From NCBI RefSeq assembly GCF_000243075.1, contig NC_016745.1, forward strand, positions 2,373,001 to 2,437,000: a DNA stretch of 64,000 bases, read 5' to 3'. The stretch comes from Oceanimonas sp. GK1 (GTDB lineage Bacteria; Pseudomonadota; Gammaproteobacteria; Enterobacterales; Aeromonadaceae). This document shows positions 1 through 64,000 of this stretch, one piece after another (within the stretch, counting starts at the first letter, position 1; each line of letters opens with the position of its first letter). The translations under genes and the position numbers were made by a program. The notes below the pieces were generated by a model. That model searched no databases. It worked only from the letters and a program-made list of their open reading frames with translations, and had not been told where the DNA came from.

Positions 1-35
1 CGCTTCTTTTTTTGTTAAAACCTGAAGGATATGCC

Positions 36-1358
36 ATGAATCCCGTTGTCGTCGCCGTTTGTCTGATGCTGGTGCTGAGCCTGCTGCGCATCAACGTGGT
101 GATCTCATTGGCGCTGAGCGCCCTGGTCGGCGGGCTGGTGGGCGGCCTGTCGCTGACCGACACCGCGAAGATTTTTGCCGACGGCCTCGGCGGCGGCGCC
201 ACCATCGCCCTCAGCTATGCCATGCTGGGCGCCTTTGCGGTGGCCATTTCCCGCTCCGGCATTACCGACTTGCTGGCGGTGCGCATTATTCGCGCCCTGG
301 GCCAGGATGCCAGCCAGGCACGGGTATTGTGGATCAAGGCGGTGTTGCTGTGTGCCCTGCTGCTGGCGGCAGTGTCGTCCCAGAACCTGATCCCCATTCA
401 CATCGCCTTTATTCCCATTCTGGTGCCGCCGCTGCTGCACGTCATGGCCCGCTTGCAGCTGGATCGCCGGGCGGTGGCCTGTGTGCTGACCTTTGGCCTG
501 ACCGCCACCTACATGATGCTGCCAGTGGGCTTTGGCGGCATTTTTCTGAACAACATTCTGCTGGCCAACCTGGTGGAAAACGGGGTCGAGGCCAGCAAGG
601 CCATGTTGCCCGTGGCCATGGGCATTCCGGTGGCCGGCATGTTCCTCGGCTTGCTGGTGGCGCTGTTTGTCAGCTATCGCCAGCCCCGCCGGTACGACGA
701 AAGCAAAATCCTGGCGGTGGAGCCGGAGCATATTCAAATCAATCCGCTGCATATCGGCATTGCCGTGGTCGCCATTGTCAGTGCACTGAGCCTGCAACTG
801 TACAGTGACTCCATTATCCTGGGCGCCATGGTGGGGTTTGTGATCTTCACCATGGGCGGCGTGATCAAGTTTCAGGAAAGTCAGGATGCCTTTACCCAGG
901 GGGTGAAGATGATGTCGCTGATCGGCTTTATCATGATCTCCGCTGCCGGCTTTGCCGCCGTGATCAAGGCCACCGACGGCATTGGCAGCCTGGTGCAGGC
1001 GGTGGCGACGGTGCTCGGCGACAACCGCGCCCTGGCGGCGCTGGCCATGCTGGTGGTGGGCTTGCTGATCACCATGGGCATCGGTTCGTCGTTTTCCACC
1101 ATTCCGATCATCGCCCCCATTTATGTGCCCCTGTGCATGTCGCTCGGTTTTTCACCCCTGGCCACCCTGGCCATCATCGGCACCGCCGGTGCCCTGGGAG
1201 ATGCGGGCTCGCCGGCCTCCGACTCCACCCTGGGGCCTACCTCGGGCCTGAACGCCGACGGCCAGCACGATCACATCTGGGACTCGGTGGTGCCCACCTT
1301 CCTGCACTACAATATTCCGCTGATTGGCTTTGGCTGGCTCGCGGCCATGGTGCTGTAA
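36..1358 (+). CDS. Na+/H+ antiporter-family permease
   Basis: A 440-residue inner-membrane protein of almost continuous hydrophobic segments (about 11), resembling the NhaC/YuiF-like 'Na+/H+ antiporter family' of short-chain organic-anion or cation exchangers. The ATG at 36 is chosen because an AAGGA ribosome site lies 6 bases upstream; an upstream TTG would add only 8 residues. The last third is rich in Gly, Ser and Thr with small-residue loops ([17 protein letters not shown]), as in this family, where such loops line the transport path. The real substrate cannot be read from sequence. It ends in its own terminator and stands alone, with a LysR gene convergent to it. The window edge cuts off its upstream context. 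Confidence 0.75.
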
Positions 1359-1389
1359 GCCTCAACTCCCATCATTCGGTTGTGAGTTT

Positions 1390-1414
1390 GTGCCGGGCTT
1401 TGCCCGGCACTTTT
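1390..1414 (+). terminator. Rho-independent terminator after the antiporter gene
   Basis: A 9-bp stem (GTGCCGGGC / GCCCGGCAC) with a 3-base loop is followed by TTTT. It lies 31 bases after the antiporter stop codon. Confidence 0.7.
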
Positions 1415-1458
1415 GTTTCCATCCCCTTACCCATTTCTCCTCACTCCTTACCCTCAGC

Positions 1459-2361
1459 TCAAATCAGCGAACGCAGTAACGTCCGCAACCAGTGCAGGGC
1501 GGGCTGGCGGTCGTGCAGCGGGTGCCAGACGCAGTTGAGGTGGTAGGCGGGCAAATCCGCCGGCAATGCCACCTGCCTTAACGGCCAGGCGCCGGCCAGC
1601 AGGGCCGCCACCTTGCTCGGCAGCACCAGCAGGTGATCACTTTGCGCCACGATGGCCGCCGCCGACATGTAACTCTGGCTGTTGACGGAAATCTGCCGTT
1701 TTAGCCCCTGCCGGGCGAGCCAGGTGTCGATGCTGGCCTCGCGGGTGCCCAGTGGCGAATGAAACACATGGGGCAGCGCGGTAAGCTGCTCCAGTGACAG
1801 GGCCTCCCCCACCTCGGGGTGATCGTCGGCCACAATGCCCGCCAACGGCTCGGTGAGCCAGGTTTCGATGCGTAGCGATCCCGGCACCTGCATGTATTCA
1901 TCAAAGCCCAGCACCAGATCCACCTCGCCATTGGCCAGGGCCGCCTCGGGCAGTTGGTCCCGCAAAATATCAATTTCAATGCGCACCCCCGGCGCCAGGG
2001 TTTTCAGCCGGCGTATCAGCGGCGGGATCAGCACACACTCCACATAATCGGTGGTGCTGATCACAAAACGGCGGCGAGAAGTAGTCGGCTCGAAATGCGC
2101 TTCCCGGCCCAGCTCCTGCTCCAGCAGCACCAGTGCCCGGCGCACCGCCTGATGCAGACTCAGCGCCCGCTGGGTGGGCTGCATGCCGGTGGCGCTGCGC
2201 ACCAGCAGCGGGTCTTCAAAAAACTGGCGCAGGCGGTTTAGGGCATGGCTCATGGCCGGCTGACTGATAAAGCACTGTTGCGCCGCCCGGGTAACATTGC
2301 GCTGGGTCATCAGGGCGTCAAAGGCCAGCAGCAGGTTGAGATCGAGCTGGTGAAGTTTCAT
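1459..2361 (-). CDS. LysR-family transcriptional regulator, divergent from aguBA
   Basis: A 300-residue protein with the typical LysR plan: N-terminal winged helix-turn-helix at about residues 5-65 (DLNLLLAFDALMTQRNVTRAA, then SQPAMSHALNRLR) and a C-terminal periplasmic-binding-like effector domain. The N-terminal pattern resembles the NodD/LeuO-like branch. It is transcribed away from aguB with a 134-bp AT-rich gap between them, the usual layout for a LysR protein that controls its divergent neighbour. An obvious guess, not shown by sequence, is control of agmatine use by agmatine or a carbamoylputrescine-like effector. Confidence 0.85.
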   Translation of the reverse strand: MKLHQLDLNLLLAFDALMTQRNVTRAAQQCFISQPAMSHALNRLRQFFEDPLLVRSATGMQPTQRALSLHQAVRRALVLLEQELGREAHFEPTTSRRRFVISTTDYVECVLIPPLIRRLKTLAPGVRIEIDILRDQLPEAALANGEVDLVLGFDEYMQVPGSLRIETWLTEPLAGIVADDHPEVGEALSLEQLTALPHVFHSPLGTREASIDTWLARQGLKRQISVNSQSYMSAAAIVAQSDHLLVLPSKVAALLAGAWPLRQVALPADLPAYHLNCVWHPLHDRQPALHWLRTLLRSLI

Positions 2362-2379
2362 ACACTATTCACATCATGG

Positions 2380-2398
2380 ATAATGTAATAAATATTAT
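2380..2398. promoter_or_regulatory. candidate LysR operator between the regulator and aguB
   Basis: In the divergent 2362-2495 gap an interrupted dyad ATAAT-N9-ATTAT sits in an AT-rich block. It fits the T-N11-A type site favoured by LysR proteins. The location and symmetry are seen; binding is inferred. Confidence 0.4.
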
Positions 2399-2495
2399 TC
2401 ATTTGATGGATGAGCTGGCAAGCCGCAGACTCAACCTCACCCAACCGGTGCACTGCAACCGCACCGGTTTCTGACCCGATACAAGGAGCCTTGAT

Positions 2496-3386
2496 ATGAC
2501 CATGGTAACCGTGGCCGCCACCCAGATGGCCTGTAGCTGGAACCGAGACGACAACATCGCCCGCGCCGAAAAGCTGGTACGCCAGGCCGCCAGTCAGGGC
2601 GCTCAGATTATTTTGATCCAAGAGCTGTTTGAAGCCCCCTATTTCTGCATCGATCAAAGCCCGGAGCACTTTGCCCTGGCCCAGGAAGTGGACAACAGCC
2701 CGCTGATCGCCCATTTTCAGGCCCTGGCCAAAGAGCTGGAAGTGGTGCTGCCGCTCAGCTTCTTTGAGCGTGCCGGCAACGCCTATTACAACTCCCTGGT
2801 GGTGATCGACGCCGACGGCAGCCTGCTGGACTTGTACCGCAAGACCCACATTCCCAACGGCCCCGGCTACCAGGAAAAGCAGTTTTTCACGCCCGGCGAC
2901 ACCGGCTTCAAGGTATGGCAGACCCGCTATGCCAAAATCGGCGTGGGCATCTGCTGGGATCAGTGGTTCCCGGAAACCGCCCGCAGCCTGGCGCTGCTGG
3001 GGGCTGAGCTGATTTTCTTCCCCACCGCCATCGGCTCCGAGCCCCAGGATGCCAGCATCAACAGCCAGCCCCACTGGACCCGCACCCAGCAGGGCCATGC
3101 CGCCGCCAACCTGGTTCCGGTGATCGCCTCCAACCGCATCGGCACCGAGCAGAGCAAATACCACGACAATCTGGAAATCACCTTCTACGGCTCCTCCTTT
3201 ATTGCCGATGAGTTCGGTGAGCTGGTGCAGCAGGCGGACAAGACCTCCGAGTGCGTGCTGGTGCACCGCTTTGACCTGGCGGAAATTGCCAAAACCCGCG
3301 CCAGCTGGGGTCTGTTCCGGGACCGCCGTCCGGCCATGTACCAGACCCTGCTGACCTCCGACGGCAAACTGCCCGGAGGCCGCTGA
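2496..3386 (+). CDS. aguB: N-carbamoylputrescine amidase
   Basis: Hydrolyses N-carbamoylputrescine to putrescine, CO2 and ammonia, the last step of the agmatine route. The 296-residue protein is a full-length carbon-nitrogen hydrolase of the nitrilase superfamily with the Glu-Lys-Cys catalytic triad visible: E43 ([10 protein letters not shown]), K116 ([12 protein letters not shown]) and C153 ([12 protein letters not shown]). The start ATG has AAGGAG 8 bases upstream. Its stop overlaps the start of aguA (TGATG), so the two are translationally coupled. SpeA, which makes the agmatine, is encoded at 15.7-17.6 kb in this window. Confidence 0.95.
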
Positions 3387-4456
3387 TGAACGCACTCAAG
3401 GGCTTTTACATGCCCGCCGAGTGGGCGCCCCAGCAGGCGGTGTGGATGATCTGGCCCCACCGCCCGGACAACTGGCGAGAGCACGGTGCGCCGGCACAGG
3501 CCACCTTTGCCAGGCTGGCCGAGGCCATCTCGGCGGTGACCCCGGTATACATGGCGGTGCCCGCGGCGGACATGGACCAGGCCAGCGCCACCATGCCGGC
3601 GGCGGTGACCCTGGTAGAGATTGACAGCGATGATGCCTGGGCCAGAGACACCGGCCCCACCGTAGTGGTCGATGGCCAGGGCGGCATCAAGGGCATTGAC
3701 TGGCGCTTCAACGCCTGGGGCGGCGACCACGGCGGCCTTTATGCGCCCTGGGACCGGGATCAGGCCATGGCGCAAGCCATGCTGGCCCAACACCAGATAC
3801 CGGCGGTAGAAAGCCCGCTGGTACTGGAAGGCGGCTCCATTCACGTGGACGGCGAAGGCACTTTGCTTACCACCAAGGAGTGCCTGCTCAATGCCAACCG
3901 CAACCCGCACCTCAGCCAGGCCGAGATCGAGCAGCACCTGCGCGACACCCTGGGAGTCACCACCTTTATCTGGCTGGATGAAGGGGTGTACATGGACGAA
4001 ACCGACGGCCATATCGACAACATGGCCTGTTTTGCCCGCCCGGGTGAGGTGATTCTGCACGGCTGCGACGACCCGCTGGATCCGCAGTATGTACGCACCC
4101 AGGCTGCCTTTGAGGTGCTGAGCTCGGCGGTGGACGCCAGAGGCCGCAAGCTTAAAGTCTGGCTGCTGCCTCAACCCGGTCCGTTGTATATCAGTGAGCA
4201 GGAAGCCGCCGGCATTGCCAGTGGCAGTGGCGTGCCGCGCCCGGCGGGTGAGCGGCTGGCGGCTTCCTACGTGAACTTTCTTATCACCAACGGCCGGCTG
4301 CTGTTTCCGCTGCTGGATCCGCGCACCGACGGTGAGGCGAAATCACGGCTGGAAACCATCTTTCCGGAGCTGGAAGTGGTGGGCATACCGGCGCGGGAAA
4401 TTCTGCTCGGCGGCGGCAATATTCACTGTATTACCCAGCAGATACCAGCGGCATAA
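3386..4456 (+). CDS. aguA: agmatine deiminase
   Basis: Converts agmatine to N-carbamoylputrescine and ammonia. The 356-residue protein belongs to the peptidyl-arginine-deiminase-like family. Visible active-site features are WARDTGPT (about 85-92), the ETDGHIDN histidine segment, and the C-terminal nucleophile C348 in [11 protein letters not shown]. It starts inside the aguB stop codon with GGAGGC just upstream. The pair AguA-AguB is the standard bacterial agmatine-to-putrescine unit and makes SpeB dispensable. No agmatinase gene is seen here. Confidence 0.96.
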
Positions 4457-4476
4457 ACGCTGGCTGACGCGTTCAA

Positions 4477-4505
4477 AACCGGGGTTCACAGACCCCGGTT
4501 TTTTT
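4477..4505 (+). terminator. terminator of aguBA
   Basis: Stem AACCGGGGT / ACCCCGGTT with a 6-base loop, then five T. It slightly overlaps the 3' end of the convergent solA-like gene. Confidence 0.85.
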
Positions 4506-5637
4506 ATTGGCCGAAACGGCTTAATGCAAAGGGGCTCAGATCAAAGCCCGGCTCGCCGTCGAGCATCCAGTGAGCAAACACCTCGCCCAGTACCCCGGCA
4601 AACTTGAAGCCGTGCCCGGAGCAGGCGCTGGCATAAAACACGCGATCCAGCTCGGGATGCCGGTCCAGAATAAAGTGCTCGTCCGGCGTGCGCAGGTAGT
4701 GGCACACCTTGCCCTCCAGCCACTCTCCCACTCCCGGCAGATAGGTCCGCACAAAGGCATCCAGCTCCGCCCTGTCTTCTGCATAAAAACCAAAGGGAGC
4801 CAGGGGTTCTCCCGGCGCCAGTGGCTGGCCGGCGTCGTGCCGGCCAATTTTAAGCCCTTCGCCGCTCAGGGTGGGAAAGCCGTAGTAGATGGCATCGTTG
4901 AGCACCGCGGAAAAGCCGGGAAAGACCCCGAGTCCGTAGCGCCCGGCATCGGCCTGGTACCAGGCAAAGGTCTTGCGTACCCGTTGCACCGGCAACACCA
5001 GCCCCAGTGACGCCATCAGGGGCGCCACCCGTTGTCCGGCACACACCAGTACCCGGCCGGCGGTGACCCGTCCGCCATCGGCCAGCGCCGCTTCCACCCC
5101 GCCGGACACCGCACGCAGCCCGGTGACGGTGCGCCCGCCCAGCAGCCGTGCCCCGTGTGCAGTGCCCAGGCGGTGCCAGGCCCGCAATGCCTGCTCGCAA
5201 TAAAGCACACCGGCACCGGGTTCAAAGCCACCCACCAGGTCGGCAGGCAGGTGCCAGCCCGGCCAGCGGGCGGTGATGCCGGCCGCACTTTCCAGCTCCA
5301 GAGCCAGCGAGTACTCGGCGGCACTGCGTTCCACCTGGGCCAGAAAAGGACTATCGGCCACGCCCAGGTTGAGCACCCCACAGGGCTCGAACAAGCGCTC
5401 ACCACTCAGTTGCTCCAGCTCGGTCCACAAGGTTTTCGCCCGCAGCAGCAGCGGAATATAGGCGGCGCCCTCACCATAGGCGGTACGGGTCAGCCGGGTG
5501 CTGCCGTGGTGGGAGCCCAGTGCATGGGGCGGATGCCCCTCGTCGAGCAGGAGCACCCGGGCCCCCCGGCGGGCCGCGTAAAAGCCCGCCGCCATGCCGA
5601 CCGAGCCGGCGCCGATAATGAGAATGTCTGCATCCAT
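4504..5637 (-). CDS. solA: FAD-dependent sarcosine / N-methyl-L-tryptophan oxidase (MSOX/SolA family)
   Basis: A 377-residue monomeric flavoprotein oxidase that would oxidise N-methyl amino acids, giving the free amine, formaldehyde and hydrogen peroxide. The N-terminus carries the Rossmann dinucleotide motif (DILIIGAGSVGMAAG) followed by an acidic end of strand 2 (LLLDEG). The covalent-FAD cysteine is C312 in VCHYLRTPDEHF, followed by the family motif CSGHGFKF. Length matches E. coli SolA (372). The ATG at 5637 starts just before the FAD motif; a reading frame extends 12 residues further upstream, and neither start has a strong ribosome site. Which N-methyl substrate is preferred cannot be told. 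Confidence 0.82.
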   Translation of the reverse strand: MDADILIIGAGSVGMAAGFYAARRGARVLLLDEGHPPHALGSHHGSTRLTRTAYGEGAAYIPLLLRAKTLWTELEQLSGERLFEPCGVLNLGVADSPFLAQVERSAAEYSLALELESAAGITARWPGWHLPADLVGGFEPGAGVLYCEQALRAWHRLGTAHGARLLGGRTVTGLRAVSGGVEAALADGGRVTAGRVLVCAGQRVAPLMASLGLVLPVQRVRKTFAWYQADAGRYGLGVFPGFSAVLNDAIYYGFPTLSGEGLKIGRHDAGQPLAPGEPLAPFGFYAEDRAELDAFVRTYLPGVGEWLEGKVCHYLRTPDEHFILDRHPELDRVFYASACSGHGFKFAGVLGEVFAHWMLDGEPGFDLSPFALSRFGQ

Positions 5638-5745
5638 GGTGGCGTTTACCTTGTTCGAACAGGGCCAAAACAATCGGGGCGCCGGCCTTTGGCCACGGCG
5701 CCCCGTGATTAAGAAAACGGCAGCATCACACTGCCGGCTTGAGTA

Positions 5746-6084
5746 TCAGGCCTGCTCGGGCTTGGGATGCTTGGCGGCGGTTTCCTTGATCAGGGTCTGC
5801 AGCTCGCCCTGCTGGAACATCTCGATGATGATGTCGCAGCCGCCGATCAGCTCCCCTTCCACCCACAGCTGGGGAAAGGTCGGCCAGTTGGCGTATTTGG
5901 GCAGCTCGGCGCGGATCTCGGGGTTTTGCAGAATATCCACGTAGGCAAAAGGTTCACCGCAGTTCATCAGGGCCTGGGACGCCTGGGCGGAAAAACCGCA
6001 GCTCGGAAACTTGGGCGAGCCCTTCATGTACAGCAGAATGGGGTTTTCACTGATCTGGGTTTTGATTTTTTCAATGGTGTCCAT
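5746..6084 (-). CDS. grxD: monothiol glutaredoxin, CGFS type
   Basis: A 112-residue Grx4-type monothiol glutaredoxin that binds and delivers [2Fe-2S] clusters with glutathione. The CGFS active site (KFPSCGFSAQ), the WPTFPQLWVEGELIGG cis-proline segment and the GGCD glutathione-contact motif are intact. The ATG at 6084 is preferred because GAGGTGG lies just upstream; the frame extends 11 residues further with no family similarity. Divergent from sodB, an iron enzyme, across a 270-bp gap. Confidence 0.95.
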   Translation of the reverse strand: MDTIEKIKTQISENPILLYMKGSPKFPSCGFSAQASQALMNCGEPFAYVDILQNPEIRAELPKYANWPTFPQLWVEGELIGGCDIIIEMFQQGELQTLIKETAAKHPKPEQA

Positions 6085-6206
6085 GACCACCTCGGACAAA
6101 GTTGCTAAAGGCTTCATTCTACTGCATCCCTTCCCGGTCTCAAGGGCCGCAACCGATTAATTGCGGACACGGATCCCCCCCGCCGGTACCCGCACAAAAG
6201 CTGTTG

Positions 6207-6236
6207 TTGTTTCGTTCGCGGGCAAACTGTTACAAT
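6207..6236 (+). promoter_or_regulatory. possible sigma70 promoter of sodB
   Basis: TTGTTT and TACAAT separated by 18 bases, about 110 bases before the sodB start. No clear Fur box was seen in the 6085-6354 gap, which otherwise holds only the divergent grxD/sodB start regions. Confidence 0.35.
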
Positions 6237-6354
6237 TCTGTCAGCAGTTTAGCGGTCTGCGACTAAGCTGATTGAAGTCGTAACCGTCATATCAAGAAGC
6301 AAGCAGCAATGTCTTCGCCGGTTTCAAACGGCGCATAATAATGGAGAATTGAAC

Positions 6355-6939
6355 ATGGCTTTTGAACTTCCCGCACTGCCTTATGCCAAGAATGCCCTGG
6401 AACCCCATATCTCCCAGGAAACCCTGGAATATCACCACGGCAAACACCACAACACCTATGTGGTTAACCTGAACAACCTGGTTCCCGGCACCGAATTCGA
6501 AGGCAAGTCCCTGGAAGACATCATCAAGACTTCTTCCGGCGGCATCTTCAACAACGCCGCTCAGGTCTGGAACCACACCTTCTACTGGCACTGCCTGTCT
6601 CCCAACGGCGGCGGTGAGCCCACCGGTGCCCTGGCCGATGCCATCAAGGCGGCGTTCGGTTCTTTCGACGCCTTCAAGGAAGAGTTCACCAAGTCTGCCG
6701 TGACCAACTTCGGCTCCGGCTGGACCTGGCTGGTGAAAAAGGCTGACGGCACCGTGGGCCTGGTAAACACCTCCAACGCCGGCTGCCCGCTGACCGAAGC
6801 CGGTCTGACTCCCCTGCTGACCTGCGATGTGTGGGAGCACGCTTACTACATCGACTACCGCAACGTACGTCCCGACTATGTGAAAGCCTTCTGGGCCCTG
6901 GTCAACTGGGACTTCGTAGCAGAAAACTTCGCCAAGTAA
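6355..6939 (+). CDS. sodB: iron superoxide dismutase
   Basis: Dismutates superoxide to oxygen and hydrogen peroxide in the cytoplasm. The 194-residue sequence has all four metal ligands: H27 (EYHHGKHH), H74 (WNHTFYWH), D158 and H162 (CDVWEHAYY). Gln70 in NNAAQVWNH is the residue position that marks the iron rather than manganese type. The ATG at 6355 has GGAG 9 bases upstream. Single gene, closed by a strong terminator. Confidence 0.97.
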
Positions 6940-6953
6940 GTTTTTATCTGCTG

Positions 6954-6983
6954 AAAACACCCCGGCTCGCCGGGGTGTTTTTG
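6954..6983 (+). terminator. terminator of sodB
   Basis: An 11-bp GC-rich stem (AACACCCCGG / CCGGGGTGTT) with loop CTCG, followed by TTTTTGTTATT. Confidence 0.9.
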
Positions 6984-7071
6984 TTATTGGGGCTTTTTTA
7001 ATCAAGCTCCCTGAGTGTAAAATGCGCCCTTTCCTGTGTTTGTCCGTCAAAGTGAGTCCATTCTAGTGAGT

Positions 7072-8385
7072 ATGTCTGTTCCCCGTATCGGCTTTGTGTC
7101 TCTCGGCTGCCCGAAAAACCTGGTCGACTCCGAGCGTATTCTGACCCAGCTGCGTATCGAAGGTTACGACGTGGTGCCTTCCTACGATGATGCCGATATG
7201 GTGATCGTCAATACCTGTGGTTTTATCGACAGCGCCGTACAGGAATCTCTGGAAGCCATCGGCGAGGCCCTCAACGAAAACGGCAAGGTGATCGTCACCG
7301 GCTGCCTGGGCGCCAAGGAAGATCAGATCCGTGAAGTGCACCCCAAGGTGCTGGAAATCACCGGCCCCCATTCCTACGAGCAGGTACTGGAGCATGTACA
7401 CCGCTATGTGCCGCGCCCGGAATACAACCCCTTCGTCAACCTGGTGCCCGAGCAGGGCGTCAAACTGACCCCCAAGCACTACGCCTACCTGAAGATCTCC
7501 GAAGGCTGCAACCACAAGTGCACCTTCTGCATTATTCCGTCCATGCGGGGCGATCTGGACAGCCGTCCCATCGGTGACGTGCTGGCCGAAGCGGGCCGGC
7601 TGGCGGACGCCGGCGTGAAAGAGCTGCTGGTGATCTCCCAGGACACTTCCGCCTACGGGGTGGATGTGAAGCACAAAACCGGTTTTGCCAGCGGCATGCC
7701 GGTGAAGACCCACATTCAGGCCCTGTGTGAAGAGCTGGGCAAAATGGGCGTGTGGGTGCGCCTGCATTACGTTTACCCCTACCCGCACGTGGACGACCTT
7801 ATTCCGCTGATGCGTGACGGCAAGATCCTGCCCTACCTGGATATTCCGCTGCAGCACGCCAGCCCGCGCATTCTCAAGCTGATGAAGCGCCCCGGCGCGG
7901 TGGAGCGCACCCTGGAGCGCATTCGCCGCTGGCGGGAAATCTGCCCCGAGCTGACCATTCGCTCCACCTTTATTGTGGGCTTTCCCGGTGAGACCGAGGA
8001 AGACTTTCAAATGCTGCTCGACTTTATCGAGCAGGCCGAGCTGGATCGGGTGGGCTGCTTTACCTATAGCCCGGTGGAAGGCGCCCGCGCCAACGAGCTG
8101 GCGGATCCGGTGCCGGAAGACGTCAAGCAGGAACGCTACGAGCGCTTTATGGCGCTGCAGCAGCAGATTTCCACCCGTCGCCTGGCCCAAAAGGTGGGCA
8201 AGACCATACAGGTACTGATCGACGAGGTGGATGAGGAAGGTGCCATCGGCCGCTCCAGCGCCGATGCCCCGGAAATCGACGGCATGGTCTATCTGAACGG
8301 TGAAACCGGCCTCAAGCCCGGCGACATGGTCAATGTGACCGTCACCCACTCCGACGAGTACGACCTCTGGGCCGAGCTGGCCTGA
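7072..8385 (+). CDS. rimO: ribosomal protein uS12 methylthiotransferase RimO
   Basis: Radical-SAM enzyme that adds a methylthio group to the beta carbon of a conserved aspartate in ribosomal protein S12. The 437-residue protein shows the N-terminal [4Fe-4S] cysteines C13, C49 and C78 (LGCPKN, NTCGFI, TGCLGA), the radical-SAM triad C146, C150, C153 ([10 protein letters not shown]), and a C-terminal TRAM domain ending in [11 protein letters not shown]. The ATG at 7072 gives the family's N-terminus ([16 protein letters not shown]); the ribosome site GTGAG is modest. Confidence 0.96.
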
Positions 8386-8404
8386 CGTAGACGGATCACT
8401 CCCA

Positions 8405-8453
8405 CGCAGCCATGCCTTATTGGTCACTCCTGCCTTCGCGAGCATGACGAAAG
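8405..8453 (+). repeat. dispersed GTCA-type intergenic repeat, degenerate copy
   Basis: Just after rimO the text GTCACTCCTGCCTTCGCGAGCATGACG reads as one arm, loop and second arm of a decayed hairpin, similar in style to the better copies at 22956-23030 and near 35940-36040. Relationship inferred by eye only. Confidence 0.35.
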
Positions 8454-8461
8454 AGAGATTT

Positions 8462-8486
8462 AAGCCCCGGCAACGGGGCTTTTTTG
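8462..8486 (+). terminator. terminator of rimO
   Basis: Stem AAGCCCCG / CGGGGCTT with loop GCAA, then TTTTTT. Confidence 0.85.
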
Positions 8487-8694
8487 TACCCCGCCGTGTC
8501 GTCAATTCATTTCATTTGTTGTTTAGCTACAGTTTTTTTGGCTTTTTTTTCGCCCGCCAAGTAATTTTTTCAGAATTTTCTCATACTTTGGTATGGCAGG
8601 GCTCTTACCCCAGGGGCTGGTGCTGTATAGTGTATCCTGTTGTTTTTCATCATTCGGGCCGGGTTCTCCCCGCCTTACTGAGCCGGAAGTTCAG

Positions 8695-9546
8695 ATGAAT
8701 ACCTTGGAAAAAATTACCAAAAATCTCGACAGTTTCAGCAAGTCTGAACGCAAGGTGGCAGAAGTGATCCTCTCCTCGCCCCAAACTGCCATTCATTCCA
8801 GCATCGCGGCGCTGGCCAAACTGGCGGACGTCAGTGAGCCCACCGTCAATCGCTTCTGCCGTCGTCTCGATACCAAGGGTTTTCCCGACTTCAAGCTGCA
8901 CCTGGCCCAGAGCCTGGCCAACGGTACCCCCTATGTAAACCGGCACGTGGAAGAGGACGACGGTCCCGAGTCCTATACCGCCAAGATCTTCGAGTCCAGC
9001 ATGGCCTGCCTCGATTCCGCCCGGCACAGCCTGGATCCCCAGGCGGTGAACCGCTGCGTCGACATTCTCACCCAGGCGCGCAAGCTGTCGTTCTTTGGCC
9101 TGGGCGCCTCCTCCGCCGTGGCCCACGACGCCATGAACAAATTCTTCCGCTTCAATGTGCCGGTGCTGTGCTTTGATGACGTGGTGATGATGCGCATGAG
9201 CTGCATCGCCAGCTCCGAAGGGGATGTGGTGGTGTTGATCTCCCACACCGGCCGCACCAAGGCGCTGGTGGAAATCGCCCAGCTGGCCCGGCAGAACGAC
9301 GCCGTGGTGATTGGCCTGACCGCCAAGGACTCCCCCCTCGCCCGGGAGTGCAGCGTGGTGCTGTCGATGGACGTGCCGGAAGACACCGACGTCTACCTGC
9401 CCATGGCTTCCCGCCTGGCCCAGATGGTGCTGATCGACGTACTCGCCACCGGTTTTATTCTGCGCCGGGGCGCCCGCTTTCGGGAAAACCTGAAAAAGGT
9501 AAAGGAAGGCATCAAGAATTCCCGCTTCGACGGGCCCCATTACTGA
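8695..9546 (+). CDS. hexR: RpiR-family regulator HexR
   Basis: A 283-residue DNA-binding protein: N-terminal helix-turn-helix at about residues 15-75 (ADVSEPTVNRFCRRLDTKGFP) and a C-terminal SIS sugar-phosphate domain (about 120-260). In gammaproteobacteria HexR senses 2-keto-3-deoxy-6-phosphogluconate and controls glycolysis and Entner-Doudoroff genes. Here the next genes are pykA and eda, typical HexR targets. The ATG at 8695 has GGAAG upstream and gives the family N-terminus; the open frame begins earlier without a good site. No clear copy of the published HexR palindrome was found near these genes. Confidence 0.92.
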   Translation: MNTLEKITKNLDSFSKSERKVAEVILSSPQTAIHSSIAALAKLADVSEPTVNRFCRRLDTKGFPDFKLHLAQSLANGTPYVNRHVEEDDGPESYTAKIFESSMACLDSARHSLDPQAVNRCVDILTQARKLSFFGLGASSAVAHDAMNKFFRFNVPVLCFDDVVMMRMSCIASSEGDVVVLISHTGRTKALVEIAQLARQNDAVVIGLTAKDSPLARECSVVLSMDVPEDTDVYLPMASRLAQMVLIDVLATGFILRRGARFRENLKKVKEGIKNSRFDGPHY

Positions 9547-10086
9547 CGCTGCCTTTGGTTAGGTGGGCCGGGCATCTCGCCCGGCCGGCAAGCCGCCCCC
9601 CATGTTAATTCGCGGTAGAAAATGTTACAGCGAAACCGCCACAATATATCGCCAGGCTGAGCACAATAAATAATCAGCTTGTACTGCCGGTCGTTTTCAT
9701 GTCGTACAGCAATGGCAAATTTAATCTAACTTTTTCTTTTCTTTCATCAACTTGCCATAATTCATCCGCTGCATATCCCGACCTATTACGGCTGTCCTTG
9801 ACCTCGATCAAGCCCGTATGAAAACCCCGGCATTTTTGTGATCCCGTCTACACTTTTACAATGGCTTCGGTTATCATCGATAACAATTTCATAAACCAAG
9901 GATGAAGTGTCGGACCGTGAGCAGCCCCTGGCCTTTCCATTATTCGTCAGTTTCGGCCCTGAATATGGTCATCTCCTCAGTGACTGCCGACACTTGCCCG
10001 CTTCTTCCGCATCAGCGTCCCCCTGGTCTGATGCACAATACTGTTTTTTCTGTCGTATTCATTCTTTCTTCCAATTGGAGTCTCTC
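9547..10086 (+). promoter_or_regulatory. 540-bp hexR-pykA intergenic region with promoter and long pykA leader
   Basis: Contains a GC-rich 8-bp hairpin without T-run just after hexR (9566-9586), an AT-rich stretch, a possible promoter with TACAAT at 9857-9862, and directly downstream a perfect dyad GTTATC-ATC-GATAAC (9870-9884). The leader before the pykA start would be about 220 bases. No convincing protein is encoded, although the pykA frame stays open back to 9907. Confidence 0.4.
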
Positions 10087-11526
10087 ATGTTAAGACGCAC
10101 CAAGATCGTAACCACCCTGGGCCCGGCCACCGACCGCGACAACAACCTCGAAGGCATCATTGCCGCCGGCGCCAACGTAGTTCGCATGAACTTCTCCCAT
10201 GGTACCCCGGAAGATCACATGAACCGCGCCAACCAGGTGCGCGCCATTGCCAAGAAACTGGGCAAGCACGTGGCCATTCTCGGTGACCTGCAGGGTCCGA
10301 AGATCCGCGTGTCCACCTTCAAGGACGGCAAAATCCAGCTCAACCTTGGCGACAAGTTCGTGCTGGACGCCGATTTGCCCAAGGGCGAAGGCAACCAGGA
10401 AAGCGTGGGTATCGACTACAAAGAACTGCCCCGGGACGTGAAAAACGGCGACATCCTGCTGCTGGATGACGGCCGGGTACAACTGCGCGTGGAAGGCGTG
10501 GAAGGCAACAAGGTCCTGACCGAAGTCACCGTGGCCGGCCCCCTGTCCAACAACAAGGGCATCAACAAGAAAGGCGGCGGTCTGTCCGCGCCGGCCCTGA
10601 CCGACAAGGACAAGGAAGACATCAAGACCGCCGCCAAGATCGGCGTGGATTACCTGGCCGTGTCCTTTCCCCGCACCGGTGAAGACATGCGCATTGCCCG
10701 CGAACTGGCTCGCGCCGCCGGCAGCAACGCCAAGATGGTGGCCAAGGTAGAGCGCGCCGAGGCCGTGGCCACCGACGCCGCCATGGAAGACGTGGTACTG
10801 GCCTCCGACGCCGTGATGGTCGCCCGGGGTGACCTGGGTGTGGAAATCGGTGACCCCGAGCTGGTGGGTGTGCAGAAGAAGCTGATCCGCACCAGCCGCC
10901 GCCTGAACCGCGTAGTGATCACCGCCACCCAGATGATGGAGTCCATGATCACCGCGCCGCTGCCCACCCGTGCCGAAGTCATGGACGTGGCCAACGCCGT
11001 GCTCGACGGCACCGACGCGGTGATGCTGTCTGCCGAAACCGCTGCCGGCCAGTTCCCGGTTGAAACCGTCAAGGCCATGGCCGAAGTGTGTCTGGGCGCC
11101 GAAAAGCACCCCAGCATCAATGTCTCCAACCACCGCATGAACTTTACCTTCACCTCGGTGGAAGAGACCGTGGCCATGTCCACCATGTATGCCGCCAACC
11201 ACCTGCAGGGTGTCAAGGCCATCGTGGCGCTGACCCACTCCGGCACCACCCCGCTGCTGCTGTCCCGCATCAGCTCTGGTCTGCCGATCTTCGCCCTGTC
11301 CCAGGAAGAAAAAACCCTGTCCTGGGCCAACCTGTACCGTGGTGTAACGCCAGTGTACTTCAAGGCCGACGAGAGCAAGAACATCTCCGAAATCTGCCGT
11401 GAGGCCATCGCCACCCTGAAGCAGTCCGGCCACGTCAGCAGCGGCGACCTGGTCCTGCTGACCCACGGCGACATGATGGAAGTGGTGGGCAGCACCAACA
11501 CCTGCAAGATCCTCACCGTCGAGTAA
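10087..11526 (+). CDS. pykA: pyruvate kinase (PykA type)
   Basis: Transfers phosphate from phosphoenolpyruvate to ADP, giving ATP and pyruvate. The 479-residue protein matches the E. coli PykA isoenzyme in length and wording ([19 protein letters not shown] at the start, KVERAEAV active-site lysine segment, [12 protein letters not shown], the ATQMMESMI helix, [11 protein letters not shown] near the end). GGAG lies 6 bases before the ATG at 10087. It lies downstream of hexR in the same direction. Confidence 0.96.
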
Positions 11527-11549
11527 GCCGCTCTTACTCCACCGACAGC

Positions 11550-11579
11550 AAAAGGCCGGGCATATTGCCCGGCCTTTTT
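11550..11579 (+). terminator. terminator of pykA, possibly two-way with eda
   Basis: A 12-bp stem (AAAAGGCCGGGC / GCCCGGCCTTTT) with a 5-base loop and T-run; the flanking A-run makes it usable from the other strand, where eda ends 18 bases away. Confidence 0.88.
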
Positions 11580-11597
11580 GTGCCCCGTTTGCGCTGG

Positions 11598-12224
11598 TTA
11601 TTGCACCAGGGCCACCACCTCCCGCGTCAGCCGGGCAATCTCCTCCCAGTGACCGGCCCTGATCAGCGACGGGTCCACCATCCAGGAGCCGCCGCAGGCG
11701 ATCACCCCGGGCAGGGCCAGATACTCCCGAATATTGTCGGCATTGATGCCACCGGTGGGCATCAGGCTGAGCTGATCAAAGGGGCCCAGCAACGCCTGGA
11801 TCATCCTGATGCCGCCGGAGGCCTCCGCCGGAAAGAACTTGAGTGTGGTCAGCCCCATTTCCAGCGCCGCTTCAATGGTACTGGGATTGTTGACGCCGGG
11901 AATAATGGGCAGCCCCAGCTCCCGGCAGGCGTTCACCGTGTTGGGGTTGAACCCCGGCGACACCACAAAGTCCGCGCCGGCCGCCTGCGCCGCCTGGGCC
12001 TGCGCCCGGCTCAGCACAGTACCGGCGCCAATCAGCATCTCGGGGTGGGCTCGGCGCAGCAGCCGAATGGCGGCGACGGCGGCGGTGGAGCGAAAGGTAA
12101 TCTCTGCCGCCGGCAGGCCGTTGTCGGCCAGTACCCGGCCCAGGGGCAAAATGGCGTCGGCCTGCTCCAGGGTAATGACCGGCAGAATTTTCAGGTGTGC
12201 AAGGCGTTCAGTGAGTAAGATCAT
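11598..12224 (-). CDS. eda: KDPG/KHG aldolase
   Basis: Cleaves 2-keto-3-deoxy-6-phosphogluconate to pyruvate and glyceraldehyde-3-phosphate; also acts on 4-hydroxy-2-oxoglutarate. The 208-residue protein has the catalytic E41 and R45 (PAAEITFRS) and Schiff-base lysine K129 (TLKFFPAEASGG). The ATG at 12224 gives the normal family length. The 6-phosphogluconate dehydratase gene (edd) that usually precedes eda is not here. It faces pykA and sits in a HexR-related cluster. Confidence 0.95.
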   Translation of the reverse strand: MILLTERLAHLKILPVITLEQADAILPLGRVLADNGLPAAEITFRSTAAVAAIRLLRRAHPEMLIGAGTVLSRAQAQAAQAAGADFVVSPGFNPNTVNACRELGLPIIPGVNNPSTIEAALEMGLTTLKFFPAEASGGIRMIQALLGPFDQLSLMPTGGINADNIREYLALPGVIACGGSWMVDPSLIRAGHWEEIARLTREVVALVQ

Positions 12225-12254
12225 GTCGGTACGCAGTGAATCCCATAAACAGAG

Positions 12255-12284
12255 CTGCAGGCCGGGCCCGTGCCCGGCCTGCAG
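12255..12284 (-). repeat. perfect 13-bp inverted repeat between fadE and eda
   Basis: CTGCAGGCCGGGC / GCCCGGCCTGCAG with loop CCGT, directly after the fadE stop on the minus strand. It could end or stabilise fadE mRNA, but no T-run follows. Confidence 0.6.
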
Positions 12285-12295
12285 CATAACAGCGC

Positions 12296-14560
12296 TCAGG
12301 CCGCATTGCTCTTTTTCCCCTGCCGGCGGCTGAGCACACCGGGGGCGAAACTGTCCACGGCAATGGCCTGCCGGCGCAGCTCGTCCGCTTCCCGTAACCG
12401 GTGCGCTTCGGTCTCGGTGATCACCCCCGCCTGCTGGGCTCGCTCAAGCAATGCCGGCAAGGCCAGTTTGGCAGGCAGAACACCGTCTTTCTGTGCCCGT
12501 ACCATTTTCTTTTCCACCTCCTGCACGGCGACCATGGCGTTAAAGGCGGCCTCCAGTTCACCCAGCCCCGGCTCGTCTGCCGGCGGCAGGTAACACAGCG
12601 CCGAAAGCCGGTCACGCACGCCGCCGGGGGTCATCAGCTGCCGGCAAATAGCGTGCACCTCCCTGTCCGCCGGCATACGATAGCGGTTGCCGAGGGGAAA
12701 GATCAGCGCCTTCAGACTCCAGGCCACCGGCCGGTTGGGAAAGTTCTGCAAAAAGCCGGTGAGGGCCTCGCCAATCGAATGCAGGTTGCGGCTCACCGCA
12801 TAATGCACAAAGGGCAACTCCTCGGCGGGACGGCCGTTGTCCTCAAAGTACTTGAGGGTGGCGCTGGCCAGGTACAGGTGGCTGAGCACGTCCCCCAGCC
12901 GGGCCGACAGCATCTCCTTGCGCTTGAGCTCCCCTCCCAGCATCAACATCGACACATCGGCGCACAGGGCCAGGGCCCGGCTCATGCGACTGAGCTGGCG
13001 GTAATAGCGGGCGGTGTCGCCGGATACCGGCGAGCCATTGAAGCGAGCCCCGGTCAGCCCTTGCCAGAGTGCACCCAGGGCGTTGCCGGTGGCAAAACCG
13101 AGGTGGCGGAACAGCAGGCGATCAAACTCCGCCAGGCCGGCCTGCTCGTCGGGATTGGCGGCAGCCTCCATTTCCTTCAGCACATAAGGGTGACAGCGCG
13201 TGGCGCCCTGGCCGAAAATCATCAGGTTGCGGGTCAGAATGTTGGCCCCTTCCACGGTAATGGCGATGGGCATGCCCATGTAATTGTGGGCCAGGTAGTT
13301 TTTCGGGCCCATCTGAATGGCCTTGCCGGCATGCACGTCCATGGCGTCGTTCATCACAGTGCGCGCCATTTCGGTCATGTGATACTTGGAGATGGCGGTG
13401 ACGATGGCCGGGCTTTCATTCAGATCCAGGGCCCGGGTGGTCAGTCGCCGGGTGGCCTCCAGCTGGTAGGTCAGGCCGCCAATGCGGGCCAGGGCTTCCT
13501 GCACCCCTTCAAAGCGACCGATGGACAGGCCGAACTGCTTGCGTACCACGGCGTAAGCACTGGTGCTGCGGGTGGCCAGGTGGCCACTGGCGGTGCCCAG
13601 CGCCGGCAGCGAAATACCCCGCCCCGCCGACAGACATTCCACCAGCATGCGCCAGCCGCGCCCGGCGTAAGCGGGGCCGCCGATGATCCAGTCGAGGGGA
13701 ATAAACACCTCCTTGCCTTGAGTGGTACCGTTTAAAAACGCCAGACCCATGGGCAGGTGACGGTCTCCGATGTTAACTCCGGGGTGGGAAGTGGGGATCA
13801 AGGCACAGGTAATGCCGAGCGCCTCGGTATCGCCCAGCAAATGGTCGGGATCGTACAGCTTGAATGCCAGCCCCAGCACGGTCGCCCGCGGGGCCAGGGT
13901 GATGTAGCGCTTGTCCCAGTTAAGCCGCAGCCCCAGCACCTGTTCGCCTTCAAACTCGCCCATGCACACCACGCCGCTGTCGGGGATGGAGCCGGCATCG
14001 GAGCCCGCCTCGGGCCCGGTCAGAGCAAAACAGGGGATTTCGGCACCGCTGGCGAGCCCCGGCAACCAGCGCTGTTTCTGAGCTTCGGTGCCGTAGTGCA
14101 TCAGCAGCTCGCCCGGCCCCAAGGAATTGGGCACCATGACGGTCACCGAGGCACTGGTACTGCGGCTGGCAATGCGCGCCACTATGGTGGAGTTGGCAAA
14201 GGCGGAAAAATTCAGCCCGCCGTAAGACTCGGGAATGATCAGCGAGAAAAAACCGTTGTTACGCAGATAATCCCACACCGGCTCGGGCAGCTCCCGCTCC
14301 TCGCTGACAATCCGGTAATCGTCCAGCATGGCCAGCAGGGTTTCCACCTCGTTGTCGAGAAAGGACTGCTCCCGCTCGCTCAGTCGGGCCGGGCCGTAAG
14401 ACAGCAGCCTGCTCCAGTCGGGCCGGCCGCTGAACAGCTCGCCGTCCCACCACACCGAGCCGGCCTCCATGGCTTCACGCTCGGTTGCCGACAGCGGAGG
14501 CAACACCTTTTTGAAGGTGGCAAAGGCCGGGGCGCTTATCCACTTTCTGCGTAAACTCAT
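12296..14560 (-). CDS. fadE: acyl-CoA dehydrogenase, FadE family
   Basis: First step of fatty-acid beta-oxidation: FAD-dependent oxidation of acyl-CoA to trans-2-enoyl-CoA. The 754-residue protein has the FadE core (LIIPESYGGL, SNSLGPGELLMHYGTE-like region, FALTGPEAGSD, then VHAGKAIQMGPKN) and the long C-terminal DUF1974 region typical of FadE. Compared with E. coli FadE (814) it lacks the hydrophobic N-terminal segment and begins at the RRKWIS... stretch. Two adjacent ATGs occur; the second (14560) is 5 bases from a perfect GGAGG. It follows the PsrA-like gene by 27 bases, so the two are likely one operon. Confidence 0.92.
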   Translation of the reverse strand: MSLRRKWISAPAFATFKKVLPPLSATEREAMEAGSVWWDGELFSGRPDWSRLLSYGPARLSEREQSFLDNEVETLLAMLDDYRIVSEERELPEPVWDYLRNNGFFSLIIPESYGGLNFSAFANSTIVARIASRSTSASVTVMVPNSLGPGELLMHYGTEAQKQRWLPGLASGAEIPCFALTGPEAGSDAGSIPDSGVVCMGEFEGEQVLGLRLNWDKRYITLAPRATVLGLAFKLYDPDHLLGDTEALGITCALIPTSHPGVNIGDRHLPMGLAFLNGTTQGKEVFIPLDWIIGGPAYAGRGWRMLVECLSAGRGISLPALGTASGHLATRSTSAYAVVRKQFGLSIGRFEGVQEALARIGGLTYQLEATRRLTTRALDLNESPAIVTAISKYHMTEMARTVMNDAMDVHAGKAIQMGPKNYLAHNYMGMPIAITVEGANILTRNLMIFGQGATRCHPYVLKEMEAAANPDEQAGLAEFDRLLFRHLGFATGNALGALWQGLTGARFNGSPVSGDTARYYRQLSRMSRALALCADVSMLMLGGELKRKEMLSARLGDVLSHLYLASATLKYFEDNGRPAEELPFVHYAVSRNLHSIGEALTGFLQNFPNRPVAWSLKALIFPLGNRYRMPADREVHAICRQLMTPGGVRDRLSALCYLPPADEPGLGELEAAFNAMVAVQEVEKKMVRAQKDGVLPAKLALPALLERAQQAGVITETEAHRLREADELRRQAIAVDSFAPGVLSRRQGKKSNAA

Positions 14561-14587
14561 CATGACCTCCTCAACCGCCTGGTTGTA

Positions 14588-15217
14588 TCAATCGGTGCGG
14601 GCTTCCATGCCGCTGGCCAGGTAGGGAATGACCTTGCGTACCAGGCCTTCCACGTCGATATCTTCATTAAAATCATTTCTGGCAATGTCCCTGAGCGCCT
14701 CGCTGGAGGCCATGGTGAACACCACGGTACCCAGGGTGAAATGCAACCGCCAGAACAGCTCGGCGGAAGACAATGCCGGTGCCGCCCGCCGAATACACTG
14801 GGAAAAACGGGCAACCACCTCACCATAGTGGTTGATAATAAACCAGCGCAAAAAGCCCTGGTTGTCCATGTAGCCGCCCCCCAGCAACTGCAAAAAGATC
14901 GCGGGGCCACGCGGTCGCACCCGGGTCAGTGCCATCAGGGGCGCCACAAAACAGTCAAACACCTGCTTTACGCTGATCTGCGGTTGCGCCAGCAGCCGTA
15001 CCAGGGCCTCATCCAGTTGTGGCATAAACAGGCCGAGATACCTGTCCATCACCGCCTTGATCAGATCCTTGCGCGAGCCAAAATGATAGTTGACCGCGGC
15101 CAGGTTCACACCGGCGGCAGTGGTGATCACCCTGAGAGAGGTATCGCTGAACCCCTGTTCGGCAAACAGCAGCTCGGCGGCATCCAGTATTTTTTGCTTG
15201 GTATCCCTGCGGGTCAT
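14588..15217 (-). CDS. psrA: TetR-family regulator of fatty-acid oxidation, PsrA-like
   Basis: A 209-residue TetR protein whose N-terminal helix-turn-helix (SLRVITTAAGVNLAAVNYHF) closely resembles Pseudomonas PsrA, a long-chain-fatty-acid-sensing repressor of beta-oxidation genes. The ligand domain fills the rest. It is the first gene of a likely psrA-fadE operon, and a PsrA-type operator sits 20 bases upstream of its start, suggesting autorepression. Assignment rests on the helix-turn-helix wording, the operator and the fadE neighbour. Confidence 0.8.
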   Translation of the reverse strand: MTRRDTKQKILDAAELLFAEQGFSDTSLRVITTAAGVNLAAVNYHFGSRKDLIKAVMDRYLGLFMPQLDEALVRLLAQPQISVKQVFDCFVAPLMALTRVRPRGPAIFLQLLGGGYMDNQGFLRWFIINHYGEVVARFSQCIRRAAPALSSAELFWRLHFTLGTVVFTMASSEALRDIARNDFNEDIDVEGLVRKVIPYLASGMEARTD

Positions 15218-15237
15218 CCGCCACCCCGGCCAGATTA

Positions 15238-15249
15238 AAACACTTGTTT
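15238..15249 (-). promoter_or_regulatory. PsrA-type operator upstream of psrA-fadE
   Basis: AAAC-ACTT-GTTT, matching the core of the known PsrA site, AAAC-N2..4-GTTT, 20 bases before the psrA start codon. Confidence 0.6.
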
Positions 15250-15326
15250 AAAATCTATGTTTGAGCCCGGTGGCTGTCAAGGCAAAAACCGGCGAACATT
15301 TTTTGTTCGTTTTTTTGTGGTGGGCG

Positions 15327-15354
15327 GGAACCTTTTGGCGGCGGGGCGTTCATA
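15327..15354 (+). promoter_or_regulatory. sigmaE-type promoter of an sRNA gene
   Basis: GGAACCT, a 16-base spacer and TCATA give a near-consensus sigmaE promoter (consensus GGAACTT-N16-TCNAA). It is followed 6 bases later by the predicted first base of the sRNA. Confidence 0.7.
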
Positions 15355-15360
15355 CTTAGT

Positions 15361-15414
15361 GCCACTGCAATTAAGCACTAAGCCTTGGCCCAGCGTCTTC
15401 GCTGGGCATTTTTT
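15361..15414 (+). ncRNA. RybB/MicV-like sigmaE-dependent small RNA
   Basis: Predicted transcript of about 54 nt starting GCCACUGC, identical to the first eight bases of RybB in enterobacteria and to the shared seed of Vibrio MicV, which pair with outer-membrane-protein mRNAs. It ends in a Rho-independent terminator (GCCCAGCG-TCTT-CGCTGGGC, then A and seven T at 15388-15415). No protein is encoded upstream on this strand to need that terminator. Promoter class, seed and terminator agree; the exact start is inferred. Compared with RybB (about 80 nt) the middle is shorter. Confidence 0.75.
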
Positions 15415-15467
15415 TAAGCGGCTTTATTGGGGTACACTGACGCCATTCGTTATCTACTCCGTTCATC

Positions 15468-15632
15468 ATGAGCCTGAAAGACGCCCCCGCCCACATTCAA
15501 CTGGCCGTTGACCTCATTGAACTGCTTGAACTCAACCAGGTAACGCCCGAGCTGGCCCTGGCCGCCCTGGCCATGGTGACCCGGGATTTTGAGCGCAAGC
15601 TGGCCGAGCAGCAGGCGGATGACAACGGCTGA
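15468..15632 (+). CDS. rsmS: small conserved protein YbaM/RsmS (DUF2496)
   Basis: A 54-residue protein reading MSLKDAPAHIQLAVDLIELL..., which matches the YbaM family (MSLENAPDDVKLAVDLI in E. coli). The family has an uncertain role; in Serratia and Pectobacterium it is called RsmS and affects secondary metabolism. All helical, no export signal. It sits between the sRNA terminator and a two-way terminator shared with speA. Confidence 0.85.
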   Translation: MSLKDAPAHIQLAVDLIELLELNQVTPELALAALAMVTRDFERKLAEQQADDNG

Positions 15633-15652
15633 CGGCATGGCCGTGCCCACAT

Positions 15653-15677
15653 AAAAACGCCCCGGACCGGGGCGTTT
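15653..15677. terminator. two-way terminator between rsmS and speA
   Basis: Perfect 12-bp inverted repeat AAAACGCCCCGG / CCGGGGCGTTTT; A-run and T-run on both sides let it end both convergent genes. Confidence 0.85.
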
Positions 15678-15680
15678 TGC

Positions 15681-17585
15681 TTACTGCTCTTCTTCCAGGT
15701 AGGCGTAGCCTTCCAGCCCCGCGGACAACTCCTTCAGCAGCAGCGCCCGGGTTTCCTCATCCAGATCCGGGTGACTGGCCTGCAGCTCGTACTGGGCGTT
15801 GATCACCGAGGGATCGATGTCCACATAGCGCAGCAGCTCGGCCACGTTGCTGCCTTCCTTGATGTTGGTGATCTGCGCCTGGCCGTGCTCGTCCAGCACC
15901 ACTTCGGCACTGTGGGTGTCACCAAACAGGTTGTGCATGTCACCCAGAATTTCCTGATAGGCCCCCACCAGGAAGAACCCCAAATACTGGGGCTGGCCGG
16001 GCACGAACTCGGGCATGGGCAGGGTGGTTTCCACGCCCTGACCGTCCACGTACTGATCGATGGCACCATCTGAATCGCAGGTAATGTCGAGGATCACCGC
16101 CCGGCGGCTGGGAGGCCGGTCGAGGCCGTCCAGGGGCAGCACCGGAAAGATCTGATCGATGCCCCAGGCGTCAGGCAGCGACTGGAACAGGGAGAAGTTA
16201 ACAAAGCACTTGTCCGCCAGTTTCTCGTTCAGCTCGTCCATAATGGGCCGGTGTGCCCGGTTCACCGGATCCAGCTTCGCCTTGATGCCCAGACAAATGT
16301 TGAGGTGCACTTCTTCCGCCCAGGCCCTGTCTTCCAGGGTCATCAGGCCCATGTTGTACTGCTCGTGCACATCGGCCAGCTCCGCCACGGTATCGTGGTA
16401 AATTTCCAGCAGGGGGGGATCGTCCCGGCACAGGTCTTCCCAGGTTTCCCACATGTTGCCAAGCAAAAAGGGCGCGTCCTCGGCCGGCGCCGCCGGCTTG
16501 GTGCTCTGGGCCGATTCAATGCTGATCACATTGGCCACCAGCATGGCATGGTGGGCGGTAATGGCCCGGCCCGACTCGCTGATGATACGCGGATGAGGCA
16601 GATCGTATTCCCGGCACACGTTGCCGATGCCCCACACCACGTTGTTGGCATATTCCCGCAGGTTGTAGTTGGCGGAGCAGTAACTTTGCGAGCGGGTGCC
16701 CTCATAGTCCACGCCCAGGCCGCCACCCACGTCCACAATGTTGACCGGCACATTCAGCCGGCGCAGCTCGGCGTAAAAGCGGCCGCACTCGCGAATGCCC
16801 TTCTGAATGTCGCGAATATTGGCGATCTGGGAGCCCAAGTGGAAGTGCAGCAGCTGCAGCCAGTCGATACAGCCGGCGTCCTTCAGCTGGTTTACCAGGC
16901 TCAGCACCTGGGTGGCGCTCAGGCCAAACTTCGACTTTTCGCCACCACTCGACTGCCACTTGCCGGCCCCCTGGGACGCCAGCCGGGCACGCACACCCAG
17001 GCGGGGCGTGACCTTGAGCTTGGCCGCCTCTTCCATCACCAGCGCCAGCTCGGAAAGCTTTTCGATGACGATGTAGACCTGATGGCCCATCTTGGTGCCG
17101 AGCAGGGCCAGGCGTACGTATTCCTTGTCCTTGTAGCCGTTGCACACGATCACCGATTCGGTCTCGTGGGTATGGGCCAGCACCGCCAGCAGCTCGGGCT
17201 TGGAGCCCGCTTCCAGGCCCAGCCGGGGCTTGTCCTTGTAGGCCTTGGTAACGGCATCAAGCACGCCGCGCTGCTGGTTGACCTTGATCGGATACACGGT
17301 CAGGTAATCACCCTCGTAACCGTAATCTTCAATGGCGCCGTTAAAGGCGTTGAACAGGGCATCGATGCGGCTTTTGATGATATCGGGAAAACGCAGCAAT
17401 ACCGGGGCGGCATACCCCTCGGCCTTGAGCTGCTCCACCACCTCTGCCAATACCACTTTCGCCTCGGGCCGGGTCTTGTCGGGCGTTACACAAACCCGTC
17501 CCTGCTCGTCAAGATGAAAAAAACCGGCGCCCCAGTAAGGCAGGTTATACACCTTGAGCGCATCGTTTGCGGACCATTCAGCCAT
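15681..17585 (-). CDS. speA: biosynthetic arginine decarboxylase
   Basis: PLP-dependent decarboxylation of arginine to agmatine, the entry to putrescine through AguA and AguB (genes at 2.5-4.5 kb here). The 634-residue protein is a full-length SpeA: PLP lysine K101 in VYPIKVNQQRG, the glycine-rich phosphate-binding loop VDVGGGLGVDYEGT, and C-terminal CDSDGAIDQY with the active-site Cys/Asp. The ribosome site AGGGG lies about 13 bases upstream of the ATG. Confidence 0.96.
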   Translation of the reverse strand: MAEWSANDALKVYNLPYWGAGFFHLDEQGRVCVTPDKTRPEAKVVLAEVVEQLKAEGYAAPVLLRFPDIIKSRIDALFNAFNGAIEDYGYEGDYLTVYPIKVNQQRGVLDAVTKAYKDKPRLGLEAGSKPELLAVLAHTHETESVIVCNGYKDKEYVRLALLGTKMGHQVYIVIEKLSELALVMEEAAKLKVTPRLGVRARLASQGAGKWQSSGGEKSKFGLSATQVLSLVNQLKDAGCIDWLQLLHFHLGSQIANIRDIQKGIRECGRFYAELRRLNVPVNIVDVGGGLGVDYEGTRSQSYCSANYNLREYANNVVWGIGNVCREYDLPHPRIISESGRAITAHHAMLVANVISIESAQSTKPAAPAEDAPFLLGNMWETWEDLCRDDPPLLEIYHDTVAELADVHEQYNMGLMTLEDRAWAEEVHLNICLGIKAKLDPVNRAHRPIMDELNEKLADKCFVNFSLFQSLPDAWGIDQIFPVLPLDGLDRPPSRRAVILDITCDSDGAIDQYVDGQGVETTLPMPEFVPGQPQYLGFFLVGAYQEILGDMHNLFGDTHSAEVVLDEHGQAQITNIKEGSNVAELLRYVDIDPSVINAQYELQASHPDLDEETRALLLKELSAGLEGYAYLEEEQ

Positions 17586-17792
17586 GCTCTTTGTCCCCTT
17601 GTCAGTTCAGGGTCACGGAAAATCCGGGCCTGGGGCCCGGTGCGATCTTAATTCGATTTTTCGTCAGTATAAGGCAAACCATGCTGCCCTATCGGGTAAA
17701 CGCAGTCCATTCGGCGACGGAAAAACATCGGGGGGCGAGTGTACAATCCATGCCGGACGCTGGCCAGTACTGATCCCGCCCCGGCCGGAATT

Positions 17793-18725
17793 TTATTGGC
17801 GCGCCAGCCGCTCCAGCAGCAGGCCATGCTGATACAGAAAATGCTGTCCGCAACTGAATCCCATTGAATAATCCTGATCCAGCTGTGCCCGGGTCGAGCC
17901 CAGTACCCGGCTGTGCAGCGGGGCCGGCGGCACAATCTCGAACACCCGCACATTCTCCGGTGGTTGGGCCATAAAACAACGGGCCTGATCACAGCAACGC
18001 TGATAGGCCCGCACAATGGCCAGCAACTCCCCCAGCCGGTCCCGCCCCAGCCAGCCTTCCAGCCGCCGGGTCCAACTCAGGGAAAAACGCATGTTACCGG
18101 GCTGGGTACGGATCACCACCAGAACGCCGGCGCCCCGGTGCCAGGCCTCCCGTACCGGTATGGCGTCGGCCACGCCGCCGTCCAGATAGCGCTCGCCCTG
18201 CCATTCGACCCCGGCCCGGTAGAACAGCGGAATGGCACTGGAGGCCTTGAGCCCCAGCAGCCAGTCGGTGTCGGCCGGATGAAAATAGTGAGGCAGGTGA
18301 TCCCGCGCCCGGGTACTGCAGAACAACAGCTCCCGCCGGCCCAGCCGCCGATGCCCGGTAACCACGTCCAGCGGCAACTCGTGACGCAGCACCTCGAAAT
18401 ACCAGTCCAGATCCACCAGATCTCCCCCCCGGGCAAAATGCAGCGGACGAAAGAAATCGGAACGGGTGGTGTAGTCGGTGATCACTTCTCGGGCAAAACC
18501 GCGGCTGTGGCACACATAGGCGGATAAATTCTGAGCGCCGGCAGAGGAGCCGATAAAGAGATCGAAGGGGTCAAAGTCCGCCGCCATAAACGCGTCCAGC
18601 ACACCGGCGGTAAAAATGCCGCGCTGGCCTCCCCCTTCGCAGATCAGGGCCAGCCGGCCCCGTTCCGGCTCGCTGCCGGGAGGAGTCGAAGGCGCACTGT
18701 TCGTGAATGCCGTTTGCCTTAACAT
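17793..18725 (-). CDS. patatin-like phospholipase (YjjU-like)
   Basis: A 310-residue cytoplasmic patatin-family serine lipase/acyl hydrolase. The oxyanion loop CEGGGQRGIF (about 29-38), the nucleophile elbow GSSAG with S61, and the second half of the catalytic dyad D182 in YLDGGVADAIPV are all intact. Closest familiar protein is E. coli YjjU. The ATG at 18725 is preferred (AGGG upstream); two earlier in-frame ATGs have no ribosome site. It is divergent from an ornithine-lipid-synthase-like acyltransferase, which suggests a joint role in membrane lipid turnover (inference). Confidence 0.85.
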   Translation of the reverse strand: MLRQTAFTNSAPSTPPGSEPERGRLALICEGGGQRGIFTAGVLDAFMAADFDPFDLFIGSSAGAQNLSAYVCHSRGFAREVITDYTTRSDFFRPLHFARGGDLVDLDWYFEVLRHELPLDVVTGHRRLGRRELLFCSTRARDHLPHYFHPADTDWLLGLKASSAIPLFYRAGVEWQGERYLDGGVADAIPVREAWHRGAGVLVVIRTQPGNMRFSLSWTRRLEGWLGRDRLGELLAIVRAYQRCCDQARCFMAQPPENVRVFEIVPPAPLHSRVLGSTRAQLDQDYSMGFSCGQHFLYQHGLLLERLARQ

Positions 18726-18754
18726 GGACAACCCTGTCATCAAATCATCATGGC

Positions 18755-18803
18755 GACGCCATGGTGGCGTCATGGGCCCTGCCTAGGCTGAGCTCAGTGC
18801 TAG
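18755..18803. promoter_or_regulatory. nested palindromes in the divergent patatin/olsF gap
   Basis: A perfect dyad GACGCCA-TGG-TGGCGTC (18755-18771) and a 10-bp palindrome CTGAGCTCAG (18788-18797) flanked by CTAG on both sides (18783-18803) fill the 92-bp gap. They look like operators for a shared regulator, but no known site is recognised. Confidence 0.4.
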
Positions 18804-18817
18804 TCAAGGAGCCCGCC

Positions 18818-20533
18818 ATGTTCTCTGTAGACACCCTGGCCGCCGAGTTTCTGCCCCGGTGGCAACATGTGCCCGGTTGCAAGGCGCTGTTGCGTTATCT
18901 TTTGCACGAGCAGGCCTTTGCCAACTTCGCCGCCGACTATCCCCATTTACGCGGCCTCGACTTCGTTGAGCAGGTGCTCGAATATTTTCATTTTCACGTG
19001 CAGGTACACGAGCAGGAGCTGGAGCATGTTCCGGCCACCGGCCCCGTGGTCATCGTCGCCAATCACCCCATCGGCTCCCTGGACGGCCTGGCCCTGCTGC
19101 GGCTGGTGTGCCGGCTGCGCCCGGACACCCGCATCGTGGCCAATCAGTTGCTGGCCCGCATAGAGCCGCTCAGCTCCTTGCTGTTGCCGGTAGACGCCCT
19201 GGGGGGCCGCACCGGCCGGGCTCAGCTCGAGGCCCTGCAGCACCATCTGGCAGCCGGTGGCGTGGTCATTATCTTTCCCGCCGGCGAGGTCTCCCGCCTT
19301 GGTGCCACCGGAGTGCGTGATGGCCGCTGGCACGCCGGCTTCATCCGCCTGGCCATTCGCGCCCGGGCCGACATCGTGCCCATTCACCTTGAAGGCCGCA
19401 ACTCCGCTTTCTTTTATTTAAGCTCACTGCTGTGTCGTTCGCTGGGCGGTGTGCTGCTGGTGCGTGAAATGTTTCGCCAGCGCAACCGGCAGATAAGCCT
19501 CCGTATCGGCCGACCGATAGCCTGGCAGCACTGCCGTCGCGGCGGCGTCAGTGACAAGGGCCTGGCGATGTTGTTTCGCAGCCACCTGTACCGGCTGGGC
19601 AAGGGCAAAAGCGGGTTGTTTGAAACCCAGGTTGCCATCGCACCGCCGGAGCCCCGCCAGGGGCTGAAAAAAGCGGTCGAAAAAGGCGAACTGCTGGGTC
19701 GAACCCGGGATGGCAAGGCCATTTACCTGACCAAACGGGATCCGTCGGGACATTGCGTGATCCTGCGGGAAATCGGCCGGCTGCGGGAGCTGGCCTTTCG
19801 CGCCGTGGGGGAAGGCACCGGCAAGCGCCGGGATCTGGACCCGTTTGATGATGACTATTACCAGTTGCTGCTGTGGGATCCGCAAGAGCTGGAAGTGATC
19901 GGTGCCTACCGTTTCGTTCCTGCCGCCCGGCAACTGAAACGCCGCGGGGTCGAAGGGCTGTACACCCATCAGCTGTTTGAGTTCGATGAATCCATGGCGC
20001 CCTTTCTTGAGCAGGGCATCGAGCTGGGTCGCAGCTTTATTCAGCCCGCCTACCAGGGGCGGCGCAGCCTGGATTACCTGTGGTTCGGCATCGGGGCCTT
20101 TCTGGCCCGGCATCCGCAATATCGCTACCTGTTTGGTCCTGTGTCCCTCAGCGCCGCCCTGCCGGTGACCGCCCGGGATCTGCTGGTGGCCTTTTACCGG
20201 CTGTATTTCTCGCAGCCCACCGTCCTGGCCCGTTCGCGGCGGCCGTTACCGGCCAGCCCCAACCACCTGCTGAATGCCTTTGCGGGCAATGACTACCGGG
20301 CAGATCTGCAACGGCTGAAGCAGCGCCTGGACCATCTGGGGGTGGCCATTCCCACCCTGTACAAGCAGTATGCCGAGTTGTGCGAGCCGGGTGGGGTACA
20401 GTTTGTGGACTTTGGTACGGATCCGGATTTTGCCGATTGCGTCGACGGCCTGGTCGTGGTGGATCTGGCCCGGCTCAAGCCGGAACGGTATCGACGCTAT
20501 ATCGCTCCCCATACCGTAGCAGACAGTGAATAA
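18818..20533 (+). CDS. olsF: bifunctional acyltransferase, OlsF-type ornithine-lipid synthase
   Basis: A 571-residue fusion. The N-terminal half is a PlsC/OlsA-like lysolipid O-acyltransferase with the motif ANHPIGSLDG (81-90; N82, H83) and the second block VVIIFPAGEVSRLG. The C-terminal half is an OlsB-like N-acyltransferase (acetyltransferase-5 type) with FDDDYYQLLLWD, a VIGAYRFVP strand and the Y-L-W-F-G-I-G segment. This order is that of OlsF (Serratia, Flavobacterium), which makes phosphorus-free ornithine lipids by itself. The ATG at 18818 has AAGGAG 7 bases upstream. The function is inferred from domain order and motifs. Confidence 0.75.
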   Translation: MFSVDTLAAEFLPRWQHVPGCKALLRYLLHEQAFANFAADYPHLRGLDFVEQVLEYFHFHVQVHEQELEHVPATGPVVIVANHPIGSLDGLALLRLVCRLRPDTRIVANQLLARIEPLSSLLLPVDALGGRTGRAQLEALQHHLAAGGVVIIFPAGEVSRLGATGVRDGRWHAGFIRLAIRARADIVPIHLEGRNSAFFYLSSLLCRSLGGVLLVREMFRQRNRQISLRIGRPIAWQHCRRGGVSDKGLAMLFRSHLYRLGKGKSGLFETQVAIAPPEPRQGLKKAVEKGELLGRTRDGKAIYLTKRDPSGHCVILREIGRLRELAFRAVGEGTGKRRDLDPFDDDYYQLLLWDPQELEVIGAYRFVPAARQLKRRGVEGLYTHQLFEFDESMAPFLEQGIELGRSFIQPAYQGRRSLDYLWFGIGAFLARHPQYRYLFGPVSLSAALPVTARDLLVAFYRLYFSQPTVLARSRRPLPASPNHLLNAFAGNDYRADLQRLKQRLDHLGVAIPTLYKQYAELCEPGGVQFVDFGTDPDFADCVDGLVVVDLARLKPERYRRYIAPHTVADSE

Positions 20534-20539
20534 AGACCC

Positions 20540-20818
20540 TCAGTGATGGCGGTCACTGTGGCCCAGGTCACGCTCGGGCGCGATTTTATCCCGAATACGC
20601 TGCTTGATTTCCTTGGCTTCGGGGAAGCCGTGGTCAGCCACCCGGCACCAGATTAGCTCGCCGTCCACCAAGATCTGGAACTGACCCTGGTCACCGGGGA
20701 TCAGTGCCACCTCGCCCACCTCGTCGGCAAAGGTCGACAGTATTTCCTGCGCCAGCCAGCCGGAGCGCAGCAACCAGCGGCACAGGCTGCAGTAACGTAT
20801 TTCCACTCTGGGTTTCAT
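20540..20818 (-). CDS. Rdx-family thioredoxin-fold protein (SelW/SelT/SelH-like)
   Basis: A 92-residue small protein with the CxxC redox motif in IRYCSLCRWLLR near the N-terminus and the family's FQILVDGELIWCR and GFPEAKEIKQRIRD segments. This is the cysteine form of the selenoprotein-W family, of uncertain redox role. Two ATGs abut; the second, at 20818, is 5 bases from AGGAGG. Confidence 0.85.
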   Translation of the reverse strand: MKPRVEIRYCSLCRWLLRSGWLAQEILSTFADEVGEVALIPGDQGQFQILVDGELIWCRVADHGFPEAKEIKQRIRDKIAPERDLGHSDRHH

Positions 20819-20832
20819 CATGCCTCCTTAAC

Positions 20833-20863
20833 GCAAGATGCCGGGCTTGGCCCGGCATCTTGC
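20833..20863. repeat. perfect 14-bp inverted repeat downstream of folE
   Basis: GCAAGATGCCGGGC / GCCCGGCATCTTGC with loop TTG. The core ATGCCGGGC...CCCGGCAT is the same as in the hairpin at 22956. Possible factor-dependent terminator or repeat copy; no T-run. Confidence 0.55.
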
Positions 20864-20882
20864 CACGATATTTATAACCGGT

Positions 20883-21539
20883 TCAGCGCACCACGCCGCT
20901 CAGAAACTCCTGGCGGGTGGCCGGGCGGCTTTTAAAGATGCCTCCCAAAGAGGTGGTGGTGGTATTGCTGGTGGCATCCATCACCCCCCTGGCCTTGACG
21001 CAGTAGTGGGTGGCGGTAATGCTCACCGCCACATCGTCCGACTCCAGCAAGGCCTGCAGCGCCACCAGCACCTGCTGGGTCAGCCGCTCCTGCACCTGGG
21101 GCCGGCGGGCAAAAAACTGCACGATACGATTGATCTTGGACAGGCCAATCACCTTGCCCCGGGGAATATAGGCCACGGTGGCGGTACCGTCTATGGTCAC
21201 AAAATGGTGCTCACAGGTACTGGTGAGGGTGATGTCACGCACCTGCACCATTTCGTCCACCTTCATCTTGTTGTCGATCAAGGTGATCTTGGGAAAGTGG
21301 GCATAGTCCAGGCCCGAGAAGATTTCACGGACATACATCTTGGCGATGCGCTGGGGGGTTTCGGCCAGGCTGTCATCGTCCAGATCCAGCCCCAGTACGT
21401 CCATCACCTGGGTCATCAGGCCGGTGATTTTTTCCTGTTGTTCATCCGTGGTCAGGTTGTGGCTGCGCATCGGGGTTTCCAGGCCCCGGGCTTCCAGGGC
21501 CGAGCGGACCCGAATGGCTGCGTCGCTCAATGCGGTCAT
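20883..21539 (-). CDS. folE: GTP cyclohydrolase I
   Basis: Converts GTP to 7,8-dihydroneopterin triphosphate, first step of folate synthesis. The 218-residue protein carries the zinc ligands C109 and H112 (STCEHHF) and C180 (THYCVKARG), the positions seen in E. coli FolE plus or minus one. The ATG at 21539 is preceded by GGAG; the frame stays open upstream without family similarity. Divergent from moeA, another pterin-pathway gene. Confidence 0.96.
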
Positions 21540-21693
21540 GATGATCTCCGTGAGAGTATACAATCTCAGGGCATGGTAGTGCATTTGGCCTTTGCTGTGA
21601 ATGACGGATTAACGCTCGTCCGTGCGCGGGCATGACAATCACCGCCCGAGTCTGAAATAATGAATTCAATCAACACCATCAGGGAGCCATAAC

Positions 21694-22935
21694 ATGGCGA
21701 TTCAAGATTGTTGCAGTCAACCCGGATTACGCCCTTTCGACGATGCACGGGCCGACATGCTGGGCCAGCTCGATGGAGTGGCCGCGGCGGAGCTGGTGTC
21801 ACTGGAGCAGGCACTCAACCGGGTGCTGGCAGAGCCGGTGATTTCGCCGCTGGATGTTCCCGCCTTTGCCAATTCGGCCATGGACGGTTATGCCCTGCGG
21901 GCCGAAGACGCCGGGGCCCAGGGGAGCCTGGAGCTGGTGGGCACCAGCCTGGCCGGCCATCCCTTTAACGGCCAGGTGGCACCAGGCCAGTGCGTGCGCA
22001 TCATGACCGGCGCCGCCCTGCCCCTGGGCGCCGACAGTGTGGTCATGCAGGAAAACTGCACCTCCGAGCACAACCGGGTGACCGTGCACGGCGAGGTGCA
22101 GCCGGGCCAGCATGTGCGCCAGGCCGCGGAAGACCTGGCCCAGGGCGAAACCGTGTTCCAGGCGGGCATGCGCATCAATGCCCGGGTGCTGTCGGTGCTG
22201 GCCTCGCTGGGTCTGGAGCAGATATCGGTTCGCCGGCCGCTGCGGGTGGCGCTGCTCTCTACCGGCGACGAGCTCAAGTCCCCCGGCGACCTGCTGGCCC
22301 CGGGGGAAATTTACGACTCCAACCGTATTGGCCTGGCCGCCATGCTTTCCCGGCTGGGGGTGGAGGTGACCGACTACGGCATCATCAAAGACGATCCCGA
22401 GCTTATTCGCAAGGCGTTTCTAAAGGCGGCGGCCAGCCACGATGCCCTGATCACCTCAGGGGGCGTCTCGGTAGGCGATGCGGATCATACCAAGGTGGTG
22501 CTGGAAGACGTGGGCCGCATCGGTTTCTGGAAGCTCGCCATCAAGCCCGGCAAGCCCTTTGCGTTTGGTCATATCGACCGGTGCGCCTTCTTTGGCCTGC
22601 CGGGCAACCCGGTGTCGGCGGCGGTCACCTTTCATTTGCTGGTGCGACCGGGGCTGGCCCGGCTGGCCGGCGAGCAGCTGCCCCCTGCCCTCACCCTGCA
22701 GGCCACCGCCCTCGTGCCGTTCAAAAAATCCCCCGGACGCATGGACTTTCAGCGCGGCCGGGTAGAGCGCCAGCCCGACGGCAGCCTGGGCGTGGTGCCC
22801 GCCGGTGCCCAGAGCTCGGCGGTGTTCAGCGCCATGGCCGAGGCCAACTGCCTGCTGCACCTGGAGCAGGACAGAGGCCGGGTGGAAGCGGGAGAAACCG
22901 TGACCCTGGAGCTGATCGACGGACTGTATTGGTAA
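21694..22935 (+). CDS. moeA: molybdopterin molybdenumtransferase MoeA
   Basis: Inserts molybdate into adenylylated molybdopterin, the last common step of molybdenum-cofactor synthesis. The 413-residue protein has the expected four-domain order: N-terminal linker (PAFANSAMDGYALRA), the MPT-binding fold with LLSTGDELKSPGD and ITSGGVSVGDAD, GLPGNPVSAAVTF, and a C-terminal beta-barrel. GGGAG precedes the ATG. It supplies NapA, encoded 5 kb downstream. Confidence 0.96.
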   Translation: MAIQDCCSQPGLRPFDDARADMLGQLDGVAAAELVSLEQALNRVLAEPVISPLDVPAFANSAMDGYALRAEDAGAQGSLELVGTSLAGHPFNGQVAPGQCVRIMTGAALPLGADSVVMQENCTSEHNRVTVHGEVQPGQHVRQAAEDLAQGETVFQAGMRINARVLSVLASLGLEQISVRRPLRVALLSTGDELKSPGDLLAPGEIYDSNRIGLAAMLSRLGVEVTDYGIIKDDPELIRKAFLKAAASHDALITSGGVSVGDADHTKVVLEDVGRIGFWKLAIKPGKPFAFGHIDRCAFFGLPGNPVSAAVTFHLLVRPGLARLAGEQLPPALTLQATALVPFKKSPGRMDFQRGRVERQPDGSLGVVPAGAQSSAVFSAMAEANCLLHLEQDRGRVEAGETVTLELIDGLYW

Positions 22936-22955
22936 ACCGAGGCGGGGTTGCCGTC

Positions 22956-23030
22956 ATGCCGGGCTCGACCCGGCATCTTTTTACCTCCAAGTCCCATGCA
23001 ACCAGGATTCCGGCTCAAGGCCGGAATGAC
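22956..23030. repeat. intergenic repeat of two hairpins between moeA and moaE
   Basis: First arm pair ATGCCGGG-CTCG-ACCCGGCAT (22956-22976) with a following T-run, then ATTCCGG-CTCAAGG-CCGGAAT (23007-23027) ending in GAC. The layout GTCATGCCGGG...GGAATGAC is a common style of small palindromic intergenic repeat in proteobacteria. The first hairpin may also end moeA. Confidence 0.6.
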
Positions 23031-23055
23031 ACCTATTCAAAACAGGATCAAGTCC

Positions 23056-23496
23056 CTACCACTTTCTGGCGGCGTCGGTGTCGCTGTCTTTGGCGTCAAC
23101 CCAGCGTTCGCCGTCGGCGGTACGCTCCTTTTTCCAGAACGGCGCCCGGGTCTTGAGGTAATCCATGATGAAATGGCAGGCGGCAAAGGCCGCTTCCCGG
23201 TGCGCACTCGCCACCCCGACGAACACGATTTGATCGCCCAGCTCCAGCGCCCCCACCCGGTGAATGACCCGGCACTCCAGCAGCGGCCAGCGCCCCTGGG
23301 CCTCACTCACAATCTGCGCCAGGGCGTGCTCGGTCATGCCCGGGTAATGCTCCAGGGTCATGCCGCTCACCGCGGCCCCCTGGTTCATCTCCCGCACCTT
23401 GCCCACAAAGGTGACCACGGCGCCGGTCTGGTGGGACTGGCTCAGGGCGGCGTATTCGGTGGCCAGGCAAAAGTCCTCGGTCTGTACCCGAATCAT
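23056..23496 (-). CDS. moaE: molybdopterin synthase catalytic subunit MoaE
   Basis: Large subunit of MPT synthase, which puts dithiolene sulphurs from MoaD onto precursor Z. The 146-residue protein has the family's TGAVVTFVGKVR, LEHYPGMTE, HRVGALELGDQIVFV and ERWVDAKDSD segments, including the active-site lysine of KKER. The ATG at 23496 follows the moaD stop by one base, so translation is coupled. Last gene of moaBCDE. Confidence 0.95.
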   Translation of the reverse strand: MIRVQTEDFCLATEYAALSQSHQTGAVVTFVGKVREMNQGAAVSGMTLEHYPGMTEHALAQIVSEAQGRWPLLECRVIHRVGALELGDQIVFVGVASAHREAAFAACHFIMDYLKTRAPFWKKERTADGERWVDAKDSDTDAARKW

Positions 23497-23497
23497 G

Positions 23498-23743
23498 TCA
23501 GCCTCCGGTGACCGGCGGGAAAAACGCCACTTCGTCACCGTCCTTGAGGGCGGTGCCCGGGGTCGCCACCTCGTGGTTCACCGCCACCAGCAGGCTGTTG
23601 TCGGCCAGCACCCGGGCCCAGTTGGCATCACGCCCGGCCAGGTGCTCACGCAGGGCGTTCACATCGGCAAACCCGGCCTGCACCGACAACGCGTCCTCGC
23701 CCAGCTGTTCCCGCACACGGGCAAAAAATACGACTTTAATCAT
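23498..23743 (-). CDS. moaD: molybdopterin synthase sulphur carrier MoaD
   Basis: An 81-residue ubiquitin-like protein ending in the required Gly-Gly (FFPPVTGG), the site of thiocarboxylation. It overlaps the end of moaC by 4 bases (ATGA) and is directly followed by moaE. Confidence 0.95.
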
Positions 23744-24216
23744 ACCGCTTTAAACTCCCCGGACTTGCCGCCCCGTTTTTCCAGCAAACGCACCCCCTCG
23801 ATGCGCATGTCCTTCTGTACCGCCTTGCACATGTCATAAATGGTCAGCGCCGCCACCGAGGCGGCGGTCAGGGCTTCCATTTCCACCCCGGTCTGGCCCG
23901 CCAGCTTGCAGTAGCTTTCAATGCGCACCCCGCCCCGCTCGCTGTCGGCCTCAAGCCGGACTTCCACCTTGGACAGCGCCAGCGGGTGGCACAGCGGGAT
24001 CAGATCGGCGGTTTTCTTCGCCGCCATGATGCCGGCGATGCGGGCGGTGGCGAACACATCCCCCTTGTGATGCCGGCCGTTGACGATAAGCGCCAGGGTT
24101 TGCGGTGCCATCAGCACCCAGGCCTCGGCCCGGGCTTCCCGGCTGGTCACCGCCTTGTCGCTCACGTCCACCATGTTGGCCTCGCCCGAGGCGTTGATAT
24201 GGGTCAGTTCGCTCAT
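23740..24216 (-). CDS. moaC: cyclic pyranopterin monophosphate synthase MoaC
   Basis: Completes precursor Z (cyclic pyranopterin monophosphate) from the MoaA product. The 158-residue protein has [14 protein letters not shown] at the start, the [15 protein letters not shown] block and [20 protein letters not shown] with the conserved acidic and lysine residues. It begins 3 bases after moaB. Confidence 0.96.
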
Positions 24217-24219
24217 GAC

Positions 24220-24729
24220 TTACACCAGATGCTGCACAAAGTTGCAGGGCTTGTGGCGGGCGTCGAGCTGTTCGGCCAGAATGCCATTCCAACCGGTGCG
24301 GCAGGCGCCGGTCGAGCCGGGCAGGCAGAACACCGCGGTGCGGTTGGCCAGGCCGCCCAAGGCCCGGCTCTGCACCGTGGAGGTGCCCAGCTCCTGATAG
24401 GTGATATGGCGAAACAGTTCGCCGAAGCCGTCGATCACGGTGTCGAGCAGCGGGCCCACCGCTTCCGGGGTGGTATCGCGGCCGGTAAAGCCGGTGCCGC
24501 CGGTGATGATCACCACCTGCACCTCGGAACTGGCTATCCAGCGCGACACCAGGGCGCGGATATCGTACTTGTCATCCTTGAGAATGACCTTTTCCGCCAG
24601 CCGGTGGCCGGCGGCGGTGATGGCGTCAACCAGAAAACGACCCGAGCTGTCGGTTTCCTCATTCCGGGTGTCGGAGACGGTCAGCACCGCGATGTTCAGG
24701 GGCACAAAGGCCTGACTTGCATGACTCAT
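24220..24729 (-). CDS. moaB: molybdopterin adenylyltransferase-like protein MoaB
   Basis: A 169-residue MogA/MoaB-fold protein, first in the moaBCDE operon. The MPT-binding loop ITGGTGFTGRDTTPEA and the C-terminal CLPGSTGACRTGW segment are intact. In E. coli MoaB is inactive and MogA adenylylates MPT; in many other bacteria MoaB does this. No mogA is seen in this window, so an active role is plausible. The moaA gene is not in the operon but lies beyond nap. Confidence 0.93.
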   Translation of the reverse strand: MSHASQAFVPLNIAVLTVSDTRNEETDSSGRFLVDAITAAGHRLAEKVILKDDKYDIRALVSRWIASSEVQVVIITGGTGFTGRDTTPEAVGPLLDTVIDGFGELFRHITYQELGTSTVQSRALGGLANRTAVFCLPGSTGACRTGWNGILAEQLDARHKPCNFVQHLV

Positions 24730-24799
24730 GGCGTCCTCTCTTTATATAAAGATAATACCTGAGCGCATTCTCGCACAGGTCAGCAGGAGATCAATCGTT

Positions 24800-24834
24800 A
24801 AAAAACAAAGCCTGTGGCGATAATGCCACAGGCT
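24800..24834 (-). terminator. terminator of the nap operon
   Basis: On the minus strand AGCCTGTGGC-ATTATC-GCCACAGGCT is followed by TTGTTTTTT, 24 bases after the napC stop. Confidence 0.85.
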
Positions 24835-24857
24835 CGGGGATAGCGCCCAGTACGGGA

Positions 24858-25451
24858 TCAGAATCCTTCCACGCCACTCATGTCGGGCAGCTGGTGCGCG
24901 ATGCCCTTGTGGCAGTCGATACAGGTTTTTTCACCGCTGGCCAGGGAGGTGGAATGGGCCTGGGCGGCCCGACTGCCCTGCACGCTGAAGTCCATGTAAT
25001 CGAAGTTATGGCAGTTGCGGCATTCCCGGGAGTCGGTTTCCTTCATCCGCTGCCATTCCCGCTCAGCCATGTGGCGACGGTGGGCCTCGAATTTCTCGGG
25101 GGTATCGATAATGCCGGTGATCTTGCCCCAGACCTCCTTGGAGGCCGCTATCTTGCGCACTATCTTGTGGGTCCACTCATGGGGCACATGGCAGTCCGGA
25201 CAGCTGGCGCGCACCCCGGAGCGGTTGGCGTAGTGGATGGTATCCCGGTATTCGACGAAGACGTTGTCCTGCATTTCGTGACAGCTGATGCAGAACTGCT
25301 CGGTGTTGGTCACCTCCAGGGCGGTGTTAAAGCCCCCCCAGAAAATGACACCGCCCAGAAAGCCGAGTAGCAACACCACCCCCACCGCTACCTTGCCCGG
25401 CGAGCGGAAGGTATGCCACAGCCGCTTCAACAGCCCTTTCTTTTCCGTCAT
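24858..25451 (-). CDS. napC: tetrahaem cytochrome c NapC
   Basis: Membrane-anchored quinol dehydrogenase of the NapC/NirT family, passing electrons from the quinol pool to NapB-NapA. The 197-residue protein has one N-terminal membrane helix (about 20-40) and four CxxCH haem sites (CISCH, CPDCH, CRNCH, CIDCH). Last gene of napFDAGHBC, 9 bases after napB. Confidence 0.96.
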
Positions 25452-25460
25452 AACAGCCCC

Positions 25461-25925
25461 TTACCTGAGAGATTCAACAGGAGTGAACACATTGTCGACC
25501 AGGGGTTTGGCATCGGTCTGGGGAACATGACACTGCAGGCAGAAATAACGCCGCGGGCTGATGTCGCCCAGGGTCATGCCATCCCGGGTTTCGAAATGGG
25601 TCGGGCTGACCCGGGGTGCCTTGCGGGCGGCGGCGTTTTTCCAGCCATGGCAGGACAGGCAGCGGTTAACCTTGAGATCCACCTCATAACCCCGCACCTG
25701 GTGCGGCACCAGAGGCGGCTGATGAATATACTGCCGGTCCTGAATGCCCTGATCCTTGACCGGATCCTTGATGCGTCCCGGATCCTTGTCAATGTCCAGC
25801 GCGGTTGCGCCGCGCAGGGCGCTGAGCCCTCCCGCGTTGGCGTCGATATCGCCCGGCTGGGCCTGGGCCAGACCGACCCAGGCGGTGAGCAGCAAGGTGC
25901 CTATCATTTTTCCTGTTTTTGTCAT
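25461..25925 (-). CDS. napB: dihaem cytochrome c NapB, nitrate reductase small subunit
   Basis: Periplasmic electron-transfer subunit of NapAB. The 154-residue protein has a Sec signal peptide (cleavage near AQA-QPG) and two CxxCH haem sites (RCLSCHGW and FCLQCHVP). Its ATG overlaps the stop of napH by 4 bases (ATGA), which supports the frame used for the end of the broken napH. Confidence 0.95.
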   Translation of the reverse strand: MTKTGKMIGTLLLTAWVGLAQAQPGDIDANAGGLSALRGATALDIDKDPGRIKDPVKDQGIQDRQYIHQPPLVPHQVRGYEVDLKVNRCLSCHGWKNAAARKAPRVSPTHFETRDGMTLGDISPRRYFCLQCHVPQTDAKPLVDNVFTPVESLR

Positions 25926-26787
25926 GTCTTATTCTCCGCCTTTTTTGCAAAACGCGTGGTGAAACTGAAGACGTCTTCCGAACACACGTCGATACAACGC
26001 CCACAATGGCTACAATCGGTCATTTCAATCTCGGGGCCAAAGCCCCGTCTGGCGCCATGTACCGGCCCCCTGAGCACCTGGGGCTCGGGACAGACGGCAT
26101 AACAATCCATGCAACTGGTGCACTGCTGGCGATTGGCGGCGGTCACCTGTATCGGCCTGAGCCTGTTGACCAGCCCCAGAAAGCGCCCTGGGGACAGAGG
26201 TGGCCGCACCAGCCCCGGTCCACCACAAAGGTGTCGAACAGGAACACGGCGACGATCAGCAACCAGCCCCAGCCCATGCCAAACAGCAAGCCCCGGTGCA
26301 GCAGGGACACCGGGTTGACCGACTCCCACACCACCATGCCGCCGATGAGCGGCACCACCAGTAGGGTAGCCAGCAGCCAGTAGCGCAGCCGGTTCGACAG
26401 CCCCGAGCCCTGGCGCAGCCCCAATTTTCGGCGCAGCCAGGCGGCGCCGTCGGTCACCGGGTTGAGCGGGCAGACCCAGGAGCAGAACACCCGGCCGCCC
26501 ACCAGGGCATAGCCGGCCAGCACGATCAGCGCCCCCAGCCAGGCCGTGAACGCCGGCCAGTGCCCCGCAGCCAGCAATTGCAGTAGCACGAAGGGATCGG
26601 TCAGCGGTACCGTGTCCATGACCCGCGAGCTCGACAGGTTGCCCTCGAACAGCCACAGACCAAACCAGGGGCCGATCAGGAACAGCCCCATCACCGTCAG
26701 CTGGCTGAGCCGGCGCAGCAGCAGGTAGCGGTGGGCCCGCCACCAGCCCTTGCGCTCCACCGCTTCGGCCCCGGGAATGCGCCTCAT
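25922..26787 (-). pseudogene. napH: napH, quinol dehydrogenase membrane subunit, single-base frameshift
   Basis: NapH is a four-helix membrane protein with two [4Fe-4S] centres that, with NapG, feeds electrons to nitrate reductase. Two frames carry it. From 26787 the first frame encodes helices and the WVCPLNPV and GWCGHLCPQGAFWG motifs, then leaves homology. The second frame resumes with LVNRLRPIQV, CTSCMDCYAVCPEPQV and DCSHCGRCIDVC to 25922. One extra G in a G4 run (plus-strand C-run 26174-26177) restores a 288-residue protein, the normal length (E. coli 287). All motifs are otherwise intact, so this is either a very recent mutation or a homopolymer sequencing error. Confidence 0.9.
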
Positions 26788-26788
26788 C

Positions 26789-27535
26789 TCACTGCCCTCC
26801 TTGCGGCCGGCGGGTGGGCAGGGTCAGTTGTTCGCCGATCAGCGACTCGCCACCGGCTTTTTCCTTCTCCACCCAGCCCCAGCGGTAATGGGCGCCCAGC
26901 TCGCCCTTGGCCAGCTCCCTCGGAAGCACCTTGATCGCCGCCTCTTCCAGCACACAGGCATGCTCGCACTTGCCGCAGCCGGTGCAGGCGTCCGAATGTA
27001 CCGTCGGTATGAACAGCGCGTGGTGCCCGGTCCGGGTGTTGTGGCTCGGCTCCAGGGTGATGGCCTGGTCGATCAGCGGACAAACCCGGTAGCAGACATC
27101 GCAGCGCAAGCCCTGCCAGTTGAGGCAGGTTTCGTGATCGATCAGCACCGCCAGCCCCATGCGAGCCTCGTCGATGTCGGTCAGCGCCGGATCCAGCGCC
27201 CCGGTCGGGCAGGCGGCGACACAGGGAAGGTCGTCGCACATCTCGCAGGGCACCGCCCGGGCATCGAAGTAAGGGGTGCCGGTGGTAACCGGGGTCAGCA
27301 ACCGGGCCAGCTTGAGGGTGTCGTAGGGACAGGCTTCCACGCACAGGCCGCAGCGCACGCAGGCCCCGAGGAAGTCGGCCTCGGCACCCGCCCCCGGCGG
27401 CCGCAGCGCCTGGGCCGGCAGGCTGGCGGCCTGCCGGCTGTAAGCCCCCAGTCCCAGCCCGACCAGCCCCATGGCGCAGCTGCCACCGGCCAGCTGCAAC
27501 AGGAATTGACGCCGCGACGCCCCGCTCATCGCCAT
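26789..27535 (-). CDS. napG: ferredoxin-type protein NapG
   Basis: Periplasmic iron-sulphur protein that works with NapH in ubiquinol oxidation. The 248-residue protein begins with a twin-arginine signal ([13 protein letters not shown]) and carries four [4Fe-4S] cysteine clusters ([54 protein letters not shown]). One base separates it from napH. Confidence 0.95.
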
Positions 27536-27542
27536 GCCGCCC

Positions 27543-30032
27543 TTATGCCTTCATCACCTTGACCGCGCACTTCTTGAAGTCGGTCTGCTTGGACAGGGGG
27601 CAGGTGGCATCCAGGGTCAGCCGGTTGATCAGCTGGTTTTCGTCAAACCAGGGCACGAACACCAGCCCCTTGGGCGGACGGTTGCGGCCCCGGGTCTCGA
27701 CCCGGGTCTTCATTTCGCCCCGGCGCGAGGCCACCACCACCTCGTCGCCCCGGCGCAGGCCGCGCTCGCGGGCGTCTTCCGGATGCATGAACACCTGGGC
27801 ATCGGGATAGGAGCGGTGCAGCTCCGGCACCCGGCGGGTCATGGAGCCCGAATGCCAGTGCTCCAGCACCCGGCCGGTGGACAGCCAGAGATCGAACTCT
27901 TCGTCCGGCACTTCGGGGGCCGGCTCGAACGGCAGGGCGAAAATCACCGCCTTGTTGTCCTTGTGGCCGTAGAACTGCACCCCGGTGCCCTTTTCCACAT
28001 AAGGGTCGTAGCCTTCCCGGTAGCGCCACAGGGTTTCCTGACCATCCACCACCGGCCAGCGCAGGCCGCGGGCCTGGTGGTACATGTCGTAGGGGGCCAG
28101 ATCGTGGGCGTGGCCACGGCCGAATTCGGCGTATTCCTCGAACAGGCCCTTCTGCACGTAAAAACCGAAATGATCCCGCTCGTCGTTGAGCTCGTTCTTG
28201 CAGTCTTCCGAGGGGAAACGGTCCACCTGGCCGTTGCGGTAGAGCACCTCATAGAGGGTCTTGCCGCGGTATTCCGGCACCTGGGCCAGCAGCTCCTCGG
28301 ACCAGACTTCCTCCACGGTAAAGCGCTTGGCAAACTCCATCAGCTGCCACAGATCGGAGCGGGCGCCCTCGGGGCATTTCACCTGCTGATACCACACCTG
28401 GGTGCGGCGCTCGGCGTTGCCGTAGCCGCCTTCCTTTTCCACCCACATGGCGGTGGGCAGCACCAGATCCGCCGCCTGGGCGGTGACGGTGGGATAGGCA
28501 TCGGACACCACCACGAAGTTGGCGGGGTTGCGATAGCCGGGCAGGCTCTCCTCGTTCATGTTGGGGGCGGCCTGCATGTTGTTGTTGCACATCACCCAGT
28601 AGGCGTTGAGCTTGCCGTCTTTCAGCATGCGGTTTTGCACCACCGCGTGGTAGCCCACCTCGGGATTGATGGTGCCCGCCGGCAACTTCCAGATTTTCTC
28701 GGCGGTGGCCCTGTGCTGCTCATTGGTCACCACCATGTCCGCCGGCAGCCGGTGGGCAAAGGTGCCCACTTCCCGGGCGGTGCCGCAGGCGGAGGGTTGG
28801 CCGGTGAGCGAGAAGGGGCTGTTGCCCGGCTCGGAGATCTTGCCGGTCAGCAGGTGGATGTTGTACACCATGTTGTTGGCCCAGGTGCCCCGGGTATGCT
28901 GGTTGAAGCCCATGGTCCAGAAGGACACCACCTTGATGTAAGGGTCGGCGTAGGCCTGGGCCAGCGCTTCCAGTTTGTCGGCGGGCACGCCGGAGAGCTT
29001 GGCGACGGTTTCCACGTCGTAGTCGGCCACGAACTCGGCAAACTCCTCAAAGCTGATGGGCGTGGACGCCCCCGAGTCGGGATGGGCCGCCGCCTGTTGC
29101 AGCGGGTGGGTCGGCCGCAGACCATAGCCGATGTCGGTTTCGCCCCTGACGAAATTGACGTGCTTCTCGACGAATTCCTGGTTCACATAGCCGTTTTCGA
29201 TGATGTAGTGGGCGATGTAGTTGAGGATGGCCAGATCGGTCTGGGGATGGAACACGATGCCGTTGTCGGCCAGCTCGAAGCTGCGGTGCTCGAAGGTGGA
29301 CAGCACGTGCACCTGCACATGGGGCGCGCTCAGCCGGCGGTCGGTCAGCCGCGACCATAGAATGGGGTGCATTTCCGCCATGTTGGAGCCCCACAGCACG
29401 AAGGCGTCGGTGGCTTCAATATCGTCATAGCAGCCCATGGGCTCGTCCATGCCGAAGGTGCGCATAAAACCGGCCACCGCCGAGGCCATGCAATGGCGGG
29501 CGTTGGGATCCAGGTTGTTGGAGCGAAAGCCCGCCTTCAGCAGCTTGGAGGCGGCATAGCCTTCCATGATGGTCCACTGGCCGGAGCCGAACATGCCCAC
29601 GCCGCTCGGGCCCCGCTCCTTGAGCGCGGCCTTCCATTTTTCGGCCATGATGTCGAATGCCTGATCCCAGCTGATGGGGGTGAATTCGCCGTCCTTGTCG
29701 AACTGGCCGTTCTTCATGCGCAGCAAGGGTGTGGTCAGCCGGTCCTTGCCGTACATGATTTTGGACAGGAAATACCCCTTGATGCAGTTCAGGCCCTTGT
29801 TGACCGGCGCATCCGGATCCCCCTGAGTGGCCACCAGCCGGCCATCCTGGGAGCCCACCAGCACCGAGCAACCGGTACCACAAAACCGGCAGGGTGCCTT
29901 GTCCCACTTGATGGCGGTTTGATCCCGGCTGGTGATCAGATTGGTGGCGGCGGCCGGTACGCTCAGGCCTGCGGCCGCAGCGGCGGCGGCGACCGCGTTT
30001 GCCTTCATAAAGGCGCGACGACTCAGCTTCAT
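27543..30032 (-). CDS. napA: periplasmic nitrate reductase catalytic subunit NapA
   Basis: Reduces nitrate to nitrite in the periplasm with bis-MGD molybdenum and one [4Fe-4S] cluster. The 829-residue precursor starts with a twin-arginine signal ([10 protein letters not shown]). The cluster cysteines are C48, C51, C55 and C83 (CRFCGTGC ... LNCIKGYF), and C181 (NARHCMASA) is the molybdenum ligand. It overlaps napD by 4 bases. Cofactor genes moaA, moaBCDE and moeA flank the operon. Confidence 0.97.
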
Positions 30033-30298
30033 TGTTGCTCCTCACCTGCTTCCAGTTCAGCAAATTCATGATAAATAAGGGTGGTGGACAAAATGCCGTC
30101 CAGCAGGGCTATCCGGTCGATGGCATCGACCACCCCCCTCTTGCTGGGGCCTTCGATGGCCACCACCAGTTTGCCCTGGTCGCTGCTGACCGGGACTTCT
30201 ACCCCTTCCAGCCTGGTGATGGCGTCCATGGCGGCCTGCATGTGCTCGGGGCGGCAATACACCACCAGACTGGCCACATGCCATTCGTGTTCGGTCAT
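30029..30298 (-). CDS. napD: NapA chaperone NapD
   Basis: An 89-residue cytoplasmic chaperone that binds the NapA twin-arginine signal and delays export until the cofactor is inserted. Ferredoxin-like fold of the NapD family ([13 protein letters not shown], then LVVAIEGPS). It overlaps both napF (4 bases) and napA (4 bases). Confidence 0.93.
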
Positions 30299-30795
30299 GC
30301 TTGCTCCTCCTTTACAACCTCAATGGCGCCCACCGGACAGGCCGCCACACAGCCGCCACAGCCGTTACAGGCGTCCCTGTTCAGCTCGGGCTGGGCCACG
30401 GCCCCAAGCCGGGGACGAAAACGGATAGCTGCGGGCTCACAGCCGTCTTCACAACTGCGGCAATGGACGCCCCGGCGTGTCAGGCAGGGCTCACCAAAGG
30501 TAGCGTGCTGCTGCCAGGGTAATTCGTCGCGGGAGCGAAACAGGGGCTCACTGCAGGCATTCGCGCAGTCGCCGCAAAAGGTGCATTCCCCCCGGGCGAA
30601 GTCGATGGCCGGAAAGCCGCCGTCGGCGTTGATGATGATGTGCTCGGGACAGGCCCGAACGCAGTCGCCACAACGGGTGCAGCGGTCGGCAAACTGCGAC
30701 CACGGCACCGCCCAGGGCAACGACTGGGCGGGACGATCGGTGCCGAGCCCTCCCCTGAGCCAGCGCCGCCGCGATAAATCGGGGGTGGTGTCCAT
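30295..30795 (-). CDS. napF: ferredoxin-type protein NapF
   Basis: First gene of the nap operon. A 166-residue cytoplasmic protein with cysteine clusters CTRCGDCVRACP, CTFCGDCANACS and CNGCGGCVAACP plus an additional cysteine-rich stretch; thought to help mature NapA's iron-sulphur centre. The ATG at 30795 has GGAAG upstream and gives the usual length; an upstream in-frame ATG would add 14 residues. Confidence 0.93.
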   Translation of the reverse strand: MDTTPDLSRRRWLRGGLGTDRPAQSLPWAVPWSQFADRCTRCGDCVRACPEHIIINADGGFPAIDFARGECTFCGDCANACSEPLFRSRDELPWQQHATFGEPCLTRRGVHCRSCEDGCEPAAIRFRPRLGAVAQPELNRDACNGCGGCVAACPVGAIEVVKEEQA

Positions 30796-30940
30796 GTCTT
30801 CCCGTCTCTGTTGACTAAAACCGTGAATGTAGCACAAGTGTTAAAATTTGTGCGAACCCGCCTGCCGGTGTTCGTATGATCACAGAGTATGGAAATCCGA
30901 TTCCGAAGAGAATCGCATTAAGGAAAAACCGAAGGGGAGC

Positions 30941-30954
30941 TTGATCGGGATCAA
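30941..30954 (-). promoter_or_regulatory. perfect FNR site upstream of napF
   Basis: TTGAT-CGGG-ATCAA is an exact match to the FNR consensus (TTGAT-N4-ATCAA). It lies about 150 bases before the napF start, in the correct region to act at about -41.5 of a minus-strand promoter. Confidence 0.8.
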
Positions 30955-30959
30955 TTAAC

Positions 30960-30981
30960 GGCGGCCGCAAGCCCGGCCGCC
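30960..30981 (-). terminator. hairpin after moaA, possible weak terminator
   Basis: Perfect 8-bp stem GGCGGCCG / CGGCCGCC with a 6-base loop, followed on the minus strand by GTTAATT. It lies 21 bases after the moaA stop and touches the nap promoter region. Confidence 0.45.
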
Positions 30982-31002
30982 ATGAACAACACCACGGGCG
31001 GA

Positions 31003-31983
31003 TCAGCCGCCGATGGACGCCAGATGAGGGGTCATACCACTGTGGCCCTGATGCAGAAAGTGGCTGGCCTTCTTGTCGGCCAGGGCCTCCCGCAACCGTC
31101 GTTGCAGCGCCGCCTGCTGGCCTTCGTGCTGCAGCAAATCGCGCAGATCCACGCCGTAGTCGCCAAACAGGCACAGGTGCAGTTTGCCCAGCGCCGACAC
31201 CCGCAGCCGATTGCAGCTGGCGCAGAAGTCCTGGGCATAAGGCATGATAAGGCCGATTTCCCCGACGTAATCCGCATGCCAGAACACCTCGGCCGGGCCG
31301 TCGTTATGGCCACGTACCTTTTGCTGCCAGCCCGCTTCCAGCAGCTTTTCCTTGATGGCGGCCCCGCGCACATGATGACGCTCAAACAAGGCGTCCATTT
31401 CGCCGGTCTGCATCAGCTCGATAAAGCGCAGCTGAATGGGGTTTGATTTGATCCAGGCCAGAAACTGCCCCAGCTCGCCGTCATTGAGACCACGCATCAG
31501 CACCGTATTGACCTTGACCTGTTCAAAGCCGGCGGCGAAGGCGGCGTCGATCCCCGCCATCACCTCATGAAAGCGGTTCTGGCCGGTGATCTGATGAAAC
31601 ATGCGCGGATCCAGGCTATCGACGCTGACATTGATGGCATCCAGGCCGGCGCTGCGCCAGTCTGACACCTGCTCCGCCATACGGTAGCCATTGGTGGTGG
31701 TGGCCACCTTGCGAATGCCCGGGGTGGCGGCCACGGTTTCGATGATACGGGTGAAGTCCCGGCGCATGGAGGGCTCGCCACCGGTAATACGCACCTTGTT
31801 GGTGCCCATGGCCGCAAAGGCCCGGGTGATATGGCGAATTTCGTCCAGAGCAAGAAAGGACTTGCGCCCGTCCGGCCGGTAACCATCGGGCAGGCAATAC
31901 TGGCAGCGGAAGTTGCAGACGTCGGTGACCGACAACCGCAAATAATGAAACTTGCGCGCAAACGCGTCTTGTAATTCCAACAT
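31003..31983 (-). CDS. moaA: GTP 3',8-cyclase MoaA
   Basis: Radical-SAM enzyme for the first step of molybdenum-cofactor synthesis. The 326-residue protein has the N-terminal cluster motif CNFRCQYC, the C-terminal cluster ([18 protein letters not shown]) and the essential terminal Gly-Gly (LASIGG). The ATG at 31983 is preceded by GGAAAGG; the frame extends 28 codons upstream through the structured leader but without family similarity. Separated from the moaBCDE operon by nap. Confidence 0.96.
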
Positions 31984-31989
31984 AAACAC

Positions 31990-32120
31990 CTTTCCAAAAC
32001 GGGAGGCGACGACATTTCTCTCGGCACCCTTACGAACCGTGGATTCCGGTTCGAGCGGTCCGGCCACCCTATCGGCGCGGTTGTGGCGACTTAGGTGAGT
32101 CGGACTCGGAGTTTTTAACA
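31990..32120 (-). promoter_or_regulatory. structured moaA leader, candidate molybdenum-cofactor riboswitch
   Basis: On the minus strand the 130 bases before moaA are GC-rich and can form GCCAC/GTGGC and a perfect 7-bp hairpin CGAACCG-GAATCCA-CGGTTCG, ending at the AAAGG ribosome site. Moco RNA elements typically occupy this place in gammaproteobacteria. I cannot confirm the family consensus by eye. Confidence 0.5.
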
Positions 32121-32356
32121 GCTTTAATGATTGTCGCTTTCACCTTAGGTGCAAACATTGCTTCAGATCAAGAAATATTTGCGTACACGCCTGCCGGTGG
32201 AGGGACCGACACAGTGACCATAACAGTGAGAGGATTCAGAATGAGTCTTTCATATTGCAACACTGGTGTATTTCAAAATGAAAGTTTTCGCATTAAGCAA
32301 CGGTCATTTTTGGGTCCTTAACACCGCAAATCCTTGCGGAATGGGCGTTTGCAAAG
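32121..32356 (+). other. AT-rich intergenic stretch between moaA and the sRNA by luxU
   Basis: No convincing protein. Seen are an inverted repeat CTTTCAT / ATGAAAG (32247-32253 and 32278-32284) and a perfect dyad CCGCAA-ATCC-TTGCGG (32324-32339) just before the sigma54-like promoter. Base composition is far more AT-rich than the neighbours. It could hold activator sites for the sRNA promoter. Confidence 0.4.
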
Positions 32357-32374
32357 TTGGCACGATAATTTCAT
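32357..32374 (+). promoter_or_regulatory. sigma54-like promoter of sRNA candidate B
   Basis: TTGGCACG-ATAA-TTTCAT: the -24 block is a perfect match to TTGGCACG and spacing is right; the -12 block is TTTCA instead of TTGCA. The same -12 variant is present in the promoter at 34331. Confidence 0.5.
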
Positions 32375-32383
32375 ATAAGTATG

Positions 32384-32456
32384 CAGTCGTTTTTATCCCG
32401 TGCTCTCTTCAGCTCCCGCTGAAGTTCGGCCAACCCATTGGGTTGGCCATTTTTTT
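32384..32456 (+). ncRNA. sRNA candidate B, downstream of luxU (possible Qrr-like RNA)
   Basis: About 73 nt, with no coding sequence. It contains the core GTTTTTATCCCGTG (32389-32402), a hairpin CTTCAGC-TCCC-GCTGAAG (32407-32424) and a strong terminator GGCCAACCC-ATT-GGGTTGGCC plus seven T (32428-32456). The terminator's T-run is only on the plus strand and no plus-strand gene precedes it, so it must serve an RNA. 11 of 14 core bases match sRNA candidate A on the other side of luxOU. Confidence 0.6.
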
Positions 32457-32462
32457 GCCTGC

Positions 32463-32837
32463 TCAGCGAGGCTCCAGCCGTCCTTCCACCCTCAATAAGG
32501 TGTCATTCAGTGCCTGTTGCCAGGCTTGCATCAACGGGACGATTTCCACCTGCTCATGACGACGACAGGCCGCTTCCAGCTTTTCCGCCAGAAACTGGCA
32601 ACGCAGCGCACCGTAACTGCCACAGGCCGACTTCAGGCTGTGACACCACCTGGCCATGCCATCGTCGTCCTGGGCGGCAAAGGCGTCGGCCAGTGACGCT
32701 CCCTGCTGCACGCCGTCTTCCGCAAACAGTCGCAACAGCCGATCCAGGGCCTCACTGCCCAGATCCCGCTCCAGCTGCTCCAGGCGGGACAGATCCAGCA
32801 GGGGCAGACGGCCATGAAGCTGTTGCCAGTCAGCCAT
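32463..32837 (-). CDS. luxU: phosphorelay protein LuxU (histidine phosphotransfer domain)
   Basis: A 124-residue single-domain Hpt protein that in Vibrio carries phosphate from quorum-sensing hybrid kinases to LuxO. The phosphorylated histidine is H66 in WCHSLKSACGSYGA, the typical Hpt motif. Its start overlaps the end of luxO by 8 bases, the same luxO-luxU order as in Vibrio. Confidence 0.85.
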   Translation of the reverse strand: MADWQQLHGRLPLLDLSRLEQLERDLGSEALDRLLRLFAEDGVQQGASLADAFAAQDDDGMARWCHSLKSACGSYGALRCQFLAEKLEAACRRHEQVEIVPLMQAWQQALNDTLLRVEGRLEPR

Positions 32838-34209
32838 GATCGCCTCCCCAGCTTTGCAGCTTGCGGTAAATGGTGGACGGGCTCACCTCGAGCAGCGCTG
32901 CCGCCCGGGAAATATTGCCCTCACAGTGCGCTATGGTGCGCTCGATGGCTTGGCGCTCGATGACCGCCAGCGGCAAGATAGGCTGAGGGCTGGGCACCAG
33001 CTCCCGCTCTGCGGCGGGCACCTCAAACAGGGGCCGGTCCAGGGGCGCGGGCAGCATATCGACCTCAATCCACTCGCCCCGGTGCAGCACCACGGCGTTA
33101 CGGATGACATTCTGCAACTGGCGCACATTGCCCGGCCAATGATAGGCCTGCAGCCGGTCCTTGGTGGCCTCGGACAACCCCACAAAATCCTTGCCCTCTT
33201 CCCGGGATGCCTGACGCACCAGGGCGGTGGCGATGCTGATCACATCCCCACCCCGCTCCCTGAGCGGGGGCAGGTGTACCGGGATCACGTGCAGGCGATA
33301 GTAGAGATCTTCCCGAAACCGACCCTGCTCCACTTCCACCAGCGGATCACGGTTGGTGGCACACACGATGCGTACGTCCACCTTGACGTGATTGGAGCTG
33401 CCCACCGGCTGGATCAGCCCGGTCTGGAGAAAACGCAGCAGCTTGCTTTGCAGCTCCAGATCCATTTCGCAGATCTCGTCCATAAACAGGGTGCCGCCAT
33501 TGGCGCGGATCACCGCACCGTCCCTGTCCTGCAGCGCCCCGGTAAAGGCGCCCTTGATATGGCCAAACAGCTCGCTTTCCATCAGATCCCGGGGAATGGC
33601 GGCGCAGTTCAGGGCGATAAAGGGGCCGTCGGCCCGGCCGCTGAGCTGATGAATGGCTTCGGCACACACTTCCTTGCCGGTGCCGCTTTCGCCGGTGATG
33701 AACACGGTGGCGGTGCTGGGGGCGGCATTCTCAATCAGCCGGTAGACCTTTTGCATCGGCAGGCTTTCACCGATAAAGCCCTGGAAGCGCTCCCGCTCCA
33801 TTTCATGGCGGTACTGGTCGACCAGCTGATTGAGGTGGCGAAATTTCATGGTGTTGTGCAGGGTGACCTTGAGCCGTTCGGCTTCCACCGGCTTGCTGAT
33901 AAAGTCATGAGCCCCCAGGCGCATGGCGTCGACCGCCACGTCCACCGAGCCGTGGGCGGTCATCACTATGGTGGTGACATTCTGCTGCTCCTGGTGCAGC
34001 CATTGCAGAATATCCATGCCCGGCATGTCGGGCAGGATCAGATCCAGCAACAAAATATCGGGCGGCTGGCGCCGAATATGCTCCAGCGCCTCCTGACCAC
34101 TGCTGACCACGGTCAGCGACAGAGGCTCGTCCTGCAAGAACATTCGATACATCGCCGCCAGTGACGGCGTATCTTCCACCATCAGGACATTAAGCCTTTG
34201 CTCTACCAT
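32830..34209 (-). CDS. luxO: sigma54-dependent quorum-sensing response regulator LuxO
   Basis: A 459-residue NtrC-type activator: receiver domain (about 6-120) with phospho-acceptor D56 (LLLDLILPDMPGMD), AAA+ domain with Walker A GESGTGKE (173-180) and the sigma54-contact motif GAFTGA (220-225), and a Fis-type helix-turn-helix at the end (RAAALLEVSPSTIYRKL). Wording follows Vibrio LuxO throughout (for example VGSS, VRIVCATNRDP, GRFREDLYYRLHVIP, PGNVRQLQNVIRN). In Vibrio phosphorylated LuxO switches on Qrr sRNA genes. Two sRNA-like units with sigma54-like promoters flank this operon here. Confidence 0.93.
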   Translation of the reverse strand: MVEQRLNVLMVEDTPSLAAMYRMFLQDEPLSLTVVSSGQEALEHIRRQPPDILLLDLILPDMPGMDILQWLHQEQQNVTTIVMTAHGSVDVAVDAMRLGAHDFISKPVEAERLKVTLHNTMKFRHLNQLVDQYRHEMERERFQGFIGESLPMQKVYRLIENAAPSTATVFITGESGTGKEVCAEAIHQLSGRADGPFIALNCAAIPRDLMESELFGHIKGAFTGALQDRDGAVIRANGGTLFMDEICEMDLELQSKLLRFLQTGLIQPVGSSNHVKVDVRIVCATNRDPLVEVEQGRFREDLYYRLHVIPVHLPPLRERGGDVISIATALVRQASREEGKDFVGLSEATKDRLQAYHWPGNVRQLQNVIRNAVVLHRGEWIEVDMLPAPLDRPLFEVPAAERELVPSPQPILPLAVIERQAIERTIAHCEGNISRAAALLEVSPSTIYRKLQSWGGDHG

Positions 34210-34266
34210 CTCGACTCTCTCGTTGTTTCCATACCAGTTGTTTTTCAGCTTCTTGACAAAAAAGGC

Positions 34267-34280
34267 TTGCCATTGCGCAA
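34267..34280 (+). promoter_or_regulatory. possible LuxO-type upstream activator site
   Basis: TTGC-CATTGC-GCAA is one base longer than the Vibrio LuxO site TTGCA-N3-TGCAA. It lies about 80 bases upstream of the predicted start of sRNA candidate A, a normal distance for a sigma54 enhancer. Confidence 0.35.
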
Positions 34281-34330
34281 CGTCATGTTAACATCATCAC
34301 AACATTAGCCGTGACTCATTTGTATCTTAT

Positions 34331-34348
34331 TTGGTCCGCATTTTTCAT
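34331..34348 (+). promoter_or_regulatory. sigma54-like promoter of sRNA candidate A
   Basis: TTGGTCCG-CATT-TTTCAT keeps the GG at -25/-24 and the correct spacing to the C at -12; the rest of the -24 block deviates in two bases. The -12 block TTTCAT is identical to that at 32369-32374. Confidence 0.45.
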
Positions 34349-34357
34349 GCGTTAGCG

Positions 34358-34436
34358 CGATGTGAAACGAAGCCTGTTTTCTGCCCGTGTGGCTGCTGCG
34401 AAACCAGGGTCGGATTTCCGCCCTGGTCTTTTTTTG
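34358..34436 (+). ncRNA. sRNA candidate A, divergent from luxO (possible Qrr-like RNA)
   Basis: About 79 nt in the 232-bp gap between luxO and the Nif3 gene, pointing away from luxO exactly as qrr1 does in Vibrio. It contains the core GTTTTCTGCCCGTG (34376-34389) in a loop closed by AGCC/GGCT, and ends in ACCAGGG / CCCTGGT with CTTTTTTTG (34403-34436). The T-run exists only on this strand and no coding sequence precedes it. The Vibrio Qrr core sequence is absent, so homology cannot be claimed. Confidence 0.6.
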
Positions 34437-34441
34437 TGTAT

Positions 34442-35200
34442 TCAGGCCGGGTTGTCGATGTCGACAAACTCCACCTTAAGGCCCTGCTCAGCCGCCAGCC
34501 ATTCTCCCAGCGCCTTCACGCCGTAACGCTCGGTCGCATGATGACCCGCCGCATAAAAGTGCAGGCCCAGCTCTCGTGCCGTGTGCACCGTCTGCTCCGA
34601 CACCTCACCACTGATAAAGGCATCCATGCCCTGCTCCGCCGCCAGCTCGATATACCCCTGGCCGCCACCGGTGCACCAGCCCAGGCGCCGGATCTCGCTT
34701 GGCCCGCCTTCGCCCACGTGCAACACGCTACGCCCCAGCCGCTGCTCGATGCGCGCGGCCAACGCGCTGCCGCTCATGGGAGACGCCAGCTCGCCGCGCA
34801 TGGCCACCGACAACGGGTTGTCGGCTTCAAGGGGGCCGGTGACGCGAATGCCGAGCAGGCTCGCCAGCTGGGCGTTGTTCCCAAGTTCAGGGGCGATGTC
34901 CAGGGGCAGGTGGTACGCGTACAGGTTGATGTCGTGGCTGAGTAACGCCTTCAGCCGGCGGCGCTTCATGCCCCGCACCGGCTGGGACTCCCCCTTCCAG
35001 AAATAACCGTGATGCACCAGCAAGGCATCGGCGCCAAGGGCCACCGCCCGGTCAATCAGCGCCTGGCTGGCGGTCACGCCGGTCACGATATGGCGAACCT
35101 CGGCGCGGCCTTCCACTTGCAGTCCGTTCGGGCAATAATCCCGAATGGCGTCCACATTCAGCTGCCGATTGAGCAGCTGCTCGAGCTCCATGTTGTTCAT
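34442..35200 (-). CDS. Nif3-like dinuclear metal centre protein (YbgI family)
   Basis: A 252-residue Nif3/YbgI-family protein, annotated in databases as GTP cyclohydrolase 1 type 2 homologue, of uncertain reaction. Metal-binding histidines are seen in ALLVHHGYFWKGE and in YAAGHHATERYG, and a conserved CTGGGQGYIE block lies between. The ATG at 35200 has GGGAG 5 bases upstream; a start 10 codons earlier has none. Confidence 0.88.
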   Translation of the reverse strand: MNNMELEQLLNRQLNVDAIRDYCPNGLQVEGRAEVRHIVTGVTASQALIDRAVALGADALLVHHGYFWKGESQPVRGMKRRRLKALLSHDINLYAYHLPLDIAPELGNNAQLASLLGIRVTGPLEADNPLSVAMRGELASPMSGSALAARIEQRLGRSVLHVGEGGPSEIRRLGWCTGGGQGYIELAAEQGMDAFISGEVSEQTVHTARELGLHFYAAGHHATERYGVKALGEWLAAEQGLKVEFVDIDNPA

Positions 35201-35253
35201 GCTGGCTCCCGTCGTTTGAAATTGGCCCATTGTAAATCATAAAGAGAATGGTT

Positions 35254-36096
35254 ATGAGCCCTTTACTCAACGAGTTGTTAAACCGGCTGCACCACAACGA
35301 GGTACGTGACCTGGCCTGGGCCATTGGCAGCCCGGGCCTGTTACCCGGCCTGGAGCAGGCACCGGACGATGGCTGGTATGCGGCCTTGCTGCAGGAATAT
35401 CACCCTCGCCTGCTGGAGCTGGACCGCGCGCCCGCCCTGCTGCGTCGTTATTGCGGACATTGCCGCCGCCTGGGCCAGTATTTCGAGACCCTGTGGCACT
35501 TCTTCCTGCTGGATCATCCGCGTTTCCAGGTGCTGGGCTACAACCGCCAGCAGGTGGTGGCCGGACGTACCCTGGGCGCTTTTGATCTGCTGGTGTGGGA
35601 CAGCCGGTACCGGCGCATCGAGCACTGGGAGCTGGCGGTGAAATTTTATCTGATCACCGATATGCGGGCGCCGCAAAACAGTGCCCTGGGCATCAATCCC
35701 TGCGACAGGTTGCGTCGCAAACTGGAGCACATGCAGCAGCACCAGTTGCGCCTCAGCCACCAGCCGCCGGTGCGGCGGGCGCTGATGGCGGAAGGACTGA
35801 TGCCGGCCCATACCCGGCTGGTGCTGAAAGGCCGGCTGTTTTACCCGCAACATGCCGCCCTGCCCGATGGCCATGCCGCCACTGTCGGCAGATGGGGTCA
35901 TGAGGTGCCCGGGCCCGGTTTCGAGCCGCAACAGAAACTGGGATGGATGACGGGAGGCCGAAGTACCAGCGAACGCCGGGATCGACAAAACTACCGGGAT
36001 CGCCATGGAAACTGGTATGTGAGGGTGGACGCCAATTGGAACAAGGAAGTACGAAGTGACAATATGGAGGCGCGTTCCGGAGTCGAACCGGACTAA
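35254..36096 (+). CDS. DUF1853 family protein with an abnormal C-terminus
   Basis: Recognised as DUF1853 from the RLGQYFETLWHFFLLDHPRFQVLGYN and GAFDLLVWD...EHWELAVKFYL regions, a PD-(D/E)XK-nuclease-like core of unknown role. The family-like part ends near residue 225. The last 50 or so residues are encoded by DNA that reads on the other strand as a degenerate intergenic repeat (about 35940-36040) and finally by the antisense strand of tRNA-Cys, in which the stop lies. So the true end was probably lost or shifted. The ATG at 35254 (AGAGA 7 bases upstream) is preferred over the one at 35248. Confidence 0.75.
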   Translation: MSPLLNELLNRLHHNEVRDLAWAIGSPGLLPGLEQAPDDGWYAALLQEYHPRLLELDRAPALLRRYCGHCRRLGQYFETLWHFFLLDHPRFQVLGYNRQQVVAGRTLGAFDLLVWDSRYRRIEHWELAVKFYLITDMRAPQNSALGINPCDRLRRKLEHMQQHQLRLSHQPPVRRALMAEGLMPAHTRLVLKGRLFYPQHAALPDGHAATVGRWGHEVPGPGFEPQQKLGWMTGGRSTSERRDRQNYRDRHGNWYVRVDANWNKEVRSDNMEARSGVEPD

Positions 36097-36138
36097 ACGG
36101 ATTTGCAATCCGCTGCATAACCGCTTTGCTAACGCGCC
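36065..36138 (-). tRNA. tRNA-Cys (GCA)
   Basis: Full cloverleaf read on the minus strand: acceptor GGCGCGT/ACGCGCC with encoded CCA, anticodon GCA in the GATTGCAAATC loop, T-loop GTTCGAC. It follows tRNA-Gly in the same transcript. Confidence 0.96.
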
Positions 36139-36148
36139 TTTGCAGACT

Positions 36149-36224
36149 TGGAGCGGGAAACGAGATTCGAACTCGCGACCCCAACCTTGGCAAGGTTGTG
36201 CTCTACCAGCTGAGCTATTCCCGC
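36149..36224 (-). tRNA. tRNA-Gly (GCC)
   Basis: Cloverleaf on the minus strand with acceptor GCGGGAA/TTCCCGC, anticodon GCC in the CTTGCCAAG loop, T-loop GTTCGAA and encoded CCA. It lies 10 bases upstream of tRNA-Cys. Confidence 0.96.
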
Positions 36225-36240
36225 AAACAACTTTCTACTT

Positions 36241-36312
36241 GTGCATGGGGCCGCGCTGCGACCCTCATCAAGTTCAGCAAGGAAGTGCTCACATCAGCTG
36301 AGCCATTCCCGC
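36241..36312 (-). pseudogene. decayed tRNA-Gly copy upstream of tRNA-Gly
   Basis: On the minus strand the stretch begins GCGGGAATGGCTCAGCTG, nearly the 5' end of the intact tRNA-Gly (GCGGGAATAGCTCAGCTG), and keeps GAGCAC, CCTTGC and GGGTCGC in register. The anticodon arm, T-arm and acceptor 3' side no longer pair and CCA is lost. Looks like a tandem tRNA-Gly that has degenerated. Confidence 0.65.
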
Positions 36313-36493
36313 TTATCAAGAAGAGTATCAACGGCTTGTCGCCGCTGATGAGAGGGCATTATAGGCAGGGCGGCGGCCAATACAAGACCTTTTTCGCAAC
36401 ACTGTGTCATTTGCTTTCATTTTCAGCACCTTGGGTAATTTTTTGGCTAACCGGCTGCTAAGCTTGGGCTCATATTCCGTGTTGGAGTCCGTG

Positions 36494-38212
36494 ATGTTTC
36501 TGTTTCTGTTTGCCCTGCTCTGGCTGCCCCTGGCCCATGCCGACAACCGGCCCGCCCCCGAAGCCGCGACCGGCTGGCAACCTCAGCCGCTGGTACAGGC
36601 CGACCAGGCCATGGTAGTGACCGCCAATCCCCACGCCAGCCGGGCGGCGCAGACCATGCTGGCCAGGGGCGGCAGCGCCGTCGACGCCATGATTGCCGCC
36701 CAGATGGTACTGACCCTGGTCGAGCCCCAGTCCTCGGGGCTGGGTGGCGGTGGCTTTCTGGTGCACTGGCACCAGGAAGAGCAGCATCTCACCACCCTGG
36801 ATGGCCGGGAAACCGCCCCGCAGCAGGCGCCGCCCGGGCTGTTTCTCAACGATCAGGGCCAGCCCATGGGCTTTATGGAAGCCGTGGTCGGAGGACGCTC
36901 GGTGGGTACACCGGGTACTCCATTGCTGATGTGGCAGGCCCATCAGCGCTTTGGCGTCCTGCCCTGGCGAGAGCTGTTTGCGCCGGCCATTGATCTGGCA
37001 CTGCACGGCTTCGCGGTCTCGCCCCGGCTGGCCCGGCTGATCGCCCAGAACCGCGACAGCCTGTTCAAGGATCCCGACAGCCGCCGCTATTTTTTCGACC
37101 CCCAGGGCCAGCCCCTCGCCGCCGGCAGTCGCCTGAGCAACCCGCCCCTTGCCGCCCTGCTGACCCGGCTCAGTATTGAAGGGCCATCGGCCTTTTATTC
37201 CGGCAAAATCGCCCAGCTGATGGTGGACAAGGTGCAGAGCGCGGCCGGTTACCTGAGCCTGAGCGATCTCGAGCAGTACCGGGTACAACAGCGACCGGGG
37301 CTGTGCTTTCCCTATCGCCGCTACAAAATCTGCGGCATGGGGCCACCAAGCTCGGGCACCCTGGCCCTGGGCCAGATCATGGGCATGCTGTCCCACTTTG
37401 AGCTGAGCAAGCTCGGCCCCGCTTCGCCCGAGGCCTGGCGACTGATGGCCGATGCCTCCCGGCTGGCTTTCGCCGATCGCAACCGCTATGCCGGCGACAG
37501 CGACTTTGTACCGGTGCCGGTCGACGGCCTGCTCGATCCCGATTACCTCTCAGAGCGCGCCCAGCTACTGAAAAACACCCAGCGAGCCCTCCCCTCGGTG
37601 GCCCCGGGCACGCCGAACGGACAGCGCCCCGCGGCCCCGGACACCTCGCCCGAATTCCCCTCCACCACCCACATCAGCATTATTGATGCCAGGGGCAATG
37701 CCGTGTCGCTCACCTCCACCATTGAAAATGCCTTTGGCTCCCGGCTGATGGTGCAGGGATTTCTGCTCAACAACGAGCTCACCGACTTCGCCTTTGTCCC
37801 CGAGGTGGATGGCGTGCCGGTGGCCAACCGGCTGCAGCCGGGCAAACGCCCGCGCTCGTCCATGAGCCCGACCCTGGTGTTTGACGATCAGGACCGGCTG
37901 CTGCTGGTGCTGGGCTCGCCCGGGGGCAGCAGCATCATCGGTTATGTACTGCATGCTCTGGTGAACCTGCTCGACTGGGGCATGGACGTTCGGGAGGCCA
38001 TTCACCAGCCCCATGTGCTGCACCGGGGAGGCGCCCTCGAAATGGAGCCCTTCGGCCGCAACCTGGCGCTGGCACCGGCCATGGCGGCGCTCGGCTTTGA
38101 GGTGCGCACCACCGAGCTCAACTCCGGCCTGCACCTCATCATGCGCACCGCCGGCGGCCTCAGCGGTGCCGCCGACCCGCGCCGGGAAGGGCTGGCACTG
38201 GCAGCGGACTGA
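36494..38212 (+). CDS. ggt: gamma-glutamyltransferase / glutathione hydrolase
   Basis: Periplasmic enzyme cleaving glutathione and other gamma-glutamyl compounds. The 572-residue precursor has a Sec signal peptide (MFLFLFALLWLPLAHA-D) and the autocatalytic processing site before T391 (FPSTTHISIID), which becomes the nucleophile of the small subunit. The LGGGGFLVHW and GSPGGSSI glycine-rich blocks are intact. The ATG at 36494 has GGAG upstream and places the signal peptide at the N-terminus. Confidence 0.93.
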   Translation: MFLFLFALLWLPLAHADNRPAPEAATGWQPQPLVQADQAMVVTANPHASRAAQTMLARGGSAVDAMIAAQMVLTLVEPQSSGLGGGGFLVHWHQEEQHLTTLDGRETAPQQAPPGLFLNDQGQPMGFMEAVVGGRSVGTPGTPLLMWQAHQRFGVLPWRELFAPAIDLALHGFAVSPRLARLIAQNRDSLFKDPDSRRYFFDPQGQPLAAGSRLSNPPLAALLTRLSIEGPSAFYSGKIAQLMVDKVQSAAGYLSLSDLEQYRVQQRPGLCFPYRRYKICGMGPPSSGTLALGQIMGMLSHFELSKLGPASPEAWRLMADASRLAFADRNRYAGDSDFVPVPVDGLLDPDYLSERAQLLKNTQRALPSVAPGTPNGQRPAAPDTSPEFPSTTHISIIDARGNAVSLTSTIENAFGSRLMVQGFLLNNELTDFAFVPEVDGVPVANRLQPGKRPRSSMSPTLVFDDQDRLLLVLGSPGGSSIIGYVLHALVNLLDWGMDVREAIHQPHVLHRGGALEMEPFGRNLALAPAMAALGFEVRTTELNSGLHLIMRTAGGLSGAADPRREGLALAAD

Positions 38213-38283
38213 GCTTATCGGCTCCGCCGGCGGTTAATAGTTTACGAACTGGTAAAAATATCGTAAAAACCTTGGTTTTGCCC

Positions 38284-38310
38284 TCAAGTTTGCCGGGACA
38301 AGGCCGATAA
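38284..38310 (+). promoter_or_regulatory. sigma28 (FliA) flagellar promoter
   Basis: TCAAGTTT, 11 bases, GCCGATAA: one mismatch to the FliA consensus (TAAAGTTT-N11-GCCGATAA). It is 36 bases before the chemoreceptor start. Confidence 0.88.
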
Positions 38311-38345
38311 TCACGCACCCGCAAGCACAGCGAAGCCGAAACGGA

Positions 38346-39902
38346 ATGAACAGAAGAAACCAGCACGTCATCGATGAAGAAGTCACCTACAGCGACCAGG
38401 AGCAACTGGTGTCCACCACCGACAAGCGCGGTGTGATCACCTATGCCAACGACATTTTCTGCAAGGTGGCGGGGTTTACCCCCGACGAGCTGGTGGGCAA
38501 GAACCACAACATAGTGCGCCACCCGGACATGCCCAAGGTGGCCTTTAAGGACCTCTGGGAGCACATGCAAAAGGGCCAGGCCTGGCGCGGCGCGGTCAAA
38601 AACCGTTGCAAGGACGGTCGCTACTACTGGGTGGATGCCTATGTGACGCCCATTTACGAACAGGGTGAGGTGACGGGCTACCAGTCGGTGCGTACCCGGC
38701 TGGATCCGGCGGTGCGGGCCCGGGCCGAACAGGCCTATGCCGGGCTGCTGGCGGCCGAGCAGCGCAAAACCCGCGCCGTGACCCCGTCGTTTCGTTCCGT
38801 GTTGCCCTGGCTGGGTGGCGTTACCCTGATAGGCCTGCTGGCGGGCGCCTTTGTCAACGGCGGCCTGAGCGGCCTGCTGTGGAGCCTGCTGCCCCTGGGC
38901 TGGCTGCTGCTCTGCTGTCGGGAGCAATTGTTTGGCTCACCGCGCTTTTTCAACCGCCTGGGCAAGGAATACGACAGCCTGTCCCGGCTGGTTTACTCCG
39001 GCAACGCGCCCCATTCCATCGCCGACTATCACCTGGGGCTGTGGCAGGCCAGAACCCGTACCATACTGGGCCGTGTAGACGATGCCACCGGCTCGCTCAA
39101 GTCGCTGGCGGCGGGCATGATGCAGGCCATGACCGGCGCCCGGGACGATCTCAGCCGCCAGGACAGCGATACCCACCAGATCGCCGCCGCCATCGATGAA
39201 ATGTCGGCCACCGCCAACGACATAACCCAAAACACGCAAAAGGCCGCCAGTAATGCGGAAGAAGCCCAGCACCAGTGCCACCTCACCCAGGGGCAGCTGG
39301 AGCAGACCCGGCAGAAAATCGTCGAGCTGGCCCAGGAAGCAGAGCAGGCCGCCCAGGCCACAGTGGCGCTGTCGGAGGAGTCGGAGCGCATCGGTACCCT
39401 GATGGTGGAAATTCAGGGCATTGCCGATCAGACCAACCTGCTGGCCCTGAACGCCGCCATTGAAGCGGCCCGGGCCGGGGAACACGGGCGTGGCTTTGCG
39501 GTGGTGGCGGAAGAAGTGCGCGCCCTGTCTACCCGCACCCACGGTGCCACCGAGCAGATCCAGGGCAGTATTAGCCAGATCCAGCAAACCCTGTCCCGCT
39601 GGCGCACCATGATGGACGCCAACATGGCTCACAGCCAGGAATGCGTGGCCGCCGCCGAGGCAGGCACCGAAAGCCTGGGTCGGGTGGTGCAGGAAATCGA
39701 TCACATAGTGGGCGTCACCGTGGAGATCTCCGCCGCCGCCGGCCAGCAGCAACTGGTGGCCGAGGAGATCAGCCGCAACGTGCACCAGATCTCGGAAGCC
39801 TCTTCCGCCAACCTGGGCAAGATCCTGCAGGTGGAAACCTCCAGCAAGGAGCTGCTGGAACGCTCTCAGGGACTGAACGACATGACCCGCACCTTTGCCT
39901 GA
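38346..39902 (+). CDS. PAS-containing methyl-accepting chemotaxis protein (Aer-like)
   Basis: A 518-residue energy- or redox-taxis receptor. An N-terminal PAS domain (about 10-120; [25 protein letters not shown] as in FAD-binding Aer) is followed by two membrane helices (about 151-170 and 174-191) and a cytoplasmic signalling domain with the hairpin tip [21 protein letters not shown]-like sequence that binds CheA/CheW. The sigma28 promoter ties it to flagellar expression. Confidence 0.92.
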
Positions 39903-40242
39903 GGCGCCTTCTTCCTCCCAGGCCGCCATCCTGACCCTGCTCGCCCTGGTGCCTTCGGGGTCGGTGGTCAGCTATGGCCAGCTGGCGGATCTGGCCGGCC
40001 TTCCCGGCCGGGCACGGCTGGTGGGAAAAGTACTGCGCGACGCCGACACTCACACCCTGCCCTGGCACCGGGTGGTCGCCGCCAATGGCCGGATCAGCCT
40101 GCCCGCGGGCAGTGAGGCGGCACGGGAGCAACGACAGCGGCTGCTGGCCGAAGGGGTGACATTGCGGGGTGAGCGGGTCAACATGAAAAAGCACCGCTGG
40201 CAGCCGGATCTGGCCGCCATTCTGATGCTGATGGAACGCTGA
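39895..40242 (+). CDS. atl: alkyltransferase-like protein (Atl, YbaZ type)
   Basis: A 115-residue protein of the O6-alkylguanine-DNA alkyltransferase fold in which the reactive cysteine of PCHR is replaced: W57 in [11 protein letters not shown]. Such proteins bind alkylated guanine and hand it to nucleotide-excision repair. The helix-turn-helix and GKVLRDA arginine-finger region are present. The only start is a TTG at 39895 overlapping the chemoreceptor stop, since the frame is closed at 39883. Confidence 0.82.
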
Positions 40243-40257
40243 CAGGACCGGGAAAAC

Positions 40258-40422
40258 TCAGTCCAGTTCGTCGAGTAAATCGCTGATATGCACCTGAAAG
40301 GGAATGGTTTCGTCTTCCCGCTGCATCAATACCAGCTCGTTTTTGACGTCCACTTCCAGTACGTAGCCGGAGCCGTCGGTGGTGTGGCAGATCATGCCGG
40401 GTCTGACTTCACGAATATCCAT
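40258..40422 (-). CDS. small conserved-looking protein, 54 residues
   Basis: Reads MDIREVRPGMICHTTDG... to ISDLLDELD, with a strong ribosome site AGGAG 6 bases before the ATG. Predicted to be a small beta-barrel (alternating hydrophobic strands, DGSGYVLEVD, ENELVLMQ-like) with an acidic tail. I do not recognise a family. It is convergent with atl and upstream of topA's 3' end. Confidence 0.65.
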   Translation of the reverse strand: MDIREVRPGMICHTTDGSGYVLEVDVKNELVLMQREDETIPFQVHISDLLDELD

Positions 40423-40523
40423 ATTCACTCCTGCTCAGGCGTGGCCTGAAATCATCGCACCTGATTCCCTGTGCTCAAGAGCCTGGCAATCCGGGCCCGG
40501 TCGAGGCCGGGCCCCGTCCGTCG

Positions 40524-43151
40524 TTATTTCTTGCCTTTCTGGTGCTGCTGCCACTTGCCGTCCACGTAGTGGGCGGTCCAGCCGGTCGCTTTCTTATTGA
40601 CCTCGGTCATCACGTATTGTTCCTTGTTTTTGCGGCTGAAGCGCACCACCGCCTTGTTGCCGTCCGGGTCTTCGGTCGGCGCCTCGGCCAGGTAGCGGAA
40701 TTTGGCCGGCAGCCGATCCTTGAAGCGGACCAGCTCTTCCACCAGCGGGGCCCGGGTTTCCCGGGACTTGGGAAAGTTGCTGGCGGCCATAAACAGACCG
40801 GCGGCGCCGTCCCGCAGCACGAAATAGGCATCGGACTGGCTGCAGGGCAGCTCAGGCAGGTGCACCGGATCTTCCTTGGGCGGGGCCACCTCGCCATTTT
40901 TCAGGATCTTGCGGGTGTTCTTGCACGCTTCGCTGGTGCAGGCCATGTACTTGCCGAAACGGCCGCTCTTGAGCTGCATCTCGGCGCCGCAACGGTCACA
41001 GTCGATCACCGGGCCTTCATAGCCCTTGAGCTTGAACTGGCCCTGCTCCAGCTCGTAGCCGTCACAGTCCGGGTTCTGGCCGCACACATGCAGCTTGCGC
41101 TTGTCGTCGATCAGATAAGCATCCATGGCGGTGCCGCACTTGCTGCAACGATGCTTGGCGCGCAGGGCATCGGTCTCCGCCTCCTCGTCGTTGGCCAGCA
41201 CAAAGTCATCACCGGGAATGAGGTTGATGGTCTGCTTGCAGCGCTCCTTGGGTGGCAGGGCGTAGCCGGAGCAGCCCAGAAACACCCCGGTGGTGGCGGT
41301 ACGAATACCCATCTTGCGGCCACAGGCCGGGCAGTCGATGTCGGTCAGCACCATCTGATTGGCGCGCATGCCGCCTTCTTCCGCCGGTTGCTCGGCTTTT
41401 TCCAGCTCGTCACTAAATTCGGCATAAAAGGCATCGAGCACCTGAGTCCAGTCAAGCTTGCCGCCGGCGATTTCATCCAGCTTGCTTTCCATCTGGGCGG
41501 TAAAGTCGTAGTTCATCAGCTCGGCAAAACTTTCCTGCAGCCGGTCGGCCACGATCTCCCCCATTTTTTCGGCGTAGAAGCGGCGGCTTTCCACCTTCAC
41601 ATAGCCCCGGTCCTGAATGGTGGAAATAATGGAAGCATAGGTGGACGGCCGGCCGATGCCCCGCTTTTCCAGCTCCCGCACCAGGGCGGCTTCGGTAAAG
41701 CGGGCCGGCGGCTTGGTGAAATGCTGCTTGGGGGTCAGCTCGTTCAGGCTCAGGGTTTCACCCGCCTGCACCGCCGGCAGCTCGGTATCCTCCCCCTTGC
41801 GGCTTTGGGGGCTGAGCACCCTGGTCCAGCCCGCAAAGCGCAGAATGCGGCCCCGGGCCTTGAGTTCATAGTCGCCGGCGCGCACCGTGATGGTGCTGCT
41901 GTCGTACTGGGCCGGGGTCATCTGGCAGGCCACAAACTGGCGCCAGATCAAATCATACAGCCGCTTGGCGTCGGCCTCCATGCCGTCGAGCTGGTCGGCG
42001 GAGAGGGTCACGTCGGACGGACGAATGGCCTCGTGAGCCTCCTGGGCATTGGCCTTGGCACCGTAAACGTTGGCCGACTCGGGCAGATAGGCGCTGCCAT
42101 GGTGCTGTTCGATAAAGTCGCGCACCGAGGCCACCGCCTCCTGGCTCAGGTTGGTGGAGTCGGTACGCATGTAGGTGATGTAACCGGCTTCATACAACCG
42201 CTGGGCCAGCATCATGGTGCGCTTGACCCCGAAGCTCAGCCGGGTGCTGGCCGCCTGCTGCAGGGTGGAGGTAATAAAGGGCGCCGGCGGTTTGCTCTGG
42301 GTCGGCTTGTCTTCCCGGGACGCCACCTCAAAGGAACTGGCACGCAGGGCGGTCACCGCCGCCATGGCGTCGGCTTCGTTGGTCGGGCGAAACTCCTTGC
42401 CCTGATATTTGGCAACCATCATCGACAGTGCCAGCTGTTGCTCGTTGCTCAGGGCGGCCTGAATGTCCCAGTATTCTTCGGGTACAAAGGCCTTGATCTC
42501 CCGTTCCTTTTCCACAATCAGGCGCACCGCCACCGACTGTACTCGGCCGGCGGACAGGCCCCGGGCCACTTTTTTCCACAGCAGCGGCGACACCATGTAG
42601 CCCACCACCCGGTCGAGAAAGCGCCGGGCCTGCTGGGCGTTGACCCGGTTCAGGTTCAGCTCCGCCGGCTGGCTGAAAGCATCCTGAATGGCCGACTTGG
42701 TGATTTCGTTAAACACCACTCGCTTGAAACGGGAATCGTCACCGCCGATCAGCTCTTTCAGGTGCCAGGCAATGGCTTCCCCTTCGCGGTCCAAATCCGT
42801 TGCGAGGTAAACGGTATCGGCCTTTTCCGCCAGGGCCTGCAGCTCGCTCACCACCTTTTCCTTGCCCGGCAGCACCTGATAATCGGCCTTCCAGCCGTGT
42901 TCGGGATCCACCCCCATGCGGGCGATCAGCGCCTTGTGCTCCTTTTCCTTTTTCAGACGGGCCTTTTCTTCTGGACTCAGCTGTTTGGTGTCGGTCTTGC
43001 GGGCAGCGGGCTTCTTGCCGCCGGCAGAGCCGGCGGTCGGCAGATCGCGAACGTGACCGACACTGGACTTGACCACGTAGTTCCTGCCCAGGTACTTGTT
43101 GATGGTCTTGGCCTTGGCGGGCGATTCCACAATAACGAGAGATTTGCTCAT
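40524..43151 (-). CDS. topA: DNA topoisomerase I
   Basis: Type IA topoisomerase that relaxes negative supercoils. The 875-residue protein has the N-terminal TOPRIM domain ([12 protein letters not shown], then [17 protein letters not shown]), the active-site tyrosine in [13 protein letters not shown] near residue 325, and a C-terminal row of zinc ribbons ([32 protein letters not shown]) and a basic tail. The neighbourhood topA - sohB - yciK is conserved with E. coli. Confidence 0.97.
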
Positions 43152-43265
43152 AAAGCGCGTTGAAATCCTTAAGGTTCGGGCTGGTCGACGGCACGGTAAT
43201 CACGGCTGTATAAGTGATATAACGGTAAAAAGCAAACTTGCCGGGTCCGGGCCTGAAAAAATTTC

Positions 43266-43283
43266 GGTGAATTTATATTTATT
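43266..43283 (+). promoter_or_regulatory. possible ARG box upstream of astB
   Basis: TGAAT-TTAT-ATTTA matches the ArgR half-site pair TGAAT-WWWW-ATTCA with one change. ArgR regulates the ast genes in enterobacteria. No second box is evident, so support is weak. Confidence 0.3.
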
Positions 43284-43380
43284 TATTAACGCCCTCCTAT
43301 GGGCAGGAATCAACTGCTTTTTTACCCTCCCTGCCTGTTCGCCCGCTTTTTATGCATCATTATTCCCCCGCCGGTTTTCA

Positions 43381-43424
43381 TTGTAACTTTTGAGTTACAA
43401 CCTGGCATAAAACCCAAATATAAT
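43381..43424 (+). promoter_or_regulatory. astB promoter with a perfect dyad over the -35 region
   Basis: TTGTAAC-TTTTGA-GTTACAA (43381-43400) is a perfect 7-bp dyad; 18 bases on lies a consensus -10 TATAAT (43419-43424) without a good -35. The dyad centre is about -40 from the predicted start, the place for an activator. The shape resembles a TyrR-type box (TGTAAA-N6-TTTACA). The 43152-43476 gap otherwise looks non-coding. Confidence 0.5.
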
Positions 43425-43476
43425 GGCCATATCCGATGTTTCTGTGGGTATAAACCCAATATAAAAGGAGATTATC

Positions 43477-44811
43477 ATGGGGAATAGGGAAGCAAACTTT
43501 GATGGCCTGGTTGGCCCCACCCACAACTACGCCGGCCTGTCCTGGGGCAACGTGGCCTCAGGGCAGCACGCCAGAAGCACCTCCAACCCGCGCCAGGCGG
43601 CCCTGCAAGGACTCGATAAAATGAAGGCCCTGGCCGACCTGGGCCTGGTACAGGGCGTGCTGGCCCCCCAGGAGCGACCGGACATGGCCACCCTGCGCCG
43701 GCTGGGCTTTACCGGCTCCGATTCGCAAGTACTGGACCAGGCCTTTCGCGAAGAGCCGCTGCTGCTGGCCGCCTGCTGCTCGGCGTCCGCCATGTGGACC
43801 GCCAACGCTGCCACCGTCTCGCCCGGCGCCGACACTCAGGATGGCCGGGTGCATTTCACCCCCGCCAACCTGGTGAACAAATTTCACCGCTCTCTGGAGC
43901 ACGAGGTCACCGGACGCCTGCTGCGCCGCGTATTTGCCGACGAAACCTACTTTTGTCACCACCCGGCCCTGCCGGCCCACGAGGATTTCGGCGACGAGGG
44001 GGCGGCCAACCACAACCGGCTGCATGACGATAATAACCGGGGGCTTGAGTTGTTTGTGTATGGACGCAGCGCCCACCGGCCCGATGTTCCCGCCCCGCGC
44101 CGCTACCCGGCGCGCCAGACCCTGGAAGCGTCCCGGGCCGTGGCCCGGCTGCATGGGCTGGGTGAGCACAACACGGTTTTTACACAGCAAAACCCGGCGG
44201 TGATCGACCAGGGGGTGTTTCACAACGACGTGATTGCCGTGGGCAACGGCAATGTGCTGTTTTATCACCAGCAGGCCTTTGTCGACACGCCGGCCATGCA
44301 GGACGAAATCCGGCGCAAGCTGCCCGATACCGAGATGCACTTTATCGAGGTAAGGGACGACGAGGTACCGGTGGCGGATGCGGTGAGCAGCTACCTGTTC
44401 AACACCCAGCTGGTGACCCTGGCTCCCGGCCATATGGCGCTGATCGCCCCCACCGAGTGTGCCGAGACCCCCAGTGTCAAACGCTACCTCGAGCGGCTGA
44501 CCACCATGCATACGCCGATACAGGAAGTGCGCTTTATGGACGTGAAACAAAGCATGCAAAACGGCGGCGGCCCCGCCTGCCTGCGCCTGCGGGTGGCCAT
44601 GTCTGACGCGGAACTGGCGGCGGTGAACCCTGCCTGCCTGCTCGACGAGCGCCTGCACCAGCGCCTGACCGACTGGGTAAACCGCCACTACCGGGACCGG
44701 CTGAGCCCGGACGATCTGCGGGATCCGGCGCTGCTGACCGAGTCCCGCACCGCCCTGGACGAACTCACGCAACTGCTTGCACTGGGTTCCGTGTATCCGT
44801 TTCAGCGGTAA
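43477..44811 (+). CDS. astB: N-succinylarginine dihydrolase
   Basis: Second step of the arginine succinyltransferase pathway: N2-succinylarginine to N2-succinylornithine, CO2 and ammonia. The 444-residue protein is full length with the nucleophile C368 in [27 protein letters not shown] at the start, and the [10 protein letters not shown] histidine segment. AAGGAG lies 8 bases before the ATG. In enterobacteria it lies in astCADBE; here it stands alone, and astE is 12 kb away. Confidence 0.96.
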
Positions 44812-44816
44812 CATCG

Positions 44817-44877
44817 GGGAATGGGGAATGGGGCAAAAGTCTAATCACTATTCCCTGCTCCCTATTCCCTATTCCCG
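44817..44877. repeat. imperfect inverted repeat between astB and sohB
   Basis: Short GGGGAATG-type units (44817-44834) pair imperfectly with CCCTATTCCC-type units (44850-44877), giving a long hairpin made of 7-8-base tandem units. Possible terminator for convergent astB and sohB; no clear T-run. Confidence 0.5.
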
Positions 44878-44884
44878 GCTTTAA

Positions 44885-45907
44885 TCAGCCAAAGGGACGC
44901 TGACCGGCCTCGTACAGCTTCATCAGTGCCCGGCTGACCCCCGCTTCCGCCGCCTTGCCAAGCTTGTCCTTCAGCCTGGGTTTCGGCTTGAACTGCAGAC
45001 TGATAATGCGCTTGTCGGTGCTTTGGGCCAGCAGGTAGTCGCTGCTGGTCTGCAGGCTGTCCACCAGCCCCAGGTCCTGAGCATCGCTGGCCAGCCAGTG
45101 CTCGCCGGTGGCCACCCGCTCCAGATCCATCTTCGGCCGGTTTTCGGCGATAAAGGATTTAAAGCGCTGGTGGATCACCTCCAGCTCCTGGCGAAACTTG
45201 GTCCGGCCGTGCTCGTCATTTTCCCCGAACAGGGTCAGGGTCCGCTTGTATTCCCCGGCGGTGTGCAACTCGATGTCGATATCCCGGTTTTTCAGGAACT
45301 TGTTGAAGTTCGGTAGCTGGGCCACCACGCCGATGGAGCCGACGATGGCAAAGGGCGCGGCGATAATGCGCTCGGCCACGCAGGCCATCATGTAACCGCC
45401 GCTGGCAGCCACCTTGTCCACCGCCACCGTCAGCTTCAGGCCGTGGCCTTTCAGCCGTTGCAGCTCGGCGGCGCCCAGGCCATAGCCGTGCACCACGCCG
45501 CCGCCGGATTCCAGCCGCACCAGCACCTCGTCACCGGGCTCGGCCAGCTGCAGCAGGGCGGTCACTTCCCGGCTGAGCCCCGCCACTTCATGGGCATCCA
45601 TACTGCCCTTGAAATCGAGCACAAACAGGCGGGCGCGTTGATCCCCCTGTTTTTTTTCGGCCTTGTCGGCCTTCTGGTATTCCTGCTTCAGTGCCTTGCG
45701 ATCCGCCTCGGTCACCGCGGTTTCCAGCCGCAACCGCCGGGCCTGACGGCGCAGCGCTGCACTCAAGTCCTTGACCTTGATGCTATCGGCCTCCTGTTTT
45801 TGCCTGGCCGCCACCCCGGCCACCAGCGCGATGATCACCGCCACCGCCGCCACCCAGGTCAGGGCCTTGGCCGCAAACAGGCCATATTCGTATAAAAACT
45901 CCACCAT
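44885..45907 (-). CDS. sohB: S49-family membrane protease SohB
   Basis: A 340-residue inner-membrane serine protease with one or two N-terminal helices (about 5-34) and a periplasmic/cytoplasmic S49 domain. The nucleophile serine is in KVAASGGYMMAC and the general-base lysine in AGEYKRTLTLFG. It is next to topA/astB and yciK, as in enterobacteria. Confidence 0.93.
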   Translation of the reverse strand: MVEFLYEYGLFAAKALTWVAAVAVIIALVAGVAARQKQEADSIKVKDLSAALRRQARRLRLETAVTEADRKALKQEYQKADKAEKKQGDQRARLFVLDFKGSMDAHEVAGLSREVTALLQLAEPGDEVLVRLESGGGVVHGYGLGAAELQRLKGHGLKLTVAVDKVAASGGYMMACVAERIIAAPFAIVGSIGVVAQLPNFNKFLKNRDIDIELHTAGEYKRTLTLFGENDEHGRTKFRQELEVIHQRFKSFIAENRPKMDLERVATGEHWLASDAQDLGLVDSLQTSSDYLLAQSTDKRIISLQFKPKPRLKDKLGKAAEAGVSRALMKLYEAGQRPFG

Positions 45908-46051
45908 GCGTTCTCCTCAGCTGCTGTTGGCGTCATTGTAAAAGCCTCAAACAGGAACACCAATCGGCTTTTTTGCTTTCGGTACTGGCATCGTGCCCCG
46001 GAGTCTGGTTTGATCGGCGCACACTGACATTGCGCACAGAGAACAAGGCAC

Positions 46052-46822
46052 ATGCTCGATTATCATCCTTCATCCGATCTGCTCAAAGACAAGGTCATTC
46101 TGGTGACCGGCGCCGGAGACGGCATCGGTCGTCAGGCCGCCCTGAGTTACGGTGCTCACGGCGCCACCGTGGTGCTGCTGGGCAAAACGGTCAAGAAACT
46201 GGAAGCCGTGTACGACGAACTGCTGGCCCAGGGCAGCCCGGAGCCGGCCATCATTCCCCTGGATCTGCAGGGTGCCACCAAACAGAACTACCTGGACATG
46301 GCCGCCACCCTGCGCCAGCAGTTCGGCCGCCTGGACGGTGTGCTGTTCAACGCCGGTCATCTCGGCGTGCTGGGCCCCTTTGAAATGATTGGCGAAGACG
46401 AATGGGACAAGGTGATGCAGGTCAACGTCAAGTCCCAGTTCCTGATGACCCAGGCCCTGCTGCCCCTGCTCAAGGACAGCACCCCCGCCGCCATCATCTA
46501 CACCAGCTCCGGGGTGGGCAAACAGGGCCGGGCCTACTGGGGCAGCTATGCCATTTCCAAGTTTGCCACCGAAGGCATGATGCAGGTGCTGGCCGCCGAG
46601 CTGGCCGATACCGGCGTGCGCGCCAACTGCATCAATCCGGGGGCCACCCGCACCCAGATGCGTGCCCGGGCCTACCCGGCCGAAGCACCGTCCAGCCTGC
46701 GTACGCCCGCCGACATCATGGGCCCCTACCTTTATCTGATGGGCCACGACAGCGAGGCGGTCAACGGCCAGTCCATTGACGCCCAGGCCGACCGCATCTC
46801 CGGCCAGACCGCCCAGCGCTGA
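46052..46822 (+). CDS. yciK: short-chain dehydrogenase YciK
   Basis: A 256-residue NAD(P)-dependent oxidoreductase of the SDR family, substrate unknown. Cofactor motif VTGAGDGIG (18-26), structural LFNAGHLG, and the catalytic SSGVGKQGRAYWGSYAISK with Ser, Tyr and Lys in place. Divergent from sohB with a 144-bp gap. Confidence 0.93.
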   Translation: MLDYHPSSDLLKDKVILVTGAGDGIGRQAALSYGAHGATVVLLGKTVKKLEAVYDELLAQGSPEPAIIPLDLQGATKQNYLDMAATLRQQFGRLDGVLFNAGHLGVLGPFEMIGEDEWDKVMQVNVKSQFLMTQALLPLLKDSTPAAIIYTSSGVGKQGRAYWGSYAISKFATEGMMQVLAAELADTGVRANCINPGATRTQMRARAYPAEAPSSLRTPADIMGPYLYLMGHDSEAVNGQSIDAQADRISGQTAQR

Positions 46823-46873
46823 CCGCCGTGCTTACCGCCGTGCTTACCGCCGTGCTGACACCCGTGCTGACAG
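46822..46873 (+). repeat. 12-bp tandem repeat after yciK
   Basis: ACCGCCGTGCTT occurs twice exactly, followed by two variant units (ACCGCCGTGCTG, ACACCCGTGCTG) and a part unit. It lies in the short gap before a LysR gene. Confidence 0.8.
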
Positions 46874-46966
46874 CCGCGGTAAAATCGGCTAAAACTGAAG
46901 CTGACACCAATAACAAGGGGCCGGACCAAGGTCCCGTAACGGCATTGCCAAGGCAGGCATTCATCC

Positions 46967-47866
46967 ATGTATCGTCCCAAAAGCACGGTAGAGCAGTGGC
47001 GCATCTTTCAGGCGGTGGTCGACTTTGGCGGCTACGCCCAGGCGGCGGAAAAACTGAACAAGAGCCAGTCCTCCCTCAACCATGCGGTGGCCAAACTGCA
47101 GCAGGCGCTGGGGCTCGCCCTGCTGGAAGTACGCGGACGCAAGGCCTGCCTCACGCCCCAGGGGGAAGTGTTTCTGCGCCGCTCGCGCAAGCTCACTCAG
47201 GACGTGGAAAGCCTGGAGCGGCTAGCGGATATTCTGTCCAGCGGCTGGGAGCCGGTGCTGCGCATCGTGGTGGAAGCCTCCCTGCCCCGGGCACCGCTGT
47301 ACCAGGCCCTGGCCGAGTTTCGGCCCCGCTCCCGGGGCTGCCGCATTCACCTGGTGGAAACCCAGCCTTCCGGTTGCCAGACGGTGATCAACCAGCAGGC
47401 CGCCAACATGGTGTTTGCCTCCCGCGCCTATCCCAATATGACCTCGCTGCCCCTGGCCACCACCGTCTATGTGCCGGTGTGCGCGCCAGGCCACCCACTG
47501 GCGGCACTGGAGGAAGTGGGCCAGACCGATCTGGAGCAACAGCTGGAGCTGGTGCTGGCCGACGGCAATGAGCAGGAAGAGGGCTGGGCCCGGGCCGAGC
47601 AGCGCTGGATCATCAACCACCTGCACGATGCCCTGTCGCTGTTGCGCCGGGGAGTCGGTTTTGCCTGGCTGCCCCTGGACGTGGTTTCCCCCATGGTCAA
47701 CGATGGCATTCTGGTGCGTCTCAACATGGCCAACCAGGCCCTGCGCAAGCGCTTCACCCATCTGGTGTTGCCCGGCACCACCCCGCCGGGGCCGGCCGCC
47801 AGCCTGCTGCTGAGCCTGATCCGCCAGCACTACGACGAGCACAGCGAACCCGAGAAACTTGCCTGA
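46967..47866 (+). CDS. LysR-family transcriptional regulator
   Basis: A 299-residue LysR protein: helix-turn-helix at about 10-65 (FGGYAQAAEKLNKSQSSLNHAVAKLQ) and a C-terminal effector domain. It is followed in the same direction by the PatB/MalY gene 62 bases later. Target unknown; either yciK or the aminotransferase is possible. Confidence 0.88.
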   Translation: MYRPKSTVEQWRIFQAVVDFGGYAQAAEKLNKSQSSLNHAVAKLQQALGLALLEVRGRKACLTPQGEVFLRRSRKLTQDVESLERLADILSSGWEPVLRIVVEASLPRAPLYQALAEFRPRSRGCRIHLVETQPSGCQTVINQQAANMVFASRAYPNMTSLPLATTVYVPVCAPGHPLAALEEVGQTDLEQQLELVLADGNEQEEGWARAEQRWIINHLHDALSLLRRGVGFAWLPLDVVSPMVNDGILVRLNMANQALRKRFTHLVLPGTTPPGPAASLLLSLIRQHYDEHSEPEKLA

Positions 47867-47928
47867 GCCTTGCCAGCCCGGGCCCGCTTCCTTATGCTCT
47901 TGGGCTCGCAGTTGACAAGGATTCACGC

Positions 47929-49065
47929 ATGTTTGATTTCGACCAGTGGATAGACCGCCGTCCTACCCGCGCCCTCAAGTGGCTGAAATACGAAGGCACC
48001 GACATTCTGCCCATGTGGGTGGCCGACACCGAGTTCAAGGCTCCCCCCGCCGTGATTGACGCCCTGAGCGAACGGGTCGAGCACGGCATTTTCGGCTACA
48101 GCCGCCCTACCCCGGCCCTCACCGAGCTGATTATCGAGCGGATGCGCGAGCGCCATGGCTGGCACATTGAAGCCGACTGGCTGGTCTACATGCCCGGCGT
48201 GGTACCGGCGCTGAACCTGGCCTGCCAGACCTTCAGCGAGCCGGGCAGCCATATTCTGATGCCCAAGCCCATTTACTATCCGTTTCTGCACGCCCCCAGC
48301 TTTCACGGTCGCAAGGCCGCCCATGTGGAAATGGTGGAAAAGGACGGCCGCTGGCTGCTGGACCTCGAATCCCTTGAGCGCCAGGCCAAGGACAGCGAGT
48401 TGCTGCTGTTCTGCAACCCCCACAATCCGGGCGGCACCATCTACACCCGCGAGGAGCTGGAAGCGATTAACGACATCGCCCAGCGCCACAACCTGGTGGT
48501 GTGCTCCGATGAAATTCACTGCGATCTGCTGCTGGATAAGGGCAAGCCCCACCTGCCCTATGCCGCCATTAACGAGGACGCCGCCGATCGCAGTATCATA
48601 CTGATGGCACCGAGTAAAACCTTTAATATCGCCGGCCTGTGCTGCTCCTTTGCGGTGGTGCCCAATCCCGAGCTGCGCACCCGTTTTATTCGCGCCGCCC
48701 GCGGCATCATGGCCGACGTCAACCTGCTCGGCTTTGTGGCCGCCGAAGCCGCCTATGCCGATGGAGAGGAATGGCTGCAGGCCCAGCTCGACTACCTGCG
48801 CCGGAACCGGGACCTGCTGGTAGAGCGGCTGAACGGCGTGCCCGGGGTGCGTGTGCTGTCCCCCGAGGCCACCTACCTCGCCTGGATTGACATCAGCGCC
48901 TTGAAGCTGGACGACCCCATCGGCTTTTTTGAGCAGGCCGGCGTGGGGCTCTCCCCCGGTGGCCAGTTTGGCGGCAGCGATTTCGTCCGGCTGAACTTCG
49001 GCTGCCCCCGGGCCATGCTCGACGAGGCCCTGCACCGCATGATTGCCGCCATCAACAGCCGCTGA
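47929..49065 (+). CDS. patB: PatB/MalY-type aminotransferase / cystathionine beta-lyase
   Basis: A 378-residue fold-type I PLP enzyme of the MalY/PatB group, which cleaves C-S bonds (cystathionine, cysteine conjugates) to pyruvate, ammonia and a thiol. PLP lysine K230 is in LMAPSKTFNIAGL; other marks are FCNPHNPGGTIY and VCSDEIHCDLLL. In E. coli MalY also represses the maltose regulator; that activity cannot be judged here. Confidence 0.9.
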   Translation: MFDFDQWIDRRPTRALKWLKYEGTDILPMWVADTEFKAPPAVIDALSERVEHGIFGYSRPTPALTELIIERMRERHGWHIEADWLVYMPGVVPALNLACQTFSEPGSHILMPKPIYYPFLHAPSFHGRKAAHVEMVEKDGRWLLDLESLERQAKDSELLLFCNPHNPGGTIYTREELEAINDIAQRHNLVVCSDEIHCDLLLDKGKPHLPYAAINEDAADRSIILMAPSKTFNIAGLCCSFAVVPNPELRTRFIRAARGIMADVNLLGFVAAEAAYADGEEWLQAQLDYLRRNRDLLVERLNGVPGVRVLSPEATYLAWIDISALKLDDPIGFFEQAGVGLSPGGQFGGSDFVRLNFGCPRAMLDEALHRMIAAINSR

Positions 49066-49070
49066 CCCTT

Positions 49071-49102
49071 GTGGCCGGCATGCCCCTGCTGCCGGCCACT
49101 TT
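49071..49102 (+). terminator. hairpin after patB
   Basis: Perfect 10-bp stem GTGGCCGGCA / TGCCGGCCAC with a 9-base loop, followed by TTTCC. Probable weak terminator, 6 bases after the stop. Confidence 0.6.
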
Positions 49103-49223
49103 CCTACCAGGTACTCAAAAGACACTATCCCCCCTCGCCTTGCGGAGTCATTTTTTGCTATCTTTGAATGGCTTAGCTAAAAATAACTACGACTGTTGAA
49201 CCTACGGACAAGGAAAAGGAATT

Positions 49224-50207
49224 ATGTCGATCAAAAAAACCATCAGTGGTGCAGCGGCGGTCATGACACTTGGCCTGGGTGCCGGGGTTTCCGGTGCCAT
49301 GGCAGTGGAGCAGAGTTTTATCACCATAGGTACCGGTGGCGTTACCGGTGTCTATTATCCCACCGGCGGCGCCATCTGCCGCCTGGTCAACCAGGGTCGG
49401 GCCGAGCACGGCATTCGCTGCTCGGTGGAAAGCACCGGCGGCTCTCCCTACAACCTGAACTCCCTGCGCTCCGGCGAGCTGGAAGTGGGCATTGCCCAGT
49501 CGGATCTGGAATACCAGGCCCTGAAAGGAGAAGGCAGCTTTGCCGAACAGGGTCCGTTTGAGGATCTGCGTGCCATCTTCGCCCTGCACGGCGAGGCGCT
49601 CACCATAGTGGCGCGCAAGGATGCCAACATCACTACCTTTGAAGATCTCAAGGGCAAGCGGGTCAATATCGGCAACCCCGGCTCCGGCCAGCGCGACACC
49701 ATGGAAGTGCTGATGAAGGCCTATGGCTGGAGCCAGGACGACTTCAGCCTGGTCTCCGAACTGCGCCCGGCAGAGCACGGCCAGGCTCTGTGCGACAACC
49801 GCATCGATGCCTTCGTCTACGTGGTGGGCCACCCTAACGGCTCCATCAAGGAAGCCACCACCGCCTGTGAGGCCAACCTGGTCTCGGTACAGGGCGAAGT
49901 GATCGACAAGCTGATCGCCGACAACGCCTATTACCGTCACATCACCATTCCCGGCGGCGAGTATACTGGCGCCGACGAAGACGTGCATACCTTTGGCGTG
50001 GGCGCCAACCTGGTCACCAGCGCCAAGGTGCCGGAAGCGCAGATCTACCAGCTGACCAAGGCGGTGTTCGACAACTTCGACCAGTTCGTGCGCCTGCATC
50101 CGGCCTTTGCCAGTCTCAAAAAAGAGGAAATGGTCAAGGACGGCCTGAGTGCCCCCCTGCACTCAGGGGCCCTCAAGTATTACAAGGAAGCCGGCCTGGT
50201 AGAGTAA
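49224..50207 (+). CDS. TAXI-family TRAP transporter substrate-binding protein
   Basis: A 327-residue periplasmic binding protein of the TAXI type: Sec signal peptide (about 1-28, cleavage near AMA-VEQ), the family opening FITIGTGGVTGVYYPTGGAICRL, and ESTGGSPYNLNSLRSGELEVGIAQSD. The ligand is unknown; characterised TAXI proteins include glutamate/glutamine binders. AAGGAA precedes the ATG. It is directly upstream of the fused permease. Confidence 0.93.
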   Translation: MSIKKTISGAAAVMTLGLGAGVSGAMAVEQSFITIGTGGVTGVYYPTGGAICRLVNQGRAEHGIRCSVESTGGSPYNLNSLRSGELEVGIAQSDLEYQALKGEGSFAEQGPFEDLRAIFALHGEALTIVARKDANITTFEDLKGKRVNIGNPGSGQRDTMEVLMKAYGWSQDDFSLVSELRPAEHGQALCDNRIDAFVYVVGHPNGSIKEATTACEANLVSVQGEVIDKLIADNAYYRHITIPGGEYTGADEDVHTFGVGANLVTSAKVPEAQIYQLTKAVFDNFDQFVRLHPAFASLKKEEMVKDGLSAPLHSGALKYYKEAGLVE

Positions 50208-50260
50208 CCGGCCCTGCATCGGGGAAGTCCGCTTCCCTCACTGTTTCGGTCAGGAAGTAT

Positions 50261-50293
50261 CCGGGGCGGCAAGCATGACTCTTGCCGCCCCGG
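50261..50293 (+). other. strong intercistronic hairpin in the TRAP operon
   Basis: Perfect 13-bp inverted repeat CCGGGGCGGCAAG / CTTGCCGCCCCGG with a 7-base loop, no T-run. In a binding-protein/permease pair this would protect the upstream message and reduce permease expression. Confidence 0.65.
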
Positions 50294-50329
50294 CTCGCTG
50301 TGTATCCCTGACCTTCGGAGGAAAAGTCC

Positions 50330-52909
50330 ATGTCCCACCCGCCTCAGGACAACACCCAACAAAAGCTGGAAGACATGCTGGCGCAGGCCGACACCGGCGG
50401 CCGGCATCCCACCGGGTTTGGCCACTGGATATTGCTGCTGGTGCCCCTGTGCTGGGCCCTGTTCCAGCTGTGGTATGTCTCCCCTCTGCCCTTTATGTTC
50501 AATTTCGGTATTTTCAACGATACCGAAGCCCGCTCCATTCACCTGGCGTTCGCGGTGTTTCTGTCGTTTACCGCCTTTCCCGCGCTCAAGCATTCGCCCC
50601 GGGACCGCATTCCCTGGCACGACTGGGCCCTGGCCCTGGCCGGCGCCTTTTGTGCCGCTTACCTGTTTCTGTTCTACCGGGAGCTGGCCGGTCGGCCGGG
50701 CCTGCCCATCATGCAGGATCTGGTGGTGGCCTGCGCCGGCATGCTGCTGCTGCTGGAGGCCACCCGCCGGGCCCTGGGGCCGCCGCTGATGGTGGTGGCC
50801 GCGCTCTTTTTGTTCTACACCTTTGCCGGCCCCTGGATGCCGGAGGTGATCGCTCACCGAGGCGCCAGCCTGGCCCGCACCGTCACCCACCAGTGGCTGA
50901 CCACCGAAGGGGTATTCGGGGTGGCGCTGGGGGTGTCTACCTCTTTCGTGTTCATGTTCGTGCTGTTCGGCTCCCTGCTGGAGCGGGCCGGGGCCGGTAA
51001 CTATTTCATCAAGCTGGCGTTTTCCCTGCTCGGCCACCTGCGTGGCGGCCCGGCCAAGGCGGCGGTGGTGTCGTCGGGGCTGTCGGGGCTGGTGTCCGGC
51101 TCCTCCATCGCCAACGTGGTCACTACCGGCACCTTTACCATACCGCTGATGAAACGGGTCGGTTTTCCCGCCACCAAGGCCGGTGCCGTGGAAGTGGCCG
51201 CTTCCACCAACGGCCAGTTGACCCCGCCGATCATGGGCGCCGCCGCCTTCCTGATGGTGGAATACGTGGGCATTTCCTATATCGAGGTGATCAAGGCGGC
51301 CATACTGCCGGCGCTGATCTCCTACGCCGCCCTGATTTACATCGTGCACCTGGAAGCGGTCAAGGCCGGCATGCAGCCCCTTCAGCAACGCCGCCATCAG
51401 ACCCTGGCCCAGCGCCTGCTCGGTTTTCTGACCATGGCGATTGGACTGATGGTGATCACCGCCGTCATCTATTACGGCATCGGCTGGACCAAGACCCTGT
51501 TTGGCCCGCTCGCCACCTGGGTACTCAGTGCCCTGGCGCTGATCATTTACCTGGCGCTGGTGGCCTGGTCCGCCCGGCTGCCGGACTTGGCCATGGATGA
51601 CCCGGACAACCCGGACATTCACATGCCCGAGCCCGGCCCCACCTTCAAGTCGGGCATGTACTACCTGCTGCCCATCGTGGTGCTGGTATGGTGCCTAACC
51701 GTGGAGCGGCTGTCGCCGGGCCTGTCCGCCTTCTGGGCCACCCTGTTCATGATGTTTATCGTGGTCACCCACAAGCCGCTCAAGGCCCTGTTCCGCAAGC
51801 AGCCATCCGAGGGCATGCTGACGGAAGGCGCCTTTGATCTTTTTATGGGACTGGTGACCGGGGCGCGCAACATGATTGGCATCGGGGTGGCCACCGCCGC
51901 GGCCGGCATCGTGGTGGGCACGGTCACCCTCACCGGCATCGGCCTGGTGATGACCGAGTTCGTGGAATTCATCTCCGGCGGCAGTCTGCTGTTGATGCTG
52001 ATTTTTACCGCCGTCATCAGCCTGCTGCTGGGCATGGGCCTGCCCACCACCGCCAACTATATAGTGGTGTCCACCCTGATGGCGCCGGTGATCGTCAACC
52101 TGGGGGCCCAGCACGGGCTTATCGTACCGTTGATCGCCGTGCACCTGTTTGTGTTCTATTTCGGCATACTGGCGGACGACACGCCACCGGTGGGGCTCGC
52201 CGCCTTTGCCGCCGCCGCCATTGCCAAGGCCGATCCGATCAAAACCGGTATTCAGGGGTTTACCTACGACATTCGCACCGCCATTCTGCCCTTTATGTTC
52301 ATTTTCAACACCCAGTTGCTGTTGCTGGGCATTGAAAGCTGGGGCGGACTGCTGCTGACCATCCTTAGCGCCCTCGGGGCCATGTTGCTGTTTGCCGCCG
52401 CCACCCAGGGGTTCTGGCTGGTCAAAAGCCGCTGGTGGGAGACACTGGCGCTGCTGCTGGTGGCCTTTACCCTGTTCCGGCCCGGTTTTTTCTGGGACAA
52501 ATTGTTCCCGCCCATGGCGCAGTACGACGCCAGCCAGTGGGAGCAAGTGGTGGAGAGCCTGCCCGCCAGCGAGTCGATCATTCTGCAGCTGGGCGGCAAC
52601 AATCTGTTTGGTGAGCCGGTGAGCAAAATCGTCAAGCTGAACTTTGATGCCAGCCGGCAAAGTGCGGCCGACCGCCTGGCCAGCACCGGCATCAGCAGCC
52701 TGCGCAGCGACGGCGACAAGGTGATCATCGACATGGTGGACTTCGGCAGCCAGGCCGAACGCCTGGGCGTGGATTTCGATCTGGAGATCAAAGCCCTGCA
52801 ACGGCCCTCGGACCGCCCCGACAAGGAATGGATGTTTATTCCGGCCCTGGCCCTGACCGGGCTGGTGGCCTGGCTACAGCGCCGGCGCCGTCAGGCGCAG
52901 ACAACATAA
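50330..52909 (+). CDS. TRAP transporter fused permease (DctQM type)
   Basis: An 859-residue inner-membrane protein with a 4-helix DctQ-like N-terminal part fused to a 12-helix DctM-like part, the form that goes with TAXI binding proteins. Family motifs include SGSSIANVVTTGTFTIPLMK and NGQLTPPIMGAAAFLMVEY. It ends in a soluble C-terminal extension (about 730-835) plus one helix and a basic tail. GGAGG precedes the ATG. Would use an ion gradient for substrate uptake. Confidence 0.95.
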   Translation: MSHPPQDNTQQKLEDMLAQADTGGRHPTGFGHWILLLVPLCWALFQLWYVSPLPFMFNFGIFNDTEARSIHLAFAVFLSFTAFPALKHSPRDRIPWHDWALALAGAFCAAYLFLFYRELAGRPGLPIMQDLVVACAGMLLLLEATRRALGPPLMVVAALFLFYTFAGPWMPEVIAHRGASLARTVTHQWLTTEGVFGVALGVSTSFVFMFVLFGSLLERAGAGNYFIKLAFSLLGHLRGGPAKAAVVSSGLSGLVSGSSIANVVTTGTFTIPLMKRVGFPATKAGAVEVAASTNGQLTPPIMGAAAFLMVEYVGISYIEVIKAAILPALISYAALIYIVHLEAVKAGMQPLQQRRHQTLAQRLLGFLTMAIGLMVITAVIYYGIGWTKTLFGPLATWVLSALALIIYLALVAWSARLPDLAMDDPDNPDIHMPEPGPTFKSGMYYLLPIVVLVWCLTVERLSPGLSAFWATLFMMFIVVTHKPLKALFRKQPSEGMLTEGAFDLFMGLVTGARNMIGIGVATAAAGIVVGTVTLTGIGLVMTEFVEFISGGSLLLMLIFTAVISLLLGMGLPTTANYIVVSTLMAPVIVNLGAQHGLIVPLIAVHLFVFYFGILADDTPPVGLAAFAAAAIAKADPIKTGIQGFTYDIRTAILPFMFIFNTQLLLLGIESWGGLLLTILSALGAMLLFAAATQGFWLVKSRWWETLALLLVAFTLFRPGFFWDKLFPPMAQYDASQWEQVVESLPASESIILQLGGNNLFGEPVSKIVKLNFDASRQSAADRLASTGISSLRSDGDKVIIDMVDFGSQAERLGVDFDLEIKALQRPSDRPDKEWMFIPALALTGLVAWLQRRRRQAQTT

Positions 52910-52916
52910 CGACCAC

Positions 52917-52944
52917 GCCGGCCATGATGGCCGGCGTTTTTTAT
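52917..52944 (+). terminator. terminator of the TRAP operon
   Basis: Perfect 9-bp stem ACGCCGGCC / GGCCGGCGT with loop ATGAT, followed by TTTTTT. Confidence 0.88.
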
Positions 52945-53246
52945 TACACGGGGCCGTGATCTAGGGCGGTCAGTGGCCCGTTAACGGCAAACACCTTGCT
53001 GCGGATCCCGGTCACCCCCGCACTCTCGAGGCGGGCGCTGTGTTTTTCCAGATAGCGGCGAGCCCGGGTTTCATCCTCAAATAAATAAATGCCGCCCGCT
53101 TCATTGGTGTCGGCATTTTCAGTCCAGATTTTCCAGAGCAAGCCCGGCTCTTCGGCGATGGACTGGGCCAGCCTGGCCATGGCCTGGGCCATCTCTTCGC
53201 CAAAGGGGCCGCTGAAGGGAAAATCGATCTGCAGTATGGTTTTCAT
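52944..53246 (-). CDS. ydhR: YdhR-family putative monooxygenase
   Basis: A 100-residue ferredoxin-fold protein of the YdhR family (E. coli YdhR 101 residues), related to antibiotic-type monooxygenases; enzyme activity is unproven. Seen are QIDFPFSGPFGEEM near the start and EAGGIYLFEDETRARRYLEKH. The ATG at 53246 has GAGGTGA upstream; the frame is open 9 codons further. Confidence 0.9.
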   Translation of the reverse strand: MKTILQIDFPFSGPFGEEMAQAMARLAQSIAEEPGLLWKIWTENADTNEAGGIYLFEDETRARRYLEKHSARLESAGVTGIRSKVFAVNGPLTALDHGPV

Positions 53247-53330
53247 TCCGGTCACCTCGGTATAAATAAGCAAAGCCTGAATTTAAACCAGGTCGACGGA
53301 AACGGCCATACTTCCCTGCCGCTCAAATAC

Positions 53331-53360
53331 AAAAAGCCCGGGCAAAAACCCGGGCTTTTT
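53331..53360 (-). terminator. terminator of tRNA-Ser
   Basis: Perfect 12-bp inverted repeat AAAAAGCCCGGG / CCCGGGCTTTTT with loop CAAAAA, 8 bases after the tRNA 3' end on the minus strand. Confidence 0.85.
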
Positions 53361-53367
53361 GTTGGTC

Positions 53368-53458
53368 TGGCGGAGGAGGTGGGATTTGAACCCACGGTGG
53401 GCTATTAACCCACGCCGGTTTTCAAGACCGGTGCATTCAACCACTCTGCCACCCCTCC
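53368..53458 (-). tRNA. tRNA-Ser (UGA)
   Basis: 91 bases including encoded CCA, with the long variable arm of a class II tRNA, acceptor GGAGGGG, anticodon TGA in the CTTGAAAAC loop and T-loop GTTCAAA. Confidence 0.96.
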
Positions 53459-53510
53459 TGACCCGGCGAATCATACTGTCCCCGGCCTTGTGCTGTAAAG
53501 GGGCATGGGC

Positions 53511-53711
53511 TCAATTGCTTTTCAAATCATCACTTTGCGCATTTTTTGACGGTTCGTCCCGTGGCGGCTTGAGAAAATAGTCCCGCAGGAACTGTTCATC
53601 CAGTGGGGACAGATCGAAATGCCGGCTGGCGTCGGCAATGGCTTCCCGGTTGATATGCGGTTGCTCCGTCAGCCAGGCCAGCGCCTTGCGCAGGGATTCG
53701 TGCTCCCTCAT
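53511..53711 (-). CDS. small hypothetical protein, 66 residues
   Basis: Reads MREHESLRKALAWLTEQ... with GGAGGGG just before the ATG. Mostly helical, soluble, no cysteine or export signal; the tail is charged. It contains HINREAIADASRHFDLSPLDEQFL, which looks like a small helical domain. No family recognised. Confidence 0.6.
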   Translation of the reverse strand: MREHESLRKALAWLTEQPHINREAIADASRHFDLSPLDEQFLRDYFLKPPRDEPSKNAQSDDLKSN

Positions 53712-53843
53712 ACCCCCTCCTTCGCATAAGTTATGCCCATTTTTCATCAGGGATGACTTTTATTTTATATGCATTATAAATACACTTTAACCGCTCGCTT
53801 TATAAGCATAGATAATAAAAAATCCCATACCAACGAGGTCTCG

Positions 53844-54392
53844 ATGCACTTTAAACACCGTCTCCGCGCTGCCAGTCTCGCCGGCCTAGCCGGCTTTGTA
53901 GCCGTTATCTGTCTGAGTTACCTGAAGGACTGGACCCATTTCATGGTGCTGAGTGCCCCCATGGGCGCCACCCTGGTGTTGCTGTTGCTGTTACCCTCGG
54001 CGCCCTTGTCTCGCCCCAAGAACGTGATCCTGGGGCACCTGCTGACCACCTGCCTGACGGTGGCGGGGCTGGCACTGTTTCCCGACCCCGTGCTGGGGCT
54101 GGGTCTGTGTTTTGGTCTCAGCCTGACCCTGATGGTGCTGACCGACACCCTGCATCCGCCCGCCGGTGCCAATCCCATTCTGATTTATCTGTCGGCAGCC
54201 CAGCTGGATCCCCTCGACTTTATTCTGCCCACCCTGGCCGGCACCCTCTTTATGGTGGGCTTTGCCAGCGCCTATCATTATATCTTTACCCACAGACGCT
54301 ATCCGTTTGGTCCCAAGGCAAGCCAGTCCAAGGAACACCAGGACGCCCCCGCGCCCTCTCGGACGGCAAACAGCAGTACCCTCGCCGACTGA
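53844..54392 (+). CDS. HPP-family membrane protein
   Basis: A 182-residue protein with four membrane helices and the family signature LHPPAGANPIL (about 103-113). Some HPP proteins move nitrite across membranes; function is otherwise little known. That would fit a strain with nap, but there is no direct link here. The ATG at 53844 has GAGG upstream; the frame opens 25 codons earlier without similarity. Confidence 0.87.
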   Translation: MHFKHRLRAASLAGLAGFVAVICLSYLKDWTHFMVLSAPMGATLVLLLLLPSAPLSRPKNVILGHLLTTCLTVAGLALFPDPVLGLGLCFGLSLTLMVLTDTLHPPAGANPILIYLSAAQLDPLDFILPTLAGTLFMVGFASAYHYIFTHRRYPFGPKASQSKEHQDAPAPSRTANSSTLAD

Positions 54393-54398
54393 CCGACA

Positions 54399-54422
54399 AG
54401 GAGCTGAAAAGCTCCTTTTTTA
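54399..54422 (+). terminator. terminator of the HPP gene
   Basis: Stem AAGGAGCT / AGCTCCTT with loop GAAA, then TTTTT. Confidence 0.82.
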
Positions 54423-54517
54423 TTGCCGAGCTCTCCTGATCACGCCGGCCTTCCCTCCCTGGACACCCACAAACTAATTCCATAAAAAGAATCTTCATAT
54501 GAAGAATATACCGAAAT

Positions 54518-54582
54518 TTATGATCCCGATCACAACAAGGGGCGCAACGCATATGTAACATTCCTGTGCCGCAAATGTTACA
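54518..54582 (+). promoter_or_regulatory. CRP-like site and long dyad upstream of the first Tsx gene
   Basis: TATGA-TCCCGA-TCACA (54519-54534) is one base from the CRP consensus core. Downstream is a perfect 9-bp dyad TGTAACATT-N11-AATGTTACA (54554-54582), not recognised. A 12-bp palindrome CTTCATATGAAG lies at 54493-54504. Confidence 0.5.
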
Positions 54583-54645
54583 CGCAGTGGCAATCTTTTG
54601 TTTTCACTTACCACTCAAAATGCATACAAAGAACAGGGAGTCATA

Positions 54646-55428
54646 ATGAAGAAATCCGCCTTAGCGTTGCTGGTGACCATGGCCGGTACCCCGGCGTTGG
54701 CTGCCGACTGGAGCACCACCGAGCTGCAATACCAGTTGGGCGACCTCAAGCAGCAGCCTTTTAGTGCCAATCCGGATCAAAAATCCACCACCAATATCTA
54801 CACCCTGCAGCATGCCAGTGGCTGGAAGTATGGCGACAACTTCTTCTTCATTGATTATTCGGACTGGAAGGACGATCAGCGCCAGCGCGACTGGTATGGC
54901 GAAGGTTATTTCAACTTCAGCCTGGGTAAAATCAGCGGCAAGGAGCTGAGCGTTGGCCCGGTGAAAGATGTTGGCATCGTGATGGGGGTCAACGCCGGCG
55001 GCGACAGCAAGGTCCGCAAATACCTGCCCGGCATACAGCTGGCCCTGGACGTGCCCGGTGCCGCCTTCTTCAACACCCTGATCACCGCCTACATCGATGA
55101 TAACGTGGGCGTATCGGGGGGCGGCGCGCCCAGAGAGGGGGACAGCTGGATGCTGGATACCGCCTGGGCCTTCCCCTTTGGCATGGGCAACCACGATTTC
55201 AGCCTGGAAGGCCATGTGGAATACATTGGCAGCCGCACCAACGAGTTTGGTGACAAGGTCAAGGCCCATGTACTGGCCCAGCCCCAGCTGCGCTACGACC
55301 TGGGCAAAACCCTGTTCAATGATCCCCAGCGACTGTTTGTGGGCATCGAATACCAGTACTGGCACAACAAGTACGGCAGCTCGGTCACCGAAAGCGCAGT
55401 GCAGGGCCTGGCGGTCTGGCGTTTCTGA
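54646..55428 (+). CDS. Tsx-family outer-membrane channel
   Basis: A 260-residue nucleoside-specific-channel-forming (Tsx/OmpK) family porin: Sec signal peptide (cleavage near ALA-ADW), then amphipathic strands with many aromatic residues and a C-terminal strand ending VQGLAVWRF. CAGGGAG precedes the ATG. It faces a second Tsx-family gene, with 27% or so visible similarity in pattern only. Nucleoside specificity is assumed from family. Confidence 0.88.
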   Translation: MKKSALALLVTMAGTPALAADWSTTELQYQLGDLKQQPFSANPDQKSTTNIYTLQHASGWKYGDNFFFIDYSDWKDDQRQRDWYGEGYFNFSLGKISGKELSVGPVKDVGIVMGVNAGGDSKVRKYLPGIQLALDVPGAAFFNTLITAYIDDNVGVSGGGAPREGDSWMLDTAWAFPFGMGNHDFSLEGHVEYIGSRTNEFGDKVKAHVLAQPQLRYDLGKTLFNDPQRLFVGIEYQYWHNKYGSSVTESAVQGLAVWRF

Positions 55429-55440
55429 ACCCAAAAATAG

Positions 55441-55467
55441 AAAAGAGCGCCGAAGCGCTCTTTTTTT
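55441..55467 (+). terminator. terminator between the two Tsx genes
   Basis: Stem AAAGAGCGC / GCGCTCTTT with loop CGAA and seven T. Confidence 0.9.
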
Positions 55468-55509
55468 CATTACACAGGAAACCTGTTTAGTCCGTCAGGC
55501 AATACCGGC

Positions 55510-56373
55510 TCAGAAATGGTATTCCAGCTGGAAGGTCGGCGCGCGAGTGTCCACTCCGGGCTTGCCGTGGTTACCGAACTTGTTGTCCCAGTACTCATAA
55601 CCCACACCGGCCCACAGGGTGTTGCTGCTGTTAAAGGCCAGCTGACCCACGTCCACCATCAGCGAGGTACGCACCAGCACTTCCGGCTTGGTTTCATTAC
55701 CGCCGTAATCCTTACCCTTGGCGCCGTTGTAGTTACCAAAGCCCTGGAACTTCATGGGGACCGGGCCGGCATTAAAGGGAATGCCCCAGGCCAGATTGAC
55801 GATGTAGTAAGGATCAAAGCTCAAATCTTCTGCTTCATCGCATACCGGAGCCCCCAAACCACAATGGTTACGCTCATAGGCGTAGAACAGGCTCAGATCC
55901 GCAAAACCCTTGGGCAGGCCGAACTTCAGGGTCGGGCCCACCACCAGCAACTGCTTGCGCGGCGCAAAGGCGGTGTTTTTGGTGTTGAGATCGAAACCGG
56001 CGGTCATGGCCACTTCCTTTACCGGGCCAAAGCTCAGATCGGCGTCGAACACCTTGCCCAGGTGCAGCTGGTGACGGTAGGTCAGATAGGCTTCAAGCGC
56101 GCCATCATTACCATTTCCGTTCGCTGGATCATTTTCATCGGACTGCAACAGATCCAGGTTGAAAAAGTTCTGGCCGTAGGTGTAACCGCTGGCGTGGGTC
56201 AGTTGCAGAATATGCTTTTCAATATCTTTTTTATTGCCCGGCTCGGTGAATTCGGTACCGTAGCGATAGCCGATATAGGTGTCGGACCAGGTGGCGGCGC
56301 TCACCTGGGGAGCAGCAGAAACGGCCAGGGCCAGGGCAGACAGGGTGAAAAGGCGCTTGCAAGTGTGCTTCAT
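55510..56373 (-). CDS. Tsx-family outer-membrane channel, second paralogue
   Basis: A 287-residue protein with signal peptide (MKHTCKRLFTLSALALAVSA, cleavage near VSA-ATW) and the same architecture as its convergent neighbour: QLTHASGYTYGQNFFNLDLL matches LQHASGWKYGDNFFFIDY, and LSFGPVKEVAMTAGFD matches LSVGPVKDVGIVMGVN. Ends in the beta-barrel signature FQLEYHF. An extra loop (YERNHCGLGAPVCDEAED) has two cysteines. The ATG at 56373 has AAGGAAT upstream. Confidence 0.87.
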   Translation of the reverse strand: MKHTCKRLFTLSALALAVSAAPQVSAATWSDTYIGYRYGTEFTEPGNKKDIEKHILQLTHASGYTYGQNFFNLDLLQSDENDPANGNGNDGALEAYLTYRHQLHLGKVFDADLSFGPVKEVAMTAGFDLNTKNTAFAPRKQLLVVGPTLKFGLPKGFADLSLFYAYERNHCGLGAPVCDEAEDLSFDPYYIVNLAWGIPFNAGPVPMKFQGFGNYNGAKGKDYGGNETKPEVLVRTSLMVDVGQLAFNSSNTLWAGVGYEYWDNKFGNHGKPGVDTRAPTFQLEYHF

Positions 56374-56558
56374 AACCGTGATTCCTTCACATGGTTCAAA
56401 GGGTGAATCCTGATATGAATACAAAATGATATATTTTTTGTGCTTTTTGTATTCCACATTTCAGCAATTGAATGATTACACATGCACACACTAAAGATCT
56501 ACAATTTGTTTACAAAAATGAAATCAACTTCAAAAAAATCCCACTCCATCCGCTTTGA

Positions 56559-57584
56559 TCAGACCAGCTGCGCCTCGCTGAGCCGTACCGGTGTCACCAT
56601 CAGCGCCGCCCGCTGGCCCACCGCCACCTCGGCGTTGGGAAACACCACGGCTTCGCCTTCGGATTGTGCGTACCAGTGATGCTCGCCGTCGCTGGCCAGC
56701 AGGGTACCGGGTGCAAAGGCCGTGAAATTGGGCACATCGTCGCTGAACGCAAGGCGAAACGCCGGACTTTGCTTGATGATTTCCTGACTGACATCAAACA
56801 CCCTGAGCCTGGCCATGTCGACCGCCGGCGGCTGCCAGCCGGGAGTGGACACCAGCGCCGCCAGGCACTCCGCCATGGCCTGCAGCCGGCATAAATCGTT
56901 GTCGCCAAAAGGCCTGGCCTTGCCCAGCTCAAGGGTAAAAGCCTGGGCACCGAAGTGGCGGGCACTGAAGTAACTGAAGGTGGTGGTGGGGGCCTGGGAC
57001 AGCAGCACGGTATTCACTCCGGCGGCCTGCAAAAAAGCCAGCTGATCACGGCGGCAGGGAGCCCCGTGGGTAAAGGGGTAGACGGCGAATTTCTCGTACA
57101 GTGACGGCCGAATGGCGGTATGCAGATCATAATGCAGCCGTTCGCCATCGCTGCGGGCCGCAAAAAAACGGGTCACATAACCTTCCAGCGCCGCCGCCCG
57201 CTGCCGCTCGCGGTTGCTGATATTGCCCCTGGCATAGGCACCGGAAAACAGCCGGTTAAGGTTTTCTTCCAGCTCCCGCACTCCGGCGTTCATGGCCGCC
57301 GGATTGCCGAAAATCAGCAGCAGGCGCTGCCGGCAGCGCAGGCGGCCCGTGACCAGTTGTTGCAGCAGTCGCTCGCACAGCTCGATGGGCGCGGTTTCAT
57401 TGCCATGAATACCACAGGAGATCACCAGATCCCGCTGGCCTGGAGCGTCCGGCTCGAGGCAGAGGACACCGGTGTCCCACACCTCGGCGCGGGTGCCGTC
57501 GGGTAGCCACTCGGTAAAGGGCGCCAGGTGCCAGGGATACGCTCTGCTGAGCTCAAGAAAAGTTGCAAGCCGGCTTCCGTTCAC
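56559..57584 (-). CDS. astE: succinylglutamate desuccinylase
   Basis: Last step of the arginine succinyltransferase pathway: N-succinylglutamate to glutamate and succinate. Zinc ligands are in ISCGIHGNETAP (His, Glu) and LHYDLHTAIR (His), and the catalytic Glu in AFTLELGKARPFG. A GTG at 57584 has a perfect GGAGG 5 bases upstream, so is preferred; an ATG four codons earlier (57596) lacks one. Here apart from astB and not in an ast operon; astA, astC and astD are not in this window. Confidence 0.92.
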   Translation of the reverse strand: MNGSRLATFLELSRAYPWHLAPFTEWLPDGTRAEVWDTGVLCLEPDAPGQRDLVISCGIHGNETAPIELCERLLQQLVTGRLRCRQRLLLIFGNPAAMNAGVRELEENLNRLFSGAYARGNISNRERQRAAALEGYVTRFFAARSDGERLHYDLHTAIRPSLYEKFAVYPFTHGAPCRRDQLAFLQAAGVNTVLLSQAPTTTFSYFSARHFGAQAFTLELGKARPFGDNDLCRLQAMAECLAALVSTPGWQPPAVDMARLRVFDVSQEIIKQSPAFRLAFSDDVPNFTAFAPGTLLASDGEHHWYAQSEGEAVVFPNAEVAVGQRAALMVTPVRLSEAQLV

Positions 57585-57606
57585 AGATACCTCCATCAAT
57601 CCATTT

Positions 57607-57631
57607 TATTGCAAGACATTGTAATGCAATA
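57607..57631 (-). promoter_or_regulatory. dyad upstream of astE
   Basis: TATTGCA-N11-TGCAATA, perfect 7-bp arms, 11-23 bases before the astE start in the AT-rich gap to pgm. Candidate operator; not a known site. Confidence 0.4.
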
Positions 57632-57718
57632 CAACACGATTTTAGTATCAAAGTCTAAAACCGAGCGGGTTCAGATGGAAATAAAACGGAATAAGGCCGG
57701 CCGCGGCCGTACTCCGGC

Positions 57719-59362
57719 TTAAACGCCGGCCTGGGCAAACACCTCGCCGACCAGGGTTCGGGCTTCGGCGATCAACTGATCCAGATGCGCTTCACTACGA
57801 AAGCTCTCGGCATAGATTTTGTATACCGCCTCGGTTCCGCTGGGCCGGGCGGCAAACCAGCCCTGCTCTGTCACCACCTTGAGCCCGCCAATGGCGGCGC
57901 CATTACCCGGCGCGGCGGTCAGCCGGGCAACAATGGCATCGCCGGCCAACGTATCGGCCTGCACGTCTGCGGGGTTCAGCCCGGTCAGCACCCGCTTTTG
58001 CTCGTGGCTGGCGGGGGCATCCACCCGGCGGTAATGAGGCCGGCCCAGCTCATGGGTGAGCATGGCATAATACTGATGCGGGGTCTTGCCGGTGACCGCC
58101 AGGATCTCGGCCGCCAGCAGCGAGGGAATAAAACCGTCCTTGTCGGTGGTCCAGACTCCGCCGTCTTTTCGCAAAAAGGACGCCCCGGCGCTTTCTTCCC
58201 CCACAAAGGCAAGCCGGCCTTCCATCAAGGGCTGTACGTACCACTTGAAGCCCACGGGCACTTCCATCAGCGGTCGGCCGAGGCTGGCCGCCACCCGGTC
58301 GATGATGGAGGACGACACCAGGGTCTTGCCCACGGCCAGGTCGGCCTGCCAGCCGGGCCGGTGGGTAAATAAATAATGAATGCATACCGCCAGATAATGG
58401 TTGGGGTTCATCAGCCCCTCGGCGTCAACGATGCCATGACGATCGTAATCGGGATCATTGCCGCAGGCGATATCGAAGTCGTCTTTCAGTGCCAGCAGCC
58501 CGGTCATGCTCCAGGGGCTGGAGCAGTCCATGCGAATGTTGCCGTCATGATCCAGGGTCATAAAACCGAAATCCGCATCCTGGCGTTCATTGACCACGGT
58601 AATATCGAGGCCGTAGCGTTCGGCAATCGGTCGCCAGTAGGCCAGCCCGGCCCCACCCAGCGGATCCACGCCCATGCGAATGCCGGCGTCGCGAATGGCG
58701 GCCATGTCGATCACCTGCTCCAGCTCGTTCACGTAATGGGCCACATAATCGTGGGGCACGGCACGGGCACGGGCCTCGGCAAAGGACAGCCGGCGCACCC
58801 CGGCATTGGCCTGGCTCAGCAACTCGTTGGCTCGCTGCTGGATCTGCGCCGTGGCGTCGGCACTGGCCGGGCCGCCATCGGGGCCGTTGTATTTGATGCC
58901 GCCATCCCGGGGCGGGTTGTGGGACGGGGTGATCACCAGGCCGTCGGCCACACCGCCGCTGCCCGTCCGGTTATGGCCCAGAATGGCATGAGAGATCACC
59001 GGCGTGGGGGTGTATCCTCCCCCCTGCTGCACCCGTACCTCAACGCCGTTGGCCACCAGCACTTCCAGCGCCGCTCCAAAGGCCGCCTCCGACAGGGCGT
59101 GGGTGTCCATGCCCAGGAACAGCGGACCATCAACGCCCTGCTCCCGGCGGTATTCGGCCACCGCCTGGCAGATGGCGTGAATATGAGCCTGGTTAAAGCT
59201 GGTGTCGAAGGCCGAGCCCCGGTGGCCCGAGGTGCCAAAGGCGACCCGCTGGGACGCCACCCTGGTGTCGGGTATCAGCTGGTAAAAGGCAGCCATCAGT
59301 TGAGGAATATTGACCAGATCGCCGGCCTGGGCCGGCTGGCCCGCTCTGGGGTGCGTGCTCAT
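57719..59362 (-). CDS. pgm: phosphoglucomutase (alpha-D-glucose phosphate-specific)
   Basis: Interconverts glucose-1-phosphate and glucose-6-phosphate. The 547-residue protein matches E. coli Pgm (546): phosphoserine S147 in [14 protein letters not shown], metal loop DPDYDRHG, sugar-binding GEESAGASF, and phosphate-binding [12 protein letters not shown]. The seqA-pgm order is the same as in E. coli. Confidence 0.96.
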
Positions 59363-59384
59363 GTGTTTTCAGTCCTTGACGTAA

Positions 59385-59897
59385 TCAGATGCTCTGGCTG
59401 ACCCGCTCGATCAGGCCGTGGGCATAGCCCATGGCGGCCATCAGCTGCGCCACTATGTTGCGCTTGCGGCCGGTGTTGGTATTGGTGATCACCCAGTAGG
59501 GGCTGCCCTCGATGGCACGGGGCTTGGTGGTATTGCCCGCCGCCAGCAGGGCGGCTTCGGAGTCGGCAAAATAAATGCGCTTGCGGCCCTTGATGTCGGA
59601 GGCCTGGGCAAAGGCGGCCGGGTTATCCCGGTACAGCACCGACAAAATGGTCATGAAACGTTCAATGGCGGAATCCTGGGCCGCCAGGGCGCCGGACTCC
59701 AGCATGTGGCGCACGCCTTCCCCCTGAGCCACGGCAGGGGTCGCAGCCGGCCGGGCGCTGCCCTCGGTCTGGTGCTCCAGGTTCAGCAGGCGGCGCAGTA
59801 TGTCCGAGGCGCTCTCACCGATATGCCGGGTGTTGCCGGCGATATAACGATAAAGCTCTTCATCCACCTCTATGGTTTTCATCATTTTTTCTGGCAT
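59385..59897 (-). CDS. seqA: replication initiation regulator SeqA
   Basis: Binds hemimethylated GATC sites and sequesters oriC. The 170-residue protein has the N-terminal oligomerisation segment (MKTIEVDEELYRYIAGNTRHIGESASDILRRLL-like) and the C-terminal DNA-binding domain ending in SPYWVITNTNTGRKRNIV. The ATG at 59897 has GGGAG 6 bases upstream and adds MPEKM before the usual MKTIEV start. Confidence 0.96.
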   Translation of the reverse strand: MPEKMMKTIEVDEELYRYIAGNTRHIGESASDILRRLLNLEHQTEGSARPAATPAVAQGEGVRHMLESGALAAQDSAIERFMTILSVLYRDNPAAFAQASDIKGRKRIYFADSEAALLAAGNTTKPRAIEGSPYWVITNTNTGRKRNIVAQLMAAMGYAHGLIERVSQSI

Positions 59898-60020
59898 ATC
59901 CACTCCCAGTGAAGAGTGGGCGATTATACATGGAGCCGGGGCCCGGCCCAAGCGGGTTGCGCCCGGGAGTGAGCCGAGCAACAATATGGCCTTGATGTCT
60001 TTCCATTGAAGCACGGTGTC

Positions 60021-60785
60021 ATGCAACTGAACTATCGCCGCCAGGGCCAGGGTATGCCGGTCATGCTTGTGCACGGCCTGTTTGGCAACCTGGACAACCT
60101 CAACGGCCTGAACCGGGCCCTGAGTGACCATTTTGATGTCATTACCGTTGACCTGCGCAACCACGGCCTGTCGCCCCGCAGCGAGGAAATGACCTACGCC
60201 GCCATGGCCGACGACCTACTCGCGCTGAGTGAGCAACTGCAACTGGACAGGCCCGCCCTGGTGGGACACTCCATGGGCGGCAAGGCGGTAATGATGGCCG
60301 CCGGCCTGGCTCCCGAGCGGGTGCGGGCCCTGGTGGTGGCCGACATGGCGCCGGTGGCCTACCGGGAAGCCCGCCACCGGGAGGTATTCGCCGGTCTGCA
60401 GGCGGTGATCGACGCCGGCTGCCAAAGCCGCCGGGACGCCGACGCCGTGCTCGCCCGGCATGTGGCCATCGCCGGTGTACGCCAGTTTTTGCTCAAGTCC
60501 TTTGTGGCCGAAGAGGCAGACTGGCGGTTCAATGTGGCGGCACTGCATGACGCCTACCAGCACATCATGGGCTGGCCCGGCCTGCCCGCGCCCTTTGAAG
60601 GGCCGGTGCTGTTTATCAAGGGCAGCGAATCCGATTACCTGCTGCCCGAGCATCAGCCCGAGGTACAGGCCCAGTTTCCCCATGCCCGGGCCCGGGTGAT
60701 ACAGGATGCCGGGCACTGGCTGCACGCGGAAAAGCCCCAGGCATTCAACCGTCTGGTACAGGATTTCCTGCTTTCAGTCAGTTAA
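60021..60785 (+). CDS. ybfF: alpha/beta-hydrolase YbfF
   Basis: A 254-residue esterase/thioesterase of the YbfF group. The oxyanion motif LVHGLFGNLDNL, nucleophile S84 in VGHSMGGKAV, and the C-terminal His in DAGHWLHAEKP are intact. Divergent from seqA, as in enterobacteria. Confidence 0.93.
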   Translation: MQLNYRRQGQGMPVMLVHGLFGNLDNLNGLNRALSDHFDVITVDLRNHGLSPRSEEMTYAAMADDLLALSEQLQLDRPALVGHSMGGKAVMMAAGLAPERVRALVVADMAPVAYREARHREVFAGLQAVIDAGCQSRRDADAVLARHVAIAGVRQFLLKSFVAEEADWRFNVAALHDAYQHIMGWPGLPAPFEGPVLFIKGSESDYLLPEHQPEVQAQFPHARARVIQDAGHWLHAEKPQAFNRLVQDFLLSVS

Positions 60786-60841
60786 CAGGCTTTGGCGCTT
60801 TATGCTATAGTGGCGCCCATTCTTAACGGTCGGTCAACACA

Positions 60842-61063
60842 ATGTCATTGGATCAAATCGAGCTGCTGGAAAGCCTGGGCCTGAAGCTGTTTTTTGTGGC
60901 CATATTTTTGCTGATCGGACTGGCTATTCAGGATGTGCTCAAGCGCGGTAACGTGCCCAAATTTGGTCGCTTTGTGGTGTGGCTGGTGCTGTTTCTGGGC
61001 TGTGCCGGTTTTATCGCCAAAGGCATTATCGAGGCGGCCTGGGAAAGCGGTGGTCTGGGCTGA
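60842..61063 (+). CDS. DUF2788 small membrane protein
   Basis: A 73-residue protein with two membrane helices (about 14-31 and 42-62), of the DUF2788 family that sits next to ybfE in many gammaproteobacteria. A TATGCTATAGT extended -10 lies about 35 bases upstream. Function unknown. Confidence 0.85.
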   Translation: MSLDQIELLESLGLKLFFVAIFLLIGLAIQDVLKRGNVPKFGRFVVWLVLFLGCAGFIAKGIIEAAWESGGLG

Positions 61064-61065
61064 TC

Positions 61066-61344
61066 ATGGCCAAGCAAGAGGCAGACAGAACCACGCTGGA
61101 CCTGTTCGCCGACGATCGTCGGCCCGGCAGACCCAAAACCAATCCCCTGCCCCGGCAGGTGCAGCTCAGGCTCAACAAGCGCAATCAGCTCAAACGGGAT
61201 CGCGAACGCGGTCTTCGGCGTATTGAGCTCAAGGTAGATGAGCAACTGTTCAGCAAACTCAATGTTCTGGCCAATGAACGCCGGCTCAGCCGAGCCGAGC
61301 TGATCCAGGCCCTGCTGCAGCAACAGCTGGCGGATCAGGACTAG
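61066..61344 (+). CDS. ybfE: YbfE-like, LexA-regulated-protein homologue
   Basis: A 92-residue basic protein: MAKQEADRTTLDLFADDRRPGRPKTNPLPR..., then a ribbon-helix-helix-like C-terminal half (RRIELKVDEQLFSKLNVLANERRLSRAELIQALL). In E. coli ybfE is SOS-controlled; no LexA box is seen here. It starts 2 bases after the DUF2788 stop, so one transcript is likely. Confidence 0.88.
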   Translation: MAKQEADRTTLDLFADDRRPGRPKTNPLPRQVQLRLNKRNQLKRDRERGLRRIELKVDEQLFSKLNVLANERRLSRAELIQALLQQQLADQD

Positions 61345-61388
61345 GGCCAGGTTTCGACAACTACATTCTCAACAGGTACGGCATAATT

Positions 61389-61916
61389 ATGGCAAGTGTA
61401 GGTCTGTTTTTTGGAAGTGATACCGGCAATACCGAAGCCGTGGCCAAGATGATCCAGAAAGAGCTGGGCAAACATCTGGTCGAGGTGCGCGATATTGCCA
61501 AGAGCACCAAGGAAGACATCGCCGGATTTGATCTGCTGCTGCTGGGCATTCCCACCTGGTACTATGGTGAATCCCAGGCCGACTGGGACGATTTCTTTCC
61601 CGAGCTGGAGCAGATCGACTTCAACGACAAGCTGGTCGCCATTTTTGGCTGCGGCGATCAGGAAGACTATGCCGAGTACTTCCTCGACGCCATGGGCACC
61701 CTGAAGGACATCGTTGAATCCAGGGGCGCCATCATCATCGGCCACTGGCCCACCGAAGGTTACGACTTCGAAGCCTCACGGGCCCTGGTGGACGATGCCC
61801 ATTTCGTGGGGCTCGGCATTGACGAGGATCGCCAGCCCGAGCTGACTCAGGACAGGGTCAAGGCCTGGTGCAAGCAGATCTACGAAGAAATGTGCCTGAA
61901 AGAGCTGGAAGGTTAA
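61389..61916 (+). CDS. fldA: flavodoxin I
   Basis: FMN electron carrier for biotin, methionine synthase and other reductions. 175 residues, with the phosphate-binding loop GSDTGNTE (9-16) and the aromatic FMN stack WYYGE and CGDQEDYAEYF. The fldA-fur linkage is as in enterobacteria, but two envelope genes lie between them here. Confidence 0.96.
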   Translation: MASVGLFFGSDTGNTEAVAKMIQKELGKHLVEVRDIAKSTKEDIAGFDLLLLGIPTWYYGESQADWDDFFPELEQIDFNDKLVAIFGCGDQEDYAEYFLDAMGTLKDIVESRGAIIIGHWPTEGYDFEASRALVDDAHFVGLGIDEDRQPELTQDRVKAWCKQIYEEMCLKELEG

Positions 61917-61937
61917 CGCGACAACTCGGGTCTTTAA

Positions 61938-61964
61938 GGGATGCGCCCGGCGCATCCCTTTTTT
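61938..61964 (+). terminator. terminator of fldA
   Basis: Perfect 9-bp stem GGGATGCGC / GCGCATCCC with loop CCG and six T. Confidence 0.9.
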
Positions 61965-62014
61965 GTGCAACAAGGGTATGATCCCGGCTCTAACCAGAGT
62001 GAGAGAACCAAGTA

Positions 62015-62923
62015 ATGAAACTGTTAAGCGCCATACTGCTGAGCCTGCTGCTGCCGCTATCCCTGGCCGAGGCCTCGGTGCGCCCGCTGCCTCTGCCCGA
62101 GGACAGGGGCCAGCCGGTCGGACAAATTCTGATCCACACCGCCCAGGAAGGTGACACCCTGGCCGCCCTGGCCCGGTATTACGGTGTCAGCCCCATTCTG
62201 ATCATGGCTGCCAATCCGGAGCGGGATCTGCTGCTGCTGCGTCCCGGTGACCGGGTGGTGATCCCCAACCAGATGCTGCTGCCCCGGGCCGAGACGCAAG
62301 GGATTGTCATCAACCTGGCGGAACTGCGGCTGTACTACTATCCGGAAAATGAAGATCAGGTCTACGTGTTTCCCATTGGCATCGGCCGGGTGGGCCGGGC
62401 CACCCCCGAAATGGTGACCTCCATTTCCCAGATGCGGGAAAACCCGACCTGGACGCCCACCGCCAACACTCGGCGGGAATACGCCGCCAAGGGCATTCCC
62501 CTGCCTGCCGTGGTGCCGGCCGGCCCCGACAATCCCCTGGGTGAATACGCCATGCGCCTGGCCTATGGTAGCGGTGAATACCTGATCCACGGCACCAATG
62601 ATCCCCTCGACGTGGGGCTGCGCTCCAGCGCCGGCTGCATTCGCATGTATCCGGAGCACGTGGAATGGCTGTTCGCCCAGGTGGACAAGGGCACTCGGGT
62701 ACAAATCGTCAACCAGTCGCTGAAAGTCAGCACCGACGAATATGGCCAGACCTTTGTGGAGTCTCACGAGCCACTGACCGCAGAAGGCCAGGTCGATACC
62801 CGTCCGATAGACATGAGTGAACTGGAGCCGCTGCTGCAAAACGGGCTCGACAGAAGCACCCTGGAGCGCATTATCAGCCAGCAACAGGCCACTCCCCAGC
62901 TGGTAGGACAGACCCTGTATTAA
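62015..62923 (+). CDS. L,D-transpeptidase (ErfK/YbiS type)
   Basis: Periplasmic peptidoglycan cross-linker. The 302-residue precursor has a signal peptide (about 1-20), a LysM domain (about 39-87; HTAQEGDTLAALARYYGV), and a YkuD catalytic domain with H192 (LIHGTND) and C208 (SSAGCIRM). Members of this group attach Lpp to peptidoglycan, and lpp is convergent immediately downstream, which supports that role. Confidence 0.93.
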   Translation: MKLLSAILLSLLLPLSLAEASVRPLPLPEDRGQPVGQILIHTAQEGDTLAALARYYGVSPILIMAANPERDLLLLRPGDRVVIPNQMLLPRAETQGIVINLAELRLYYYPENEDQVYVFPIGIGRVGRATPEMVTSISQMRENPTWTPTANTRREYAAKGIPLPAVVPAGPDNPLGEYAMRLAYGSGEYLIHGTNDPLDVGLRSSAGCIRMYPEHVEWLFAQVDKGTRVQIVNQSLKVSTDEYGQTFVESHEPLTAEGQVDTRPIDMSELEPLLQNGLDRSTLERIISQQQATPQLVGQTLY

Positions 62924-62955
62924 TCTATCCGCCGTCCTGCGTTTATCGGAAATAA

Positions 62956-62985
62956 AAAAAGGCCTGACAGAAGTCAGGCCTTTTT
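62956..62985. terminator. two-way terminator between the L,D-transpeptidase gene and lpp
   Basis: Perfect 13-bp inverted repeat AAAAAGGCCTGAC / GTCAGGCCTTTTT with loop AGAA; usable from both strands. Confidence 0.9.
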
Positions 62986-63002
62986 GATATTCGAAGGGAA
63001 TG

Positions 63003-63245
63003 TTACTTGGTGTAACGGCCCATCTGATCCAGACGAGAGTTGGCGCGATCGGCAGAAGCGCGAGCTTCGGCAACGTCGGCAGCCAGACGGTCGATCTTGG
63101 CAGCGTTAGACTGCTGACCTTGCTGAACGGCCTGAACGTCCTGAGACAGGCTGTCCAGTTTCTCTTCCAGAGCGGTAGTGGAGCTACAACCGGCCAGCAT
63201 CAGGGCACCAACAACACCACCAACCATCATCATTTTATTACGCAT
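63003..63245 (-). CDS. lpp: Braun-type major outer-membrane lipoprotein Lpp
   Basis: An 80-residue prolipoprotein with lipobox LAGC (C20) and a mature 61-residue heptad-repeat helix (LEEKLDSLSQDVQAVQ...) ending in lysine (GRYTK), the residue joined to peptidoglycan. AAGGAGCAGGT precedes the ATG at 63245. Slightly longer than E. coli Lpp (78). Confidence 0.95.
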   Translation of the reverse strand: MRNKMMMVGGVVGALMLAGCSSTTALEEKLDSLSQDVQAVQQGQQSNAAKIDRLAADVAEARASADRANSRLDQMGRYTK

Positions 63246-63402
63246 TACCTGCTCCTTGTTTTTAATGGGAGTCAAAAAGACCACATTGGCGAGCTAAGTA
63301 TGAACGAAGTTCCCTACTCATCGCAAATTATTTTATAGACCATGACATTAGGAATTTTTGCTTAACATCATGATTAAGCGTTTGTTTGTCGGTTTTTTCT
63401 GC

Positions 63403-63643
63403 TCACCAGAGCATTAACTCCACTGCCGCCAACAAAACACCGCCTTCATCCACAATACTAATACCAAATTCGAAAAAATACTTGTCGCCGGACTCAGTTG
63501 CACGTCGGATTTCGTCGAGTCTGTCACGGTTCGAACAGCGCCCTGCTTTTTGCCCCCTACTCTTTGCTCCCGGCCACGACCGCCAGGCCGCAGCGCGAGA
63601 GCAGCGTCAGCCCTGTGATGCGTTCGCCCTCAAATGAAGCCAT
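63403..63643 (-). pseudogene. possible small gene broken by a frameshift between lpp and fur
   Basis: The 516-bp lpp-fur gap has, on the minus strand, an ATG at 63643 with AGGGG upstream, giving MASFEGERITGLTLL... up to a TAG at 63556. A second frame, open from 63606, then reads through RDRLDEIRRATESGDKYFFEF to VELMLW and stops at 63403. A single shift within 63556-63606 would give about 79 residues. The tail resembles the end of a hotdog-thioesterase-like strand, but I do not recognise a family. Confidence 0.35.
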
Positions 63644-63761
63644 TTTATCCCCTGCCCTGTCCGGCTCCCTTTCGGGATCTAAGCGAATTCGGGTTGCCTT
63701 TAGCGGCGGGAAGACGCAGAATTAACATCAATACCCAAATGAAATGCGAATCGTTGATTTT

Positions 63762-64000
63762 ATGGCCGATAACAATCAAGCACTGAAAAAAGCAGGACTC
63801 AAGGTCACACTCCCCCGGGTCAAGATCCTGGAGCTGCTGCAGCAACCCGAAACCCAGCATGTCAGTGCCGAAGAGCTGTACAAGCTGCTGATCGATCAGG
63901 GCGAGGAAATCGGTCTGGCCACCGTATACCGAGTGCTGAACCAGTTCGATGATGCCGGTATCGTCACCCGCCATCATTTTGAAGGCGGCAAGTCGGTGTT
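63762..64000 (+). CDS. fur: ferric uptake regulator Fur, 5' part
   Basis: Iron-sensing repressor. The first 79 residues are seen, MADNNQALKKAGLKVTLPRVKIL..., closely matching E. coli Fur (MTDNNTALKKAGLKVTLPRLKIL), with the helix-turn-helix GEEIGLATVYRVLNQFDDAG. The window ends inside the gene, before the metal-binding dimerisation domain. No strong ribosome site or Fur box was recognised just upstream. Confidence 0.95.
   Translation, partial: MADNNQALKKAGLKVTLPRVKILELLQQPETQHVSAEELYKLLIDQGEEIGLATVYRVLNQFDDAGIVTRHHFEGGKSV

Follow-up and report, generated by a model that had tools for sequence, protein, structure and literature searches.

Organization of the luxO-luxU locus

The window (the whole 64,000-nucleotide stretch of Oceanimonas sp. 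GK1 DNA analysed here) contains a luxO-like and a luxU-like gene, flanked by two short units that we call A and B (Table 1). NF041946, a model named for Vibrio, is the best NCBIfam family for the window's luxO, although the score lies below the curated equivalog cut-off. A sequence-only reading of this DNA had proposed that both units are LuxO-activated regulatory RNAs with sigma54-like promoters, the same TTTCAT block at -12, Rho-independent terminators and a shared GTTTT-N3-CCCGTG stretch. Both terminator hairpins are found; that of unit B was not listed by a simple terminator scan. Conservation of the two units in relatives, which had been set as a test, is observed: each is present in 22 of the 23 genomes of the genus, and both are missing from G011.

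Table 1. Features of the luxO-luxU locus (positions in the window)
Feature	Position	Strand	Remarks
LuxO-box-like site TTTCATATTGCAA	32248..32260	.	9/10 to TTGCA-N3-TGCAA; centre ~-130 from predicted unit A start
Weak LuxO-box-like site TTTCAAAATGAAA	32271..32283	.	8/10
LuxO-box-like site TCGCATTAAGCAA	32288..32300	.	8/10; centre ~-90
Sigma54 promoter of unit A, TTGGCACG-N4-TTTCAT	32357..32374	+	GG-N10-TC; -13 is T, usually G
Unit A, predicted LuxO/sigma54-dependent small RNA, ~73 nt	32384..32456	+	start predicted from promoter
Near-invariant 5' core of unit A, TTTATCCCGTGCTCTCTTCAG	32392..32412	+	unpaired seed and first arm of stem-loop 1
Stem-loop 1 of unit A, CTTCAGC-TCCC-GCTGAAG	32407..32424	+	
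Rho-independent terminator of unit A	32428..32456	+	
luxU-like HPt phosphotransfer gene	32463..32837	-	NF041948 32.8 bits, cut-off 140 not reached
luxO-like sigma54 activator gene	32830..34209	-	GAFTGA loop present; NF041946 662 bits, cut-off 800
Sigma70-like promoter of unit B, TTGCCA-N16-TAACAT	34267..34294	+	TG before -10; overlapping TTAAC repeats
Unit B, predicted small RNA, ~136 nt	34301..34436	+	start predicted from sigma70-like promoter
Sigma54 element proposed for unit B, TTGGTCCG-N4-TTTCAT	34331..34348	+	relatives without it
Conserved 3' core and terminator of unit B	34377..34436	+	TGTGGCTGCTGC, then CCAGGG..CCCTGG and T-run

Conservation, structure and promoter of unit A

Unit A is kept almost unchanged across Aeromonas and its relatives. 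A model of the unit (R1) has a match in 70 of 75 genomes of the family. By genus, matches were obtained in 22/23 genomes of the window's genus (g1), 36/37 of the Aeromonas type (g20), 3/3 of g21, 9/11 of the Tolumonas type (g3) and 0/1 of g2. Beyond the family, only four Succinivibrionaceae-type (f3) genomes (E 3.6e-8 to 1.9e-4) stand above a weak tail of seven among 394 genomes of the order; they keep the core, with the terminator replaced. The core pattern occurs in 59 stretches among 84,980 species genomes. Fifty-seven of these are in, or fit, Aeromonadales, and the other two are taken as chance because the promoter is absent. Each genome carries one strong copy. No phage-borne unit A was found in viral_contigs, and the sole plasmid match is to an Aeromonas caviae record of 4.9 Mb.

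Promoter, core, structure and gene neighbourhood of unit A are conserved, and LuxO boxes are in excess upstream. Within the window, the promoter by itself stands out only a little: TGGCACGNNNNTTKC matches exactly once, at 32358, and three times when up to one mismatch is allowed, where 4.2 such matches are expected. It is placed above chance because of the predicted fold of the unit (z -5.1) and its conservation. The sigma54 element scores 9-10/11 in 66 of 68 distinct loci and 8/11 in the other two, and its -12 block reads TTTC in 62 of the 68, departing from TTGC. Structure statistics were computed on 24 sequences with 500 shuffles. In the predicted structure, 97.6% of cells are paired and 15 cells are changed on both sides; none of the 500 shuffles reached the observed paired cells, both-sides-changed cells or covariation score. 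Less striking are the pairs changed on both sides (12/500 shuffles as high) and the pair types (173/500).

The LuxO box has been given as TTGCA-N3-TGCAA (PMC3352281) and also as TTGCAWWWTGCAA (PMC10162802). TTTCATATTGCAA is the only one-mismatch LuxO-box-like site in the window. Candidate boxes matching at 9/10 or better are found in 55 of the 68 regions upstream of unit A, 28 of them with perfect matches, compared with 13/62 and 0/68 in two control stretches.

Relation to the Qrr RNAs of Vibrio

Unit A resembles Vibrio Qrr (RF00378) in its LuxO boxes, sigma54 promoter and tie to luxO/luxU, and in being a short intergenic RNA with a Rho-independent terminator. Both have the promoter stretch AAAGTTGGCAC, common to five of six Vibrio qrr loci compared. 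The RNA itself differs: ~73 nt and two hairpins, against ~109 nt and four hairpins in the six loci modelled. Unit A also has another seed, a single strong copy per genome and TTTC at -12 in most loci, and it is kept in genomes without LuxR/HapR/LitR. The conserved pairing core of the Vibrio loci, CTAGCCAACTGACGTTGTTAG, is absent from it, and neither sequence nor covariance gave a convincing match. Even with E allowed up to 10, the Qrr covariance model does not match anywhere in 32150-34460; E here counts all 4227 Rfam families and is thus stricter for a single one. Among 247 genomes, Rfam Qrr exceeded the cut-off in 13, all of the Vibrionaceae type (f22), and the 20 with any match include no f1 genome. 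As the sequence-only reading had anticipated, a Qrr homology search misses unit A, whose core differs from that of Vibrio Qrr.

That unit A would be a true, very diverged Qrr descendant rather than an independent RNA appears rather unlikely. Descent would account for the shared promoter stretch, for the LuxO boxes upstream of the Vibrio loci and for the similar terminator arms. Unfiltered, R1 ranks qrr top in five of the six Vibrio loci and ties in the sixth (E 0.0035-0.21), and a model of the six qrr genes (R3) touches unit A in 13 of 16 loci, with unit A as its top-ranked match in 10. However, R3 matches unit A only weakly (E 0.12-8), and unrelated places do as well or better: unit A reaches at most 14.3 bits, whereas other places in these loci score 18.0 and 14.6 bits, and 17.9 bits was obtained in 50 loci that lack unit A. 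In L017 only the two hairpins at the 3' end carry the alignment. Unit A has neither Vibrio stem-loop 1 nor the CUAGCCAACUGACG pairing core, and Rfam is without a match. With unrelated loci scored as a control, descent from Qrr is unsupported. In other families, a search with simple patterns of the 1.5 kb flanks of luxO (L024-L028) gave no clear Qrr-like unit.

Gene neighbourhood and the predicted activator of unit A

In the genus, unit A adjoins luxU. In L151 it is clustered with genes for a hybrid kinase and a NosP-like protein, yvcK, luxU and luxO. In L108 it adjoins the kinase/NosP genes, with luxU about 4.5 kb off, and in L103 a luxU was not seen in the surrounding 3 kb. In Tolumonas, unit A adjoins neither luxU nor the NosP-like/hybrid-kinase pair, and in one Tolumonas-type genome (G024) it is far from luxO. 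In G056 and L151, genes for a hybrid kinase and a NosP-like protein adjoin unit A, with luxU clustered. This arrangement recalls the NosP-VpsS-LuxU branch described in V. cholerae (PMC6769237). It differs from that branch in the low scores of the NosP-like proteins (42.7 and 50.3 bits, cut-off 450) and in that the pair was not seen at the window's luxOU locus; nitric oxide sensing is putative.

Unit A could alternatively be a sigma54-dependent RNA of respiration or of the nitrate/nitric oxide response, driven by another enhancer-binding protein besides or instead of LuxO, its proximity to luxU being secondary. We consider this unlikely. An activator other than LuxO is conceivable because matches to LuxO-like activators in the genome number at least 40, among 58 candidates, and V. 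fischeri SypG is described as a second activator using the same boxes (PMC10162802). Moreover, nap-like genes and moaA with a molybdenum-cofactor riboswitch adjoin unit A in the window, as do narQ-narP-like genes and the NosP-like protein gene in G056. LuxO boxes are also weak in the window's genus, where 9 of 22 loci reach 9/10 and none is perfect. On the other hand, the loci with perfect LuxO-type boxes include Tolumonas-type ones, and in g1, g20 and g21 unit A is accompanied by luxU, luxO or their likely kinase. Both observations argue for LuxO.

Unit B

Unit B looks like a conserved RNA-like unit of its own, oriented divergently from luxOU and with a sigma70-type promoter; it seems to be a real RNA that is switched on differently from unit A. 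Of the 37 Aeromonas-type genomes, 36 give a strong match to it. That A and B would be sibling LuxO/sigma54 Qrr-like RNAs, as first proposed, is very improbable. They do lie on either side of luxOU, each with a terminator, and conservation in g1 and g20 extends to both of them; G011 lacks both. However, the sigma54 element of unit B, TTTCAT included, is present in the window and not conserved: its GG is already absent from the close relatives L002 and L003, and upstream of B the best sigma54-like score reaches 8/11 in only 3 of 27 loci, at non-corresponding places. Unit A scores 9-10/11 in all 26 comparable loci among these. A sigma70-like pattern, drawn from the same loci, matches upstream of B in 20 of the 27, and a sigma54 promoter for unit B was therefore rejected. 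At the position of the shared core, unit B of relatives reads GCCTGTG, GCCTTGTG or GCCTGTATG. Because B varies there while the unit A stretch is nearly constant, the GTTTT-N3-CCCGTG match seen in the window is best read as a coincidence. Furthermore, the model of unit B finds none in 14 g3 and g21 genomes, 12 of which keep unit A. LuxO/sigma54 activation is very probable for A and very improbable for B.

Unit B as a sponge of unit A is scarcely credible and was rejected: the two are adjacent and conserved together, and the QrrX sponge described in V. cholerae, likewise a further small RNA of a LuxO circuit, offers a precedent (PMC9732341), but QrrX adjoins a LysR-type gene and the predicted pairing of the A seed with B is matched by shuffled B in 258/500 (whole B) and 182/500 (core) cases.

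Proposed function of unit A

Unit A is very likely a small RNA whose sigma54 promoter is activated by phosphorylated LuxO at upstream boxes and whose seed pairs with target mRNAs, and hence the Aeromonadales counterpart of Qrr in wiring. It is best read as a predicted trans-acting RNA working like Qrr but outside the Qrr family, the RNA body and seed being different. Kinases would pass phosphate via LuxU to LuxO, and LuxO-P would switch on the promoter from boxes at about -84 to -136 (in the window). The unpaired 5' seed UUUAUCCCGUGCUCU would then pair with target mRNAs, and Hfq probably binds at the 3' U-tail. The NosP-like/hybrid-kinase pair next to unit A in Aeromonas-type genomes is a likely phosphate source, so that the pathway may take nitric oxide or respiratory state as an input. 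We infer transcription, LuxO dependence, Hfq binding, pairing, targets and nitric oxide input from these features.

Unit A is probably the missing RNA arm of LuxO signalling in Aeromonas and its relatives. The LuxO to LitR step of Aeromonas is described with genetic support only (PMC5247445, PMC7512022); neither of the terms 'qrr' and 'sRNA' occurs in these two papers, and our literature search found no Aeromonas Qrr equivalent. The unit offers a concrete single-copy gene for deletion in Aeromonas, and suggests that Qrr-type control reaches beyond Vibrionaceae with another RNA. It also raises the question of the output of LuxO in genera that have the RNA and no LuxR/HapR/LitR. Tentatively, and as a possibility that we rate somewhat below even, the LuxU-LuxO-sigma54-small RNA module may predate the LuxR/HapR output and be separable from it. 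In Aeromonadales the RNA body would have been exchanged under a kept switch for an unrelated RNA with an order-wide seed, also where LitR is lacking, and what the module signals may be nitric oxide or respiratory state instead of cell density.

Search for targets

A LitR/LuxR homologue had been suggested as the target. This does not apply to the window's genus, since no LuxR/HapR/LitR homologue was found at E 1e-12 in the 13 genomes searched of its 23. In Aeromonas, the predicted duplexes of litR and unit A are long, looped and not convincing, and GGGATAAAA occurs upstream of litR only once, in L211. The 12-mer seed complement AGCACGGGATAA, with at most one mismatch, has 88 matches in seven genomes, seven of them unit A itself; the reversed pattern has 59. 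Eighty-seven of the 88 places (L212-L298) were sorted by script, and gene names were given from protein starts, not from a family search. Only two near-start sites recur, upstream of a thiL-like gene (two genomes) and at a ruvB-like start (three genomes, resembling a ribosome site). Single near-start sites concern fliG-, ftsI-, mraZ-like and other genes, and the exact match in G050 (L213) is antisense to both neighbouring genes. None of the thiL-like, ruvB-like and G050 sites was accepted, and no convincing conserved target emerged among the seed-complement places of the seven genomes.

For luxO itself, no site of the GCGGGATAA kind is listed near the gene in the 22 loci of the genus. In five of nine Aeromonas-type genomes, GCGGGATAA lies upstream of luxO and could form nine pairs (one wobble) with the seed, so that feedback of unit A on luxO is a lead only.

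Distribution of unit A

The two plus-strand intergenic units proposed on either side of luxO-luxU, candidate small RNA genes A and B, are present in the window. From their bit scores, the flanked LuxO-like and LuxU-like proteins are relatives that fall below the Vibrio cut-offs.

Features of the window and of related genomes
Feature	Position	Strand	Remarks
Mo-cofactor riboswitch (RF01055)	31971-32123	-	79.5 bits; upstream of moaA
sigma54 element of unit A, TTGGCACG-N4-TTTCAT	32357-32374	+	from sequence
Unit A	32384-32456	+	predicted start (near) to end of T-run; ~73 nt
luxU-like gene	32463-32837	-	32.8 bits to model (cut-off 140)
luxO-like gene	32830-34209	-	662 bits to Vibrio LuxO model (cut-off 800)
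Conserved stretch between luxO and B	34267-34325		also in relatives
Unit B	~34301-34436	+
tRNA genes (three)	36068-36224, 53371-53458 (-)
narQ-/narP-like genes near A in G056	L108 1-1953
Second LuxO-like gene, two close relatives	G002:C64:99036-100241, G005:C1:2506278-2507504		57-58% identical

A covariance model of unit A made from 22 loci of the genus (R1) finds one strong copy per genome in 22 of 23 genus genomes; six weak matches (E at least 0.002) also appear. It matches 70 of the 75 family genomes, missing G011, G071, G023, G088 and G089. Conservation in relatives, which the sequence-only reading had set as a check, is found for unit A. The genus genome G011 (locus L023), with 2.5 Mb in 250 contigs and 91% completeness, has retained luxOU and has neither A nor B. 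Among 394 genomes of the order, 45 match at E <= 0.01, 34 of them in the family. Outside it, four Succinivibrionaceae-type genomes match with E from 3.6e-8 to 1.9e-4; seven further weak matches (E 4.6e-4 to 0.0096) are taken as noise.

The core pattern TTTATCCCGTGCWCTYTTC occurs in 59 stretches across 84,980 species genomes. By genus these include 29 from Aeromonas, 4 from Oceanimonas, 6 from Oceanisphaera, 5 from Zobellella and 4 from Tolumonas; others carry higher-rank labels (3 Aeromonadaceae, 4 Aeromonadales or Succinivibrionaceae, 1 'proteobacterium', 1 'Gammaproteobacteria'). The remaining two stretches are in MAGs of other phyla (L146 and L179), where the promoter is absent, and these copies are therefore taken as chance. 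One Aeromonas caviae record, NZ_AP026896.1, is filed in PLSDB as a plasmid; this circular record of 4.94 Mb looks like a chromosome.

Control region of unit A

From 104 core matches, one with short upstream sequence and 33 duplicates were removed, leaving 70 loci; L146 and L179 lack the -24 GGCA, so that 68 loci were scored. The sigma54 element scores 10/11 in 49 loci, 9/11 in 17 and 8/11 in 2. Because GGCA was a condition for keeping the 68 loci, only the rest of the element counts independently. The -12 letters are TTTC in 62 of 68 loci and ATGC in L193, a Succinivibrionaceae-type locus.

LuxO-box-like sites were scored against a consensus drawn from PMC3352281 and PMC10162802. Upstream of A, the best match agrees at 9 or more of the 10 positions in 55 of the 68 loci and is perfect in 28. 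The same level is reached in 13 of 62 control stretches lying 810-1000 bp further upstream of the promoter and in 0 of 68 downstream. Sites are weaker in the window's genus (9 of 22 loci at 9 of 10, none perfect). Allowing up to 2 mismatches, the window holds 16 sites, a lower number than the 38 that shuffling predicts. Three lie within a stretch of 53 bp a little upstream of A, including the sole 1-mismatch site of the window. For comparison, AAAGTTGGCAC is present in 5 of 6 Vibrio qrr loci.

Fold of unit A

The RNA is predicted to form two hairpins and to leave its 5' end open (-27.4 kcal/mol, z -5.1), with the seed largely unpaired. Its structure was assessed on 24 diverse family sequences, compared with 500 shuffles, and 97.6% of cells are paired. 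Both sides are changed in 4 pairs, a number reached by 12 of the 500 shuffles, and in 15 cells, reached by none. None of the 500 shuffles reaches the covariation score; 173 have as many pair types. Succinivibrionaceae-type copies retain the 5' core with different terminator letters. A constant open 5' stretch with a freely varying terminator would be the pattern expected of a base-pairing small RNA.

Relation to Qrr and possible targets

The wiring of unit A is like that of Vibrio Qrr. As anticipated for a Qrr homology search, Rfam gives nothing over the gathering score at A or B, with weak matches under a lax threshold only. Its Qrr model is above cut-off in 13 of 247 order genomes, all Vibrionaceae-type, and none of these 13, which were probably part of the 394-genome sample, is among the R1-matched genomes listed. 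The 20 genomes with a Qrr match of any strength include none of the window's family. Run without filters on six Vibrio loci, R1 ranks qrr top in five and tied in the sixth (E 0.0035-0.21). In the reverse test, a model of those six qrr genes (R3) was run on 16 loci; it overlaps A in 13 of them, and in 10 A is its top match. These matches have E 0.12-8 and do not exceed 14.3 bits, whereas unrelated places reach 18.0 bits in those 16 loci and 17.9 in 50 loci without A. The R3 alignments displayed rest on hairpins and the T-run. By these comparisons unit A is not a member of Qrr, and common descent with Qrr is not supported.

No Aeromonadales Qrr equivalent appears among the literature matches listed (open-licence papers). 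LuxO-LitR in Aeromonas is described as genetically inferred in PMC5247445 and PMC7512022, whose main texts contain neither 'qrr' nor 'sRNA'.

A LitR/LuxR homologue, proposed as target, drops out in the window's genus: at E 1e-12 a LuxR/HapR/LitR homologue is absent from all 13 genomes searched (of 23). Elsewhere, this threshold returns it in 9/9 Aeromonas-type, 1/1 g21 (a further genus of the family), 0/3 Tolumonas-type, 0/4 Succinivibrionaceae-type and 2/2 Vibrionaceae-type genomes. Nine TetR-type genes were found in the window's genome; by eye, none resembles LuxR/HapR/LitR. Target searches found no conserved target of unit A.

Genomic neighbourhood of unit A

Unit A lies between moaA and luxU in the window and adjoins luxU in the genus loci. 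Beside the RF01055 riboswitch are napA/napD/napF-like genes (named by reading the proteins), a nitrate-respiration neighbourhood adjoining A. The gene order in G056 is narQ-/narP-like, unnamed ORF, A, hybrid kinase, NosP-like, yvcK, luxU, B, gmhA; given these narQ-/narP-like genes, nitrate or NO genes neighbour A in two genera. An Aeromonadaceae MAG (L151) has A, hybrid kinase, NosP-like, yvcK, luxU and luxO in one cluster, and in a Tolumonas-type locus (L103) A adjoins folE. Going by position, 34 of 37 Aeromonas-type genomes have A and B on the same strand with a distance of ~5 kb between them (in one genome across the record start). In V. cholerae, the kinase VpsS feeds LuxU and is inhibited by NosP with NO bound (PMC6769237). 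By analogy, the hybrid kinase near A may act like VpsS.

Unit B

A model of the unit B 3' core (R2) matches 22 of 23 genus genomes. At E <= 0.1 it matches 59 of 75 family genomes (22/23 in the window's genus, 37/37 Aeromonas-type); in the Aeromonas-type G070 the match has E 0.001 only and lies on a contig other than A's. The remaining family genera gave no match (g2, 1 genome; Tolumonas-type, 11; g21, 3), and matches outside the family are weak (E at least 2e-4). In an alignment of 21 sequences GGCTGCTGC does not vary, and for 4 pairs of the hairpin at least one sequence has both sides replaced and still pairs. Compared with shuffles, the fold of B is only slightly better, with z -2.2 for the core and -1.6 for the complete unit.

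The sequence-only reading had taken A and B as siblings with a shared core, both activated by LuxO and sigma54. The sigma54 promoter does not hold for unit B, since the sigma54-like element is not conserved in relatives. A sigma70-like pattern, derived from these same loci, is found upstream of B in 20 of 27. This promoter region contains TTAAC repeats 11 bp apart, which may resemble ArcA sites. The conserved stretch between luxO and B holds TTAAC repeats and, in many genus loci, TGACTCATTTGTCAC; it is perhaps a binding site common to luxO and B.
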